From contig JAFLDZ010000005.1 of the NCBI GenBank assembly GCA_017302135.1, positions 148,159 through 212,158 on the forward strand: a stretch of 64,000 bases of DNA, in the 5' to 3' direction. Within the stretch, counting starts at the first letter, position 1. Each line of letters starts with the position of its first letter. This document shows, piece after piece, positions 1-64,000 of this stretch. The notes below the pieces were generated by a model, which was not told where the DNA came from, searched no databases, and was given only the letters and a program-made list of their open reading frames with translations. A program made the position numbers and the translations under genes. This DNA is from Lysobacterales bacterium. Its GTDB lineage: Bacteria; Pseudomonadota; Gammaproteobacteria; Xanthomonadales; Xanthomonadaceae.

Positions 1-2
1 TG

Positions 3-539
3 GGATACACCGCGCCGGTCGCCGATCAGGACCGGCTGCTGACGACAATCTCGGAAGTTGCAGGCGATCGCCGTGGGCCGCAGGAGGTGCGGCGCATCGT
101 CAGGTCCGGGCATTTCGATGTGCGCCGCGTCGAATTCGCGCTGACCGATTCGCCGCTGGTGCTGCGCGATGCGCCGTACCCGACGCCACAGACCCGCGCA
201 GCCGAAGCGGAACCCGGGACCGCGTCGCGTATGGCGGTGCTGGCACTCGCCGAACCCGAGGCGCCGAAGATGCCGCCGGCCGGATTCGCCGAGCTTCGCG
301 AGATCCGCCGCCGCGTCGGCCCGCTGTTTCCATCCGGGACGCGCATCATCGATGCGCGCTATGGCGGCGGCAACGTCATTGTCGTGGGTGAAGCGGATTC
401 CAACCGCAGCGTTTCGGACGGTTTGCGCGCGATTGCCGGTCAGGGCTCTACGCCCGAACTGGTGCGGATCGAAACCACGCCGGCCGGCAGGATGCGTTTC
501 GAGATACTGCTGCGGCGCTCGGCATTGGTTTCGGAGTGA
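3..539 (+). CDS. Unrecognised protein, C-terminal part (truncated by window start)
   Basis: The reading frame is open from the first bases of the window to a TGA at 537-539, so only about the last 178 residues are visible. A GTG at 87 could serve as a start, but the frame continues upstream with normal coding character, so I treat it as the C-terminal part of a longer protein. No catalytic motif is seen. The last ~90 residues look like an alpha/beta (ferredoxin-like) module ending in an amphipathic strand, weakly reminiscent of the C-terminal domains of GspL/PilN-type assembly proteins; that resemblance is a guess. It converges on the GNAT gene with a 7-base gap. Confidence 0.5.
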   Translation, partial: GYTAPVADQDRLLTTISEVAGDRRGPQEVRRIVRSGHFDVRRVEFALTDSPLVLRDAPYPTPQTRAAEAEPGTASRMAVLALAEPEAPKMPPAGFAELREIRRRVGPLFPSGTRIIDARYGGGNVIVVGEADSNRSVSDGLRAIAGQGSTPELVRIETTPAGRMRFEILLRRSALVSE

Positions 540-546
540 AGGTCGC

Positions 547-1470
547 TCAGATATCCAGCGCGCGGAACTCGGTGACGACCCGCGCGCGTTCCCACACCGG
601 CATGAAACCGTCGGCGAGCTGGCGGGCGCGTCCGCCGAAGTCGAGTGCGGCTTCGCCGTCGAAGCGGTTGCCGAGGGTGCGGAAGTAGTAGCCGCCGCTG
701 TCGTTGGCGATGAAGGCCGAGGCGTAACCGTGATCGGCCGGATCGGTGATTTCGCGGAAGGCGAACACGCTCGACAGCCGCTGGCCCAGGCCGATCAGCG
801 GCGCATGCGCGCGCTGCGGCGTCCCGGCGTCCTGCAACAGAATGCGGATGTCGACCCGCTGCCGGCGGGTGGCGAGCCTGCGCAGCGCTTCGAGCACGTC
901 GGGCGCGTCGAACAGGCCCGGGTCGAGATGGCGGCTGTAGAGGCACAGTTCGCGGCGGGTGGCGGCGACGACTGCGGTGGTGATCGCGACCGCTGCGTCG
1001 CGGGTGTCGATGGCGGTCGGGCCGCCGATCTGCCGACGCATGCTCTGGTGTTCGATGCCGGCTTCCATGAAGTGATCGCCGTAGGGCACGAAACCGTGTT
1101 TGACGTAGAAGCCGACTGCGGATGCCTGCGAGTGCAGGCGCAGCTCGGGCCAGCGCCGCTGCGCGGCTTCCTCGATCAGCGCCAGCAGCAGCGCGTCGCC
1201 GACGCCGCGACCGCGCCATTCGGGCAAGACCGCCATCCGTCCGATCTTGTGTTCCGGGGTCAAACGCCCGGTGCCAATCGGCTTTCCGGCGGCATCGCGG
1301 GCGATCACATGCACGCACAGGGGATCCAGTTCGTCCCACTCCATTTCGATCGGCACCTGCTGCTCCTGCACGAACACGGGTTCGCGTACCGCGCGCAGGT
1401 CGTCGACGCCGCTCGCGTAAGCGATGGCCTCGACCCGGAATGTGCCGTCGAATGGAGCGCGGTCAGGCAT
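547..1470 (-). CDS. GNAT acetyltransferase with C-terminal PLD-like extension
   Basis: 307 residues. Residues ~1-160 form a GNAT acyltransferase domain; the acetyl-CoA loop is visible as WRGRGVG, preceded by the RMAVLP strand and followed by the C-terminal KHGFVPYGD strand-turn. Residues ~170-307 are an additional domain (ATRRELCLYSRHLD...DIRILLQD) resembling a phospholipase-D-like fold, but it has no HKD motif, so it is probably catalytically dead. The ATG at 1470 overlaps the stop of the upstream roxA-like gene by 8 bases, which fixes the start. It is last in purB-roxA-GNAT. Substrate unknown; the neighbour modifies a ribosomal protein, so a ribosomal or translation-factor target is possible but unproved. 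Confidence 0.8.
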   Translation of the reverse strand: MPDRAPFDGTFRVEAIAYASGVDDLRAVREPVFVQEQQVPIEMEWDELDPLCVHVIARDAAGKPIGTGRLTPEHKIGRMAVLPEWRGRGVGDALLLALIEEAAQRRWPELRLHSQASAVGFYVKHGFVPYGDHFMEAGIEHQSMRRQIGGPTAIDTRDAAVAITTAVVAATRRELCLYSRHLDPGLFDAPDVLEALRRLATRRQRVDIRILLQDAGTPQRAHAPLIGLGQRLSSVFAFREITDPADHGYASAFIANDSGGYYFRTLGNRFDGEAALDFGGRARQLADGFMPVWERARVVTEFRALDI

Positions 1471-2704
1471 CGTCGTCCTCGCCGGTGTCGAAGCCGTCGT
1501 TGTGCAGCTGATATTGCCCCTCCGCGAGCAGATCAAGAACCAGCGACTGGCCCTGCGCCGACAGCGCCGCATAGGTGTCGCCATCCAGCGTTTCGGCGGC
1601 GGCGAGGGTGCGCGCATCGGCGAGCGGCAGCGCATGGATCTGTCCGGCTACATAGAGTTTGCCGATCGTTTTCCGTTCGGTGCTGCGGCGCCAGGCAGCC
1701 CGCGTCCACGGATGGCGCTGCAGCACGGCGCCCTGCTGCAGATCGAATTCGATTTCGATCCGCGAGCGCGGCGGATCGGGATCCAGCGCCACGCCGGCGC
1801 TGCGGTAGAGGCTGATGAAACGCCCGAACCAGTCGCCGAGGCGTTCCGGGTCGTTCATGCGCAGCTTGTTCAACGCTTCGATGGCGCGCGCCATTGCGGC
1901 GGCGTCGATCTCATGGCTGTCCTTCGCTGGCGCGATGTCCGGGTCGGTGTAGCGCACGGCTTCGTCGGCATCGCAGATCAGACTGTCGACGAAATCCCCG
2001 AGCAGTTCCGCACTGGACGGCGCGCGCAGCCCGACCGAGATGGTCAGGCAGGCGTCCTCGGCGATGCCGTGATGCGGCACGCCCGGCGGCAGGTACAGCA
2101 TGTCGCCGGGCTTCAGCACCCAGTCGTGGTTCGGCTTGAAACGCTTCAGCAGACGCAGCGGCACGTCTTCGAGATAGGTCTCGTCGGGGTTCGGCGCGGT
2201 GTCGATCAGCCAGCGGCGATGGCCCAGGCCCTGCAGCAGGAACACATCGTACTGATCGATATGCGCGCCGACCGAACCGCCCGGCGCGGCGAACGAGATC
2301 ATGATGTCGTCCATCCGCCAGCGCGGCAGGAAATCGAAATCGTCGAGCAGCGCGCGCACATCCGGATCCCACTTGTCGACGTCCTGCACGAGCAGGGTCC
2401 AGTCGTGGTGCGGCATTCCCGGGAATTCCTCTTCCGCGAACGGGCCGGTGCGGATGCTCCAGGCGTCGCTGCCGCGGTCGTGACTGGCGATGCGCGACAG
2501 CGCCGATTCCTCGCAGGCCAGACCGGCGAGATCTTCCGGGGTGACCGGCGAGACGAAGTCCGGGAAAGCATTGCGGATCAGCAGCGGCCGTTTCTGCCAG
2601 TAATCACGCAGGAAATCTTCCGGCGCCATGCCCAATGGCCCGTTGCCGGTGGCGTCGATTTCGTAGGGCAGCGCGGGTGTGCGCTTGCGGGCGTGCTTGG
2701 CCAT
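1463..2704 (-). CDS. roxA: JmjC/cupin ribosomal oxygenase (50S L16 arginine hydroxylase, YcfD/RoxA family)
   Basis: 413 residues, a little longer than E. coli YcfD (373). This family uses 2-oxoglutarate and Fe(II) to hydroxylate an arginine of ribosomal protein L16 in the cytoplasm. The facial triad is visible: H148-x-D150 in GAHIDQYD and the distal His in PPGVPHHG (H211). The typical N-terminal segment DYWQKRPLLIRNAF and a C-terminal winged-helix-like part are present. The start is 1 base downstream of the purB stop and the end overlaps the GNAT start, so all three are probably co-transcribed. Family assignment is strong; the L16 target is taken from the family. Confidence 0.9.
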   Translation of the reverse strand: MAKHARKRTPALPYEIDATGNGPLGMAPEDFLRDYWQKRPLLIRNAFPDFVSPVTPEDLAGLACEESALSRIASHDRGSDAWSIRTGPFAEEEFPGMPHHDWTLLVQDVDKWDPDVRALLDDFDFLPRWRMDDIMISFAAPGGSVGAHIDQYDVFLLQGLGHRRWLIDTAPNPDETYLEDVPLRLLKRFKPNHDWVLKPGDMLYLPPGVPHHGIAEDACLTISVGLRAPSSAELLGDFVDSLICDADEAVRYTDPDIAPAKDSHEIDAAAMARAIEALNKLRMNDPERLGDWFGRFISLYRSAGVALDPDPPRSRIEIEFDLQQGAVLQRHPWTRAAWRRSTERKTIGKLYVAGQIHALPLADARTLAAAETLDGDTYAALSAQGQSLVLDLLAEGQYQLHNDGFDTGEDDDA

Positions 2705-2705
2705 C

Positions 2706-4103
<1,398 letters not shown>

Positions 4104-4205
4104 CTAAACGCTCGCAGGGGTATGCTCGGCCGATCTCCACCACGACAGGCGCGGCCCATGGCCCGACGCGGCCCCAGCCGGCATACCGGCACGATCCCCG
4201 AGCCC

Positions 4206-5594
<1,389 letters not shown>

Positions 5595-5608
5595 GACCGC
5601 CGCCCGCT

Positions 5609-5636
5609 GCTTGCTGGCTATTGCTTGCCGGTTATT
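5609..5636. repeat. 14-bp imperfect tandem duplication at gene end
   Basis: Two 14-base units, GCTTGCTGGCTATT and GCTTGCCGGTTATT (two mismatches), run over the stop codon of the minus-strand lipoprotein gene. The TAA stop of that gene (5632-5634) lies in one unit, and a TAG equivalent lies in the other, 14 bases downstream. Confidence 0.6.
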
Positions 5637-6333
5637 GCGTGGCGCTTGCCGCTTCGGCTTCTTCCGCAGCGTTCATGCTGTCGCCGTCGCCCTTGATCGC
5701 CTTGCCGATCTGACTGCCGACCTCCTTGCCCGCGTCGTAATGGCTGTCGTTGTCGGTCATGCAATCCTTGACGTCGCCGTCATCCATGGTCGCGTACGGC
5801 TTGAACACGGGCAGTGCAGCGGCGAGCTTGTCTTGGGTGACCTTCATCGCCGGCAGCAGGTCGCACAATTTCTGCGCGGATTGCTTGATGCCTTCGGCTT
5901 CCGCTTCGATCTTCTTGTCGATCTGATCGGTCTCGCCGGTGAAGACGCCCTTGATCGCTTCGCCCATGGCCTTGCCGGCCAGATCCGCGCCTTCGATGCC
6001 GACACCGATCCCCGCATTCGCGACCTTGGCCAGATGTCCACGGTATTCCAGCATCAAGGCCTTCTGTTCGGCGTTGAGCACGACCGCTTTTCCATCGATC
6101 AGAAAATCTCCGGTGGGCGTGATTTCAGCGTTGGGCTGACCGGTCGCGGTAAGGTCGATATTCTCTTTCGCCAATTCTTCTATTGCGCCATCGGTCGCTT
6201 CCTTCACGGCCTTGCCGATGAAGGTCGTGGGTTCATTGGCGGGATCGGCCGCGGGTGAGGTATTGCTGTTGCCGCAGCCGAACAGAGGCAGGCAGCTGAG
6301 GAGTGCGAAAGCGGTCATGCGCATGCTGTTCAT
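5632..6333 (-). CDS. Secreted lipoprotein, DUF2884/YggN-like
   Basis: 233 residues from ATG 6333, chosen because GGAG lies just upstream and a signal peptide follows directly. Residues ~1-20 form a lipoprotein signal ending LFGC, so the product is probably anchored to a membrane by Cys20. The mature part contains GDFLIDGKAVVLNAEQKALM, a small helical pattern with repeated Gly/Ala stretches, and two Cys near the end (KLCDLL, VKDCMT) that may form a disulfide. This matches the periplasmic DUF2884 family, whose function is unknown. It lies downstream of the GSGD-repeat protein on the same strand, with a 107-base gap. Confidence 0.7.
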   Translation of the reverse strand: MNSMRMTAFALLSCLPLFGCGNSNTSPAADPANEPTTFIGKAVKEATDGAIEELAKENIDLTATGQPNAEITPTGDFLIDGKAVVLNAEQKALMLEYRGHLAKVANAGIGVGIEGADLAGKAMGEAIKGVFTGETDQIDKKIEAEAEGIKQSAQKLCDLLPAMKVTQDKLAAALPVFKPYATMDDGDVKDCMTDNDSHYDAGKEVGSQIGKAIKGDGDSMNAAEEAEAASATQ

Positions 6334-6440
6334 CGGAAGCTCCACATCAGGTTTCGATAGAAATTGGAAGTTCGGTCCAGATCTGCGTCCATGCCGCCCG
6401 ATACGCCGGGTCCAAGCTTTCCGTACGCACGGATCTCGCA

Positions 6441-7280
6441 TCAATCATGTTTCGGGACATGCACTCGCCCATTGATGTTGCGGTGACCGACCGAGCCGCT
6501 GCCGACGCTGTCGACGACGAGATCGCCACTGACGTCATTCGCCTGAAAATCGCCGGAGCCGAGATTGCGTACCATCACATCGCCAACGATGTTCGAGACG
6601 GTGGCATCTCCCGATCCGACCGAGTCGATCTGGATACGACCCTTCGCGTTCGCGATGCTGAGATCGCCGGAATTGACCTCGCCGACCCAGGAGGCGCCAT
6701 GCACATCGCGAGCGCTGAAGTCGCCGGAACCGATCGTCACGACATGCAGGCCGCCGACATCGCTGGCTTGAATGTCTCCCGAATCGAGGTCCGCGTAGAA
6801 GATGCCACGGACATGGCGTGCTTCGAGGTCGCCCGATCCGACATCAGCGCTCAAGGACGCCACGCCATCGACGACGACGTTCCCGGAACCGAGCTTGACC
6901 TGTATCGCGAGGCTGTCCGGAAGCGTTGCGGCCAGGGTGAGGTAAGCGTAGTTTTTCCCGGACCAGCCGCCTTTGTTCATCAAGCCTTTGTGCTCGGCGC
7001 GCACGATCAGCTTGTCGCCTTTGCGCTGCTGGGTGACCACGAGACCGGCGAGCCGTTTGGCGTCGGATGCGCAGGCTTTCCCGCGGATCGACCCTGAACC
7101 CGCTTTACCGCCAGTGACGGACAATTCATGCGGGCCGATATCGAATATCACCGTCTTGATGCCGCTCAGGTTCAAGACGGAATCGCGCGGTGCGGAATGT
7201 TCGCAACGCTCACCGGCCTGCGAAGTGAAGGGCAGTGCGGTCAGCATGCAGATGGACAGAAGGTTCGAAGCGATGCGCAT
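6441..7280 (-). CDS. Secreted beta-solenoid protein with GSGD repeats (DUF4097/GIN-like)
   Basis: 279 residues. An N-terminal signal peptide ends near TSQAG, so the product is exported. After a ~100-residue N-terminal part with three Cys, six or seven repeats of about 20 residues follow, each with a (V/L)GSGD or NSGD turn and a beta strand (VGSGDLEAR, LDSGDIQAS, IGSGDFSAR, VNSGDLSIA, VGSGDATVS, LGSGDFQAN). This is the architecture of the GIN/DUF2807-DUF4097 adhesin-like beta-helix proteins, which are often linked to envelope stress. ATG 7280 has only a weak purine-rich site upstream. Function unknown. Confidence 0.7.
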   Translation of the reverse strand: MRIASNLLSICMLTALPFTSQAGERCEHSAPRDSVLNLSGIKTVIFDIGPHELSVTGGKAGSGSIRGKACASDAKRLAGLVVTQQRKGDKLIVRAEHKGLMNKGGWSGKNYAYLTLAATLPDSLAIQVKLGSGNVVVDGVASLSADVGSGDLEARHVRGIFYADLDSGDIQASDVGGLHVVTIGSGDFSARDVHGASWVGEVNSGDLSIANAKGRIQIDSVGSGDATVSNIVGDVMVRNLGSGDFQANDVSGDLVVDSVGSGSVGHRNINGRVHVPKHD

Positions 7281-7519
7281 GGATTTTTCTCTCTGTAATG
7301 TTGAAGTGGAGTGGATCGATGCGATCTTGGTTCTGCATCTTTGCCATCCGTGGTGAAGGTGAGTGGTTTGCGTGTAGGAGACTGTCTGTAGCTTCTGGCA
7401 GGCGGTGAGGAAATCCTGTGCATCCTGCAGGGTTCGTATTGCATCTTTACTGGTCTTTTGGACTTTGGCGGGACTTTGGAGCGCCGGGCCAAGCCATCCG
7501 GCCTAGTCTTGGGGCGAAT

Positions 7520-7544
7520 GCGAACTGGCGTCTCGCCAGTTCGC
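7520..7544. terminator. Perfect hairpin downstream of the ABC permease gene
   Basis: An 11-bp perfect stem (GCGAACTGGCG / CGCCAGTTCGC) with a TCT loop lies 12 bases past the permease stop on the minus strand. No U tract follows. It is the only clear structure in the 276-base gap 7281-7556; nothing else there looks functional. Confidence 0.5.
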
Positions 7545-7556
7545 AGGTCTTCGCCC

Positions 7557-8588
7557 TCAGCCCTCATCTCTCCAGCGACGGAGGCGGATCGCGAGGGCGA
7601 TCATCGCCACACCGATCGCTACGCCCAACCACATGTCGATCGTGCCGAATGCGGCCCAGCTGGAGGTGAGGTCGAGTTGCGGCGAGACGCCTTCGGTCCC
7701 CTGCAGCACGCGCTCGGCGTCGACCGCACTGGCGTACCACAGACCGGGAATCAGGCTGCCGAGGCCGCGCAGGGCAACGATGTACCAGATGTCGCCGTGC
7801 GGGAACTCCGCACCGGTGATGGCGCCGAAAATCAGACCGGTCATGCTGAACATCGCACAGCCCAGCAGCGGGACCAGCACGGCCCACAGGAACGGGAAGC
7901 GGCGCGACCAGGCCGAGCACAGCATCAACCAGCCGATCGTCGGTACGGACCACATGATGTAGACGGGAAGGATGCTGAAGAACTGTCCCACGATGCGGAA
8001 AGCATGCGACTCGGTGAAGAACGAACCGATGCCCGGGATACCGTTCACCGCCATTCCCGCAGCGGCGATCAGCCACATCCCCACGCCGATCAATACGCCC
8101 AGGATCAGGGCCATCACCGGCGCCAGTACCAGCGCCCAGACGACTTTCGAGAGCACGACTTCGACGTCCGAGATCGGCAGCGATTTCCAGAACAGTACGC
8201 TGCGATCGCGGCGCTCGTCGTAGAGCGAGCCGAGCGCGTAGAAGAACACCACGAAGATCATCACCAGCATCGACAGGATCATGCCGTTGGCGAGGATGCC
8301 GTCGCCGAATGCGCCCAGTGCCTTGAATCCATCGACATCGTCGATTTTGAAGTGGTTGGTGAAATCGCCATTGCTTTTCGCTTTCTGGATGAAGATGGTG
8401 GCGATGATCATGCCGATCGTCGCGAACACCGAAGCGATGATGCCGGTGACGATCGGGGCCCAGAAAAAGCCGCCCTTGTTCTCCCAGAATTCGCGCCTGA
8501 TCAGCAGTTTGAATTTGCTGCCGAAACCGAACGCATGGGTAGCAGTCCGCGGCTGGAGAGCGGTGGGTTCTTGAATGGAGGCGTTCAT
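7557..8588 (-). CDS. ABC-2 type transporter permease
   Basis: 343 residues with about six hydrophobic membrane segments (for example FWAPIVTGIIASVFATIGM and the glycine/alanine-rich helices near residues 150-180), an N-terminal cytoplasmic start and a central soluble part. It begins LLIRREFWENKGGFFW, a phrase typical of ABC-2 permeases of YtrC/YtrD type. Its ATG overlaps the stop of the ATPase gene (ATGA), so it is last in the operon small protein-ytrA-ATPase-permease. The exported substrate cannot be read from the sequence; in related operons expression responds to cell-wall-active compounds. Confidence 0.85.
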   Translation of the reverse strand: MNASIQEPTALQPRTATHAFGFGSKFKLLIRREFWENKGGFFWAPIVTGIIASVFATIGMIIATIFIQKAKSNGDFTNHFKIDDVDGFKALGAFGDGILANGMILSMLVMIFVVFFYALGSLYDERRDRSVLFWKSLPISDVEVVLSKVVWALVLAPVMALILGVLIGVGMWLIAAAGMAVNGIPGIGSFFTESHAFRIVGQFFSILPVYIMWSVPTIGWLMLCSAWSRRFPFLWAVLVPLLGCAMFSMTGLIFGAITGAEFPHGDIWYIVALRGLGSLIPGLWYASAVDAERVLQGTEGVSPQLDLTSSWAAFGTIDMWLGVAIGVAMIALAIRLRRWRDEG

Positions 8589-9463
8589 GCGTAGGTCCCC
8601 TTCATGGTGGCGACGAACAGATCGGCGAGGCCGGGGATGCGGGTTTCACCGAGCGCGGCGAGCCGGCTTTGCGGTACGTTGTCGAACAGCATCACGGTCT
8701 TGCCGAAAGGCAGACTGCGCTCGTCGATCGGCTTCAGCCCGCGGGCTTCCTCGATCCGATCGGCGCCGAGCAATACTTCGACGAAGCGGTCGCCGAGGTT
8801 CTCCATCGTCGCATCGAGCACGATCTTGCCGTTCTGGATGAACATCACGTCGGTGAGGATGTGTTCGATCTCTTCGACCTGATGGGTGGTGATGATGATC
8901 GTTTTCTGTTCGTCGAAATAATCTTCGAGCAGACGCTGATAGAACTGTTTGCGATAGAGGATGTCGAGGCCGAGGGTAGGCTCGTCCAACACCAGCAACT
9001 TCGCGTCGATCGCCATGACCAGGGCCAGATGCAACTGCACGATCATGCCCTTGGACATTTCGCGAACCCGCATTTTCGGGTTGAGCTGGGTGTTGGCGAG
9101 GAAGCGTTCGCATTTGGCGCGATCGAAGCGCGGGTGGACGCCGGCGACGAACTCGATGGCCTCGCTGACCCGGATCCAGCGCGGCAGCACGGCGACATCG
9201 GCGATGAAGCAGACATCGTTCATCAGATCGTCGCGCTGGGTGCGCGGGTCGCGGCCGAGCACGTTCAGTTCGCCTTCGAACGGAATCAGCCCGAGGACCG
9301 CCTTCAGTGCGGTGGTCTTGCCGGCGCCGTTCGGACCGATCAGGCCGATGATCTTGCCGGCGCCGATCTCGAAGCTGGTGCCGTCGAGCGCGAGTTTGTT
9401 CCTGTAGGCCTTGCGCAGGCCGCGCGCCGTGATCACCGGAGCGTTGGAGACGATGGCGTTCAT
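8585..9463 (-). CDS. ABC transporter ATP-binding protein
   Basis: 292 residues. Walker A GPNGAGKT (near residue 42), a degenerate signature MSKGMIVQLHLA in place of LSGGQ, Walker B LLVLDEPT and switch His in TTHQVEE are all visible. The K-G-M signature variant is typical of the YtrB/EcsA-like ATPases that partner ABC-2 permeases. ATGA overlaps on both sides couple it to ytrA upstream and to the permease downstream. Confidence 0.9.
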   Translation of the reverse strand: MNAIVSNAPVITARGLRKAYRNKLALDGTSFEIGAGKIIGLIGPNGAGKTTALKAVLGLIPFEGELNVLGRDPRTQRDDLMNDVCFIADVAVLPRWIRVSEAIEFVAGVHPRFDRAKCERFLANTQLNPKMRVREMSKGMIVQLHLALVMAIDAKLLVLDEPTLGLDILYRKQFYQRLLEDYFDEQKTIIITTHQVEEIEHILTDVMFIQNGKIVLDATMENLGDRFVEVLLGADRIEEARGLKPIDERSLPFGKTVMLFDNVPQSRLAALGETRIPGLADLFVATMKGTYA

Positions 9464-9831
9464 GCGTCACCCCCATTGCGAGCCGGTTCAAGCAATTCCT
9501 GCGTGCTCAAGCCGAGACGCTGGATGCGTTCCAGCACCAATGGCCATTCTTCGCGCAGAAAACGGTCGCGCTCGCTGCCCAGCAGTTTCTTCGCGGCTTC
9601 TTCGGTGACGTACATGCCCAATCCTCTGCGTTTCTCGACAAGTGCCTCGTCCGCCAGTTCCTGGTAGGCGCGCGAGACGGTAATAGGGTTCAACTGGTAC
9701 TCGGCGGCCACCTGGCGTACCGAAGGCAGGGCATCGCCCGGCTTCAACAAGCCGTCCAGCATCATCGCGATGACCCGGTCTTTCAGTTGACGATAGATGG
9801 GAGCGCCGTCGCTCCACTGGATAGCGGTCAT
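9460..9831 (-). CDS. ytrA: GntR-family regulator, YtrA subfamily
   Basis: 123 residues: an N-terminal winged helix-turn-helix (PIYRQLKDRVIAMMLDG...PSVRQVAAEYQLNPITVSRAYQEL) and a short ~50-residue C-terminal helical part, which is the YtrA length rather than that of larger GntR subfamilies. It likely represses its own operon, because the promoter at 10138-10165 is overlapped by a GGTG-N16-CACC palindrome. ATG 9831 follows AGGAG and starts 2 bases after the stop of the upstream small gene; its stop overlaps the ATPase start. Confidence 0.9.
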   Translation of the reverse strand: MTAIQWSDGAPIYRQLKDRVIAMMLDGLLKPGDALPSVRQVAAEYQLNPITVSRAYQELADEALVEKRRGLGMYVTEEAAKKLLGSERDRFLREEWPLVLERIQRLGLSTQELLEPARNGGDA

Positions 9832-9833
9832 GG

Positions 9834-10100
9834 TCAGCTCCTGTTGCTGCGGCGCAGACCCTGCGCGAATGAGAAGAAGGGAAGCGCCATCGCGTCCCGT
9901 GCCTGTGTGCGGCGATGGCGGCGAGACGCCTTGTTCGCGCTGGCGGTCTCCGCCTGGATTCCGGTCGCTGCGGATGCTGCTTCGTGATTGGCCGAGAAGC
10001 GGCCCGGGGCGGGGGCCGGAACGGCCAGAATCAGGCCTGCGGTGAGCAGACTCAGCGCAACGCCCAAGGCGCGTACCGAATGGATCAGCTTGCGGTGCAT
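9834..10100 (-). CDS. Small exported or membrane protein leading the ytrA operon
   Basis: 88 residues from ATG 10100, supported by AGGAG 6 bases upstream and by the promoter immediately before it. Residues ~8-30 are a hydrophobic segment (signal peptide or single membrane anchor) ending APAPG. The rest is Ala/Ser-rich and then strongly basic (KASRRHRRTQAR). No known family is recognised. It is the first gene of the operon, 2 bases before ytrA. It could be a small accessory subunit of the transporter, but the weak sequence character leaves room for a non-functional leader. Confidence 0.55.
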   Translation of the reverse strand: MHRKLIHSVRALGVALSLLTAGLILAVPAPAPGRFSANHEAASAATGIQAETASANKASRRHRRTQARDAMALPFFSFAQGLRRSNRS

Positions 10101-10124
10101 GGCCAGCTCCTGTTCTTGTTGAGT

Positions 10125-10148
10125 GGTGTTGTATTCAACTATAACACC
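10125..10148. promoter_or_regulatory. YtrA operator, GGTG-N16-CACC
   Basis: The palindrome is GGTGTT at 10125-10130 and AACACC at 10143-10148, with an AT-rich core, and has exactly 16 bases between GGTG and CACC. I recall GGTG-N16-CACC as the motif reported for YtrA in Xanthomonas citri. It covers the -10 element of the minus-strand promoter, as expected for autorepression. Confidence 0.75.
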
Positions 10149-10165
10149 AAAACACGCCCGGTCAA
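10138..10165 (-). promoter_or_regulatory. Sigma-70 promoter of the ytrA-ABC operon
   Basis: On the minus strand, TTGACC (10165-10160) and TATAGT (10143-10138) are separated by 16 bases. The -10 matches the consensus at five of six positions. The transcript would start about 30 bases before the small gene's ATG. Confidence 0.7.
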
Positions 10166-10234
10166 CCCCTTGGGAAACCATTTCGACCCAACTGAAGTCA
10201 TACTCCCGCCTCATTTACCCGCCGGATCCTCCCG

Positions 10235-10813
10235 ATGCCCAGATTACTGGCCAAAATGCTCGTGATTGCAGCCCTTTTGGGGCTCTCAGCCTTGGCCATT
10301 GCGGCAGGCGGCAGTCTGCTGGACCACGCCTACCGTCCTCTGGCGGGGAAAACCCCGGTCAATCTCGACAAGGCCTATCGCGGCCAGGTGCTGCTGGTGG
10401 TGAATACCGCCAGCAAATGCGGGTTCACCCCGCAGTTCGAGGCGTTGGAAGGCCTGCATGCGCGTTATAAAACGCGTGGTTTCGCGGTTCTCGGCTTCCC
10501 GTCCGGCGATTTCATGGCCCAGGAATTCACCGATGAAAAGAAGATCCAGGAGTTCTGCACGCTGACCTATGGCGTGAAATTCCCGATGTTCCAGAAGGTC
10601 CACGTCAAGGGCGACGAGGCCACGCCGCTCTACAAAGCGCTGGCCAAAGCCACCGGAGAAGCTCCGAAATGGAATTTCCACAAATATCTGATCGGCCGCG
10701 ACGGCAAGGTCGCGGCCCATTTCGGCAGCCGGACCAAGCCGGATGCGCCCGAGGTGATCGCCGCGATCGAGGCGGCCCTGCGCCAGCCCGTACCGAAAAA
10801 TGCTGGCTTGTGA
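10235..10813 (+). CDS. Periplasmic glutathione-peroxidase-family thiol peroxidase
   Basis: 192 residues. A hydrophobic N-terminus (residues ~5-24, ending AIAAGG) suggests export, unlike cytoplasmic BtuE. The peroxidatic cysteine is C62 in [16 protein letters not shown]. The second conserved block reads [10 protein letters not shown] where the family usually has FPxNQFGxQE, so the catalytic-tetrad Gln is replaced by Asp92. The third block [13 protein letters not shown] keeps Trp and Asn. A second Cys ([15 protein letters not shown]) could resolve the sulfenate, as in thioredoxin-dependent members. It stands alone between the ytrA operon and the FKBP genes. Confidence 0.85.
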
Positions 10814-10916
10814 TCAAGATGATTGCCCGCGCCCGCATCGGCCGCGACAATACCGGCCCGGCGAAACGCGCCCTGTCGCCGATCGCCGCTTCGGCCCCCT
10901 TTCAATGGAGACATCG

Positions 10917-11876
10917 ATGAGTGCTCGTTTTCGCGGCATGGCCGCATGGATGGCGGCAGCGACGCTGTTGGTCGCTGCATGGGCGCAAGCGCAGAACCCC
11001 ACCGCGCAGGCGTCGTCAGCGCCGACGACGGATCGCGAAAAGGTCAGTTACATGATCGGCGCCGATGTCGGCCGCTCGATTTCGGCGGTCGGTCCGGATC
11101 TCGATCTCGCCGCATTCGAGCGTGCGGTCAAGAACGCCTTCGCAGGCGGCAAACCGCTGCTGTCGGATGAAGAATCGCGCAGCGTCGGCAGCGCCCTGAT
11201 GCAGCGGATCGGCGAACGCACCGGCAAACCTTCACCCGGCGTTGCGCCCGGCACCAAGCCGCCGGCAGTGGCGAAGGACAAGGTCGGTTTCATGGTCGGC
11301 ACCGATGTGGGCCGCTCGCTCGCGCCGATCAAGGACGAGATCGATCTGCCTGTGTTCCTGCAGGCGATGCGCACGCTGATGGCGTCCGGCAAGTCGCTGA
11401 TGACCGATGCGGAAATGGATCAGGTGCGCGAAGCATTCTCCAAGCGCATGCAGGCCCGCGAGGAAGCGCGTCTGGCCGATGCGTCGCGCAAGAATCTGGA
11501 AGATGGCAACGCTTTCCTAGCGAAGAACAAAGCGGTCAAGGGCGTGATCGCCACGGCATCCGGGCTGCAGTACATGGTGTTGCGTCAGGGTACCGGCGCG
11601 CGCCCGCGTCCGAGCGATCAGGTGCGGGTGAACTATCAGGGCACGCTGCTCGACGGCACGGTGTTCGACAGTTCCTACGAACGCGGCCAACCGGCCGAGT
11701 TCGCGCTCAACCAGGTGATCGCCGGTTGGACCGAGGGCGTTGCGCTGATGCCGGTCGGCGCCAAGTACCGTTTCTGGATCCCGGCGCCGATCGCCTACGG
11801 CGAACGCGGCAGCCCGCCCAGCATCGGCCCCAACGCCACGCTCGTGTTCGACGTCGAACTGCTCGATGTGCTCTGA
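10917..11876 (+). CDS. Exported FKBP-type peptidyl-prolyl isomerase with duplicated N-terminal domain
   Basis: 319 residues from ATG 10917, chosen for GGAG 6 bases upstream. The signal peptide ends near AWAQA. Two consecutive FKBP_N-type dimerisation segments follow: one around residues 42-90 ([14 protein letters not shown]) and one around 119-170 ([14 protein letters not shown]), each about 75 residues. Mip/FkpA proteins normally have one. The C-terminal FKBP domain (~210-319) contains [18 protein letters not shown] and the AYGERG loop. It is a periplasmic folding factor by family. A single-copy paralogue lies 116 bases downstream. Confidence 0.9.
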
Positions 11877-11878
11877 TC

Positions 11879-11915
11879 CACACGCCCTGTTCACACGCCT
11901 TACCACACGCCTTAT
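11879..11915. repeat. Short tandem repeat after an FKBP gene
   Basis: Three 12-13 base units beginning CACACGCC follow directly after the stop codon; the last two (11892-11903 and 11904-11915) differ only in the final base. They occupy much of the 116-base gap between the two FKBP genes. Confidence 0.6.
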
Positions 11916-11992
11916 CCAAGCACTCACCCACACGATCCCCCGCTTTTTTTCGTGCCGCACCGGCGGCGCGTACCCACCAGGAGCCCTGTTAG

Positions 11993-12796
11993 ATGAAACT
12001 CTCGCGTAACCTGACCCTCGCCGTGGCCACGGCCTCGTGCGCCCTGGCGCTGGCCGCCTGCAAACCGATCGACAAGGATGCCGCCGCTGGCGACGCGAAG
12101 ACCGACGAAGCCGGGAAGAAGACCGATGGCGCCGACAAGATCGAAGGCCTGCCCACCGAGAAGCACCAGGTCAGCTACATGATCGGCATGGATATCGGCA
12201 AGTCGCTCAAGCCGATGAAAGACGAGGTCGATATGGCCACCCTGCAGCGCGCGATCAACGACGTCTTCGGCGACAAGAAGCCGCTCTTGAACGACGAGCA
12301 GGCGGCGAAAGTCATGCAGACCTTCGCCCAGAAGATGCAGGCCAAGCAGCAGGAAGAAATGGCCAAGAAGCAGGCCGAGATGGAAGCGCAGGGCAAGAAG
12401 AACATCGCTGCCGAAGCGACCTTCCTGGCCGAGAACGGCAAGAAGCCGGGCGTGACCACCACGGCGTCGGGCCTGCAGTACCAGGTCATGACGGCTGGCA
12501 AGGGCGACGCGAAGCCGAAGGCTTCCGATTCGGTCAAGGTCCACTACACCGGCACCCTGCTGGACGGCACCAAATTCGACAGCTCCTACGATCGCAAGGA
12601 GCCGGCGCAGTTCGTGCTCAATTCGGTGGTGCCGGGTTGGACCGAAGCGCTGCAGCTGATGCCGGTGGGCAGCAAGTACAAGCTGTGGATTCCGGCCAAG
12701 CTCGGCTACGGCGCCGAAGGCACGCCTGGCGGCCCGATCCCGCCGAACAGCACCCTGGTGTTCGAAGTCGAGCTGCTCGAAATCGTCAAGCCCTGA
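11993..12796 (+). CDS. FKBP-type peptidyl-prolyl isomerase lipoprotein (Mip/FkpA-like)
   Basis: 267 residues. A lipoprotein signal ends ALAAC, so the mature protein begins at Cys20. A Lys/Asp-rich linker leads to one FKBP_N dimerisation domain ([16 protein letters not shown]), a long charged helix ([18 protein letters not shown]) and a C-terminal FKBP domain ([18 protein letters not shown] ... [15 protein letters not shown]). This is the classical Mip/FkpA layout for a periplasm-facing dimeric foldase. It is a paralogue of the preceding gene, which suggests local duplication followed by domain gain in the other copy. Confidence 0.93.
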
Positions 12797-12798
12797 TC

Positions 12799-12854
12799 GA
12801 CGAGCAGCTGTCGACAAGCAGCCGTAGACAAGCAGCCGTAGACAAACAGTAATC
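12799..12854. repeat. Four 14-bp tandem units after the FKBP lipoprotein gene
   Basis: The units are GACGAGCAGCTGTC, GACAAGCAGCCGTA, GACAAGCAGCCGTA and GACAAACAGTAATC. The middle two are identical. The array starts 3 bases after the stop codon and carries several TAG/TAA triplets. Confidence 0.75.
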
Positions 12855-12874
12855 GACTTGTCTGCATGACCATA

Positions 12875-12905
12875 CGATGCGCCGCCCGGGTTGGGCGGCG
12901 CATCG
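12875..12905. terminator. Perfect 13-bp hairpin before ugd
   Basis: CGATGCGCCGCCC pairs perfectly with GGGCGGCGCATCG across a 5-base loop. It ends 25 bases before the ugd ATG. It could terminate FKBP transcription or act in the ugd leader; it has no T tract. Confidence 0.5.
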
Positions 12906-12930
12906 ACGAAATGATTACAGCGAGGCCCGC

Positions 12931-14277
12931 ATGCGCGTCACCATCTTCGGCACCGGCTATGTCGGCCTGGTCACCGGAACCTGTCTCGCCGAAGTCGGGC
13001 ACGAAGTGGTTTGCGTCGATATCGACGCCGCCAAGATCGATGGCCTGTGTCACGGCATCATTCCGATCTACGAACCCGGCCTGGAACCGATGGTCAAGGC
13101 GAACCATGCCGAGGGCCGCCTCAAATTCACCACCGACGCCGCCACGGCGATCGCGCACGGCGACGTGATCTTCATCGCGGTCGGTACGCCGCCCGACGAG
13201 GACGGCAGCGCCGATCTGCAGTACGTGCTCGCGGTGGCGAAGACGATCGGTACGCATCTGCAGCGCCCGGCCGTGGTCGTGGACAAATCCACCGTGCCGG
13301 TGGGTACCGCAGACAAGGTCAGCGCCACGATCGCGACCGCGATGGCCGCCCGCGGCGCGGACGTGTCCTACGATGTGGTGTCCAATCCCGAATTCCTCAA
13401 AGAGGGCGCAGCGGTCGAAGACTGCATGCGCCCGGACCGCATCGTGATCGGCGCCGACAGCGCGGTCGCGATCGAGAAACTGAAGCGGCTCTACGCGCCG
13501 TTCAACCGCAATCACGAACGCATCGTGGTGATGGACGTGCGCTCGGCCGAACTGACCAAGTACGCCGCGAACGCGATGCTGGCGACCAAGATCAGTTTCA
13601 TGAACGAGATCGCCAATATCGCCGAGAAAGTCGGCGCCGACATCGAGATGGTGCGGCAGGGGATCGGTTCCGATCCCCGCATCGGCTGGCATTTCATCTA
13701 CCCGGGCGCCGGCTATGGCGGCTCGTGTTTCCCGAAGGATGTGCAGGCGCTGGCGCGCACTGCGCAGCAGAGCGGCTATCGCGCCGAATTGCTGGACGCG
13801 GTGGAGTCGGTCAACCAACGGCAGAAGGCGCATCTGTTCGAATTGATCGTCCGCCACTATGGCGGCGAGGCCGCGATCCGCGGCAAGACTTTTGCGGTGT
13901 GGGGTTTGGCGTTCAAGCCGAACACCGACGATATGCGCGAAGCCTCCAGCCGTCGCTTGCTGCAGTTGCTGTGGGATGCGGGCGCCAAGGTGCGCGCGTT
14001 CGATCCCGAAGCGACGCACGAAGCGCAGCGCATCTTCGGCGAGCGCGATGATCTGGCCCTGTGCGAACACGCGCCCGATGCGGTGCAGGGTGCCGATGCG
14101 CTGGTGGTGGTGACCGAGTGGAAGCAGTTCCGCAGCCCGGATTTCGCCAAACTGCAGCGCACGCTCAAGGACGCGGTGGTGTTCGACGGACGCAATCTGT
14201 ACGACCCGGCCGAGATCGAAGCCAGCGGCCTGGCTTATTACGGGATCGGGCGCGGTCGCTCGATCCGGACCCACTGA
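12931..14277 (+). CDS. ugd: UDP-glucose 6-dehydrogenase
   Basis: 448 residues. It oxidises UDP-glucose to UDP-glucuronate with two NAD, feeding surface-polysaccharide and LPS precursors. The NAD-binding loop GTGYVG (7-12), the catalytic cysteine C266 in [10 protein letters not shown], the catalytic Lys region and the C-terminal [15 protein letters not shown] block are all seen. The start is the ATG at 12931, where the Rossmann strand begins. slyX starts 1 base after its stop, so the two are probably one transcript. Confidence 0.95.
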
Positions 14278-14278
14278 A

Positions 14279-14509
14279 ATGAGCGCCGCACAGGACACGG
14301 ATGCGCTGCAGGGACGCGTCGTCGAACTGGAAACGCGTCTGGCGTTCCAGGAACACGCGATGGCCGAGCTCAGCGACGCGCTCGCCGAACTGCGCACGGA
14401 AGCGGCGCGCAGCGCCGATCTGCTGCGCCGCGTACTCGAAGAAGTCAAACTCCATCGTGGCGATCTGATGGCCGATCCGGCCGAAGAACCGCCCCCGCCG
14501 CACTACTGA
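14279..14509 (+). CDS. slyX: SlyX family protein
   Basis: 76 residues. It is a short coiled-coil protein (heptads in LETRLAFQEHAMAELSDALAELR) with the family's proline-rich ending PPPPHY. The function of SlyX is not established. It starts 1 base after the ugd stop. Confidence 0.85.
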   Translation: MSAAQDTDALQGRVVELETRLAFQEHAMAELSDALAELRTEAARSADLLRRVLEEVKLHRGDLMADPAEEPPPPHY

Positions 14510-14533
14510 TCCGACGACTTCGAGCACGCCGAC

Positions 14534-14561
14534 ATGAGCACGCTGTGATGAGCACGCTGTT
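14534..14561. repeat. 14-bp tandem duplication leading into a start codon
   Basis: ATGAGCACGCTGTG (14534-14547) is followed by ATGAGCACGCTGTT (14548-14561), then by the real start ATGAGTGAT at 14562, which resembles a third partial unit. The upstream ATGs are followed quickly by stops in their frames. No Shine-Dalgarno sequence is seen. Confidence 0.7.
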
Positions 14562-15305
14562 ATGAGTGATTCCCTTCGCGACCAATTGCTGGGTTTGGGT
14601 TTCAAACCTGCGCCGAAACCCGAGAAGCCGGCGCGTCCGGCGCAGGATCATCCGCGTCGCGATTCGGCTGCGGGTGCGAATCCGCGCACGCATCAGGCTG
14701 CGAAGCCCGGCGCGAAACCCGGTTCCAGGCCTGCGGACAATCAGACGCGCCGCGACCGCCCGCGTCACGGGCCGGGCGCGCAGCCGCAGACGACACGCCC
14801 GCAGACAGCAGGTCCGCAAACAGCGCGTCCCCAGAATGCAGGCGGACAGTCGCAAGGCCGCAAGCCGCCGCGTACCCAGGAAGAGATGGATCTGGCCAAG
14901 GCCTATGCCATCCGCGCCCAGCGCGAGAAGGAAGAGCGGATCGAAGCGGAGCGCGTGAAACAGGAAGAAGCGCGACTGCGCCGCGAAGCCAAGGCGAAAC
15001 TGGCCGAATTCCTCAAGGACAAGGGCCTGAACGACCCGGCGGCGGACATCGCCCGCCATTTCGAATACGGCACCAGGATCAAGCGCATCTACGTCAACGC
15101 CGATCAGTTGAAAGCGCTCAACGCCGGTGAACTCGGGGTGGTCCAACTCGACGGCCGCTATCTGCTGGTCACGGCGGACGTGCTGGTACAGGCCGAGGCC
15201 CTGTTCGCCCAGGCGGTGGCCTTGAAAGTCGATCCGAACGCACCGGCCGGCGATGATCCCTACGCCGATCCGCAGTATCAGGTGCCCGACGATCTGGTCT
15301 GGTGA
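14562..15305 (+). CDS. DUF2058 (YaiL-like) protein with long low-complexity linker
   Basis: 247 residues, longer than E. coli YaiL (~180). It opens MSDSLRDQLLGLGF as the family does. Residues ~15-105 are a basic Pro/Gln/Arg/Thr-rich linker with short repeats (PQTTRPQTAGPQTARPQN), then a charged helix (EKEERIEAERVKQEEARLRR) and the conserved C-terminal domain (~150-247, HFEYGTRIKRIYVNADQL). The linker suggests nucleic-acid binding or disorder, but function is unknown. The unusual 14-bp duplication lies directly before its ATG. Confidence 0.8.
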   Translation: MSDSLRDQLLGLGFKPAPKPEKPARPAQDHPRRDSAAGANPRTHQAAKPGAKPGSRPADNQTRRDRPRHGPGAQPQTTRPQTAGPQTARPQNAGGQSQGRKPPRTQEEMDLAKAYAIRAQREKEERIEAERVKQEEARLRREAKAKLAEFLKDKGLNDPAADIARHFEYGTRIKRIYVNADQLKALNAGELGVVQLDGRYLLVTADVLVQAEALFAQAVALKVDPNAPAGDDPYADPQYQVPDDLVW

Positions 15306-15436
15306 TGCAGGTAGGGCGTAGGAGGGGATGACCAGCCATTCGGCTGTCGAAAACCATCCCCGAGCTCTGCTCCCATCCGTAAACCGCTTCGCCCATTGCA
15401 ACCGGTATTCATGCGTCGACCCGGCGCGACCGGCTT

Positions 15437-16174
15437 TCAAAGCGCTCGATCAAACAACTCATCCACCGGCGTCGCCAGCAGCGCCTCGGCGCTGTGCGCG
15501 AATTCGCGCAGACGAGAAACCCCCAGATCCCGCACCAGCCGGTGCGCGCGGTGGGGTAGCGGCGAATCGGCGATATCGTGCGGGGCCAGATTCTTGCCGG
15601 ACACGCCGGGCAGCAGATGGATCCCGGCAGCGGCATAGCAGTGCTGGACCATGGCCGAGCAGTACAGCGCACCTTCCTTGGCCAGCAGATTGTCGCGTTT
15701 GCGCAGGCGGCGGCTGTGCATCGCGAACATCGTGCCGATGAGTTCGCTCAGCGAATAGCTGGTCAGACCCGAGAGCAGATCCAGTCCGGCGGTCACGATC
15801 TGCCGGGTCTGCGCATCGTCGAGCCCGAAATCGAGCACCGCGATGTTCGGGAAGGCTTCGGCGTCGAAATAGCGCTCGATCCGGTTCTCCTGCACCCCGA
15901 GCCGCATCTGTTTGTAGCGCAGGTCCAGATCGGATTCGATCACCCACCATTGGCCGTCGCTGCGGCGTTCGCTGAAGAGGAAGGCATGCGACCAGAAGCT
16001 GCGGTGGCCGTCGCGGGTCAGCGGCGCCTGCGCCTTGCGGATCAGGTCGCTGATCACGTCGCCGCCAGAGACCAGACCGATCCGCCCGGGCGCGGCGTGG
16101 CGGAGCAGGAAACCGGCGTTGCCGCTGGCGCTGCCGCTGTCGTCGGCACCGTCGTCGTCCCTGTCGTCGCTCAT
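15437..16174 (-). CDS. Permuted papain-like (YiiX/NlpC-P60-type) hydrolase
   Basis: 245 residues, cytoplasmic with no signal. The N-terminal His in [10 protein letters not shown] and the later Cys in [15 protein letters not shown] are in the order His-then-Cys, as in circularly permuted NlpC/P60 (YiiX-like) enzymes. Between them a strand-rich segment and [13 protein letters not shown] are typical. Such enzymes cleave amide or acyl bonds; the substrate is unknown. The ATG at 16174 overlaps the stop of the alpha/beta hydrolase upstream (ATGA), so the two are translationally coupled. An Asp/Ser-rich acidic N-terminus is unusual. Confidence 0.7.
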
Positions 16175-16995
16175 CGCGTTGCTCCAGTCATCATCGTCTT
16201 GTCCATCGTAGCGATTGCAGCGCGGATCAGTCGCGCGGTTTCGTACGGGGCCTCCATCGGAAACAGATGACTGCCTTCGGTCCAGGCAAAGCGCGTACCG
16301 ACCAGCGCCCGGGTCGCGCCGGGTCCGATGTGGCGCAGCTCGCGCGACTGGCGTCCGCCGATGAACGCGGCCGGCACGTCGAGCAGCGATGCTGCGGCGG
16401 CGACGCGCGCGGTCGGCAGCGAGCGGTAGATGCGATATTCCACGCCGCGATCGAACAGCAGCGTGCGCTGGCCGCGACCGTCGGGCACGGTGCAGTGGTC
16501 GGCATAGTCGCGCAGCACGCGCGGGTCCCAGCGCGCGAACGCGGCCTTGGACGCGTAATGCGCGTGCGCCGCGTCGGCGTCGGGCCAGTGCTGGCGACGC
16601 TGCAGGGTCTGCTGCAGCGGCATCACCAGCCGGTCGAGCCCCATCATCCGTCCCAGTCGCAGCGCTCCTGCGGTGACGCCGGAGATCAGCGGCGAATCCA
16701 GCAGCACGATGCCGGCCACGCGGGTCTGCAGACGCTGTGCGGCGAGTACGCTGAGGTAGCCGCCCAGCGAATGCCCGACCAGCCACGTCCGGCCATCGTG
16801 ACGGGGCTGCGCGTGCACGAATTCGACCAGTTCGTCGACCAGATACGGCCAGCCGGTGGTGACCGGGCGGCTGGGATCGTGGCCGAAGCGCAGCATGCCA
16901 ATGCCGTCGAACTCCGGGCGCAGCGCCTCCAGCAGCCGGCGATACACCGGCAGCGGGAAACCGTTGGCGTGGGAGAAGACGAGTCTGTCGGTCAA
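16171..16995 (-). CDS. Alpha/beta hydrolase
   Basis: 274 residues. It has an alpha/beta-hydrolase core with oxyanion region FSHANGFP, nucleophile elbow GHSLGG (Ser near residue 75), a lid-like helical insert after the DSPLISGVT segment, and the catalytic His in EGSHLFPME. The HANGFP/GHSLGG pattern belongs to the broad esterase/acyl-hydrolase group; substrate not predictable. It starts 39 bases after the metH2 stop on the same strand and overlaps the papain-like hydrolase gene by ATGA. Confidence 0.85.
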
Positions 16996-17034
16996 GGCGG
17001 CAATCCGGCGGCGGACTGCGCATCCGCCGCCCGT

Positions 17035-19850
<2,816 letters not shown>

Positions 19851-19854
<4 letters not shown>

Positions 19855-20951
19855 GCGGCTTCGGCTTCGTTGGTCGAGGGCAGCGGCCGTGGCGGCAGAC
19901 CCGCCACCGCATCGCCGATCGCGCGGATGTGCGCGGGGGTCGTTCCGCAGCAGCCGCCGACGACGTTGAGCAGTCCGGACGCCGCGAATTCGTGCAGGAC
20001 TGCGGCCATGTCTTCAGGGCTTTCGTCGTAGCCGCCGAACGCGTTGGGCAGGCCGGCGTTGGGATGCGCGCTGACCCGGGCATCGGCGATCTGGGCGAGG
20101 ATATCGACGTGCGCGCGCAGGTCTTTCGCGCCGAGCGCGCAGTTCAGGCCGATCGACAGTGGCCGCGCATGGCGCAGCGAATACCAGAACGCTTCGGCGG
20201 TCTGGCCGGAAAGTGTGCGGCCGGAGGCATCGGTGATCGTGCCGGAAATCATGATCGGCAGACGCGCGCCGCGCGCGTCGAAGGCTTCTTCGATCGCGAA
20301 CAGCGCGGCCTTGGCGTTGAGGGTATCGAAGATGGTTTCGACCATGATCGCATCGGCGCCGCCGTCGATCAGGCCGTCGGTGGCTTCGCGATAGGCCACG
20401 CGCAGTTCGTCGAATGAAATCGCGCGGAACCCCGGGCGGTTCACGTCCGGACTGATCGATGCGGTGCGGCTGGTCGGTCCCAGTACGCCGATCACGAAGC
20501 GCGGTTTGTCCGGGGTGACAGCTTCGGCGGCATCGCAGGCCTCTCGCGCAAGCCGTGCACCGGTTTCGTTCAACTCGCGCGCGAGATGTTCCAGGCCGTA
20601 GTCGGCCAGCGAGATCGTGGTCGAATTGAAGGTGTTGGTTTCGATCAGATCGGCGCCGGCGTCGAGGTACCCGCGATGGATGCCGCGGATGATGTCGGGC
20701 CGGGTCAGGCTCAGCAGATCGTTGTTGCCTTTCTGGTCGTGCGCGCAGCCGCAGCCGGCGCCATGGGCGTGATCGGAGACGGCCTGGGCATCGAAACCTG
20801 CGGCGAAACGGCTGCCGCGATAGTCGTCTTCGCCGAGTTCGTGCTGCTGGATCATGGTGCCCATCGCGCCGTCGAGCACGAGGATCCGGGCGGCCAGGGC
20901 GGCTTCGAGTCTGGCGACGCGCTCGGGTGAGAGCCAGGGCAGTGCGCTCAT
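19851..20951 (-). CDS. metH: Homocysteine S-methyltransferase domain of split methionine synthase
   Basis: 366 residues, equal to the N-terminal domain of E. coli MetH. It binds homocysteine through zinc; the Cys ligands are visible in LNCALG and [13 protein letters not shown]. The N-terminus [10 protein letters not shown] and [17 protein letters not shown] are typical. A short His/Cys-rich insertion, [12 protein letters not shown] (61-72), precedes KGNNDLL where other MetH proteins have a simple CD/CH-LKG join. It overlaps the upstream regulator gene (ATGA) and the downstream MetH part (ATGA), so three genes form one operon. The split is at a domain border and both parts start properly, so it is not a frameshift. 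Confidence 0.93.
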
Positions 20952-21880
20952 GGTTTGCGTCCGATGATGGAGATCACTTCGAAATGCGGCGGGCGCTTTT
21001 CGCGGGTGACGGTTTCCGACGTGGCGATCTCAAGCCCCGCCTTCTGCACGAAAGCGCGCAATGCCTTGTCGGCGAAGCCCAGATTGACGTGGCCGTATGC
21101 CTCGACCGCCGCGCGATGGGGGTGTTCGGCAAGACTGCACAGCAGCAGCCGCCCGCCCGGGCGCAGCACGCGCGCGGCTTCGGCAACGGCGGCCGCAGGT
21201 TTTTCCGAATAGGTCAGCGCATGCATCAACACGACCAGATCGAAATGGTCGTCGGCGAACGGCAGCGCGTGCATGTCGCCTTCGCGGACCTGGACATTGG
21301 CGAAGCGGCGCAGGCGTTCGCTGGCGGCGTTGACCACGCGCGCGCTGGCGTCGATGCAGATGTACTCGCGGGCGTGCGGTGCCAGCAGTTCGGCCAGCAC
21401 GCCATCGCCGGAGGCGATATCCAGCACATGGCCGGGGGCCAACAGCGGCAACGCCGAGCGCGCCAGCGCTTCCCAGGTGCGGCCGGGCGAGTAATGGCGC
21501 TCCATGTCGCCAGCCACGCTGTCGGCCCAGTTGGCGTCGGCGGCGCGGGCGGCGAGCACGCCGGGAATGCGCTCCGCGTCCTGGCGCAGCAGCGGATCAT
21601 CGCTGCCTTCGCGCAGCGCCCGCCACAGCGCGCGCTGCGCGGAATCCAGCGCGGCCTCGTCGAAACGGTAGTAGGCGGAAACGCCCGCGCGACGGTCGCG
21701 GACCAGACCGGCTTCCTTCAGGCGCGCGAGGTGGGTGGAGACGCGCGGCTGCGCCAGCCGGGTGATCGATGACAGCTCGGCCACCGTCAGCTCTTCTTGT
21801 TCCAGCAGCGCGAGCAGGCGCACGCGGGTGGCATCGGCCAGCACTTTGAGGCGTGCCGACCAGGCTTCGAGATCCATCAT
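20948..21880 (-). CDS. ArsR-type regulator fused to SAM methyltransferase
   Basis: 310 residues. Residues ~1-85 are an ArsR winged helix ([33 protein letters not shown]). Residues ~135-310 are a class I methyltransferase with motif [15 protein letters not shown] and the ICIDAS acidic end of strand 2. It leads the metH operon, overlapping metH1 by ATGA, and a 24-bp palindrome abuts its start codon. The likely role is sensing SAM, or the SAM/SAH ratio, through the methyltransferase domain to control methionine synthesis; this is inference. ATG 21880 is followed by a second ATG at 21877; AGGAAG lies at 5 and 8 bases respectively. Confidence 0.85.
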
Positions 21881-21904
21881 ATCTTCCTATCGCGATATAA
21901 AGAT
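21881..21904. promoter_or_regulatory. Palindromic operator abutting the metH-operon start
   Basis: ATCTT / AAGAT arms flank a perfect TATCGCGATA core; 20 of 24 positions are symmetric. It covers the AGGAAG ribosome-binding site of the ArsR-methyltransferase gene, so binding would block the start of its own operon. It also lies about 125 bases from the divergent acyl-CoA dehydrogenase gene. Confidence 0.65.
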
Positions 21905-22028
21905 AATTGTGTGCGCTGGGGCTGGGATGGTCAAGCGCGCTGCGGTTGGGAGGCGCGCGCGGCGACACGCGCGGCTACAATTGTGGTTTCGATTTCATAC
22001 CCATTCAAAACCTTGTCGAGGTGCGTCC

Positions 22029-23189
<1,161 letters not shown>

Positions 23190-23238
23190 CCGCGTCGCCG
23201 CGATCCCGCTTGCCACTCCATACGGACACAATCCGCAC

Positions 23239-26200
23239 ATGACCAAGCCAGTTCCCGCCGCGCGCCGCCCGTCCACACGCCAGAAAAATCGTGAGGAGAC
23301 CGAGTTGCTCGACCCGGTGTTCGCCGCCATCCGCAAACGCGCGGGCAAGGCCCGGGAGAAGGATGCCAGCACCTTCGCCAGCGCCTTCTACCAGCGGATG
23401 ACCGACGACGAACTGCCGATGCACGGCGCCGAGGGCTGGGCTGCGCTGGCCAACGATTTCCTCGATTTCGCGCGCAATCGCAAACCCGGGACGCCGAGCG
23501 TCCGTCTGTTCAATCCGACGCTGGCGAAGCAGGGTTGGGAGTCGCCGCATACGGTGCTGCAGATCGTCAACGACGACATGCCGTTCCTGGTCGATTCGGT
23601 GATCATGGCGCTGGCCGAACGCGGTGTCGGCGTGCATGTGATGGGGCATCCGATCGTCAGGATCGCGCGCGATCGCAGCGGCAAGCTCACCGCAGTGGGC
23701 GAGGGCGAGATCGAATCGATGATGCATCTGGAAATCGATCGCCAGTCCGCGACCGATGCCGCAGCGATCGAAGCAGCGATCCGCACCGTGTTGGCCGACG
23801 TGCGCGGGATCGTCGAGGACTGGCCGACGATGCGCCGGAAAATGCTCGAAGTCACCGAGGATTTCGGCAAGCGGAAAATGCCGATCAGCGATGCCGCGCG
23901 CAGCGAGGCGCAGGAATTCCTGCGCTGGGCCGCCGACGATCACTTCACCTTCCTGGGCTATCGCGAATACCGCGTCCGCAAGCAGGGCAAGGAGGACGTG
24001 CTCGCCGCCACCGCCGGCACCGGCCTGGGGCTGCTGCGCGCCAGCGAAAGCAGCCAGCCGCGCAAGCTGACGACGCTGGCCGCGCACACCATGCCGCAGT
24101 CCACCGCTGCGGATGCGCTGATCCTCACCAAGACCAATGCCCGCGCCACCGTACACCGTCCCGGCTACATGGACTACATCGGCGTGCTCAGTTTCGACGC
24201 CGAGGGCCGCGCGATCGCCGAGCAGCGTTTCATCGGTCTGTACACCTCCAGCGCCTACACCCGCCGCCCGTGGGAGATTCCGCTGGTGCGCCAGCGCCAT
24301 GATCACGTGATGCAGAGCTCCGGCCTGCAGCCCACCGGCCACAGCGGCAAGGCGCTGCGGCATATTCTCGAAAAACTGCCGCGCGACGAATTGTTCCAGT
24401 CGACCGGGCCCGAGTTGTACCAGCTCGCATCCGGCATCCTCAGCCTGCAGGAGCGCGTGCGCAGCCGTCTGTTCCTGCGTCACGACCGCTACAGCCGTTT
24501 CTATTCGGTGCTGGCCTATATTCCGCGCGACCGCTACAACACCGAGATCCGGCTGCGGATCGAAGCGATGCTGAAGGACGCGCTGCACGCGGATCGCGTC
24601 GATTCCACCATCCAGCTCGGCGACTCGCCGCTCGCGCAGTTGCATCTGCTGGTGCGTCCGCGCAAAGGCGAAGTGGTTGAGGTCGACGCTGCGCAGATCG
24701 ACGCGAAACTCTCCGCGATCGTCCGCAACTGGCAGGACGATCTGCGCGATCTGCTGGTGTCGCGTCACGGCGAAGAGCGCGGCCTCGCGCTCGCCAGCCG
24801 CTACGGCCGCGCACTGCCGGCGGGTTACATCGAAAAGGTATCCGCTGCGGTCGCCGCCGACGATGTCGAGCAGATCGCCTCGCTCACGCCGCAGGACGAT
24901 CTGCGTCTGAGTCTGTGCCGCGACCAGGAGGGCGGGCTGCGCTTCAAGTTCTATCGCATCGACGACGATATTCCCTTGTCCGATGCGCTGCCGATGATGG
25001 AAAACATGGGCCTGCGGGTGATTTCCGAGCACCCGTACCGGCTCGAAGTCGATGCGCCCGGCCAAGGCAGCCAGGTGGCTTTCATCCAGGATTTCGAGGT
25101 CGAAACCAGTCGCCCGGATCTCAAGGTCGAGGACTTCGATGCGATCTTCGAAGATGCCTTCGGACAGATCTGGCGCGGCAACGCCGAGAACGACGGCTTC
25201 AACCGGCTGATCCTCGCCGCGAATCTGTCGTGGCGTCAGGTCTCGATGTTGCGCGCCTACTGCAAATATCTGCTGCAGGTCGGCGTGCCGTTCTCGCAGA
25301 GTTATGTCGAGGGCACGTTCGCGCGCTATCCGATCATCGCCCGCCTGTTGATCGAGCTGTTCGAGGCGCGCTTCGATCCGGTGACCGGTACCGAAAGCAA
25401 GGCCGACATCAAGGCCGGTATGGAGCTGTTCCGTCGCCAGCTGTCCGCGCTCGCCGGTAGCGATGCGGCGATGCTCGCGGCGGTGGAGCCGGTGATCGCA
25501 GCGCGTTCCGGCAAACGCCAGGCACAGCTGGATGCGACACGACAGGCGATCAAGGCCTTACTCGACGGTGTGTCCAGCCTCGACGAGGACCGCATCCTGC
25601 GCGGTTTCGTCAGCGTCATCGAGGCCACGCTGCGCACCAACTATTACATCCGCTACAAGAACGGCGTGCGCGCCGATGACGGCCCCGCCGATTACCTGAG
25701 CTTCAAATTCGACGCATCGAAAGTGCCCGATCTGCCGAAGCCGCGTCCCTATCGCGAAATCTTCGTCTGCGGCCCGCGCGTCGAAGGCGTGCATCTGCGC
25801 TTCGGCCCGGTCGCGCGCGGCGGTCTGCGCTGGTCCGACCGTCGCGAAGACTTCCGCACCGAAGTGCTGGGTCTGGTGAAGGCGCAGATGGTCAAGAACA
25901 CCGTGATCGTGCCGGTCGGTTCGAAGGGCGGTTTCTTCTGCAAGCAACTGCCGGACCCATCGGTCGATCGCGATGCCTGGTTCAACGAAGGCGTGGCCTG
26001 TTACAAGCGCTTCATCAACGGTCTGCTCGACATCACCGACAACATCGTCGGCGGCAAAATCATTGCGCCCGTCGATGTGGTGCGCCACGACGGCGACGAT
26101 CCGTATCTCGTCGTCGCTGCCGACAAGGGCACCGCGACGTTCTCGGACATCGCCAACGGCATCGCCCGCGCGCACGGCTTCTGGCTCGACGACGCGTTCG

Positions 26201-28215
26201 CATCCGGCGGCTCGGTCGGCTACGACCACAAGGGCATGGGCATCACCGCGCGCGGCGGCTGGGAATCGGTCAAGCGCCATTTCCGCGCGATGGCGCGCGA
26301 TTCGCAGACCGCCGACTTCAGCTGCGTCGGTATCGGCGACATGTCCGGCGACGTGTTCGGCAACGGCATGCTGCTGTCGAAGCACATCCGCCTGCTGGCT
26401 GCGTTCGATCACCGCCATATCTTCCTCGACCCGAGCCCTGACGCCGCGATCTCGTTCAAGGAACGCGACCGCATGTTCAAGCTGCCGCGTTCGAGCTGGG
26501 ACGATTACGACAAGGCCCTGATCAGCAAGGGCGGTGGCATCTACCCGCGTTCGGCCAAGTCGATTCCGCTGTCGCCGGACATCAAAACGGCGCTCGGCAT
26601 CGAATCGGATGCTGAGGCGATGAGTCCGATGGAGCTGATGAACGCGATCCTGAAGGCGCCGGTCGATCTGCTCTGGAACGGCGGCATCGGCACCTACGTC
26701 AAGGCCGCGAGCGAAACCCACGCCGATGTCGGCGATCGCGCCAACAACGGCCTGCGCGTCAACGGCGGCGAGCTGCGCTGCAAAGTGGTGGGCGAGGGCG
26801 GCAATCTCGGCCTCACCCAACTCGGACGCATCGATGCCGCGCTCAACGGCGTGCTGCTCAACACCGACTTCATCGACAACTCCGCAGGCGTCGATACCTC
26901 CGACCACGAAGTCAACATCAAGATCCTGCTGAATGCGGAAGTGCAGCGCAAGAAGCTGACCATGCCCGAGCGCAATGCGCTATTGGCGTCGATGACCGAC
27001 GAAGTCGCGCAGCTCGTGCTCAACGACAACTACCGTCAGAACCAGGCCTTGAGCCTGATGCAGCGGATGAGCCTGTCGCGCTTGGGTTCGAAGCAGCATT
27101 TCATCCGTACCCTCGAATCGCAGGGACTGCTCGACCGGCAGATCGAATATCTGCCCAGCGACAGCGAGATCGCGGAGCGCAAGTCGCGCCGGATCGGTTT
27201 CACTCGACCGGAGCTGTCGGTGCTGCTGTCGTACTCGAAGATCGTGCTGTTCCAGCAGTTGCTCGATTCCGATGTGCCGGAAGATCCGCATCTGTCGAAA
27301 GAACTGGTGCGCTATTTTCCCGGTCCTCTGCAGAAGAAATACGCCAAGGCGATGGAACAGCACCGCCTGAAGCGCGAGATCATCGCCACAGCGGTGACCA
27401 ATTCGCTGGTCAACCGCATGGGTGCGACCTTCATCCTGCGCATGACCGAAGATACCGGCCGCACGCCGGGCGAGGTCGCGAAGGCCTTCACCATCACCCG
27501 CGAAACGCTCGACGCCCGCGATCTGTGGGCGCAGATCGACGCGCTCGACGGCAAGGTGCCGGAATCGGTGCAGGTCGATGCGCTGCAGGTGATCTGGAAT
27601 CTGCAGCGTTCGATGACGCGCTGGCTGCTGTCGCGCCCGGGTGCGATCCCGGGCATCGCCACGGCGGTCGAGCGCTATCACGACGGCTTCCGCGAAATCC
27701 GCGCCGGTTCGGGCATCCTGCCGCAGTCGATGCGGCCGGCCTACGACGCCAGCCATGCCGACTGGAAAGCCAAAGGCCTGCCGGAAGCATTGGCGCGTCA
27801 GCTTGCGGCGCTGCCGTATCTCGAATGGTGCTGCGACATCATCGAAGTCGCGCGCGCTCGCAAGCTCAAGCCGGTGGATATCGCCAAGGCGCATTTCCGA
27901 CTCGGGGAAGCGCTCAAGCTGCCGTGGCTGTATGCGCAGATCGACACGCTCGCGGTCGACGGCCGCTGGCACGCGGTCGCGCGCGGCTCGCTGCGCGACG
28001 AACTCGCAGCGCAGCAGCGTCTGCTGACGATGCAGGTGCTGGATGCGCCGGGCGCCAACGCCGACGCCAAGCTCAAACACTGGATCGAACGCGACGACGC
28101 CTCGCTGCGTTTCACGCTGGCGATGCTGGGAGAACTGGCGGCGCAAAAGACCTTGGACTATCCGACCGCTTCGGTCGCGGTGCGGCGGCTGTCGATGTTG
28201 TCGGCGGAAGGCTGA
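23239..28215 (+). CDS. NAD-specific glutamate dehydrogenase, large (GDH-2/L_180) type
   Basis: 1658 residues, the expected size for the ~180-kDa bacterial class. It converts glutamate to 2-oxoglutarate and ammonia, mainly for amino-acid catabolism. N-terminal ACT-like regulatory modules (~1-700) precede the catalytic domain: GGLRWSDRREDFRTEVLGL with KAQMVKNTVIVPVGSKGGF (~860-900), and the NAD domain with KVVGEGGNLGLTQLGR (~1175-1190). The long C-terminal helical domain is also typical. ATG 23239 is the start where homology to the family begins; the longer open frame upstream is antisense-like noise. A strong hairpin follows the stop. Confidence 0.95.
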   Translation: MTKPVPAARRPSTRQKNREETELLDPVFAAIRKRAGKAREKDASTFASAFYQRMTDDELPMHGAEGWAALANDFLDFARNRKPGTPSVRLFNPTLAKQGWESPHTVLQIVNDDMPFLVDSVIMALAERGVGVHVMGHPIVRIARDRSGKLTAVGEGEIESMMHLEIDRQSATDAAAIEAAIRTVLADVRGIVEDWPTMRRKMLEVTEDFGKRKMPISDAARSEAQEFLRWAADDHFTFLGYREYRVRKQGKEDVLAATAGTGLGLLRASESSQPRKLTTLAAHTMPQSTAADALILTKTNARATVHRPGYMDYIGVLSFDAEGRAIAEQRFIGLYTSSAYTRRPWEIPLVRQRHDHVMQSSGLQPTGHSGKALRHILEKLPRDELFQSTGPELYQLASGILSLQERVRSRLFLRHDRYSRFYSVLAYIPRDRYNTEIRLRIEAMLKDALHADRVDSTIQLGDSPLAQLHLLVRPRKGEVVEVDAAQIDAKLSAIVRNWQDDLRDLLVSRHGEERGLALASRYGRALPAGYIEKVSAAVAADDVEQIASLTPQDDLRLSLCRDQEGGLRFKFYRIDDDIPLSDALPMMENMGLRVISEHPYRLEVDAPGQGSQVAFIQDFEVETSRPDLKVEDFDAIFEDAFGQIWRGNAENDGFNRLILAANLSWRQVSMLRAYCKYLLQVGVPFSQSYVEGTFARYPIIARLLIELFEARFDPVTGTESKADIKAGMELFRRQLSALAGSDAAMLAAVEPVIAARSGKRQAQLDATRQAIKALLDGVSSLDEDRILRGFVSVIEATLRTNYYIRYKNGVRADDGPADYLSFKFDASKVPDLPKPRPYREIFVCGPRVEGVHLRFGPVARGGLRWSDRREDFRTEVLGLVKAQMVKNTVIVPVGSKGGFFCKQLPDPSVDRDAWFNEGVACYKRFINGLLDITDNIVGGKIIAPVDVVRHDGDDPYLVVAADKGTATFSDIANGIARAHGFWLDDAFASGGSVGYDHKGMGITARGGWESVKRHFRAMARDSQTADFSCVGIGDMSGDVFGNGMLLSKHIRLLAAFDHRHIFLDPSPDAAISFKERDRMFKLPRSSWDDYDKALISKGGGIYPRSAKSIPLSPDIKTALGIESDAEAMSPMELMNAILKAPVDLLWNGGIGTYVKAASETHADVGDRANNGLRVNGGELRCKVVGEGGNLGLTQLGRIDAALNGVLLNTDFIDNSAGVDTSDHEVNIKILLNAEVQRKKLTMPERNALLASMTDEVAQLVLNDNYRQNQALSLMQRMSLSRLGSKQHFIRTLESQGLLDRQIEYLPSDSEIAERKSRRIGFTRPELSVLLSYSKIVLFQQLLDSDVPEDPHLSKELVRYFPGPLQKKYAKAMEQHRLKREIIATAVTNSLVNRMGATFILRMTEDTGRTPGEVAKAFTITRETLDARDLWAQIDALDGKVPESVQVDALQVIWNLQRSMTRWLLSRPGAIPGIATAVERYHDGFREIRAGSGILPQSMRPAYDASHADWKAKGLPEALARQLAALPYLEWCCDIIEVARARKLKPVDIAKAHFRLGEALKLPWLYAQIDTLAVDGRWHAVARGSLRDELAAQQRLLTMQVLDAPGANADAKLKHWIERDDASLRFTLAMLGELAAQKTLDYPTASVAVRRLSMLSAEG

Positions 28216-28258
28216 TCGACCCGGGATCCGATTGGATGCTCTGTTCGGATGCGATGCA

Positions 28259-28286
28259 GAACGGCCCCGGAAAACCGGGGCCGTTC
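28259..28286 (+). terminator. Rho-independent-type terminator of the GDH gene
   Basis: A perfect 12-bp stem GAACGGCCCCGG / CCGGGGCCGTTC has an AAAA loop and is followed by TCGTTT. It lies 44 bases after the stop and separates the GDH gene from the convergent lysozyme gene. Confidence 0.8.
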
Positions 28287-28296
28287 TCGTTTCAGC

Positions 28297-28314
28297 CTGA
28301 CCAGGCTGACCAGG
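28297..28314. repeat. 9-bp tandem duplication at the GH25 gene end
   Basis: CTGACCAGG is repeated exactly twice, ending 5 bases before the stop codon of the minus-strand GH25 gene. Confidence 0.5.
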
Positions 28315-28318
28315 CCGA

Positions 28319-29248
28319 TCAGCCGCGCGCCAGCGCCTGCAGTCGGGTGTAAGCACCGTTGAAGACGTTCTGATCGCCCGGGAAAACGCCCGAATCGGCG
28401 AACTGCCAGAACGTGTAGTAGGTCCACGCATACGGCAGCGTGCCGACGGTGCTGGAATAGCGTGCGATCCACAGTGGGCTGGTCGCGCTGAAATTGCCCG
28501 AAGTGCCGACGCACTGCGTCCACCAGCTGGTGCTGGTGTAGATCGACGGATAGCGACCGGTGCGGGTGCGGTAGCGGTTGCTGAAGGACGTGATCCAGGC
28601 GGCCATGCCGCTCTTGGTCAGGCCGTAGCAGGTCGCGCCGTAGGGGTTGTATTCCATGTCCAGCGCACCGGGAAGGGTTTTGCCGTCCGCCGACCAGCCG
28701 CCGCCGTGATTGACGAAATGATCCGCCTGCGCGCTGCCGCTGGAGTTGCCCGGCAATGCGAAGTGATACGAGCCGCGGATCATGCCGACGTTGTACGAAC
28801 CGTTGTACTGCTGCGCGAAATAGGGATTGGTGTAGCTGGTGCCCTCGGTCGCTTTGACGTAGGCGAAACGTGCGCCGTTGGCGTAGGCGGAAGACCAGTT
28901 AACGTTGCCCTGCCAGCCGCTGACATCCATGCCTTTGACCGATGCGGTCGCGGAAATGACGATCGCCGTTGTCGGCGATGGCATCTGCGCCTTGCCTTCA
29001 TGAATGCGGATCTGCGAACCCATCGGATGATCGTTGACGACGATGTACGCCGCCAGCGACGAAGGGATACGAGTGTCGAGACGGTCGAGCCAATTCGATT
29101 CCAGCGGATTTTGTTTGAGCGGCTCCTGCTTCAGCGACTCCTGTTCCGGGTTCTGCGACGGCGCGGTCCGGGGTGGATCGGCGGCCTGTGAGGGCGCGAT
29201 GGCGAGCGTGGCGAACAGTGCGATGACCAGCGGTTTGAACGACGGCAT
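28319..29248 (-). CDS. Secreted GH25 lysozyme-like muramidase
   Basis: 309 residues from ATG 29248, preceded by AGGA. A signal peptide ends IAPSQA. Residues ~25-110 are a linker with short repeats (QESLKQEPLKQNPLES). The GH25 domain (~110-309) shows the catalytic acids in GMDVSGWQG and GALDMEYNPYG, plus AYVKATEGTSY, GSYHFALPGN and TFWQFADSG. It hydrolyses the glycan backbone of peptidoglycan by family. Export and the lack of any phage neighbour suggest a role against other bacteria or in wall turnover, as in predatory Lysobacter relatives; this is inference. Confidence 0.92.
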   Translation of the reverse strand: MPSFKPLVIALFATLAIAPSQAADPPRTAPSQNPEQESLKQEPLKQNPLESNWLDRLDTRIPSSLAAYIVVNDHPMGSQIRIHEGKAQMPSPTTAIVISATASVKGMDVSGWQGNVNWSSAYANGARFAYVKATEGTSYTNPYFAQQYNGSYNVGMIRGSYHFALPGNSSGSAQADHFVNHGGGWSADGKTLPGALDMEYNPYGATCYGLTKSGMAAWITSFSNRYRTRTGRYPSIYTSTSWWTQCVGTSGNFSATSPLWIARYSSTVGTLPYAWTYYTFWQFADSGVFPGDQNVFNGAYTRLQALARG

Positions 29249-29437
29249 TGTGTTTCCTCCATGAAGCGATGTGGCAGCGGCGACGCGCGTAGCGACGTCT
29301 TGTGCCGATGCGGCGTGTTCCCCTGACCCGGCGACAGAGCGTTGCCTGAAGCGCCGGGAACGCTGAAGATAGTCGGTATGCGGCCCGCCAGACGTGACAG
29401 TATTCACGGGTCCGGTACACGTCCATGAGGACTTTGC

Positions 29438-30208
29438 ATGTCGACATTGTCGAAGATCGCCTTCCTTGCCAGCACGACTGCGGATGCGCAGGCCGCGCTT
29501 GCGACGATGGTCGCGCGTCATGGCCAGTGCGCTCCGGAAGATGCCGACGTCATCTGCGCGTTGGGCGGCGATGGCTTCATGCTGCACACGCTGCATCGTC
29601 ATGGTGGCCTCGGCCGCCCGGTGTTCGGCATGAAGCTCGGCACCGTGGGCTTCCTGATGAACCAGTTCGAGGCGGGCGACCTGCTCGCGCGCCTGGCCGC
29701 TGCCGAACCCGCCAAGCTGCGTCCGCTCGAAATGCAGGCGCTCACCGAATCCGGCGCCAGCGTGTCGTCGCTGGCCTACAACGAGGTCTCGCTCCTGCGG
29801 CAGACCCGTCAGGCTGCGCATCTGTCGATCGAACTCAACGGTCAGACCCGTCTGGACGAACTGATCTGCGACGGCGTGATGGTGGCGACGCCGGCAGGCA
29901 GCACCGCCTACAATTTTTCGGCGCATGGTCCGATCCTGCCCTTGGGCAGCGGGGTGATCGCGCTGACGCCGATCGCACCGTTCCGGCCGCGACGCTGGCG
30001 CGGCGCCTTGCTCAAGGCCGAAACCGAAGTGCGCTTCCGCGTGCTCGATACCTACAAGCGCCCGGTCAGCGCCACCGCCGATTCGCATGAAGTCCGCGAT
30101 GTGGTGGAAGTGGCGATCCGCGAATCCCGGGATCGCATGGTCACGCTGCTGTTCGATCCCGAGCACAATCTCGAGGAGCGGATTCTGAGCGAGCAGTTCG
30201 TGACTTGA
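29438..30208 (+). CDS. nadK: NAD kinase
   Basis: 256 residues. It phosphorylates NAD to NADP. The GGDG motif is at 43-46 (ALGGDGFML), followed by GTVGFLMN and the second conserved region [23 protein letters not shown]. The N-terminus is short, as in the ATP-dependent proteobacterial form. ATG 29438 follows GAGG. It is divergent from the GH25 gene over 189 bases in which I see no other feature. The radical SAM gene begins 59 bases downstream. Confidence 0.95.
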
Positions 30209-30267
30209 GGGGCCGTTGCCCGTCGGTCAGGCGAATGCCTGATCCGACCGTGCGATATCATCCGGCC

Positions 30268-31797
30268 ATGACCGACATCCTGCTGTCCACGCTCAACGCG
30301 CGCTATTCGCACGCCTCGCTCGGCCTGCGCTATCTGCGCGCGAATCTGGGCGAGCTGCACGATCGTTCCGAGATCCTGGAATTCGTGATCGGGCAGAAGA
30401 CCGAGGAGATCGTCGAGAAGATCCTCGCCCGTCGTCCGCGCATCCTCGGGCTGGGCGTCTACATCTGGAACGTGGAGGAAAGCACGCGGCTGGTGGCGCA
30501 GCTGAAGACGGTCGCGCCCGAGATCGTCATCGTGCTGGGCGGGCCGGAAGTGAGCTACGAGGTGGGCGAACAGCGGATCTGCGCGCTCGCCGATTACGTG
30601 ATCACCGGATGGGGCGATGTGACTTTCGCATGGCTCGCCGGGACATTGCTGCGCGGCGAAGCGCCACCGACCCGGATCATTTCCGGCGTGCAGGCCGAGC
30701 TGAAGGATCTGGTGCTGCCGTATGCCGAATACACCGATGAGGACGTGCGCCAGCGGCATCTTTACGTCGAAGCCTCGCGCGGCTGTCCCTTCAAGTGCGA
30801 GTTCTGCCTGTCGGCGCTGGACAAGACCGCATGGCCGTTCGAGCTCGAACGTTTTCTGGCCTCGCTGGAAACGCTGTACGCGCGCGGCGTGCGCCAGTTC
30901 AAATTCGTCGACCGCACCTTCAATCTCAAGGTCGATACCTCGCTGGCGATCCTCGATTTCTTCCTGGGCAAGATCGATGCGGCGGCGGACGATCCGCCGT
31001 TCGTGCATTTCGAGCTGATTCCGGACCACCTGCCGGACCGGCTCAAGGATGCGATCACGAAATTTCCCCAAGGCACGCTGCAGTTCGAGATCGGTATCCA
31101 GACCTTCGATCCCGAAGTGCAGACCCGCATCTCGCGCCGCCAGAACGACGAGAAAGCGGCCGCGAATCTGCGCTGGCTGCGTGCGCATTCGAAGGCGCAT
31201 CTGCACGTGGACCTGATCGCCGGCCTGCCCGGCGAAAGCGTGGACAGTTTCGCGCGCGGATTCGACCGGCTGGTGGCGCTGGCGCCGCACGAAATCCAGT
31301 TCGGCATCCTCAAGCGCCTGCGCGGCGCGCCGATCGCCCGGCATATCCAGGCGCACGATCTGCGTTTCAATCCCGATCCGCCGTACAACATCCTCAGCAC
31401 CGACATCATCGATTTCGCCACGATGCAGCGGCTGTCGCGTTTCTCGCGCTACTGGGACATGGTCGCGAATTCCGGGCGTCTGCCGCGCACCTTGTCGCTG
31501 CTGCTCGGCGATGCCCCGTTCCAGCGTTTTCTGGCCTTCAGCGATTGGCTGTACGCCCGCACCGGCCAGACCCACGCGATCGCGCACGAGCGGCTGTTGC
31601 ATGCGCTGCAGGCGTTCCTGATTGTCGACGGCGGCATTGATGTGGAGATCGCGAACCGCGCGCTGATCGACGACTATCGCGGTCAGGGCGGTCGTTCGCG
31701 GCTGGCGTTCGAAGACGCGGACCCGGTGCGGCCGGTGCCGGTGCCGCGCAAGAAAAGCGCCACCCCCTCGCGTCAGGCGCGGCATCTGGCGGGTTGA
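30268..31797 (+). CDS. B12-binding radical SAM protein
   Basis: 509 residues from ATG 30268; the reading frame continues upstream, but the family N-terminus (M)TDILLSTLNARYSHASLGLRYL sets the start. Residues ~1-140 form the cobalamin-binding fold, without a DxHxxG motif. The 4Fe-4S cluster motif is C173-x3-C177-x2-C180 in RGCPFKCEFC. The C-terminal part contains the DUF4080-like segment. Substrate unknown; members are conserved in Xanthomonadales. A 14-bp duplication begins at the stop codon. Confidence 0.88.
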   Translation: MTDILLSTLNARYSHASLGLRYLRANLGELHDRSEILEFVIGQKTEEIVEKILARRPRILGLGVYIWNVEESTRLVAQLKTVAPEIVIVLGGPEVSYEVGEQRICALADYVITGWGDVTFAWLAGTLLRGEAPPTRIISGVQAELKDLVLPYAEYTDEDVRQRHLYVEASRGCPFKCEFCLSALDKTAWPFELERFLASLETLYARGVRQFKFVDRTFNLKVDTSLAILDFFLGKIDAAADDPPFVHFELIPDHLPDRLKDAITKFPQGTLQFEIGIQTFDPEVQTRISRRQNDEKAAANLRWLRAHSKAHLHVDLIAGLPGESVDSFARGFDRLVALAPHEIQFGILKRLRGAPIARHIQAHDLRFNPDPPYNILSTDIIDFATMQRLSRFSRYWDMVANSGRLPRTLSLLLGDAPFQRFLAFSDWLYARTGQTHAIAHERLLHALQAFLIVDGGIDVEIANRALIDDYRGQGGRSRLAFEDADPVRPVPVPRKKSATPSRQARHLAG

Positions 31798-31819
31798 TCG
31801 AGGCCGGTTGATCGAGGCC
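31792..31819. repeat. 14-bp tandem duplication containing a stop codon
   Basis: GGTTGATCGAGGCC occurs twice in direct succession (31792-31805 and 31806-31819), followed by a partial third copy GGTTGGCC. The radical SAM gene's TGA lies in the first unit, so the duplication adds a TGA in another frame. Confidence 0.8.
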
Positions 31820-31910
31820 GGTTGGCCAGACCGCAGTGGCGCACCTTGCGACTCTTCAGTCGTAACGACACGTCGCGAACGCGGATGGCAACATCGGCTA
31901 TCGGCGCCGC

Positions 31911-33215
31911 TCAGCCATGTTCCGGACGGTCATGGACAGCGACGATACGGTTCTTTCCGGATTTCTTTGCGGAGTAGAGACGTTGGTCGACAGTATCGAT
32001 GGCGCTATCGATACTGCCATCTCCGGCCGGGAAGTGGGCCAATCCGATCGACACGGTGAAGCCCAGTTCGATGCCGTCATGTTTCAGACGGGCCGTCTCC
32101 GTTTCCGCCCTGATCTTCTCCGCGACTACAAACGCGCCTTCGATGCTGGTTTCCGGCAGCAGCGCGACGAACTCCTCTCCGCCCCATCGGCATGCCACGT
32201 CCATTTCCCTGAGCGTTCCAGCGAGGCGCCGGCTGAATGTCTGCAGCAGGTGATCGCCCACGATGTGGCCGTAGGTGTCGTTGATTTTCTTGAAATCGTC
32301 GATGTCCAGCATCAACAGCGAGAAACCCCTGTCGAACCGGCGGCAACGGCTGATTTCGGCATCCAGCAGTTCGCCGAACCGTCGGCGGTTGTACAGTCCG
32401 GTCAGCGCATCGTGCCGTGATGCGATCAGGAGGTCTTCGATCAATCCTGTCTCGTCGAAACTCTCGCGCACGATTGCGGTCATCTCCGGGTCGCGACCAA
32501 TGCGACTCTTGGAAATCGTGATCGAGGCCGAGAACTCGCTGCCGTCTTTACGCTGAGCCAGTACCTGCGCGCGCGAGTGCATGTGTCGGGAAGTGTCCGG
32601 CGCGTTGGCGAACGCGGCGATGTTGTCGGAGTGCTTCCTGCGGATTTCCACAGGCATGAGTTCCGACAGCGGCCTGCCGATCATCTCCTCGCTGCTGTAG
32701 CCGAAGATGCGGGATGCGGCCTGGTTGAATATCACGATGTTCTCGCTGCTGTCGATGGTGATGATGGCATCGTGCGCAAATTGCACGACTTTCTTGAACC
32801 TCTCCATGTCGAGATGCAGATTGTCTTCGAGCAGTTGTTTCCCGGTGACATCGACGCTGGCGTGCATGATCCGCGGTCTATGGCCGGCCGGAACGGCGAT
32901 CTGCAATATGAAATATCGCCATAACCGCTCGTGATCGCCCTGCCGGATCGACACGATATTCTCGACGGCGTGCTGGTGGCGCCTGCATTCTTCCAGAGCG
33001 TCGTACAGCTGATCGTAAATGCGATCCGGAAAGAGCATGGAGGTCGGACTGCCCGTTGCGTCGCCCGTTGACTTTCCGAGATGCGATTCGTACTCGGGGT
33101 TGCAGCCGATCAGGACATAATCGGCGATCTCCTCGACGTACTCGTAGATCGCACACGCGGTGCCGAGCGTTTCGATCGACCGGATGATGTCGGGCTGGCT
33201 ATCCGCAAGAACCAT
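31911..33215 (-). CDS. PAS-PAS-GGDEF diguanylate cyclase
   Basis: 434 residues, no membrane segment. A PAS-like segment (~15-130) is followed by a clear PAS domain (~138-255, FAHDAIITIDSSENIVIFNQAA) and a GGDEF domain (~265-430). The active-site motif reads GGEEF (345-349), which is catalytically competent, and an RxxD inhibitory site (REMD, 336-339) lies exactly five residues before it, so product feedback is expected. It makes cyclic di-GMP from GTP. ATG 33215 follows GGAGG. Two PilZ effectors are encoded at 50.6-51.3 kb. Confidence 0.92.
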   Translation of the reverse strand: MVLADSQPDIIRSIETLGTACAIYEYVEEIADYVLIGCNPEYESHLGKSTGDATGSPTSMLFPDRIYDQLYDALEECRRHQHAVENIVSIRQGDHERLWRYFILQIAVPAGHRPRIMHASVDVTGKQLLEDNLHLDMERFKKVVQFAHDAIITIDSSENIVIFNQAASRIFGYSSEEMIGRPLSELMPVEIRRKHSDNIAAFANAPDTSRHMHSRAQVLAQRKDGSEFSASITISKSRIGRDPEMTAIVRESFDETGLIEDLLIASRHDALTGLYNRRRFGELLDAEISRCRRFDRGFSLLMLDIDDFKKINDTYGHIVGDHLLQTFSRRLAGTLREMDVACRWGGEEFVALLPETSIEGAFVVAEKIRAETETARLKHDGIELGFTVSIGLAHFPAGDGSIDSAIDTVDQRLYSAKKSGKNRIVAVHDRPEHG

Positions 33216-33443
33216 AAAGCCTCCGTCCGTGATGACTTCCGTTGTGGCTCAGGATGTTGCATCCGCTTGACCGCGATGATCCGGCGCTTCGCTCGATTTC
33301 GGGCGAAGCGCCGTGACTTGCTGGAGGATTATGGTATTTACCTTGACTATCGATCCGGTCGGAAACGAGGCAACCGGCTATTGCGTGTCGGAAGAGTGCT
33401 CCGAAGGACAGATTCTGCGAAAGATGCCGGACTATTGCACACT

Positions 33444-34367
33444 ATGCGAATGAATACAGCGGCCCCAGAACCCCTCGTCATCGCCATCTCCTCCCGGGCT
33501 CTGTTCGATCTGGAGGAGAGCCATGCGCTGTTCGAGCGCGAGGGCGTCGATGCGTTCGCCGCATACCAGCGCAGCCGCGAGGACGAACTGCTGCCGCCCG
33601 GCATCGCTTTCCCGCTGGTGCGCAAGCTGCTGGCGCTGAATGCCGGCGCCCCGGCAGGCACGCCGCGCGTCGAAGTGATCCTGCTGTCGCGCAATTCCTC
33701 GGACACCGGCCTGCGCGTGTTCAATTCGATCCAGCATCACGGCCTGGCCATCAGTCGGGCGACCTTCACGTCCGGCGCCCCGACCTGGCCGTACATCAAA
33801 CCTTTCGGTGCGCACCTGTTCCTGTCGGCAGATGCCGAAGCCGTGCGCCGCGCGCTGGAGCACGGCATCGCCGCCGCGACCCTGTTGCCGGCACAGACGG
33901 TCCAGCCGGTCGTGGACGGTCCGCTGCGCGAGCAGATCCGGATCGCGTTCGACGGCGACGCGGTGTTGTTCGACGATCAGAGCGAACGGGTATCGCGCGA
34001 AGACGGTCTGGAAGCGTTCGCGCGCCACGAGCGCGAGCGTGCGCACGAGCCGCTGCCGGGCGGGCCGTTCCGGGTTTTCCTCGACGCATTGCATCGATTG
34101 CAGGCGGCGTATCCGATCGAATCCTGTCCGATCCGCACCGCGCTGGTGACCGCGCGCTCCGCGCCCGCGCACGAGCGCGTGATCCGCACGCTGCGCGAGT
34201 GGGGCATCCGTCTCGACGAGGCGTTGTTCCTCGGCGGCCGTGCCAAGGGCCCGTTCCTGCAGGCGTTCGGCGCGGATATCTTCTTCGACGACTCCCAGCA
34301 CAACATCGATTCCGCGCGCGAACATGTGCCGGCGGGGCATGTGCCGCACGGCGTTGCGAACAATTGA
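33444..34367 (+). CDS. Cytosolic 5'-nucleotidase (NT5C1/PF06189 type)
   Basis: 307 residues from ATG 33444; a second in-frame ATG at 33450 is equally possible, and neither has a clear ribosome-binding site. It is a member of the 5'-nucleotidase family related to eukaryotic cN-I: NTAAPEPLVIAISSRALFDLEESH at the N-terminus is a degenerate HAD start, and IAFDGDAVLFDD and the C-terminal FGADIFFDDSQ supply acidic residues. It is predicted to dephosphorylate nucleoside monophosphates. The 228-base divergent gap to the GGDEF gene holds its promoter; no convincing element seen. Confidence 0.85.
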   Translation: MRMNTAAPEPLVIAISSRALFDLEESHALFEREGVDAFAAYQRSREDELLPPGIAFPLVRKLLALNAGAPAGTPRVEVILLSRNSSDTGLRVFNSIQHHGLAISRATFTSGAPTWPYIKPFGAHLFLSADAEAVRRALEHGIAAATLLPAQTVQPVVDGPLREQIRIAFDGDAVLFDDQSERVSREDGLEAFARHERERAHEPLPGGPFRVFLDALHRLQAAYPIESCPIRTALVTARSAPAHERVIRTLREWGIRLDEALFLGGRAKGPFLQAFGADIFFDDSQHNIDSAREHVPAGHVPHGVANN

Positions 34368-34402
34368 CTGCAGACGAGTTGCTGCAACTTGGAGGCAGCA
34401 TG

Positions 34403-34433
34403 CCTTCTCCCTGTGCAGCGCACGGGGAGAAGG
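34403..34433. repeat. REP-like hairpin between convergent genes
   Basis: CCTTCTCCC and GGGAGAAGG are the outer arms of a stem that continues through a T-G wobble and GTGC/GCAC to a 3-base loop (about 14 bp in all). The outer arms are identical to the second hairpin of the metH element. It lies between the 5'-nucleotidase and histidine kinase genes and may also stop transcription from both sides. Confidence 0.6.
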
Positions 34434-34454
34434 AAAGCCATATCGCATCGCGCT

Positions 34455-35918
34455 TCAGGCCGCCTTCGCGACCGGCAGGACGAAGCTGATGCTGGTGCCT
34501 TCACCGACCCGGCTGGCAGCCTCGATCGTGCTGCCATGCATGTGCAGGATACGGTTCGCGATCAACAGCCCCAGCCCGCCGCCGCGCTGGGTCGCCATCC
34601 GCCGGATCGGCGAGCCGCGCACGAGCAGGCCGGGCAGCTGTTCTTCCGATATGCCCTGTCCGGTGTCGTCGATCCGGATTTCGATCCCGCGCGCACGGGC
34701 ATGCGCGACCAGATAGATATTGCCGCCTTCGGGCGTGTGCCGGATCGCGTTGTCGACCAGGTTGCCGATGACCCGCTCGATCATGCCGATATCGCCCTCT
34801 ACCGACAGCGGATCCGCATCGATTTCGGTGTGTAACTGAATCGATTTCCGCTGCGCGACCAGGGCGAACTTCTGCGCGATGTCCTGCACCAGCTCCGAGA
34901 CCGAGAACAATTCCGGCTGCGGCTGGGTGTCTTCGCATTCCAACCGCGCCAGCTCGAACAACTGCTGGGCCAGCCGCGATACCCGATGGCTCTGGCGCAC
35001 GGCGACGTCGAGATGGCGCTTGCGCTCGGCTTCGCTCATGCCGTCGTCCATCCGTGCCAGCGCCTCCAGATAGCCCTGCATCGAAGTCAGCGGCGTGCGC
35101 AGATCGTGGGAGACATTGGCGACCAGTTCGCGACGCAGTTCGTCCTGCCGCTTCAGTTCCGCCATCTGCGCATTCAGCCGTTCGCGCAGACTCGCGAATG
35201 CAGTGCGAAGACGGTCGATCTCGTCGCCGCGCCGGGACTTTCGCACAGGCGATTCCCGCAGCGCGTCGTCGCCCGGAAAATTTGCGAAAGCTTCGATCTC
35301 GTGGATCGTACATTCGAGTCGACGGGTCACTGCGGCGAATGCAACCAGCCCCGCGACCATCGCTACCAGCATCGCAAGCAGCGCAATCTTGGCGCCGTTG
35401 CGCAGTGCGTAGCCTTGCCAAGCATCGGCCACCATCGAGCGGTACATATCGTTGAGCAGCACGATGTAGACGTAACCTGCGATACCGTCGGCGGTCTCGA
35501 TGGGCGCAGCGCTGAAAATCTCGCGCCCATCGGAATGGCGCGGATTGTCGCCGGTCACCGGCAGTGACGCACCCGCCAGCAGGCGCTGCACCGGTTCCAG
35601 TGAGACCTGCGAGCGGGGCAGGGCCACCGGTTGCGGCGATGCCTGCAGTACGTTGCCCTGCGGATCGAGCAGATAGACTTCGATGTTCGGATTGACCGCC
35701 ATCAGGTGATCGAACAGGCGCTGGGTGTTCAGTGGATCCGCGACCAGAGAAGCTTGTTTTGCGATGTGCTGCGCAAGCCCGAGATTCACCCGCTGCAGCA
35801 CTTCGTGCTGATGCTGTTTCGCGGCGTCATAGCCGAGCCAGCCGAGCGCCGCCCCAAGCGCCAGCACGATACCGGCGAATACCAGTGCGATGCGTGCATA
35901 CAGCGATTGCATCTTCAT
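34455..35918 (-). CDS. Membrane sensor histidine kinase
   Basis: 487 residues. Transmembrane helix 1 is at ~8-29, a periplasmic sensor domain follows (~30-175), helix 2 is at ~176-198, then a HAMP-like segment and the DHp domain with phospho-acceptor H271 in NVSHDLRTPL. The catalytic domain carries VDNAIRHTP (N box), DTGQGI and RGGGLGLLIA (G boxes). The ATG overlaps the response-regulator stop (ATGA), so the two form a two-gene operon. The sensed signal is unknown; the periplasmic domain looks like a PAS/CACHE fold. Confidence 0.93.
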   Translation of the reverse strand: MKMQSLYARIALVFAGIVLALGAALGWLGYDAAKQHQHEVLQRVNLGLAQHIAKQASLVADPLNTQRLFDHLMAVNPNIEVYLLDPQGNVLQASPQPVALPRSQVSLEPVQRLLAGASLPVTGDNPRHSDGREIFSAAPIETADGIAGYVYIVLLNDMYRSMVADAWQGYALRNGAKIALLAMLVAMVAGLVAFAAVTRRLECTIHEIEAFANFPGDDALRESPVRKSRRGDEIDRLRTAFASLRERLNAQMAELKRQDELRRELVANVSHDLRTPLTSMQGYLEALARMDDGMSEAERKRHLDVAVRQSHRVSRLAQQLFELARLECEDTQPQPELFSVSELVQDIAQKFALVAQRKSIQLHTEIDADPLSVEGDIGMIERVIGNLVDNAIRHTPEGGNIYLVAHARARGIEIRIDDTGQGISEEQLPGLLVRGSPIRRMATQRGGGLGLLIANRILHMHGSTIEAASRVGEGTSISFVLPVAKAA

Positions 35919-36646
35919 GCGTCGCTCCTGACGGATTCACCAGGCAGCGCGAATTTGTAGCCCACGCCCCACACGGTCAGGACGTAGGCGGGCTTCGCGG
36001 GGTCGTCCTCGATCTTCGCGCGCAACCGGTTGATATGCGAGTTGACCGTGTGCTCGTAGCCGTCGTGGCTGTGGCCCCAGACGTGATCCAGCAGTTCCGT
36101 GCGCCGGTAAGTGCGGCCCGCATTACGTGCGAAGAACGCCAGCAGGTCGAACTCCTTGCTGGTCAATATGACTTCGCGATCCAGGAGGCGCACCTCGCGC
36201 GCGATCGGATCGATCGTGATCGGGCCGTGGTGGATGACGCCGGCGCGGTGTTCGGCCAGCGCTTCTGCCGCTTTCATGCGTCGCAAAACAGCGTGGATGC
36301 GGGCGATCAGCTCGGCGGTCGAGAAAGGCTTGGTCAGATAATCGTCGGCACCCAGCTCCAGGCCGACGACCCGCTGCGTTTCGCTGGATTTCGCGCTGAG
36401 AATGATGATCGGAACGTACTCTGCGCGTTCGCGCACTTTGCGGCAAACCTGTAGGCCATCGATACCGGGCAGCATCAGATCCAGCACCATCAGCAGCGGT
36501 TGTTCGCGCTGCAGCCAGCGAAGACCCACTTCGCCACTTGTTTCGATCGCGACCTCGAAGCCCTCTGCACGCAGATTGAGCATCAGCATGGCGCCGATGT
36601 CGGGGTCGTCTTCGATCACCAGAACGCGCTTGTGCTGTTTATTCAT
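35915..36646 (-). CDS. OmpR-family response regulator
   Basis: 243 residues. The receiver domain (~6-120) has the acidic pocket EDD (12-14) and phospho-acceptor D56 in MVLDLMLPG, and the C-terminal winged helix (~140-240) contains LTSKEFDLLAFFARNAGR and YEHTVNSHINRLRAKI. It is the partner of the following kinase. It is divergent from the beta-propeller gene over 171 bases, so that gene may be under its control. Confidence 0.94.
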   Translation of the reverse strand: MNKQHKRVLVIEDDPDIGAMLMLNLRAEGFEVAIETSGEVGLRWLQREQPLLMVLDLMLPGIDGLQVCRKVRERAEYVPIIILSAKSSETQRVVGLELGADDYLTKPFSTAELIARIHAVLRRMKAAEALAEHRAGVIHHGPITIDPIAREVRLLDREVILTSKEFDLLAFFARNAGRTYRRTELLDHVWGHSHDGYEHTVNSHINRLRAKIEDDPAKPAYVLTVWGVGYKFALPGESVRSDA

Positions 36647-36817
36647 GGATGGTGCGGACCGCTGCGGAAATGACGCCTATCTCCGGCCCGCGCGGATTCA
36701 TTGTCAAGTCACTTTTTGTTGAACATTGCGTGAGGACTTCGTGAGCGGCAAAGGCCGAAGGTGCGCCACCCGTGATCGGATGCGGGTTCCCCTGAATCTT
36801 TGCAATGGAGATCCACC

Positions 36818-37942
36818 ATGACGCATACCCCCCGCAAGCATGCTTCCCGCCTTTCCCTCGCGCTGTTCGCGGCATTCGGCACCGCTGCGCTCGCCGTGCC
36901 GGTCGTCGGCGCTACTGTCGGCGGCATCGATGGCGCTGTGTTCACCTTGACCAACAACATCGGCGGCAACGAAGTTGTGGTGTTCGATCGTTTCGCCGAT
37001 GGCAGCCTCGGGGCGCAGCGTCGCTATTCCACCCGCGGCACGGGTACCGGTGGCGGTCTTGGCAATCAAGGCGCGCTGGCGCTCAGTGATTCCGGCCGAT
37101 GGCTGCTGGCTGTGAATCCCGGCAGCAACAGCGTCTCTGTTTTCCTTTCCGTCGGGAATTATCTGTATCGGACCGACACCGAAGCCTCGGGCGGCAATAC
37201 TCCGGTCAGCGTCACCATCGAAGACGATGTGGTCTATGTGCTCAACGCCGGCAGCGACAATGTGCAGGGCTTTCGCTTGAGCATCTATGGCACGCTCGCA
37301 CCGATTGCGGGTTCGCGACGTTCGCTCAGCGGAACGGGTACCGGTGCGGCGCAGGTCGAATTCAACCGCGATGGCGATCTGCTGGCGGTCACCGAGAAGG
37401 CGACCAATCGGGTATTGACGTTCGCGGTTGACGGCGATGGTCTGTTGGGCCAGGCCAGGATCCAGGACTCGCCCTCGCCGACACCTTTCGGTTTTGCTTT
37501 CGGCCGCCGCGATCAACTGCTGGTCTCCGAAGCTGTGGGCGGTGCGGCAGGTGCCAGCACACTGTCGTCCTATCGCCTCAACGGTGATGCCAACGTCGAA
37601 GTCGTGTCGGCTGCCGTGCCCAGCGGTCAGAGCGCAGCATGCTGGGTTGTCGCCACACGCGACGGCCGTTTCGCCTATGTCAGCAACACCGCCAGCGGCA
37701 ATCTGTCGACCTACGGCGTCGGTAATGGAGCGGCTACGCTGGCCACAGCCATCGCTGCGACGACCGGAGCCGGCAGTGGACCGACCGATATGGCGCTCGA
37801 TCGGAACAGTCGTTTCCTCTACGTGCTGAACAACACCACGATCGGCGCGTTCCGCGTGGGAGCAGACGGCGCTTTGACGTGGGTCGAGGATCAGCCGCTG
37901 TTGGGTGTCCCGGCCTTCGCGACTGGTCTGGTCGCGCGCTGA
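36818..37942 (+). CDS. Secreted beta-propeller protein (YncE/lactonase-like)
   Basis: 374 residues from ATG 36818, chosen because GGAG lies 7 bases upstream and a signal peptide follows (cleavage near VVGA). The rest is a repeat of beta-propeller blades, each with patterns such as GRWLLAVNPGSNSVSVF, VVYVLNAGSDNVQGF and RFAYVSNTASGNLSTY. This is the fold of YncE and the 3-carboxymuconate lactonizing enzyme family; the catalytic residues of the latter cannot be confirmed here. Function unknown. A bidirectional hairpin follows. Confidence 0.8.
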   Translation: MTHTPRKHASRLSLALFAAFGTAALAVPVVGATVGGIDGAVFTLTNNIGGNEVVVFDRFADGSLGAQRRYSTRGTGTGGGLGNQGALALSDSGRWLLAVNPGSNSVSVFLSVGNYLYRTDTEASGGNTPVSVTIEDDVVYVLNAGSDNVQGFRLSIYGTLAPIAGSRRSLSGTGTGAAQVEFNRDGDLLAVTEKATNRVLTFAVDGDGLLGQARIQDSPSPTPFGFAFGRRDQLLVSEAVGGAAGASTLSSYRLNGDANVEVVSAAVPSGQSAACWVVATRDGRFAYVSNTASGNLSTYGVGNGAATLATAIAATTGAGSGPTDMALDRNSRFLYVLNNTTIGAFRVGADGALTWVEDQPLLGVPAFATGLVAR

Positions 37943-37968
37943 TTTCGTTTTCCGCCATTCGCATCAAC

Positions 37969-37994
37969 GACAAGGGGCCTTTCGGCCCCTTGTC
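37969..37994. terminator. Bidirectional hairpin between convergent genes
   Basis: GACAAGGGGCC pairs perfectly with GGCCCCTTGTC across a TTTC loop. It lies between the beta-propeller gene and the DUF4785 gene, which converge. Confidence 0.7.
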
Positions 37995-38021
37995 GGTTCA
38001 GAGCGATGGAACAAGGAAGAC

Positions 38022-39185
38022 TCAGCGAGCGATACCCGCGCGTTCGCGGCTTTCCAGCGGCGCCATGCGCGACTGGTCGTTGAGTTTCAGCTCACGCACT
38101 TCGAACGGCGCACCGTAGCCCTGCGGCAGATGGGCACGGTCGAACTGCAGCACCAGCATGCCGTTGCCGCGCTTCATCCACGCCGCGCTGTGCGCTTCGG
38201 AGACCGGACGCATCGCGCCATCGGCGGCCGTGGCGAACAGGGTGCCGCGGGCTTCGTAGCGACCGGCGGAACCGGTCTGCACCGGCAGCGCCATGCGCAT
38301 GGTCTTGGCATTGAACGCGAACAGCCCGTTGAAGCGGGCGGTCGGTGCAGCCACCGCGAACGAGGTGCGCGCGTCGCGCTGGATGCCATCGGCGTTGGCG
38401 AACACCTGCAGTTCCCACAGGCCGGGTGCGTTGCCGACGTTCGCCGGCAGCTTCACGTTGGCCGACAGGCCGTTGCCGCTGGAAGCGAGCGCGACCGGCC
38501 AGCTGCGGCCGTCCGGCGCGACCAGCATGGCATCGGCCTTCAGGGCCGAGGACAGCTTGCCGGCGCGGCTGAAGTCAACGTCGAAACGCAGGCTGGAACC
38601 GGCGAGGGCGTGGCTGCGGTCGGCACCGGCGCGCAGGATGTCGGAGCTCTGCGGCTCGAACACATGCACGAGGTACTGGCCCTGGGCCTTCGGAACGCGG
38701 ACGGTGTAGGTGTCGGCGCCTTCCTGGTCGCCCAGCTTGGCGATCACGGTACCGGTCTGCACGTCCATACCGGCGTCGACGAGCTGCTTGGCCGATGCGA
38801 TGTTCTGCACCTTCGCCGCCCCTTGGCTGTCGTTGATCTGCAGCTCTTCGGTGCGCAGGGCGCGCGCGCCCTGGGTCGGGCTGATGCGGATCAGACTGCC
38901 GGGAGCGGACATCTTCAGTTGCAGGCCGCGATCGAGTTCGGCGGCGTCGACGGTCTGCCAGTATTCGCGACTTTGCGCGACGTTGGGCGCGGTGGCGGCG
39001 AGTGCCTGGGTCGGGTCCAGTTTCCAGGCGAACGACACCGGAGCGCGTTCGATCTGGGCGGACGGCGCCGGCAGGGCGACGAGACGGGAGGGAGCCTGAT
39101 CCTTGGCGCCAGCAGTCCGCAGCGGTTGCGCGGCGGTGGCGGAGAAGGAGAGCAGCGCGAGAGCGATGGCGATGGAAAGTCTCAT
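38022..39185 (-). CDS. Secreted DUF4785-type protein
   Basis: 387 residues from ATG 39185, with GAGGA upstream. A signal peptide ends FSATAA. The rest is beta-rich and low in Cys, with three likely immunoglobulin-like or jelly-roll domains; DTYTVRVPKAQGQYLVHVFEP and PGLWELQVFANADGI are typical of DUF4785 proteins. It starts 10 bases after the stop of the lipase gene, so the two are co-transcribed. The role is unknown; a chaperone or partner for the secreted lipase is possible but only inferred from position. Confidence 0.75.
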   Translation of the reverse strand: MRLSIAIALALLSFSATAAQPLRTAGAKDQAPSRLVALPAPSAQIERAPVSFAWKLDPTQALAATAPNVAQSREYWQTVDAAELDRGLQLKMSAPGSLIRISPTQGARALRTEELQINDSQGAAKVQNIASAKQLVDAGMDVQTGTVIAKLGDQEGADTYTVRVPKAQGQYLVHVFEPQSSDILRAGADRSHALAGSSLRFDVDFSRAGKLSSALKADAMLVAPDGRSWPVALASSGNGLSANVKLPANVGNAPGLWELQVFANADGIQRDARTSFAVAAPTARFNGLFAFNAKTMRMALPVQTGSAGRYEARGTLFATAADGAMRPVSEAHSAAWMKRGNGMLVLQFDRAHLPQGYGAPFEVRELKLNDQSRMAPLESRERAGIAR

Positions 39186-39195
39186 GGCGTTGTCC

Positions 39196-40053
39196 TCACT
39201 GGCCCGCATCGGTGCGGAGAATGGTATTCAGGCCGAAACAGGCCCGACGGCTCTGGTTGTGCGACAGCGGTTCGCCGCCGGCCATCCGCGAGGTGTCGTA
39301 GAACCACACTGAACCGGCGCCGGATTGACTGCTGCAGTTGAGGAAGCCGTCAGAACAGCTGTCCAGCCAGTTCTTGGTGACTTCCAAGCCGACATTCAGG
39401 TTGTAACCGCCGCAGTAGCTGTCGCCGTCGAACGGAGACGAATCGACATCGGTACCTACCACGCTGCGGAAGGTTTTCGGCAGCGCGGGACGACCGCTGG
39501 TGCCGTACAGGTAGTTGGCGTTGTAGAACACCATCCAGCTGCTCTGCTGCTGGCGGACGCCATCATTCTGGTAGCCCAACAGCCAGCCCAGTGCGGCTTC
39601 GAACACGGTGCCGTTCATCACTGCGTCCGCCAGAGGCGTACCGGTGGACGAGGGCGCCAGCGCATTGACGCGGACGGTTTTGCTGATGATGTTCGGATAG
39701 CGGCTGTCGTAGGTCGGATTCGACATGATCCAACGCATGACGTTGCCGCCGTTGGAATGGGTGATGACGATCAGACGGGTGATGCCCTTGGCATTGATGA
39801 AGCTGGTCAACTGCCCGGCCAGGCAGCCCGCAGCGCGGCTGTCCCACCAGTACTGGCCGAAGTCGCAGTTGATGACGACATAGTTGGCCGGATTCGGCAG
39901 GCCGCCGCGGACCGAGTCCACCATCGCCGGTTGCCAGTAATCGTTGTAAGCATTGGTTTGGGCACCGGTGCCGTGGACGAAAGCCACACCGGTATTGGCG
40001 AGCGCGAACGGCGCCGCCAGAGCGAGCAGAAGCCCGCAGAGGTATTTACGCAC
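39196..40053 (-). CDS. Secreted alpha/beta-hydrolase (lipase/esterase-like)
   Basis: 285 residues from GTG 40053. The start is decided by GAGGGG upstream and by the signal peptide RKYLCGLLLALAAPFALA that follows; the longer ATG-started frame has no support. The oxyanion loop VHGTGAQTNAYNDYW and the nucleophile elbow THSNGG (Ser100) are seen. Six Cys residues in the mature protein (e.g. DSYCGGYNL, DSCSDGFLNCSS) suggest disulfides, as in exported enzymes. Substrate not known. Confidence 0.8.
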   Translation of the reverse strand: MRKYLCGLLLALAAPFALANTGVAFVHGTGAQTNAYNDYWQPAMVDSVRGGLPNPANYVVINCDFGQYWWDSRAAGCLAGQLTSFINAKGITRLIVITHSNGGNVMRWIMSNPTYDSRYPNIISKTVRVNALAPSSTGTPLADAVMNGTVFEAALGWLLGYQNDGVRQQQSSWMVFYNANYLYGTSGRPALPKTFRSVVGTDVDSSPFDGDSYCGGYNLNVGLEVTKNWLDSCSDGFLNCSSQSGAGSVWFYDTSRMAGGEPLSHNQSRRACFGLNTILRTDAGQ

Positions 40054-40224
40054 GAGAGAACCCCTCTTGAATTTCCTGTTCCATGAATAGCGTGGCGATG
40101 CGCCGCGCTGGTCCTTTGATGATCTGCCAGCGCTCATGGCATGGCATCGCAGTCGAGAATACGGAGGGGTATTGACACTGTCATGACGCATTGCGGCAAA
40201 ACGAGACGTGATTGGCAATTCGCC

Positions 40225-40914
40225 TCAGAATTCCAGGTCGAGCGCCGCGCAGAGATAGTCCATGAACGGCCCCAGTTGCTGCAGATCTTTCGAGAGCGTG
40301 GACAGCAGCCGTGGTCCGGTCATGGTGGCGTCGTCGATCGTCCGCATCGCGACGTGGTTCTTGCGGCGCAGGTCGTCGAGATGGATGAAGTCGGCGGGGT
40401 AGCCGCGCGGGGGGCGGACCAGCATTTCGCTGTCGTCCAGGTGGAAGCGTTTGCGGAATGGCTTCGCGTGCGCGGCGGCGGCCCAACTGCCGGGGTTGTC
40501 GACGATGAATTGGCGCACGCGACGCAGGTTTTCGGGTTCCGGGTGCCACAGGCCCGCGCCGACGAAGCAATTGCCCGGCTGCAGATGGAGGTAGAACGAC
40601 GGCGCTTCCACTTCGCGGCTGCGCGCATGGAACAGACGCGCGCCCTGCCAGAGTTTGTACGGTGCCTTGTCGCCGGAGAAACGCGTGTCGCGATGGATCC
40701 GGAACAGCGAGCCGCCGACGGTCTTCGGGTCGGCGCGGTAGTGTTCGCTCACTTCCAGCAGCGCGGGCTGCAGATCGGTGATCAGCGCGAGGAACGGTGC
40801 GCGCACGTATTGCTCGTAGTCCTGCTTGTGCGCGTGGAACCATTCGCGTTCGTTGTGACGGGCGAGGCCGCGCATGAATTTGAAGCTGCGTTCGGAGAAA
40901 TAAGTGCTGCTCAT
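40225..40914 (-). CDS. DUF2461 (TIGR02453) protein
   Basis: 229 residues. It belongs to a conserved family of unknown function: FSERSFKFMRGLARHNEREWFHAHKQDYE at the start and GSLFRIHRDTRFSGDKAPYK in the middle are its hallmarks. It is the last gene of the long minus-strand operon, overlapping the sbcB stop by ATGA. The 171 bases between it and the lipase gene (40054-40224) show no feature. Confidence 0.85.
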   Translation of the reverse strand: MSSTYFSERSFKFMRGLARHNEREWFHAHKQDYEQYVRAPFLALITDLQPALLEVSEHYRADPKTVGGSLFRIHRDTRFSGDKAPYKLWQGARLFHARSREVEAPSFYLHLQPGNCFVGAGLWHPEPENLRRVRQFIVDNPGSWAAAAHAKPFRKRFHLDDSEMLVRPPRGYPADFIHLDDLRRKNHVAMRTIDDATMTGPRLLSTLSKDLQQLGPFMDYLCAALDLEF

Positions 40915-42353
40915 GCGAGATCGGTTTCCAGATCGTTTGCCCAGGCTTGCAGTTGATCGAGCAGCGTCTGCGCGCGTCCGTCGTCGGCATGCGCAAGACG
41001 CAGCGCCGCGATCTCGGCGCGCTGGCTGTCGAAGGTGAATTCGGACAGGCCGCGATCCTCGGTGAGGCGCGTGCGGCGATAGGCGTTCCAGCGCTGCGCG
41101 TCGGCGATCGACAGCGTTTCCGGCCAGTTGCGCGCGCGGTAGCGGAACAGCAGCTCCGGCAGTCGCGCGTCCTTGAATGCGAAATCGCGCTGCGCCAGCG
41201 CGGCGGGCGGTGCGCTGCGCACTTCGGCGAACTTGCGCTTGTCGCCATCCTGTAGAAAGCCGTCGTAGAGCGAACCGTCCACGTCGAGGGTTTCCGGTGG
41301 CGTGCGCGCGGCGTAGATGCGGCGGATTTTTTCGGCCAGCGCAGGGCCGGCATCGCGCAGCTGTTCCGCACGCGCTTCTGCCAGCGCCGGATCGATCCGC
41401 AGGCGTTCGAAATCGGTATCGCGCAGATGCGCCCATTCGATCAGCATCGGGCTGCGGTTGAGATGCACTTCCTTCAGCGGAATCCGCGTTTCGCCCGGCG
41501 GCAGATCGGCGGCGGGCGTGTACAGCCGGTCGACGATCTCGTCGGCGTCGAGTGCGAGCAGCGCGTCCGGCGCTTCGTGCAGATCGAAAACGACGATCCG
41601 GTTGTCGATCTTCGGGTGACGGACCAGCGGCACCACTGCTGCGGCGCACAGCCGCGATGCAGGGAAACGCTGCGAGACGTGCAGCACCGGCGTCATCGCC
41701 ACGGTGTCGAGCATGCGTCCGGCGAATTTCTTGTCGCGCAGTTTCAGGGTGTAGTCCCACAGCCTCGGCTGCGCGGTCTTGAGCTTGCGCGCCATGCCGA
41801 TCAATGCGCGCACATCGGACAGCGCTTCGTGCGCATCGCCTTCGCGCACGCCGTTCGCAGCGGCGAGATGTTCCAGCTTGAACGACGGCGCGCCGTCTTC
41901 GCGCAGCGGCCAGACGATGCCGTCCGGGCGCAGCGCATGCGCCAGCCGCATCACGTCGAGCAGATCCCAGCGCGAATTGCCGGCGCGCCATTCGCGTTCG
42001 TAAGGGTCGTGGAAATTGCGGAACAGGCCGTAACGTACGAACTCGTCGTCGAAGCGCAGCGAGTTGTAGCCGAGCGTGCAGGTCTCGGGCGCGGACATCG
42101 CTTCGAAGATCCGCGCGAAGGCTTCCGATTCGTTGACGCCATCGCGCTGCGCCTGCTGCGGGGTGATGCCGGTGATCAGGGTCGCGACCGGCGAGGGCAG
42201 GAGATCGTCGGCGGGTTTGACGAGGAAATCCCAGGGGTCGTCGATCAGATTCAGATCCGTATCGGTGCGGATCGCCGCGAACTGCGCGATCCGGCTGCGA
42301 CGCGGATCGGTGCCGAAGGTTTCGAGATCGTAGAACAGGAAACTCGCAGCCAC
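40911..42353 (-). CDS. sbcB: Exodeoxyribonuclease I
   Basis: 480 residues (E. coli 475), starting with GTG 42353 directly after the kmo stop. It degrades single-stranded DNA 3' to 5' in recombination and mismatch repair. The DEDDh motifs are visible: FYDLETFGTD (Exo I), the second D/H region GYNSLRFDDEFVRYG (Exo II) and HEALSDVRALIG (Exo III). The C-terminal accessory domain is full length. A repair nuclease at the end of a tryptophan-catabolic operon is odd; a separate promoter inside kmo cannot be excluded. Confidence 0.93.
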   Translation of the reverse strand: MAASFLFYDLETFGTDPRRSRIAQFAAIRTDTDLNLIDDPWDFLVKPADDLLPSPVATLITGITPQQAQRDGVNESEAFARIFEAMSAPETCTLGYNSLRFDDEFVRYGLFRNFHDPYEREWRAGNSRWDLLDVMRLAHALRPDGIVWPLREDGAPSFKLEHLAAANGVREGDAHEALSDVRALIGMARKLKTAQPRLWDYTLKLRDKKFAGRMLDTVAMTPVLHVSQRFPASRLCAAAVVPLVRHPKIDNRIVVFDLHEAPDALLALDADEIVDRLYTPAADLPPGETRIPLKEVHLNRSPMLIEWAHLRDTDFERLRIDPALAEARAEQLRDAGPALAEKIRRIYAARTPPETLDVDGSLYDGFLQDGDKRKFAEVRSAPPAALAQRDFAFKDARLPELLFRYRARNWPETLSIADAQRWNAYRRTRLTEDRGLSEFTFDSQRAEIAALRLAHADDGRAQTLLDQLQAWANDLETDLA

Positions 42354-43730
42354 TCAAACCTCCGCAGGCAGCGGCGACAGACGCGCATCGACCATGCGAT
42401 CGACGGCGGCCCAGTCGAGGCCATCGAGACTGCTGCGGCCCGCAGTGGCGTCCACCAGCAGCGCGCGCTGGATGCGTCCGCGTTCGAACGCGGTGGCGTA
42501 GGGCAGACGGCGGAAGCTGACCATCGCATAGCGCGGCACGAACCTTTCGGGATGGCGTTCGGCCAGCGCGCGTTCCAGTTCGCGCTGCAGCAGGAAGTCG
42601 GCGTCGTCGACGCGGTCGCTCATCTCCCGGTAGTTTTCCAGCGCCATCTGCTGGATCGCGCGCGCGTTCGGCTTGCGTTCGCTCTCGAACGCCGCGAATG
42701 CGGTCGCGGTGTCGCGATCGCGCTGCAGATGCGCGGCCAGCGCGACGCAATCCTCGAACGCGCAGTTCATGCCCTGGCCGTGGAACGGCACCATCGCGTG
42801 CGCGGCGTCGCCGATCAGCACCGCACGGCCGTCGAGATGCCAGCGGTCGAGATACAGCGTCGCCAGCATGCCGGTGGGATTGGCGTCGAAATCGTGGACG
42901 AGTTTCGGGATCAGCGGCAGGGCATCGGCGAAGTCGCGCGCGTACAGCGCCTGCGCTTCCACGCCGTTGCGGATGGTGGCGAAACTGGGGTTGCCTTCGT
43001 TGGGCAGGAACAGGGTGACGGTGAAGGTGCGCTCGTCGTTCGGCAGCGCGATGCACATGTAGTCGCCGCGCGGCCAGATGTGCAGGGCATTGGGTTCGAG
43101 CTGGAACTCGCCGTCGAAGCCGGGCGGGATCTCCAGCTCCTTGTAGCTGTGCGGCATCATTTCGATGCGTTCGCCGAGGTCGACCACGGCCTGCATCGCC
43201 GCGCGCAGATGCGAGCCTGCGCCGTCGCAGCCGATCAGCGCATGGAAATCGTGGGCGATGTCTTCGCGCTCGCCGACGAAATGGGCGACACGCTGTTCGA
43301 AGTCGACGGTTTCGAGCCGCCGGTCGAAGTGCAGACGTACGCCCGCCGCTTCCGCCGCGTTCAACAGCACGATATTCAGATCGCCGCGACTGATCGACCA
43401 GATCACCTCGCTGTCGTCCTTGCCGTAGCGCTGCAGGCGCTGTTCGCCGGCGATGGCATGCACCATCCGCCCGCGCATCATCACCGCCTGCTTCAGGACA
43501 TCGTCGTCGACACCGGCGCTGCGCAGCGCATTCAGGCCGCGCTCTGCCAGCGCGAGATTGATCGAACGCCCACCGGCATAGCCGTGAACGCGCGGATCGC
43601 CGCGTCGCTCGAACAGATCGACATCCCAACCGTCGCGCGCCAGCAGGGTCGCGAGCAGAGGCCCGGCGAGTCCGGCGCCGATCAATGTGAGGCGACGCGG
43701 GTTCGCGGCGTGCGGCGTGTCGAGATTCAT
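42354..43730 (-). CDS. kmo: Kynurenine 3-monooxygenase
   Basis: 458 residues. This FAD enzyme hydroxylates kynurenine to 3-hydroxykynurenine with NADPH and O2. The dinucleotide loop GAGLAG (18-23), GRSINLALAERG, the second FAD motif LIGDAAHAMVPFHGQGMNCAFEDC and the substrate-side MPHSYKELEIPP are all seen. The ATG at 43730 overlaps the kynU stop (ATGA). By reaction order it precedes kynU, but it is transcribed after it. Confidence 0.95.
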   Translation of the reverse strand: MNLDTPHAANPRRLTLIGAGLAGPLLATLLARDGWDVDLFERRGDPRVHGYAGGRSINLALAERGLNALRSAGVDDDVLKQAVMMRGRMVHAIAGEQRLQRYGKDDSEVIWSISRGDLNIVLLNAAEAAGVRLHFDRRLETVDFEQRVAHFVGEREDIAHDFHALIGCDGAGSHLRAAMQAVVDLGERIEMMPHSYKELEIPPGFDGEFQLEPNALHIWPRGDYMCIALPNDERTFTVTLFLPNEGNPSFATIRNGVEAQALYARDFADALPLIPKLVHDFDANPTGMLATLYLDRWHLDGRAVLIGDAAHAMVPFHGQGMNCAFEDCVALAAHLQRDRDTATAFAAFESERKPNARAIQQMALENYREMSDRVDDADFLLQRELERALAERHPERFVPRYAMVSFRRLPYATAFERGRIQRALLVDATAGRSSLDGLDWAAVDRMVDARLSPLPAEV

Positions 43731-45001
43731 GCGTGCCACTCCTGTACTGCGCGCGCGAAACGCGCCACGTCGGCGTAATGGTTGTACAGCGGCGCCGGCG
43801 AGATGCGGATGACGTCGGGTTCGCGCCAATCGCCGAGCACGCCCTGCGCGCCCAGATGCTCGAACAGCGCATGGCCGCGCTCGCGGCCTCCGATCACCCG
43901 CAGCGACAGCTGACAGCCGCGCTGTGCGGTATCGGCCGGGGTGACGATCTGCAGCTTGTCGGTCAGCTGGGTACGGATCAGCGCTTCCAGATAGCCGGTC
44001 AGCCGCTCCGACTTCGCGCGCAGTGTGGGCATGCCGACGCGCGCGAACAGGTCGAGCGATGCGCGCAGCGGCGCCAGACCGAGAATCGGCGGATTGCTCA
44101 GCTGCCAGCCATCGGCACCCGGGGTAGGCACGAACTCGGGGCCCATTTTGAAGCGTGTGCTTTGATCGTGTCCCCACCAGCCGGCGAAACGCGGACGTTC
44201 GCTGTGCGCGTGACGCTCGTGGACGAAACAGCCGCCGACCGCGCCGGGTCCAGAATTCATGTATTTGTAGTGGCACCAGACCGCGAAATCGGCGCCGCTG
44301 TCGTGCAGTTGCAGCGGCAGATTGCCGACCGCATGCGCCAGATCGAAACCGACCACCGCACCGGCGGCGTGGCCGAGACGCGCGATCTCTTTCAGGTCGA
44401 ACGCCTGCCCGCTGCGGTACTGCACGCCGGGCCAAAGGATCAGCGCAAGCCGCTTGCCGTGCTCGGCGATCGCGCGTTCGATTGCGGCCATCGAAAAGGT
44501 GCCGTCGGCTTGATCGGGTTCGACTTCGATCAGGCAGTGCTTCGCCGACAGCCCGCGATATTTCAGCTGTGACTCCACCGCATGGCGATCCGAGGGGAAC
44601 GCGCCGGCTTCGATCAGGATGGCGGTGCGCTCGATGGTCGGCTGGTAGAAGCTGACCATCATCAGATGCAGGTTCGCGGTCAGCGAATTCATCGCCACCA
44701 CTTCCGCCGGCTGCGCGCCGACCACGCCCGCCAGCGCGTCGCGGACCAGTGCGTGATAGGGCATCCACGGTGCGGGTTCGCGGAAATGTCCCTCGACCGC
44801 ATCGTGCGCCCACTTGTCCATCACCTCGTCGACGTATGCGCGCGCGCCTTTGGGCTGCAGGCCGAGCGAGTTGCCGCAGAAATAGGCCATCTCGCCGTCG
44901 CCGTGGCGCGGGATGTGGAAATCGTCGCGGAATGCGCGCAACGGGTCGTTGGCGTCCTGCTGTCGAGCGTATTCGTCGCTCATCATCAGCGCATCTTTCA
45001 T
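43727..45001 (-). CDS. kynU: Kynureninase
   Basis: 424 residues. This PLP enzyme cleaves kynurenine or 3-hydroxykynurenine to (3-hydroxy)anthranilate and alanine. The PLP-binding lysine is K246 in HYKYMNSGPG, with FDLAHAVGN before it and FCGNSLGLQP near the N-terminus. ATG 45001 overlaps the ACMSD stop (ATGA); internal ATGs at residues 6-7 are alternatives. With Kmo next door the physiological substrate should be 3-hydroxykynurenine. Confidence 0.95.
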   Translation of the reverse strand: MKDALMMSDEYARQQDANDPLRAFRDDFHIPRHGDGEMAYFCGNSLGLQPKGARAYVDEVMDKWAHDAVEGHFREPAPWMPYHALVRDALAGVVGAQPAEVVAMNSLTANLHLMMVSFYQPTIERTAILIEAGAFPSDRHAVESQLKYRGLSAKHCLIEVEPDQADGTFSMAAIERAIAEHGKRLALILWPGVQYRSGQAFDLKEIARLGHAAGAVVGFDLAHAVGNLPLQLHDSGADFAVWCHYKYMNSGPGAVGGCFVHERHAHSERPRFAGWWGHDQSTRFKMGPEFVPTPGADGWQLSNPPILGLAPLRASLDLFARVGMPTLRAKSERLTGYLEALIRTQLTDKLQIVTPADTAQRGCQLSLRVIGGRERGHALFEHLGAQGVLGDWREPDVIRISPAPLYNHYADVARFARAVQEWHA

Positions 45002-46008
45002 GCGAACCTCGATATCGGCAGCCCCAGCCATTCCAGCGCGGTGCCGTGATACAACCGTGTTTCTTCGGCTTCGGACAGCTTCAGCGCGGCGATGCCGGCG
45101 CCGGGCTCCTGTTCGCCGAGCGGAAACGGGTAATCGGTGCCGAGCATGATCCGCCCAGTGCCGCAGGTGTCGATCAGGTAACGCAGTGCGCGCGGATCGG
45201 CCACCCACGAATCGAAATACAGCTGCGACAGATATTCGCGCGGATTGCGGAAGTTGTCGGTCGCCACGAGGTCGGGACGCATATTGAAGCCGTGCTCGAT
45301 GCGTCCGATCGTGTACGGAAAACTGCCGCCGCCGTGGGCAAGGCAGAGTTTCAGTTTCGGCAGCCGTTCCAGCACGCCGCCGAAGACCAGACTGCAGGCC
45401 GCGCGCGACTGTTCGGCGGGCATGCCCACCAGCCACGGCAGCCAGTATTTCGGCATCGACTCGCTGCCCATCATGTCCCACGGATGCACCAGGATCGCCG
45501 CGCCAAGCTCACTCGCGGCCTGGAACACATCGAACAACTCGGGCGCATCGAGGTTCCAGTCGTTGACGTGCGAACCGATCTGCACGCCCTGCAGCCCGAG
45601 TTGATCGACGCAGCGCTCCAGCTCCTGGATCGCCAGACGCGGCGACTGCAGCGGCACTGTGCCGATGCCGGCGTAGTGGCGCGGGTAGTCGCGCACCGCC
45701 TCGGCCATGTGATCGTTCAAGGCCTGATGCAGATCGTGCGCGTGCTGAGGCTTCGCCCAGTAACTGAACATCACCGGCACCGTGCTCAGCACCTGCACCT
45801 GCACGCCGAAGTGCGCGAATTCCTCGATCCGCAGCTGCGGGTCCCAGGTCTTCGGCCAGATCTCCCGGAAAAACTTGCCGTCCTTGTAGATGCGCGCGCG
45901 CCCGTCGTCGCCGTGATGGATCACCGGGAAGCGGATATCCCCGTACTTCGCCGCGAGATCGGGCCAGTCACGGGGAAGATAATGGGCGTGGGTGTCGATT
46001 TTGAGCAT
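44998..46008 (-). CDS. 2-Amino-3-carboxymuconate 6-semialdehyde decarboxylase (ACMSD)
   Basis: 336 residues, the same length as the human enzyme. It is a zinc amidohydrolase-fold decarboxylase. The metal motif HAHYLP (H7, H9), ILVHPWDMMG and the Asp in MLGTDYPFPLG are seen. It takes the HAO product away from spontaneous quinolinate formation, releasing CO2. ATG 46008 is 17 bases after the HAO stop; the upstream extension is not supported. Confidence 0.93.
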   Translation of the reverse strand: MLKIDTHAHYLPRDWPDLAAKYGDIRFPVIHHGDDGRARIYKDGKFFREIWPKTWDPQLRIEEFAHFGVQVQVLSTVPVMFSYWAKPQHAHDLHQALNDHMAEAVRDYPRHYAGIGTVPLQSPRLAIQELERCVDQLGLQGVQIGSHVNDWNLDAPELFDVFQAASELGAAILVHPWDMMGSESMPKYWLPWLVGMPAEQSRAACSLVFGGVLERLPKLKLCLAHGGGSFPYTIGRIEHGFNMRPDLVATDNFRNPREYLSQLYFDSWVADPRALRYLIDTCGTGRIMLGTDYPFPLGEQEPGAGIAALKLSEAEETRLYHGTALEWLGLPISRFA

Positions 46009-46025
46009 GCGGCTCTCGGTGTGCC

Positions 46026-46553
46026 TCAGGTCTGCGGGTCGTACTTCGCCGGCGCCGGATTGAAATGCCCGCAGGCCTTGCAGGTGCGATGGTCGTGCGA
46101 GTTGTAGAAACGATCGAACACTGCCGGGAAGTCGGTTTCGATATTCACCAGCGGAAAATATTCTTCGTAGATTTTTTCGTTGCAGCGTTCGCAGTACCAC
46201 TGCAGGCCGTCGAGTTCATGCGGCAGGCGCTTGCGTTCGATCACCAGACCGATGCCGCCCGCCGAGCGCTGCGGCGAATGCGGGACGCGCGGCGGCAGCA
46301 GGAAATTCTCGCCCGCCTTGATGTGGATATCGCGGGGGGATCCATCCTCCTGGATGCGCAGGATCATTTCGCCTTCCAGCTGATAGAACCACTCCGGGCC
46401 TTCGTCGTAGTGATAGTCGGTGCGCGCGTTCGGGCCGCCGACCACCATCACGATGAAATCGCCGTCGTAGATGCATTTGTTGCCGACCGGCGGTTTCAGC
46501 AGATGCCGGTGCTCATCGATCCAGGCCTGCAGGTTGATCGGGTTGGGCAGCAT
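46026..46553 (-). CDS. nbaC: 3-Hydroxyanthranilate 3,4-dioxygenase
   Basis: 175 residues. This cupin with Fe(II) opens the ring of 3-hydroxyanthranilate. The likely iron ligands are H48, E54 and H92 ([26 protein letters not shown]). The C-terminal rubredoxin-like metal site found only in bacterial enzymes is intact: C121-x2-C124 and C158-x2-C161. It starts 3 bases after the RidA-type deaminase stop. Confidence 0.95.
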
Positions 46554-46556
46554 GAT

Positions 46557-46982
46557 TCACTCCTTCACGACGGCGAGGCATTTCAGTTCGATGGCGATGG
46601 GCGTCGGCAGCGCGGTGATGCCCAGCGTGGTCCGGCACGGTGCGCTGGCGGCATCGGGAAAATATTCGGCCCAGATCGCGTTGTAGACCTTGAAGTCGCG
46701 GGCCATGTCGGTGAGGTATACGGTCACGTCGGCCAGGTCTTCCCAGCGCGCGCCGCTGGCGTGGAGCACCGCGCGCACGTTGGCGAACACCGCGTGCGTC
46801 TGCGCTGCGATGTCGTAGGCGATCAGACGGCCGTCGGCGTCGTGGACATTGCCCGGAATGCCGTTGCTGGCCGGGTCGCGCGGACCGATGCCGGACAGAA
46901 AGAGCATGTCGCCGACGCGGCGTGCATGCGGGTAATGGCCGACGGCCTTGGGCGCGGACGCGGCGTGGATGGCGTCGCTCAT
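46557..46982 (-). CDS. 2-Aminomuconate deaminase (RidA family)
   Basis: 141 residues. A RidA/YjgF-fold protein with SGIGPRD, the QTHAVFANVRAVL helix and CRTTLGITALPTPIAIELK. RidA proteins of this subgroup in kynurenine/nitrobenzoate operons deaminate 2-aminomuconate to 4-oxalocrotonate; the operon position supports that role rather than generic enamine hydrolysis. The start overlaps the carbonic anhydrase stop by one base (TGATG). Confidence 0.85.
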   Translation of the reverse strand: MSDAIHAASAPKAVGHYPHARRVGDMLFLSGIGPRDPASNGIPGNVHDADGRLIAYDIAAQTHAVFANVRAVLHASGARWEDLADVTVYLTDMARDFKVYNAIWAEYFPDAASAPCRTTLGITALPTPIAIELKCLAVVKE

Positions 46983-47644
46983 CACTCGCTCCTGTTGCTT
47001 CCGAGGGCGGCAACCGCTGCGGGGTACTGTTCCGAAAGTTCGGAGAGCGAACCGGCATCCAGGCCGAGCTGACTCACCTTGCCGTCGTGCAGGCCGTAGA
47101 TCCAGCCGTGTACGGTCAGGGTCTGTCCCCGTGCCCATGCATCCTGGACGACGGTGGTCTGGCAGACGTTGACGACCTGCTCGATCACGTTGAGTTCGCA
47201 AAGCCGCGCATGGCGCATCGATTCCAGTTCCACCTTCTCCAGGAGCGCGGCATGCTTCTGGGCGACGTCGCCGACGTGTCGCAGCCAGTTGTCGGCCAGA
47301 CCGACGCGGCCGCCGGTGAGGCTGGCATGCACGCCGCTGCAGCCGTAATGGCCGACGATCAGGATGTGTTCGACCTTCAGCATGTCGATCGCGAACTGCA
47401 CCACCGACAGACAATTCAGATCGGTGTGGACCACGACATTCGCGATGTTGCGATGGACGAAGACTTCGCCCGGCGCGAGGCCCATGATCTGGTTCGCCGG
47501 CACCCGCGAATCGGAGCAGCCGATCCACAGATATTTCGGTGCCTGCTGCTGCGACAGCCGCTTGAAGAAATGCGGGTCCTCGCGGCGCATGCGCTCGGCC
47601 CATTCGCGGTTGTTGTCCAGCAGTTCTTCGAGCGATCGGCTCAC
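46982..47644 (-). CDS. Beta-class carbonic anhydrase
   Basis: 220 residues from GTG 47644, chosen because AGGAGC lies 7 bases upstream and falls directly behind the upstream stop; an ATG at 47677 would overlap the previous gene by 20 bases. The zinc ligands are C43 (with D45, R47 in GCSDSRVPAN), H99 and C102 (GHYGCSGV). It interconverts CO2 and bicarbonate. It sits inside the kynurenine operon, where ACMSD releases CO2, which is a plausible reason for its place; this is inference. Confidence 0.92.
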   Translation of the reverse strand: MSRSLEELLDNNREWAERMRREDPHFFKRLSQQQAPKYLWIGCSDSRVPANQIMGLAPGEVFVHRNIANVVVHTDLNCLSVVQFAIDMLKVEHILIVGHYGCSGVHASLTGGRVGLADNWLRHVGDVAQKHAALLEKVELESMRHARLCELNVIEQVVNVCQTTVVQDAWARGQTLTVHGWIYGLHDGKVSQLGLDAGSLSELSEQYPAAVAALGSNRSE

Positions 47645-47657
47645 GGTGATGCTCCTG

Positions 47658-49082
47658 TCATAAAGCGATTCCCACATTCTTGGCTTCGGTGAAAAAACGC
47701 ATGGCTTCCATGCCGCCTTCGCGACCCATGCCCGACTGGCCGACGCCGCCGAACGGCGTGCGCAGGTCGCGCATCAGCCAGGTGTTGATCCAGACCATGC
47801 CCACATGCAATCGCGCGGCGAAATGGTGCGCACGTTTGAGATCGCGGGTCCATACCGATGCCGCGAGCCCGTAATCGCCCGCGTTCGCCAGGGCCAACGC
47901 CTCATCGTCGTCGCCGAACGGTTGCAGCGTGATCACCGGGCCGAAGATTTCATCGCGGTTGGTCGCGCAGTCCGGGCCCAGACCTGCGATGACCGTCGGC
48001 GCCACGAACCAGCCGGGCCGGTCCAGCGCATGGCCGCCGCAGAGCACATGGCCGCCTTCGTCGCGCGCGCGCTGCAGCGCCGCCAGCACTTTGTCGAAAT
48101 GGGCCTGCGACACCAGCGGGCCCATGCGCGTGTCCGAATCCATGGGGTCGCCGACGCGCAGCGCCAATGCGTGCTGCACCAGCGCGTCGCGGACTTCGGC
48201 GTAGACGCTGCGTTCGATCAGGACGCGGGAGCCGCACAGACAGATCTGGCCGCTGTTCTGGAACGCCGAACGCACGATCACATCGAGCTGATCGCGCCAG
48301 TCGCTGTCGGCGAAGATCAGGGTGGGATTCTTGCCGCCGAGTTCCAGCGAGACTTTCTTCAGATGCGACGCGGCGAGGGCGGCGATGCGCTTGCCGACGG
48401 CGGTGCTGCCGGTGAACGAGACCGCCTTGATCGCCGGATCCAGCACCAGCGGCTCGCCGACATCGGGGCCGAGGCCATGGACGATGTTGAGCACGCCGGC
48501 CGGGAAGCCGATCTCGTTCGCGAGCCGGCCGAGCATGGTCGCGGTGGCGGGTGTGATTTCGGAAGGTTTCGCGACAACGGTATTGCCCGCCGCAAGTGCA
48601 GGCGCGATCTTCCAGGTGAACAGGTACAGCGGCAGGTTCCACGGCGAGATCGTGGCGACCACGCCCAGCGGCTGGCGCAGGGTGTAGTTGAGCCCGGCCT
48701 GTCCGTGGTGCGACTCGCTGGCGAACTGGGTCGCCGCGTGCGCGAAAAACCGCAGATTGGCGATCGCGCGCGGGATTTCGGCATCGCGCGCCAGGGCGTA
48801 GGGTTTGCCGCCGTCGACGGCTTCGGCGTGGGCGAAATCGTCGAGCCGCGCTTCTACCGCATCGGCCAGACGCTCCAGCCAGCGCGCGCGTTCGGTCGGT
48901 GGCAGCGTCGACCATGCCGGGAACGCCGCCCGTGCGGCGGCGATGGCGTCGGCGGCATCGGCCGGGTCGCCGGCCGCGACCTGCGCGTAGACGTGGCCGG
49001 TCGCGGGGTCATGGACATCGAGCAGACGGCCGCTGTGCGATGGGCGCTCGCTGCCGGCGATGACGTGATCGAAGGTTCGCAT
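47658..49082 (-). CDS. 2-Aminomuconic 6-semialdehyde dehydrogenase
   Basis: 474 residues, aldehyde dehydrogenase superfamily. The catalytic Cys281 (NSGQICLCGSRV), general base Glu248 (SLELGGKNP) and the NAD site TGSTAVGK are seen. The LMRDLRTPFGGVGQSGMGREGG end is characteristic of the hydroxymuconic/aminomuconic semialdehyde group. It leads the operon that runs to DUF2461, so its product follows ACMSD in the pathway. No clear ribosome-binding site is seen; the 181-base gap upstream carries a 15-bp duplication and the promoter. Confidence 0.9.
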   Translation of the reverse strand: MRTFDHVIAGSERPSHSGRLLDVHDPATGHVYAQVAAGDPADAADAIAAARAAFPAWSTLPPTERARWLERLADAVEARLDDFAHAEAVDGGKPYALARDAEIPRAIANLRFFAHAATQFASESHHGQAGLNYTLRQPLGVVATISPWNLPLYLFTWKIAPALAAGNTVVAKPSEITPATATMLGRLANEIGFPAGVLNIVHGLGPDVGEPLVLDPAIKAVSFTGSTAVGKRIAALAASHLKKVSLELGGKNPTLIFADSDWRDQLDVIVRSAFQNSGQICLCGSRVLIERSVYAEVRDALVQHALALRVGDPMDSDTRMGPLVSQAHFDKVLAALQRARDEGGHVLCGGHALDRPGWFVAPTVIAGLGPDCATNRDEIFGPVITLQPFGDDDEALALANAGDYGLAASVWTRDLKRAHHFAARLHVGMVWINTWLMRDLRTPFGGVGQSGMGREGGMEAMRFFTEAKNVGIAL

Positions 49083-49113
49083 CGGACAAGCTTACCGAGA
49101 TCGGCCTGCGCCT

Positions 49114-49143
49114 GTCCCGTGAGCGTGTGTCCCGTGAGCGTGG
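49114..49143. repeat. 15-bp tandem duplication in a divergent promoter region
   Basis: GTCCCGTGAGCGTG(T/G) occurs twice (49114-49128 and 49129-49143) with only the last base different. It lies about 32 bases upstream of the kynurenine operon start, where promoter elements should be. Confidence 0.75.
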
Positions 49144-49263
49144 CTGGCGACGTTAAGGCTGGGGTGCCTGATGCGGCTGGCGTGGAATCGCCTGCGCACG
49201 GTGCACGAACGATACGGCGCAAGGCCGCACTTCATCTCCAACGACGGACACAAGGACAATCCC

Positions 49264-49707
49264 ATGAACATCCAGCAGAGCTTCCTTCTTCTCGCAGCGC
49301 TGTGCTGCGCGCCTTTCGCTGCGCAGGCGCACGGCGACGCGTGCCCCAAACCGTTCCAGGCCGCGGGTTCGGTCGCTTTTCCTGCAGGCTACAGCGGTGT
49401 CACCGCCCAATTCACGGTCCCGGCGGGTTACCGCCTGCAGATCGAACAGATCAGCGCCGGGTTCCGTTTGCCTGCCGCCACCGACACCGCCGACTTCCAG
49501 GTCGGCACGTCGGTCGGCGGCGTCTTTGCCTGGCACGATCTCCAGGTCGCCACGGGCTACAGCAATCTCGACCGCAAGACCTTCGGGATGGTCACGCTGT
49601 ACGCCGACAAGAATACCGACGTGCGTCTTTCCATCGCACGGATCACCGCCAGCTATCCGGCGACGACCGCACGCTGGGCAGTGACCGGTTGTCTCTATGT
49701 CGCCTGA
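49264..49707 (+). CDS. Small secreted protein of unknown function
   Basis: 147 residues. A signal peptide ends FAAQA. The mature part is a single beta-sandwich-like domain with FTVPAGYRLQIEQISAGF and two Cys (GDACPKPF near the N-terminus and VTGCLYVA at the end) that probably bond the termini. AAGGAC precedes the ATG at 49264. I do not recognise a family. It is divergent from the kynurenine operon and converges on nei with a 9-base gap. Confidence 0.65.
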   Translation: MNIQQSFLLLAALCCAPFAAQAHGDACPKPFQAAGSVAFPAGYSGVTAQFTVPAGYRLQIEQISAGFRLPAATDTADFQVGTSVGGVFAWHDLQVATGYSNLDRKTFGMVTLYADKNTDVRLSIARITASYPATTARWAVTGCLYVA

Positions 49708-49716
49708 GTCGTGACC

Positions 49717-50529
49717 TCAGGCTTGGCAGCGCCGGCACAGATAGAGCCGGCGCGATCCTGATTCCTGGCGGACGATGCGTGCGCCGCATTGCGGGCAGGG
49801 TTGGCCTTCGCGGTCGAAGACGAGGAAGCGGAATCCTTCGGGCGTGTCGGTCAGATAGTCCCCGCGCATGCCTTTGGCGGGCTCGATCCCGCGCGTGGCG
49901 TAACTGCGACGGGGAATCGCCAGCAATTCGCGCGCAAGCGCACGGATCTGGGCGGGCGTGAGATCGGCGGGTTTGCGTTCCGGCAGCAGTCCGGCGGCGA
50001 ACAGCACTTCCGAGCGCAGGTAGTTGCCCATGCCGGCCAGAAAGGCCTGATCCAGCAGCAGGGCGCCCAATGCGCGGCCACGGAAGCGCGGGTCCTGCAG
50101 GCGTTCGGCCACGGCGACGGCGGTGAGCGTCGGATCGAGCACATCGGGGCCGAGTTTCATCAGGAACGGATGGCGATGCACATCATCGCTGCGCCACATC
50201 TCGATGTCGGAAGCGGAATACAGCAGGATCGAGCTGCGCCCGGTGTCCAGCGCCACCCGCAGCGAGCGGGTGCTCCCGGGGCGCTCGCCCGCTGCGGCGA
50301 TCTTCCAGACGCCGTACAGCTGGTTGTGGCTGTAGACCGTCCAGCCATTGTCGAAGCGGGTCAGGAGTGCCTTGCCGTGCGGCGTGATCGCTTCGATGCG
50401 ATGGCCGACCAGCGATGCTTCATGGGATTTGAGGGCAGGAAACGCGAACCATGCAGATTGCAATGGCAAGCCGACGACTGCGGCGGCGAGCCGGTCGGCG
50501 GCGCGACGGATCTCGGGACCTTCTGGCAT
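49717..50529 (-). CDS. nei: Endonuclease VIII (Nei)
   Basis: 270 residues (E. coli 263). A DNA glycosylase/AP lyase for oxidised pyrimidines. The catalytic N-terminus PEGPEIRRAADRL is exact, with P2 and E3 as catalytic residues; the helix-two-turn-helix segment (FLAGMGNYLRSEVL) and the C-terminal zinc finger (CPQC ... CRRC) are intact. The ATG at 50529 must be the start because Pro2 is the nucleophile. Confidence 0.95.
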   Translation of the reverse strand: MPEGPEIRRAADRLAAAVVGLPLQSAWFAFPALKSHEASLVGHRIEAITPHGKALLTRFDNGWTVYSHNQLYGVWKIAAAGERPGSTRSLRVALDTGRSSILLYSASDIEMWRSDDVHRHPFLMKLGPDVLDPTLTAVAVAERLQDPRFRGRALGALLLDQAFLAGMGNYLRSEVLFAAGLLPERKPADLTPAQIRALARELLAIPRRSYATRGIEPAKGMRGDYLTDTPEGFRFLVFDREGQPCPQCGARIVRQESGSRRLYLCRRCQA

Positions 50530-50572
50530 CGGATCGGGGCTGTGGATCAGTGCGGGGGATAAGTGCGGTGCA

Positions 50573-50881
50573 TCAGGGCAGCGAAGGCGGGATGGTCTGC
50601 GAGTCGTGGTACTCGAAACCGATATGGCGTTCGGTGACCCGCGCGATCCGTGCCGATACCGGAACCGCCGGGCCGATGCCCTGGTAGAAAAACAGCTGGG
50701 CGACATTGCCCTCGCGCAACAGGCAGCCGACCGGCCGGAAAATGCCACAGCCGCCTTCGGAGAGATCGAGCACATCGGCGGCCCATGCCATGTCGTTGCA
50801 AACCACCATCACCTGGATCGCAAACGGCACACGGTCACCGGCACGGCGTTCTTTCGACAACAGTTCTTCCATGCGACGCAT
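50573..50881 (-). CDS. PilZ-domain cyclic di-GMP receptor protein
   Basis: 102 residues, a single PilZ domain. The c-di-GMP motif RxxxR (RRAGDR) and the second motif DLSEGGCG ([D/N]xSxxG) are intact, so it should bind the nucleotide. The start is ATG 50881 or ATG 50872 (AAGGG fits the second a little better). It lies with a second PilZ gene upstream and nei downstream, all on the minus strand. Target unknown. Confidence 0.88.
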   Translation of the reverse strand: MRRMEELLSKERRAGDRVPFAIQVMVVCNDMAWAADVLDLSEGGCGIFRPVGCLLREGNVAQLFFYQGIGPAVPVSARIARVTERHIGFEYHDSQTIPPSLP

Positions 50882-51003
50882 CCCTTGGGCCTCTTACTGC
50901 GGCCGGGCGCTGCACCCGGCGTCACGCTGATCATAGGCTGCCGCAGGCCTGCTGTGGTGGCAACATGCGCCGTGACGAACGCGCCGGGATCTCCGGTGCG
51001 GGA

Positions 51004-51285
51004 TCAGGTCGGCAGCGGCTGCGGTTCGAGATATTCGAAGCCCAGGTACTCATTGCTGACCCAGACCACGCGGGCTTCCGCACTGAAGACGTGGCGTTCG
51101 TCGATCATCAGATACAGCCGGACTTCGGCGTCGTTGGCCAATGCCCAGTCGTGCGGACGCGTGGTGCGGCAGCCGGTCGCCGAAACGTTGTCGATATGGC
51201 CGAGAAAACCATCGGGTCCATGTGCGATCAGGACCAGACAGTCGTACTCGTGGCGCTCTGCGCGACGTCGTTCTTCAGGGGACAT
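51004..51285 (-). CDS. PilZ-domain cyclic di-GMP receptor protein
   Basis: 93 residues, a single PilZ domain with RRRAER(HEY) and NVSATGC. A paralogue of the next gene (both end in GFEY plus a short tail), suggesting an old tandem duplication. Together with the PAS-GGDEF cyclase at 31.9-33.2 kb they are the c-di-GMP genes in this window. The 122 bases between the two PilZ genes show nothing else. Confidence 0.88.
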   Translation of the reverse strand: MSPEERRRAERHEYDCLVLIAHGPDGFLGHIDNVSATGCRTTRPHDWALANDAEVRLYLMIDERHVFSAEARVVWVSNEYLGFEYLEPQPLPT

Positions 51286-51407
51286 GGGGTAGGAGTGCCG
51301 GGTGATGACTGTTTGCGCAACAGCATAGCTGTCCGGTCGGCCAACTCAAGCACGGATCGACCATTCCGGGAGCGCGTAAGCAATGACGATATGCCGCGAC
51401 GATGCGT

Positions 51408-52193
51408 TCAGATCGACTGCATCCGCCCGCCGTCCACGGCCAGGCTGACGCCATTGATGTAGGCGGCGGCCGGCGCGCAGAGAAAGGCGATCGCGGCGGC
51501 GATTTCCATAGGCTGCGCGAATCGCGCCGCCGGTACGCTCTGGCGCATGCCGGCGGCTACGGCGTCTTCGGTCTGGCCGCTGGCCTGGGCGCGATCGCGC
51601 AGGATCTGGCTCAGGCGTGAGGTTTCGGTGTATCCGGGCAGCACATTGTTGACGGTGATGCCGTCGGCGGCGAGTTCGCGCGACAGCGTCTTGGCCCAAC
51701 TCGCCACGGCACCGCGGATGGTGTTGGACACGCCGAGATTGGGAATCGGTTCGCGCACCGACGTCGAGATCACATTGACGATCCGCCCCCAGCGCGCGGC
51801 GCGCATGCCCGGCAGCGTCGCCTGCACCAGGGCGTGATTCGCCAGCAGATGCTTGCGGAAGGTGTCAAGGAAAGCATCCTCGCTGGCGCCATGCGCGGGG
51901 CCGCCGGCCGGGCCCGAGGTGTTGTTGACCAGGATATGGATGGGATGGACCGCGACCAACGCGTCGATCGCGGCGCGCAGGCCGGCCGTATCGGACACGT
52001 CCGCCACCACCGCGCCATGGCGTTGCGCGCCGGTGCGCGGCAAGGCATCGACCACCGCCTGCAGCGCGTCGGCGCGGCGCGCCAGCACGGTGACGTCGGC
52101 GCCGAGCAGCGCCAGTTCGTGCGCGGCGGCGCGGCCGATGCCTTCGGAGGCGCCGCAGACCAGCGCGTGTTTGCCGTTGAGATTCAGATCCAT
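51408..52193 (-). CDS. Short-chain dehydrogenase/reductase lacking the catalytic Tyr/Lys
   Basis: 261 residues from ATG 52193. The Rossmann core is clear: ALVCGASEGIGRAAA (a TGxxxGIG variant), ADVSDTAGL and ILVNNTSGPA (NNAG variant). The catalytic YxxxK is absent: after the ISTSV serine segment the position reads SNTIR, with Ser and Arg in place of Tyr and Lys. The C-terminus (YINGVSLAVDGGRMQSI) is as in FabG-like proteins. The protein therefore either uses an altered mechanism or only binds. A whole SDR subgroup shares the S-N-x-x-R change, so a sequencing error is unlikely. Confidence 0.85.
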   Translation of the reverse strand: MDLNLNGKHALVCGASEGIGRAAAHELALLGADVTVLARRADALQAVVDALPRTGAQRHGAVVADVSDTAGLRAAIDALVAVHPIHILVNNTSGPAGGPAHGASEDAFLDTFRKHLLANHALVQATLPGMRAARWGRIVNVISTSVREPIPNLGVSNTIRGAVASWAKTLSRELAADGITVNNVLPGYTETSRLSQILRDRAQASGQTEDAVAAGMRQSVPAARFAQPMEIAAAIAFLCAPAAAYINGVSLAVDGGRMQSI

Positions 52194-52212
52194 GGTGGTG
52201 TCCTGATGGAAG

Positions 52213-52845
52213 TCAGCGGTCGTCGCCAGCATCGCTGCTGCGCATGAGTCGGGCGACGGCTTGGGCGCCGGCATCGTCGCGCGCAGCGAGATCTTCGCGC
52301 ACCGCGCGCCGGTTGACGGCCGGGTGGTTCTGGTTGAGCTTGAATTTCAGAGCGATGCGTGTCGGCGCGAAGCGGAAGCCGACGATGCCGCGCAGTTGCT
52401 CGCGGTGGTCGTCGCGGTCCATCTCGAAGTGCCAGTCGCGGCCGACGCGGGCTTCGAAACGTCGGCTGAGGCGGTCGACCAGATCGCCCAGCGCGGCTTC
52501 ATCCTCGTGGACATCGAGCCGCCCGTGCAGATGCGCGACCGCGTAGTTCCAGGTCGGCACGCGTGCCGCTTCTTCCTTGTCCGGATAGACGCCAGGGGAT
52601 ACGTAGGCATCAGGGCCGTGGACGATCATGAGGATGTCGCTGGTGTGCCGCGCCTGCGGATTGGGCCGCGCCCAGTGGCCTTCGATCAGCACCGCATCGC
52701 CATCGCGGCGGTACAGCACCGGCAGATGGCTCGCGAACGGCGCGCCGTCGGCATCGGTGCTGATCAAGGTCACGAACGGATGCGCATCGATCAGCGCATC
52801 CAGCGCGGTGAGGTCGGTTTCGACGAAGGCGCGGGGCAGATACAT
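52213..52845 (-). CDS. PaiB-like FMN-binding protein
   Basis: 210 residues. It matches the FMN-binding negative transcriptional regulator (PaiB) family: MYLPRAFVETDLTALDALID, HLPVLYRRDG, YVSPGVYPDKEEAARVPTWNY and the IVGFRF segment. The split-barrel fold binds a flavin or haem; the regulator name comes from Bacillus PaiB and may not apply. It lies 19 bases upstream of the SDR on the same strand. Confidence 0.85.
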   Translation of the reverse strand: MYLPRAFVETDLTALDALIDAHPFVTLISTDADGAPFASHLPVLYRRDGDAVLIEGHWARPNPQARHTSDILMIVHGPDAYVSPGVYPDKEEAARVPTWNYAVAHLHGRLDVHEDEAALGDLVDRLSRRFEARVGRDWHFEMDRDDHREQLRGIVGFRFAPTRIALKFKLNQNHPAVNRRAVREDLAARDDAGAQAVARLMRSSDAGDDR

Positions 52846-52864
52846 GCCGTCGGCTTGCCAGCGC

Positions 52865-53203
52865 TCAGGCCCGCGCGCCGAGGGTCCGGATCATCTGTCC
52901 GCGCAGATGGTCGTCGTGTTCGGCCTGCGGCGGCGCGATCTCGGCCATCGTGAAGCCGCGTTCCAGCGCGTCTTCTTCGTCGAGCCCATCGAGCGAGACG
53001 AACTCCGCATCCATCAGCGCGGCGCGCGCGGTGTCTTCGCTGTCGTAGGCGAGGGTGTTGCCATCGCTGTCGAAGACTTCGGCGGTGCCGGCCTCGCGGA
53101 CCCGCAGCCGCGCCCACACGATGGTCCGGCCGAGGCTCGCGAGCCACCATGTTTCGTGGATGTCGTGGCTGTCATGATCCGCCGGATCTGCAGTGGCGTT
53201 CAT
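52865..53203 (-). CDS. Small acidic protein of unknown function
   Basis: 112 residues, very acidic, with His-Asp clusters (DPADHDSHDIHE) at the N-terminus and an alpha/beta part (TAEVFDSDGNTLAYDSEDTARAALMDAEF). No family recognised. It is translationally coupled (ATGA) to the small membrane protein upstream and seems to be part of the asnS transcript. Confidence 0.65.
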   Translation of the reverse strand: MNATADPADHDSHDIHETWWLASLGRTIVWARLRVREAGTAEVFDSDGNTLAYDSEDTARAALMDAEFVSLDGLDEEDALERGFTMAEIAPPQAEHDDHLRGQMIRTLGARA

Positions 53204-53505
53204 GACGATGCCGCCGACCACAGCCACAGGATGCCGGCGGTGAACAGCCCGATCAGGATCGTCGCCAGCGACACTCTCGCGGGCGTCGCGAGTCCATCGA
53301 GGTTGCGGTCCTTGGCGCTGCGATAGCCGCCGTCCAGCAGCCACCACAGCGTCACCGGATGGATGAATCTCGGCGAAGACAGCGCCGCGAGCATGTCCGG
53401 CTGACGATCGCGCAGATGCACCAGCGCCAGCGGCCAGAAGATCACGAAGGCGGTCGCGCCGGCGATCGCCAGCGCCACGAAAACCAGTGCGAAGAAAAGG
53501 ACCAT
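53200..53505 (-). CDS. Small two-helix membrane protein
   Basis: 101 residues, with a transmembrane helix at ~2-29 and one at ~78-98, and a soluble loop containing FIHPVTLWWLLDGGYRSAKDRN. No family recognised. Its ATG overlaps the asnS stop by one base (TGATG), and its stop overlaps the next gene (ATGA). Confidence 0.7.
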   Translation of the reverse strand: MVLFFALVFVALAIAGATAFVIFWPLALVHLRDRQPDMLAALSSPRFIHPVTLWWLLDGGYRSAKDRNLDGLATPARVSLATILIGLFTAGILWLWSAASS

Positions 53506-54914
53506 CAGAACTCCGCATGACCCGGCGCGCGCGGGAACGGGATCGCGTCGCGGATGTTGTTGAGGCCGCAGACGTACACCACCAGACGCTCGAAGCCCAG
53601 ACCGAAGCCGGCGTGCGGGACGGTGCCGTAACGACGGAAGTCGCGGTACCAGCCGTAATGCGAGGGATCGAGACCGAACTGGGCGATGCGCGCGTCGAGT
53701 ACGTCCAACCGCTCCTCACGCTGCGAGCCGCCGATGATTTCGCCGATGCCCGGCGCCAGCACGTCCATCGCGGCCACGGTCCTGCCGTCGTCGTTGAGGC
53801 GCATGTAGAACGACTTGATGTGCTCGGGATAGTTCATCACCACCACCGGGCGACCGACGTGGGTTTCGGTCAGCCAGCGCTCGTGCTCGGTCTGCAGATC
53901 CAGGCCCCATTCCACCGGGAACTCGAACTTCTGCTTCGAATCCTGCAGCAGCTTCACCGCATCGGTGTACTGGATGCGCTCGAACGGCGCGTTGACGAAC
54001 GCTTCCATCCGGGTGATCGCGTCCTTCTGCACGCGCTCGGCGATGAAGGCCATATCGTCGGCGCGCTCGCTCAGGACCGCGCGGAACAGGTATTTGAGGA
54101 AGTTTTCGGCGAGGGTGGCATCGTCGTCGAGATCGGCGAACGCGATCTCCGGCTCGATCATCCAGAACTCGGCCAGATGGCGCGTGGTGTTGCTGTTCTC
54201 GGCACGAAATGTCGGGCCGAAGGTATAGACCTTGCTCAGCGCGAGGCAGTAGCCCTCGACGTTGAGCTGGCCGGATACCGTGAGGAAGGCCTCTTTGCCG
54301 AAGAAATCCTTCGAGAAGTCGATATTGCCGTCGGCGGTCTTCGGCAGGTTCATCATGTCCAGCGTGGAAATGCGGAACATCTGCCCGGCGCCCTCGGCGT
54401 CGGACGTGGAGATGATCGGGGTGTTGACCCAGTAGAACCCGTTCTCGTGATAGAAGCGGTGGATCGCCTGCGCCAGGCAGTGGCGGATGCGGGTGACCGC
54501 GCCGAACAGGTTGGTGCGCGGACGCAGATGGGCGACTTCGCGCAGGAATTCCAGGGTGTGCGGCTTGGGCTGGATCGGATAGGTTTCCGGGTCTTCGACC
54601 CAGCCGACCACTTCGACTGCGGTGGCCTGGATCTCGTAACTCTGGCCCTTGCCCTGCGAGGCCACCAGGGTACCGGTGGCGACCACCGCACAGCCGGCGG
54701 AGAGGCGTTTCACTTCGGTCTCGTAGTTCGACAGCGCGTCGGTGGCGACGATCTGGATCGGCGCGAAGCAGGAGCCGTCGCTGACCTGCACGAAGCTGAG
54801 CGCGGTGGAGTCGCGGCGGGTGCGGACCCAGCCCTTCACGGTGACTTCGGTGCCGACTCCGGGGTTGACTCCGGCCATCCCGGCCAAAGCTTCTTTTACG
54901 CTGCTGAACGCCAT
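53505..54914 (-). CDS. asnS: Asparaginyl-tRNA synthetase
   Basis: 469 residues (E. coli 466). It charges tRNA-Asn. The N-terminal OB fold ([13 protein letters not shown]) is followed by the class II core: motif 2 [21 protein letters not shown] and motif 3 [13 protein letters not shown], plus [13 protein letters not shown] 54914 gives the usual [10 protein letters not shown] start; longer frames are not supported. Divergent from the IscA-type gene over 73 bases. Confidence 0.96.
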
Positions 54915-54974
54915 TGCCTTGATTTCCCGCGCCGTCGCGCCGATATGGAATGAGTCCGCAAGTTTAACTGAGGC

Positions 54975-54980
54975 TACAAT
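54975..54980 (+). promoter_or_regulatory. Possible -10 element of the IscA-type gene
   Basis: TACAAT (in GGCTACAAT) lies only 7 bases before the ATG at 54988, which would give an almost leaderless message. The same GGCTACAAT string lies upstream of the acyl-CoA dehydrogenase gene (~21967-21975). No good -35 is seen. Confidence 0.4.
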
Positions 54981-54987
54981 CCCGCAC

Positions 54988-55329
54988 ATGGCTATTTCCC
55001 TCGCTCCCGCCGCCCTGCAACGCGTTCAGGGCTATCTCGTCGACGCGCCGGAGGCGCTCGGTCTGCGCTTCGGCGTGAAACGCACCGGCTGCTCCGGCTG
55101 GAGCTATGTGGTCGATCTGGCCCGCGAAGCCAAACCCGGCGATGAAGTCAGCGAACAAGGCGGCATCCGCATCTTCATCGATGCCGACAGTCTGCCGCTG
55201 GTCGATGGCACCGAGATCGATTTCCTCAAGCAGGGCCTGAGCGAGCAGTTCGTGTTCCGCAATCCCAACGTCAAGGCCGAATGCGGCTGCGGCGAGAGCT
55301 TCACCACCGACGCCGACCGCGCGGCCTGA
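54988..55329 (+). CDS. A-type iron-sulfur carrier (IscA/ErpA family)
   Basis: 113 residues. Three Cys ligands are visible: C35 (RTGCSGWSY) and C99/C101 (ECGCGESF). It carries or assembles Fe-S clusters in the cytoplasm. No isc or suf genes lie near, so it is a stand-alone member; which of IscA, ErpA or SufA it is cannot be said. Confidence 0.92.
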
Positions 55330-55425
55330 TCGGGCTTCAACGGCAGGCCACGCCTGACTTCCGCCATATCCGTGGATGCCTGCCACGGACTAGACTTCCG
55401 GCCATTGTCCGCGTCGGAGTTCTGC

Positions 55426-57210
55426 ATGATCCGCCCCATGATCCGTGGTCTGTTGCGCACAGCTTCGCTCGCGGCCGTGCTCCTTTTTGCCGGTATCGGT
55501 GCCCCGCAGGTCTGGGCGCAGCGGACCGACGAAGGCAAACGTCTCGATGCGTTCTTCGCCGAAGAGTGGGAGCGCGGACTGCGCGAGAACCCGGAATCGG
55601 CCTCGTTCGAAGGCGACCGCCGCTACAACGACCGCTGGTCCGACAACAGCCTCGAAGCGATCGCCGCCAGCGAGGCCGCCGACCGCGAGGCGCTGGCGCG
55701 CTTGAAGCGCTTCGACCGCAGCAAGCTCGGGGCCGCCGATCAGCTGAACTACGACACCTTCCTCTGGCTGCTGGAAAAGACCGTGCAGCGCCAGGCGTTC
55801 CGCGAATACCTGCAGCCGATGGGCCATCAGGGCGGGGTGCAGACCGCCGACGGCCTGATCGAAGGCCTGGCCTTCAACGAGGTCCGCGACTACCGCGACT
55901 GGCTGGCGCGGATGCGTGCGCTGCCCGAAGTGATCGACCGGACCATCGCGCTGATGCGCGAAGGCGTGAAGGCCGGCAATGTGCCGCCACGGGTGCTGAT
56001 GCAGCGCGTGCCTGCGCAGATCGCCGCGCAGATCGTCGACGATCCGACCGCCAGTCCGTTCTATCGGCCGTTCGCGAAATTCGCGGCCGGCGTGCCCGAA
56101 TCCGAGCGCGCGGCGCTGCAGGCCGAGGCCCGCAAGGTCATCGCCGAACGGATCGTGCCGGCATACCGCAAGCTGCAGGTCTATTTCAGCGACGCCTATC
56201 TGCCGAAGACCCGTACCGGCATCGCTGTGGCGGATCTGCCGAACGGCAAGGCCTATTACGATTTTCTCGCCAGCGACTACACCACCACCGATCTGAGCGC
56301 CGACGCGATCCATGCCATCGGTCTGAAGGAAGTCGCGCGCATCCGTGGCGAGATGGAGAAGGTCAAGACCGAAGCCGGTTTCCGGGGCACATTGCCGGAA
56401 TTCTTCACGTTCCTGCGCACCGATCCGCGTTTCTTCGAGACAACGCCGGAGGCGCTGCTCACCCGCTATCGCGCGATCGCCAAGCGGATCGATCCGGAGC
56501 TGGTGAAGGTGTTCCGCACCATCCCGCGCCAGCCCTACGGCGTGCGGCCGATTCCGGACACCATCGCCCCGGACACCACCACTGCCTACTACCAGCAGGG
56601 CGCCAGCGACGGCAGCCGTGCCGGGTTCTACTACGTCAATCTGTACAGACCGGACATGCGCCCGATATGGGAAATGATGCCGCTGTCGCTGCACGAAGCG
56701 GTGCCGGGCCACCACTTCCAGTTCGCGCGCGGGCTGGAATTGCCGGATGCACCGATGTTCCGCCGAACCGCGTATTTCGTGGCTTACGGCGAAGGTTGGG
56801 GCCTGTACGCCGAACAGCTCGGCTACGACATGGGCCTGTACGACGATCCCTACGACCGCATGGGTCAGCTCGCCTACGAAATGTGGCGCGCGGTGCGCCT
56901 GGTGGTCGACACCGGCATGCACGCCAAGGGCTGGAGCCGCGAGCAGGCGATCGCGTATTTCAAGGACAACGCCCCGAAGACCGACCAGGACATCGTCAAC
57001 GAGATCGACCGCTACATCGGCACGCCGGGGCAGGCGCTGGCCTACAAGATCGGCCAGCTGAAGATTTCCGGGCTGCGCGCGCGCGCCGAACAGACATTGG
57101 GCCCGAAGTTCGATCTACGCGATTTCAACGATGCGGTGCTCGAGACCGGTTCGGTGCCGCTGGAGACGCTGGAGCGGCACATCGATGCGTGGATCGCGGC
57201 GCGGCGTTGA
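55426..57210 (+). CDS. Secreted DUF885 family metallopeptidase-like protein
   Basis: 594 residues from ATG 55426, preceded by GGAG; a second ATG at 55438 is possible. A signal peptide ends PQVWAQ. The DUF885 zinc motif HEAVPGHHFQ starts at about residue 423, and the downstream YGEGWGLYAEQLGYDMGLY segment supplies the third ligand region. Family members are putative carboxypeptidase-like enzymes of the gluzincin fold, probably periplasmic here. No neighbours on the same strand help define a substrate. Confidence 0.9.
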   Translation: MIRPMIRGLLRTASLAAVLLFAGIGAPQVWAQRTDEGKRLDAFFAEEWERGLRENPESASFEGDRRYNDRWSDNSLEAIAASEAADREALARLKRFDRSKLGAADQLNYDTFLWLLEKTVQRQAFREYLQPMGHQGGVQTADGLIEGLAFNEVRDYRDWLARMRALPEVIDRTIALMREGVKAGNVPPRVLMQRVPAQIAAQIVDDPTASPFYRPFAKFAAGVPESERAALQAEARKVIAERIVPAYRKLQVYFSDAYLPKTRTGIAVADLPNGKAYYDFLASDYTTTDLSADAIHAIGLKEVARIRGEMEKVKTEAGFRGTLPEFFTFLRTDPRFFETTPEALLTRYRAIAKRIDPELVKVFRTIPRQPYGVRPIPDTIAPDTTTAYYQQGASDGSRAGFYYVNLYRPDMRPIWEMMPLSLHEAVPGHHFQFARGLELPDAPMFRRTAYFVAYGEGWGLYAEQLGYDMGLYDDPYDRMGQLAYEMWRAVRLVVDTGMHAKGWSREQAIAYFKDNAPKTDQDIVNEIDRYIGTPGQALAYKIGQLKISGLRARAEQTLGPKFDLRDFNDAVLETGSVPLETLERHIDAWIAARR

Positions 57211-57231
57211 GGGTGTTCTGCGCCTGCCGAA

Positions 57232-57861
57232 TCAGGCCGTCCGCGGCCAGGCGTTGACGATCTTGCAGAACAGCTCGGCGGTGCGCTCGGTGTCGTAGAC
57301 CGCTGAATGCGCCTCCTCGCTGTTCCACGACAGCCCGGCCGCATGCACCGCCCGCGCGAGCACGGTCTGGCCGTAGGCCACGCCGGCCAGGCTGACGGTG
57401 TCGAAGACGCTGAAGGGGTGGAACGGGTTGCGCTTGTGCTGGGTCCGTGCGACCGCAGCGTTGAGGAAATTCAGATCGAAGTGCGCGTTGTGACCGACCA
57501 GGATCGCGCGCTGGCAGTCGTATTTGCGCACGGCGGCGCGGACAGCGGCGAACACATGCTCCAGCGCGTCGCGTTCTTCCTTGGCGAGCCGGAACGGATG
57601 ATCGAGATCAATGCCGGTGATCTGCAGCGATTTCGGGTCGATTTCGGTGCCTGGCGCCGGGATCAGGTGTGCACTGGCGGTTTCGCCGGGCACCAGCAGG
57701 CCGTTTTCGTCGAGATCGACCGGCTGCACCGCGATTTCCAGCAATGCGTGACGGTTCCAGTCGAAGCCGCCGGTTTCCACATCGACCACGACCGGCAGGT
57801 AGCCCCGGAAACGCTCCGACATTTTCTTGTGGCGCACGGGGGTGGCAGCGGACTCGGTCAT
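57232..57861 (-). CDS. rnt: Ribonuclease T
   Basis: 209 residues (E. coli 215). A DEDDh 3'-5' exonuclease for tRNA and 5S rRNA end maturation. Exo [12 protein letters not shown], Exo [13 protein letters not shown] and Exo [17 protein letters not shown] are seen. It starts 58 bases after the BufC stop on the same strand and may be expressed in part from the sigma-bufABC operon. Confidence 0.94.
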
Positions 57862-57919
57862 GCGACAAGCCTAGCAGACGCCGCTCGCATCCCCGCTGCC
57901 CGAAGTCTCAGCCTCCGTC

Positions 57920-58744
57920 TCAGTCCAGGCGGGTGCCGAGGATCGTGCCTTCCGCGCGCATCAGCGCGAGCATCGCCGCGCCGTCGTGGAGGAAACCATC
58001 GAGGTCGGGAGCGCCGGCCTCTGCGGCCAGCGCCAGCAGCTGCTCGCGGCCGCCAAGCGCCGGTTCCGCGTCGAGTCGCTGCAGCAGCCGGAACGAGAGC
58101 GGTGTCAGCGCGTGGAAGCTGACGGCGCCGTCGGCTTCGCGGCGCAGCATGAGCAGGGTCGGCGCTGCGGGCGGCGTATCGGGCCGATAGTCCGGGCCGA
58201 TCCGATGCACCGGCCACGCGTAAGCCAGCGGCCACGCCAGCGGCGAGACCAGCGGGCGGCCTTCGAGCAGATCGCCGTGCGGCTCGTGCGCGATCTCGTC
58301 GTTGCGCGCTTCGCTGATCTGCAGCGCGAGTTCGATCCATTCGTAGTGCGCCAGTTCGCGCAGCCACGGCGGATCGTTGTGTCCGGCATCACGGCTCGCA
58401 TCAGTGCTTGCGCGCGCGTCCAGGTAGCGCAGGAATTCACGCGCCAATTCGGTGAACAGCGGCGTCTGACAGTCGTGATCGCGATAGAACGCGCGGATCA
58501 GCGCCTGCCAGCCATCGTCGCCGTAGAGTCTGCGCAGCACCGGGAAATTGCCGGCCAGCATGCTCTCGACGTTGTTGAAGAACAGGTCGCGATAGATCTT
58601 CAGTCTGCGATCTTCGATGCCGGGCGGCGGCGGTACGCGCTCGGGGTCGCGGATATGCGCGGCGAATGCGTCCTGCTGCGTGGCAAGCGCATCCTGCTGC
58701 GCGGCGAGAATGTCGTTCGATTCAGGCGGCATGGCGCTGGTCAT
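57920..58744 (-). CDS. bufC: DUF2063 family RiPP recognition/partner protein (BufC/HvfC)
   Basis: 274 residues. DUF2063 proteins accompany DUF692 enzymes and act as the recognition partner for the precursor peptide. Residues ~15-110 are the conserved helical DUF2063 core ([38 protein letters not shown]-like segments). The C-terminal part is a second, beta-rich domain. ATG 58744 overlaps the bufB end by 23 bases and has GGAG 10 bases upstream; ATG 58732 is an alternative. It is the third structural gene of the operon. A DoxX gene, often fourth, is absent; rnt follows. Confidence 0.88.
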
Positions 58745-59591
58745 GCGCGGACGCTCCGGCGATGCAACGGCGGACCTGGCCGAGTTCGTCCAGCAGATCC
58801 TCGAACGGCGGCAGGTTGAAATCGCGCTCCAGCAGGGTGGGGCGCGGGCCGAACAGTCCATACGCTTCTTCGAGCAGCGCCCAGACCTGCGCGTTGACCG
58901 CGCTGCCGTGGGTGTCGATCTTCAGGTCTTCGGCTTCGTCGTAGTGGCCGGCAACGTGGATGTACGCCACACGGTCGCCGGGCAGTGCGGCGAGGAATTC
59001 CGAGGGGTCGTAGCGATGGTTGGTGGCGTTGACGATGATGTTGTTCACATCGAGCAGCATCAAGCAGTCCGCTTCGGCGAGCACGGCGTTGATGAAGTCG
59101 ATTTCGCGCATCGGGCGCTGCGCATCGGACACAGGCAGGGTGGCGTAGTACGAGATGTTTTCGATCGCGATCCGCTGCCCGAGGATGTCCTGGGTGCGAC
59201 GGATGCGCGCGGCGACGTGATCCACGGAGGCTTCGCTGAAGGGCAGCGGCAGCAGGTCGTAGAGTTGGCCGCGACTGTCGCCGCAGGCGCTGAGGTGTTC
59301 GCTGTACAGCGGACAGCGGTGCGTCTCCATGAATCTGCGCACCTTGACCAGAAACGTTTCGTCCAGCGCCGCAGGCCCGCCCACCGACAGCGACAGGCCG
59401 TGGCAGATCACCGGATGGCGCGAAGCCAGATCGGCGAAACCATCGCCGAGCGCACCGCCGACGCCGATCCAGTTCTCCGGTGCGGTTTCGAGAAAATCGA
59501 AGCTGCCGACGGCGGCGCTGCGCATCGCCGCCAGCAGCGGGCGGCGCAGACCGAGACCGGCGGCATGGGGCGGGAGAAGAAAAGCTGTCAT
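58722..59591 (-). CDS. bufB: DUF692 (MNIO) multinuclear iron RiPP-modifying enzyme (BufB/HvfB)
   Basis: 289 residues, TIM-barrel DUF692 family, relatives of MbnB. The expected iron ligands are all present: H64 ([10 protein letters not shown]), E98/H99 (SEHL), E144 (IENISY), D181 (DVNNI), H212 and H216 (HVAGHY), D226 and H228 (DTHG), E255 (LERDFN). It should oxidise cysteines of the precursor encoded just upstream; for HvfB the known product is an oxazolone/thioamide at EGKCG cysteines. No good ribosome-binding site precedes ATG 59591. Confidence 0.92.
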
Positions 59592-59712
59592 CGGTTGAAC
59601 CGTGGCTGGTGAGGCATTGCAGGGCTCAAAGCCGAGCCCGAAACGCAGGACGGCCGCAGTCTGCGGCCGCCCTGAAGCGAAGGCCGTCGTCAGCGACGAC
59701 GGCGGGATCGCA

Positions 59713-60255
59713 TTACATATTGCCGCCGCACTTGCCCTCACCGCACTTGCCTTCTGCCGCCTTCTTGTCTGCGCCGGCAGCGGCAGCCGGCTTGTTGCCG
59801 CCGCACTTGCCTTCACCGCATTTGCCTTCACCGCACTTGCCTTCAGCTGCGGCCTTGTGTTCGCCGCCGCACTTGCCTTCGTGGGCTGCCTTCATTTCCG
59901 CGGCGGTGATGTAGCCGTCTTTGTTGCCGTCGTGGGAGGCGAATTTGTCGTCCTTGCCACCATGGGCGGCGGCGAACTCGGCGCGGGAAAGCTTGCCGTC
60001 CTTGTCGGTGTCCATCATGGCCATACCGCAGGAGCCCTCTGCTGACTTGGCGCCGCCACATTTGCCTTCTGTGGGTTTGTCGCCGCCGCACTTGCCTTCA
60101 CCGCATTTGCCTTCGGCCGCTTTTTCGCCGGTGGAGGCGCCGAGCAGATAGCCCTGCGTCAGGTGGGTCGAAGCGAATGCGGACGCGGACAACAACAGGC
60201 CGCTGGCAAGAACAGCGGAAACGGCGATCGCGACGGGCTTTTTGGTCGTGGACAT
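59713..60255 (-). CDS. bufA: EF-hand-containing bufferin/HvfA-type RiPP metallophore precursor
   Basis: 180 residues. The signal peptide is cleaved near AFA28, so the product is periplasmic or released. Ten cysteines (51, 56, 66, 77, 129, 141, 146, 151, 171, 176) lie in nine EGKCG motifs and one EGSCG. Between the two Cys blocks are two perfect EF-hand loops: D82[11 protein letters not shown]93 and D109[11 protein letters not shown]120. EGKCG is the motif modified to Cu-binding oxazolone/thioamide in Haemophilus HvfA. The Cys motifs are encoded by near-identical 15-base units, so copy number may vary by slippage. AGGAGA precedes the ATG; bufB and bufC follow. Confidence 0.9.
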
Positions 60256-60312
60256 CGGGTTGAATCTCCTGGGGATAGGGTCGGGATGAGGGGCGGGGGT
60301 GGGGAGCGAATC

Positions 60313-60873
60313 CTAGCGTGGAACTGCAACTGCCTGCATCTGCAGCGATGGTTGCGGTGCGAGATATTGTCTGGCGAGGCTGCGCGCGCGATGCAGTCGT
60401 GCCTTGGCGGCTTCCGGGTGCAGCGACAGCGCCGCCGCGATCTCACCGATGGTGTGGCCTTCGAGATCGCGCAACAGGACGATCTCGCGGTAATGGGCGG
60501 GCAGAGCGGCGAGCGCCTGGGCCACATCGCGGATCAGTCCGGTCGGGGCCGGGTAGTGCGGGCCGTCGATTTCTTCCAGATCGGTCGGCTGCATGAGCAG
60601 ATAGCGTGTAGCGCGTTTCAAACGGTTGCATTCGCGCTTGACGATCCGGAACAGCCACGAGTTGTAGGCGTCGAGTTCGCGCAGTGCCTTGAGCTTGCGC
60701 GAGATCAGCAGCAGGCTTTCCTGCACGGCGTCTTCGATGTCGTTGATCCCGCAGTGATATTCGGCGTAGCGGCGCAGATCCTGACGCGAACGCATCAGCA
60801 CTCTTTCGAGCGCACGAAGGTCCCCGTCACGGGCGGCGGCGAGCGAATCATGGAATGTGGGGTCCTGTTGCAA
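60313..60873 (-). CDS. ECF-type RNA polymerase sigma factor
   Basis: 186 residues from TTG 60873; the start is decided by AAAGGAG at 7 bases, and there is no ATG until residue 27. Region 2 (~25-90, DIEDAVQESLLLISRKL, YNSWLFRIVKREC) and region 4 (~115-165, LPAHYREIVLLRDLEGHTIGEIAAALS) are clear. It precedes bufA by 57 bases on the same strand and probably controls the buf operon in response to metal. No anti-sigma factor gene is adjacent. The 240-base gap to arsR holds the promoters of both operons. Confidence 0.9.
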   Translation of the reverse strand: MQQDPTFHDSLAAARDGDLRALERVLMRSRQDLRRYAEYHCGINDIEDAVQESLLLISRKLKALRELDAYNSWLFRIVKRECNRLKRATRYLLMQPTDLEEIDGPHYPAPTGLIRDVAQALAALPAHYREIVLLRDLEGHTIGEIAAALSLHPEAAKARLHRARSLARQYLAPQPSLQMQAVAVPR

Positions 60874-61089
60874 CGGTGTCTCCTTTCGGGGTTCCGCAAT
60901 CTACGCGTTGCGGCGTCTGCGGTTGTGCATAAAGAGTTAGGCGGGGATCGGTCAGGTGCGTCGCAGGGGCGCTCATTGCTGGCGCGATTCAGACTTCGTT
61001 TATGTACCGTTCTCCGGGCGCTGGAACGGACTTCACGACGAATCAAGCGGAGTGGCGTGGAAAACTGTCATCTTTGGCCGATAATATTT

Positions 61090-61109
61090 CCATCATTCCG
61101 GGATTATGG
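61090..61109. promoter_or_regulatory. Putative ArsR operator
   Basis: CCATCATTCCGGGATTATGG is a 20-base imperfect palindrome (16 of 20 positions symmetric) centred on CCGG, ending 4 bases before the arsR ATG. Position and symmetry fit autorepression. Confidence 0.55.
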
Positions 61110-61113
61110 ATTC

Positions 61114-61458
61114 ATGGAAATCAAGCAAGCCACTGCCGCGCTCGCCGCCCTCGGCCAGTCCACCCGCCTGTCCGTGTTCCGCTGTCTGGTCCAGGCCGGC
61201 CCGGAAGGGCGCATGCCGGGCGAGATCGCCGAAACCCTGTCGCTCGCCGGAGCCACGCTGTCCTTCCATCTCAAGGAGTTGGCGGCGGCCGGGCTGGTCC
61301 AGGCCGAACCCCGCGGCCGCTTCATCTGTTATCGCGCCGATTTCGACGCCATGCGCGCGCTGCTCGGATTCCTGACCGAAAACTGCTGCGGCGGCAATCC
61401 CGACGCCTGCGCGCCGATGGCCTGCGGCCCGGCCGACACCACGAAGGGCGGGCGGTGA
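61114..61458 (+). CDS. arsR: ArsR-family arsenic-responsive repressor
   Basis: 114 residues. The winged helix (LGQSTRLSVFRCLVQ, GATLSFHLKELAAAGLV) is followed by a C-terminal Cys cluster C91 C92 ... C99 ... C104 (ENCCGGNPDACAPMAC), a likely As(III) site, as in the ArsR type that precedes GAPDH-arsJ. ATG 61114 comes after a palindrome. The gene opens the operon arsR-GAPDH-arsJ. Confidence 0.92.
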   Translation: MEIKQATAALAALGQSTRLSVFRCLVQAGPEGRMPGEIAETLSLAGATLSFHLKELAAAGLVQAEPRGRFICYRADFDAMRALLGFLTENCCGGNPDACAPMACGPADTTKGGR

Positions 61459-61518
61459 GCGGCTCAGCCGATCCGACCGGCCGCACACATCATTCCTCCC
61501 TGAACGAGACGAACGAGT

Positions 61519-62526
61519 ATGACGATCCGCATCGGTATCAACGGTTTCGGCCGCATGGGCCGGCTCACCCTGCGCGCGGCCTGGGGCGATCCCGACCTGC
61601 GCTTCGTGCGCATCAACGACCCGGCGGGCGACCCGGCCACGCTGGCGCATCTGCTGATGTTCGATTCGATCCACGGCCGCTGGGATCGTGAAGTCGCCAC
61701 CGATGGCGATGCCCTGGTGATCGACGGCCAGCGCATCGCGGTCACGCGCAACAAGGAGCTGGCCGCCACCGACTGGTCCGACTGCGATGTGGCGATCGAA
61801 GCCTCGGGCAAGTTCCGCAAGCCCGATGTGCTGCAGCCGTATCTCGACCAGGGCGTGAAGCGGGTGGTCGTCACCGCGCCGGTCAAATCCGCAGGCGCGC
61901 TCGATGTGGTGGTCGGCGTGAATCACGGCCGTTTCGATCCCACGCGGCATCGCATCGTCTCGGCGGCATCGTGCACCACCAACTGTCTCGCGCCGGTGGT
62001 GAAGGTGATCCACGAAGGCATCGGCATCCGTCACGGCAGCCTGACCACGATCCACAGCCTGACCAATACCCAGGTGATCGTCGATGCGCCGCACAAGGAT
62101 CTGCGCCGCGCGCGCGCCTGCGGCAGCAGTCTGATTCCGACCTCCACCGGCTCCGCGACCGCGATCGCCGAAATCTTTCCGGAATTGCGCGGCCGCCTCG
62201 ACGGTCATGCGGTGCGCGTGCCGCTGACCAATGCTTCGCTGACCGACTGCGTGTTCGAGGTCGAACGCGCCACCACGGTCGATGAAGTCAATGCACTCCT
62301 GCGTACCGCTGCAGAAGGCGAACTGAAGGGCATTCTCGGCTACGAGCCCCGGCCGCTGGTGTCGATCGATTTCCTGCACGACCCGCGCTCCGGCATCGTC
62401 GATGCGCTGTCGACGATGGTCGTCAACGGCACCCAGGTGAAGATCTACGCCTGGTACGACAACGAATGGGGCTATGTGAATCGAACGGCCGAACTGGTGC
62501 GCATCGTCGGCGCTGCGGACCGGTAA
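61519..62526 (+). CDS. ArsJ-associated glyceraldehyde-3-phosphate dehydrogenase
   Basis: 335 residues. The NAD loop [10 protein letters not shown] (6-15), the catalytic C152 in [10 protein letters not shown], and the C-terminal [11 protein letters not shown] are seen. In this operon type the enzyme uses arsenate in place of phosphate to form 1-arseno-3-phosphoglycerate, which ArsJ exports. It lies 60 bases after arsR and 6 bases before arsJ. It is divergent from glycolytic GapA ([14 protein letters not shown]), supporting the specialised role. Confidence 0.94.
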
Positions 62527-62532
62527 GCGACG

Positions 62533-63753
62533 ATGTGGTCGCGGCTTTCCGATGATGTCCGGCAGTATCTGCTGATCACCGGCAACTACTGGGCGTTCAC
62601 GCTGACCGACGGCGCGCTGCGGATGCTGGTGGTGCTGCATTTCCACCAGCTCGGCTACACCCCGCTGCAGGTGGCGTCGCTGTTCCTGTTCTATGAAGTG
62701 TTCGGCGTGGTCACCAATCTGTTCGGCGGCTGGCTTGGCGCGCGCATCGGGCTCAATCGCACCATGAACATCGGTCTGGCGCTGCAGGTCGGTGCGCTGG
62801 CGATGCTGATGGTGCCGGCATCGTGGCTGGTCGTGCCGTGGGTGATGGCGGCGCAGGCGCTGTCGGGGATCGCCAAGGACCTCAACAAGATGAGCGCGAA
62901 AAGCAGCATCAAGCTGCTGGTGCCCGACGATCGCCAGGGCGCGCTGTATCGGTGGATCGCAGCGCTGACCGGCTCGAAGAACGCGCTCAAGGGCGTCGGT
63001 TTTTTCCTCGGCGGTGCGTTGCTGACCACGGTCGGGTTCACCAAGGCAATCGCGATCATGGCCGTCGCGCTGCTGCTGGTGTGGATATCGAGTCTGGTCC
63101 TGCTTCGCCGCGATCTGGGCAAAGCCAAGGCCAAGCCGAAGTTCCGCGACATGCTGTCGAAGAGTCGCGCGATCAATCTGCTCTCGGGTGCGCGGATGTT
63201 CCTGTTCGCGTCCCGCGATGTCTGGTTCGTGGTCGCGCTGCCGGTGTTCCTCGCGCAGACCCTGGGCTGGGATTTCTGGAAGGTCGGCGGATTTCTCGCT
63301 GCCTGGGTGATCGGCTACGGCATCGTGCAGTCGCTGGCGCCGTACATCACCGGCCGTCGCAGCGGTCGCGTGCCGGATGGCCGTTCGGCATTCGTGTGGG
63401 CGCTGTCGCTGGCTGGAATTCCCGCGCTGATGGCCGCGCTGTTGATCGGCGGCATGTCGCCGGCGGCCGTGCTGATTGCTGGTCTGAGCCTGTTCGGCGT
63501 GCTGTTCGCGATCAATTCGTCGCTGCACAGCTATCTCATCGTCAGCTACGCGGCCGAGGACGGCGTGTCGCTCGATGTCGGTTTCTACTACATGGCCAAT
63601 GCGCTCGGTCGCTTGTTCGGCACGCTGCTGTCGGGCTGGCTGTTCCAAGCGTACGGTATCGCGACCTGTCTTGCGGTGTCGTCGGCGCTGATCGTGTTGG
63701 CCGCGCTGGTCTCGATCGCGCTGCCCAGACATGCGCGGGTTGCAGTCATCTGA
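62533..63753 (+). CDS. arsJ: Organoarsenical efflux MFS transporter ArsJ
   Basis: 406 residues, a major-facilitator protein with about 11-12 membrane helices. It exports 1-arseno-3-phosphoglycerate, which then falls apart outside the cell. The family-specific core AQALSGIAKDLNKMSAKSS and the SGARMFLFASRDVWFVVALP segment are seen, distinct from sugar or drug MFS proteins. It is last in the operon; a strong hairpin follows, and phoU converges on it. Confidence 0.94.
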   Translation: MWSRLSDDVRQYLLITGNYWAFTLTDGALRMLVVLHFHQLGYTPLQVASLFLFYEVFGVVTNLFGGWLGARIGLNRTMNIGLALQVGALAMLMVPASWLVVPWVMAAQALSGIAKDLNKMSAKSSIKLLVPDDRQGALYRWIAALTGSKNALKGVGFFLGGALLTTVGFTKAIAIMAVALLLVWISSLVLLRRDLGKAKAKPKFRDMLSKSRAINLLSGARMFLFASRDVWFVVALPVFLAQTLGWDFWKVGGFLAAWVIGYGIVQSLAPYITGRRSGRVPDGRSAFVWALSLAGIPALMAALLIGGMSPAAVLIAGLSLFGVLFAINSSLHSYLIVSYAAEDGVSLDVGFYYMANALGRLFGTLLSGWLFQAYGIATCLAVSSALIVLAALVSIALPRHARVAVI

Positions 63754-63786
63754 ATGATCGCCTGAATGCTTCCCTGAACGGACGAG
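63751..63786. repeat. Degenerate 12-bp repeat starting with the arsJ stop codon
   Basis: TGAATGATCGCC, TGAATGCTTCCC and TGAACGGACGAG follow each other; all begin with TGA in the arsJ frame, so they provide spare stop codons. Confidence 0.5.
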
Positions 63787-63808
63787 GCCGCCTTTCGGCG
63801 GCCTCGTC
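63781..63808. terminator. Hairpin between arsJ and phoU
   Basis: GACGAGGCCGCC pairs perfectly with GGCGGCCTCGTC across a TTTC loop, 27 bases after the arsJ stop. It can serve both convergent genes. Confidence 0.75.
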
Positions 63809-63832
63809 GTGAATCGCTGTCGTGAATCGCTG
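63807..63832. repeat. 13-bp tandem duplication before the phoU stop
   Basis: TCGTGAATCGCTG occurs twice (63807-63819, 63820-63832), between the arsJ hairpin and the phoU stop codon. Confidence 0.7.
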
Positions 63833-63853
63833 ACGCCTGGAATTGCGGAAGCC

Positions 63854-64000
63854 TCAACCCGCGATGTTGGTGTCGTCGCGCTTCTCGCGCGGCGGCATCG
63901 GGCCTTCGCCGTATTCCTGGAACCAGATGTTCTCGGCGATGTTGGTCGCATGGTCGCCCACGCGCTCCAGATTCTTGGCCATGAACAGCAGATGCGTGCA
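63854..64000 (-). CDS. phoU: Phosphate transport regulator PhoU, C-terminal end (truncated by window)
   Basis: The last 48 residues are visible; the gene continues beyond the window. The signature FMAKNLERVGDHATNIAENIWF is the conserved C-terminal PhoU repeat. PhoU represses the Pho regulon with PhoR and PstB. It converges on arsJ. The adjacency makes sense because arsenate enters through phosphate uptake, but a functional link is inference. Confidence 0.9.
   Translation of the reverse strand, partial: CTHLLFMAKNLERVGDHATNIAENIWFQEYGEGPMPPREKRDDTNIAG

Follow-up and report, generated by a model that had tools for sequence, protein, structure and literature searches.

The window, as we call the whole stretch of 64,000 nucleotides analysed here, carries a single operon on its minus strand that encodes an ECF sigma factor, a RiPP precursor, an HvfB-type DUF692/MNIO enzyme and an HvfC partner. 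When the ORF coordinates were re-read, all four tandem minus-strand genes of the original prediction were found where it had placed them. The first gene (60313..60873; this and all following features lie on the minus strand unless marked otherwise) encodes the sigma factor with sigma-70 regions 2 and 4 (Pfam Sigma70_r4_2, 2e-14; TIGR02937 over its cut-off), and starts with a TTG at 60873 with AGGAG in front; its nearest relative has a GTG at the same place. It is followed by the gene of the precursor, an HvfA/EGKCG-type protein of 180 aa (59713..60255), and by the MNIO gene (58722..59591), which starts with an ATG at 59591. The last gene (57920..58744) encodes the HvfC-type partner, a DUF2063 and NGO1945_C protein of the RRE-type substrate-binding kind with 3DEE as a relative in the PDB. 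Its ATG start at 58744 gives a 23-nt overlap with the MNIO stop, and a longer start of the same ORF at 58861 is not likely to be the one used. Between the precursor stop and the MNIO gene lie two strong GC hairpins (59646..59703), and about a dozen relatives have similar ones 3' of their precursor stop; they are possibly an attenuator or a 3'-end stabiliser yielding more precursor than enzyme.

Family assignment of the operon

By curated models the locus is of the HvfABC/oxazolin-fontiphorin ("captophorin") type, with bufferin proper rejected. The MNIO matches PF05114 (3.8e-94) and exceeds the cut-off of the 'HvfB family' model PRK05409 (392.9 against 360), and it scores 250 bits with MNIO_BufB, under the cut-off of 310. 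Its iron-site motifs, including LDVNN, DTH and LLERDFN, align with those of 3BWW, a close HvfB relative, and are consistent with N175, D242 and H244, the residues that HvfB activity requires (PMC13419390); the iron ligands claimed for the DUF692 enzyme are thus retained. The proposed DUF2063 partner was equally borne out by the RiPP_RRE_HvfC model (NF050145, 302.5 bits against 142) and by matches to PF09836 and PF22106. For the precursor, the NCBIfam KCGExKCG domain NF050137 gives 62.3 bits (cut-off 19.5), and the full-length HvfA equivalog NF050188 gives 47.5, under its cut-off of 95. Because the HvfA-type domain, HvfB and HvfC all score over their cut-offs and BufB is missed, the operon belongs to the EGKCG/HvfABC branch and not to bufferin 1/2, the precursor also having no DUF2282 match in Pfam. 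Methanobactin membership was ruled out by model scores. Of the earlier proposal of a RiPP copper-handling operon, the family membership stands, as an EGKCG precursor with HvfBC/FonBC, and the bufABC naming was imprecise.

EGKCG precursors that come with HvfBC/FonBC have 5-thiooxazoles installed, and they bind Cu (PMC13097082, PMC13419390). Both properties have been shown for fontiphorin, oxazolin and gonophorin (PMC13097082), where two modified repeats weigh 8 Da less, a loss that would amount to about 40 Da for the ten motifs of the window's precursor. In addition, the HvfA signal peptide serves as the leader, HvfC being required (PMC13419390). The HvfABC/oxazolin system of Haemophilus and the FonABC/fontiphorin system resemble the window's locus in their EGKCG Sec precursor, HvfB-type MNIO, HvfC-type partner and predicted 5-thiooxazole (PMC13097082), however, EF hands and a cis-encoded ECF sigma factor have not been described for them.

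The genome from which the window derives also contains a second, divergent MNIO (L266, contig C8:3473-4306; 134 bits). Its neighbours, named from reading of the sequence, are a short Lys/Ala-rich leader peptide ending in ...GSGWLYD and a cytochrome P450-like ORF, and no DUF2063 partner was found at that locus, which is possibly a macrocyclic-RiPP cluster.

The precursor and its EF-hand pair

The precursor begins with a Sec signal peptide (~aa 1-28) and a conserved L-x2-GY motif (aa 32-36), the GY of which, just past the signal peptide, is invariant among 30 aligned proteins of the same layout. The remainder consists of an N-terminal block of four Cys motifs, EGKCG three times and EGSCG once (aa 48-77; 60025..60114), the EF pair, and a C-terminal block of six EGKCG (aa 126-177; 59725..59880). 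The nine EGKCG and one EGSCG originally counted in the secreted protein agree exactly with our count; all ten Cys of the precursor lie within these motifs, and shuffled versions of it contain a mean of 0.006 EGKCG against nine in the real protein.

EF-hand loop 1 (aa 82-93; 59977..60012) was recognised by Pfam EF-hand_1/5/7, and loop 2 (aa 109-120; 59896..59931) likewise by Pfam. Both are located between the fourth and fifth Cys motif, an arrangement referred to below as nested, and carry full D1/3/5-G6-E12 ligand sets, and the region scores over the Pfam cut-offs for EF-hand_1, _5, _6 and _7, so the two canonical loops suggested between the Cys blocks are confirmed at the level of sequence. 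In an alignment of 30 nested homologues, neither loop varies at D1, G6 or E12. Between the window and its nearest relative the EF block shows dN 0.064 and dS 0.52; for distant pairs dN/dS carries no information, dS being compressed among these GC-rich sequences.

Calmodulin loops start 36 residues apart. The corresponding spacing in the precursors is shorter, 27 residues in 27 of the 33 nested cases and in 10 of the 12 cases with a C-terminal pair. The Cys nearest upstream of D1 of loop 1 lies six residues away in 24/33 nested proteins and nine residues away in all 12 C-terminal ones, and the next Cys follows nine residues past E12 of loop 2 in 17/33 nested proteins. Since Cys motifs thus stand at a short fixed distance from the loops, the two arms abut the EF module. 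The AlphaFold2 model, built from a 30-row alignment, is confident for the EF pair (aa ~78-125, pLDDT ~94), with the Cys blocks and the signal peptide of low confidence or disordered; the helix ahead of loop 1 has only about one turn, as the EGKCG motif lies right against it. A fold search of the PDB with the whole model gave generic EF-hand proteins as its best matches, and these are weak, with E-values of 0.02 and up.

Considering the intact, conserved loops together with EfhP, a homologue combining EGKCG with EF hands, Ca2+ binding is a well supported prediction for the pair, and the loops can in principle take other hard cations. EfhP, a relative with a C-terminal EF pair, binds Ca2+ at 13.7 µM with a structural change (PMC9132961). 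Lanmodulin is comparable in being a compact bacterial periplasmic EF-hand protein, however, the sequence match is weak (E 0.02), and the window's precursor has no Pro at loop position 2, only two loops, and Cys blocks. With NCBIfam LanM at 18.9 against a cut-off of 135, a lanmodulin-like lanthanide binder was rejected.

Distribution of layouts and the operon-linked sigma factor

NF050137 matches were found in 72 of 119 genomes of the window's family (Lysobacteraceae), 95 of 151 of the order and 43 of 398 of the phylum. Counting EF loops between Cys blocks among the MNIO-associated precursors, 33 of 119 loci were nested, 12 had a C-terminal pair and 74 had none, one further Cys-only locus with an N-masked precursor being omitted. 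As these layout classes were assigned by a regex that favours canonical loops, the Cys-only proteins of the family were also inspected by eye, and no decayed EF region was seen in them. The nested form comprises 31 loci in Lysobacteraceae and two in a sister family of the same order (f2), and is restricted, in the sampled loci, to Lysobacteraceae and this one sister family, with Tahibacter as a named example; EF hands are missing from all 20 loci of the order's other families. The C-terminal form comprises nine loci in the window's family and three in a single further gammaproteobacterial family (f7), which, given the likeness to EfhP, is presumably Pseudomonadaceae. Named records with nested precursors, which overlap the main locus sample and are not to be added to it, belong to Lysobacter, Luteimonas, Pseudoxanthomonas, Thermomonas, Vulcaniibacterium, Chiayiivirga and Tahibacter, the upstream Cys motif of Thermomonas not being in strict form.

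Every nested member retains both ligand sets, and the sampled Lysobacteraceae have either an intact nested pair or none, a half-decayed pair not having been seen; two C-terminal members (L046 and L066) have a loop 1 without Gly6. On a tree of 111 MNIOs with SH-aLRT support only, the nested trait requires no fewer than 11 changes, compared with 28.7 when the labels are shuffled, and most nested loci fall into one MNIO clade of 42 that includes 13 Cys-only members. From these sequences, the pattern is consistent with an old acquisition of the EF pair followed by repeated loss, repeated gain being an alternative. The EF pair is missing from several Lysobacteraceae loci whose MNIOs are closely related, and therefore the module is dispensable for the core chemistry.

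Two loci have unusual precursors. At one (L271, G023:C213) a complete EF pair is accompanied by a single remaining EGKCG beside an MNIO, an HvfC and a broken-looking sigma gene, which may represent an EF module outlasting its Cys motifs. The other, a protein from a Flavobacteriales MAG (L204, 3635-4249), has two EGKCG-like Cys motifs after four EF-hand-like loops, and its locus contains neither an MNIO nor an HvfC homologue.

A homologue of the sigma factor (E <= 1e-25) is present in 33 of the 119 family genomes, in single copy each, and lies directly upstream of an EGKCG/EF precursor in 30 of these, as read from listed coordinates for most genomes; it does not in G068, in G095 and on a small G007 contig. 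Within the window's family it partners 12 nested loci, nine Cys-only loci and none of the nine with a C-terminal EF pair. Judged by genome comparison, the sigma factor is a lineage-specific partner that tracks the locus. Upstream of its gene lies a direct repeat, TAAAC-N6-TGAAT (60986..61002), with an 11-bp period, which is a putative regulator box. Of 21 sigma genes, 14 have the pattern STRAAY-N5-STGAAY upstream with a score of at least 11/12 (0.19 expected), and the same box lies upstream of five of 98 sigma-less precursors; in one pattern search the exact 17-mer of the window was unique in its own genome, and two sites appeared when one mismatch was allowed. The spacing resembles that of response-regulator boxes. 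By eye, no ECF-type -35/-10 promoter was recognised upstream of the sigma gene.

ECF regulation of such operons has precedents. Bufferin 1 of Caulobacter with SigF-NrsF (CC3252-CC3257, PMC3511200) similarly links an ECF sigma factor to a precursor-MNIO-DUF2063 set and responds to heavy metals, but its DUF2282 precursor, 6-TM NrsF anti-sigma and DoxX have no counterparts found at the window's locus. Around 21 sigma genes, no same-strand ORF with four or more TM segments was found within 1.5 kb, antisense shadow ORFs being the only ones; a SigF-NrsF-type system was hence rejected for want of an NrsF-like membrane ORF beside these genes, and an anti-sigma may be soluble or encoded elsewhere. The doxX operon of Haemophilus, presumably the hvf operon, is controlled by RpoE2, which is encoded elsewhere (PMC7907618).

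Some neighbourhoods are worth recording. Divergent from the operon, on the plus strand at 61114-63753, lies an arsenate-resistance operon with an ArsR/SmtB regulator, an ArsJ-associated GAPDH and an ArsJ efflux MFS, all over NCBIfam cut-offs. In several genera the EGKCG operon is located directly 3' of phoU (L055 5400-9001; also L042, L043, L087 and L161), in some without the sigma gene; the order at L055 is pstC-pstA-pstB-phoU, the gene names coming from reading of the sequence. In another family, a different, weakly similar ECF sigma gene stands divergently right upstream of an EGKCG precursor (L142, 4940-5527), hinting at an independent recruitment of ECF regulation.

Fusions of EGKCG and EF hands as such are already published (PMC12452194; EfhP of Pseudomonas). 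The main text of Leprevost 2025 describes second-type EGKCG precursors as a short EGKCG domain with two EF-hand_5 at its C-terminus, and suggests a role in Ca2+ homeostasis for the chimaeras, citing EfhP; it reports sigma factors for Buf1, not Buf2, and lists none for EGKCG clusters (PMC12452194). These Buf_EGKC/EF-hand_5 chimaeras, including those of the EfhP/PA4107 type, share with the window's precursor the signal peptide, EGKCG, two EF loops 27 apart and an operon with MNIO and PME1/HvfC. As described there, however, the pair is C-terminal to one short EGKCG domain, and six EGKCG following the pair set the window's precursor apart. It differs further from this EfhP-like group in the upstream Cys lying six and not nine residues from loop 1, in the conserved C-terminal tail, which nested proteins do not have, and in the cis ECF sigma factor at the locus. 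As we read it, the nested arrangement and the cis-encoded ECF sigma factor are both new, being undescribed in the main text of PMC12452194, and are found lineage-wide.

Calcium and copper in the nested precursor

We consider it likely, with a probability of roughly 0.6, that the locus is an EGKCG-type RiPP operon for copper chelation, equipped with an ECF sigma factor of its own, and that the EF pair in mid-precursor serves as a periplasmic anchor folded by Ca2+. Following the homologous systems, the precursor would be made with a Sec signal peptide doubling as leader and be recruited by HvfC, HvfB would turn the EGKCG cysteines into 5-thiooxazoles in the cytoplasm, and the product would be exported by Sec and then bind Cu; all ten motifs may be modified. 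Free Ca2+ in the cytoplasm would be far under the ~10 µM range of such EF pairs, and therefore the module would presumably carry no Ca2+ and remain flexible while the chain is modified and passes through Sec. Both loops would take up Ca2+ once they reach the periplasm, which is rich in it, and would fold into a stable anchor; the two thiooxazole arms, disordered apart from this, would leave the anchor near one another. Under envelope, oxidative or metal stress the ECF sigma factor probably raises operon expression, and the hairpins would fit a precursor output greater than that of the enzyme.

Other roles of the pair need to be weighed. A periplasmic sensor of Ca2+ and Cu (or Fe), in which Ca2+ uncovers a hydrophobic surface for signalling to a membrane partner and the thiooxazoles act as a second, metal-sensing input, seems unlikely to us, even though the pair is conserved and EfhP changes its structure in response to Ca2+ and displays surface hydrophobicity and phenotypes in gene expression (PMC9132961, PMC11559002). 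The calcium-signalling phenotypes of EfhP mutants leave room for a sensor or partner-binding role, and dual Ca/Fe (metal) sensing was raised for EfhP in 2024 from its four EGKCG repeats (PMC11559002). Periplasmic Ca2+ is, however, usually well above the Kd of EfhP, and therefore the site would be saturated; moreover, the conserved tail of the EfhP-like group is missing from nested proteins, and up to 10 metal-binding Cys motifs suit capacity more than sensing. The bifunctional Ca/Cu switch of the original prediction, a true gate in which the copper sites would open or close depending on whether Ca2+ is bound, could draw on the fixed short spacing of Cys and loops (six before loop 1 in 24/33, nine after loop 2 in 17/33), yet most Cys motifs lie far from the loops in segments predicted disordered and closely related operons lacking the EF pair have the same enzymes, which leaves it plausible but improbable. 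A constitutive folding or anchoring role in the periplasm fits the numbers better than a dynamic gate.

It is just as improbable that the EF pair is a mere spacer or solubility module with incidental Ca2+ binding. Its repeated loss or gain within one clade would suit such a part, but D1, G6 and E12 of both loops are invariant across the aligned nested set, the pair is either intact or absent, and L271 retains it with a single EGKCG. A calcium-latched metallophore, whose chain would be held open by the EF pair for the work of the MNIO and for Sec until periplasmic Ca2+ folds the pair and joins the arms into a cooperative copper site, is a further proposal that we put forward only tentatively; if it were true, the entry of Ca2+ would be the maturation switch of a RiPP.

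Thousands of MNIO operons yield peptides whose roles past copper are unsettled. Cys-flanked EF pairs occurring lineage-wide beside close relatives that have none constitute a natural experiment on the effect of Ca2+ on a thiooxazole metallophore, and the single-copy, operon-linked ECF sigma factor with its conserved upstream box provides a way in to the natural inducing signal.
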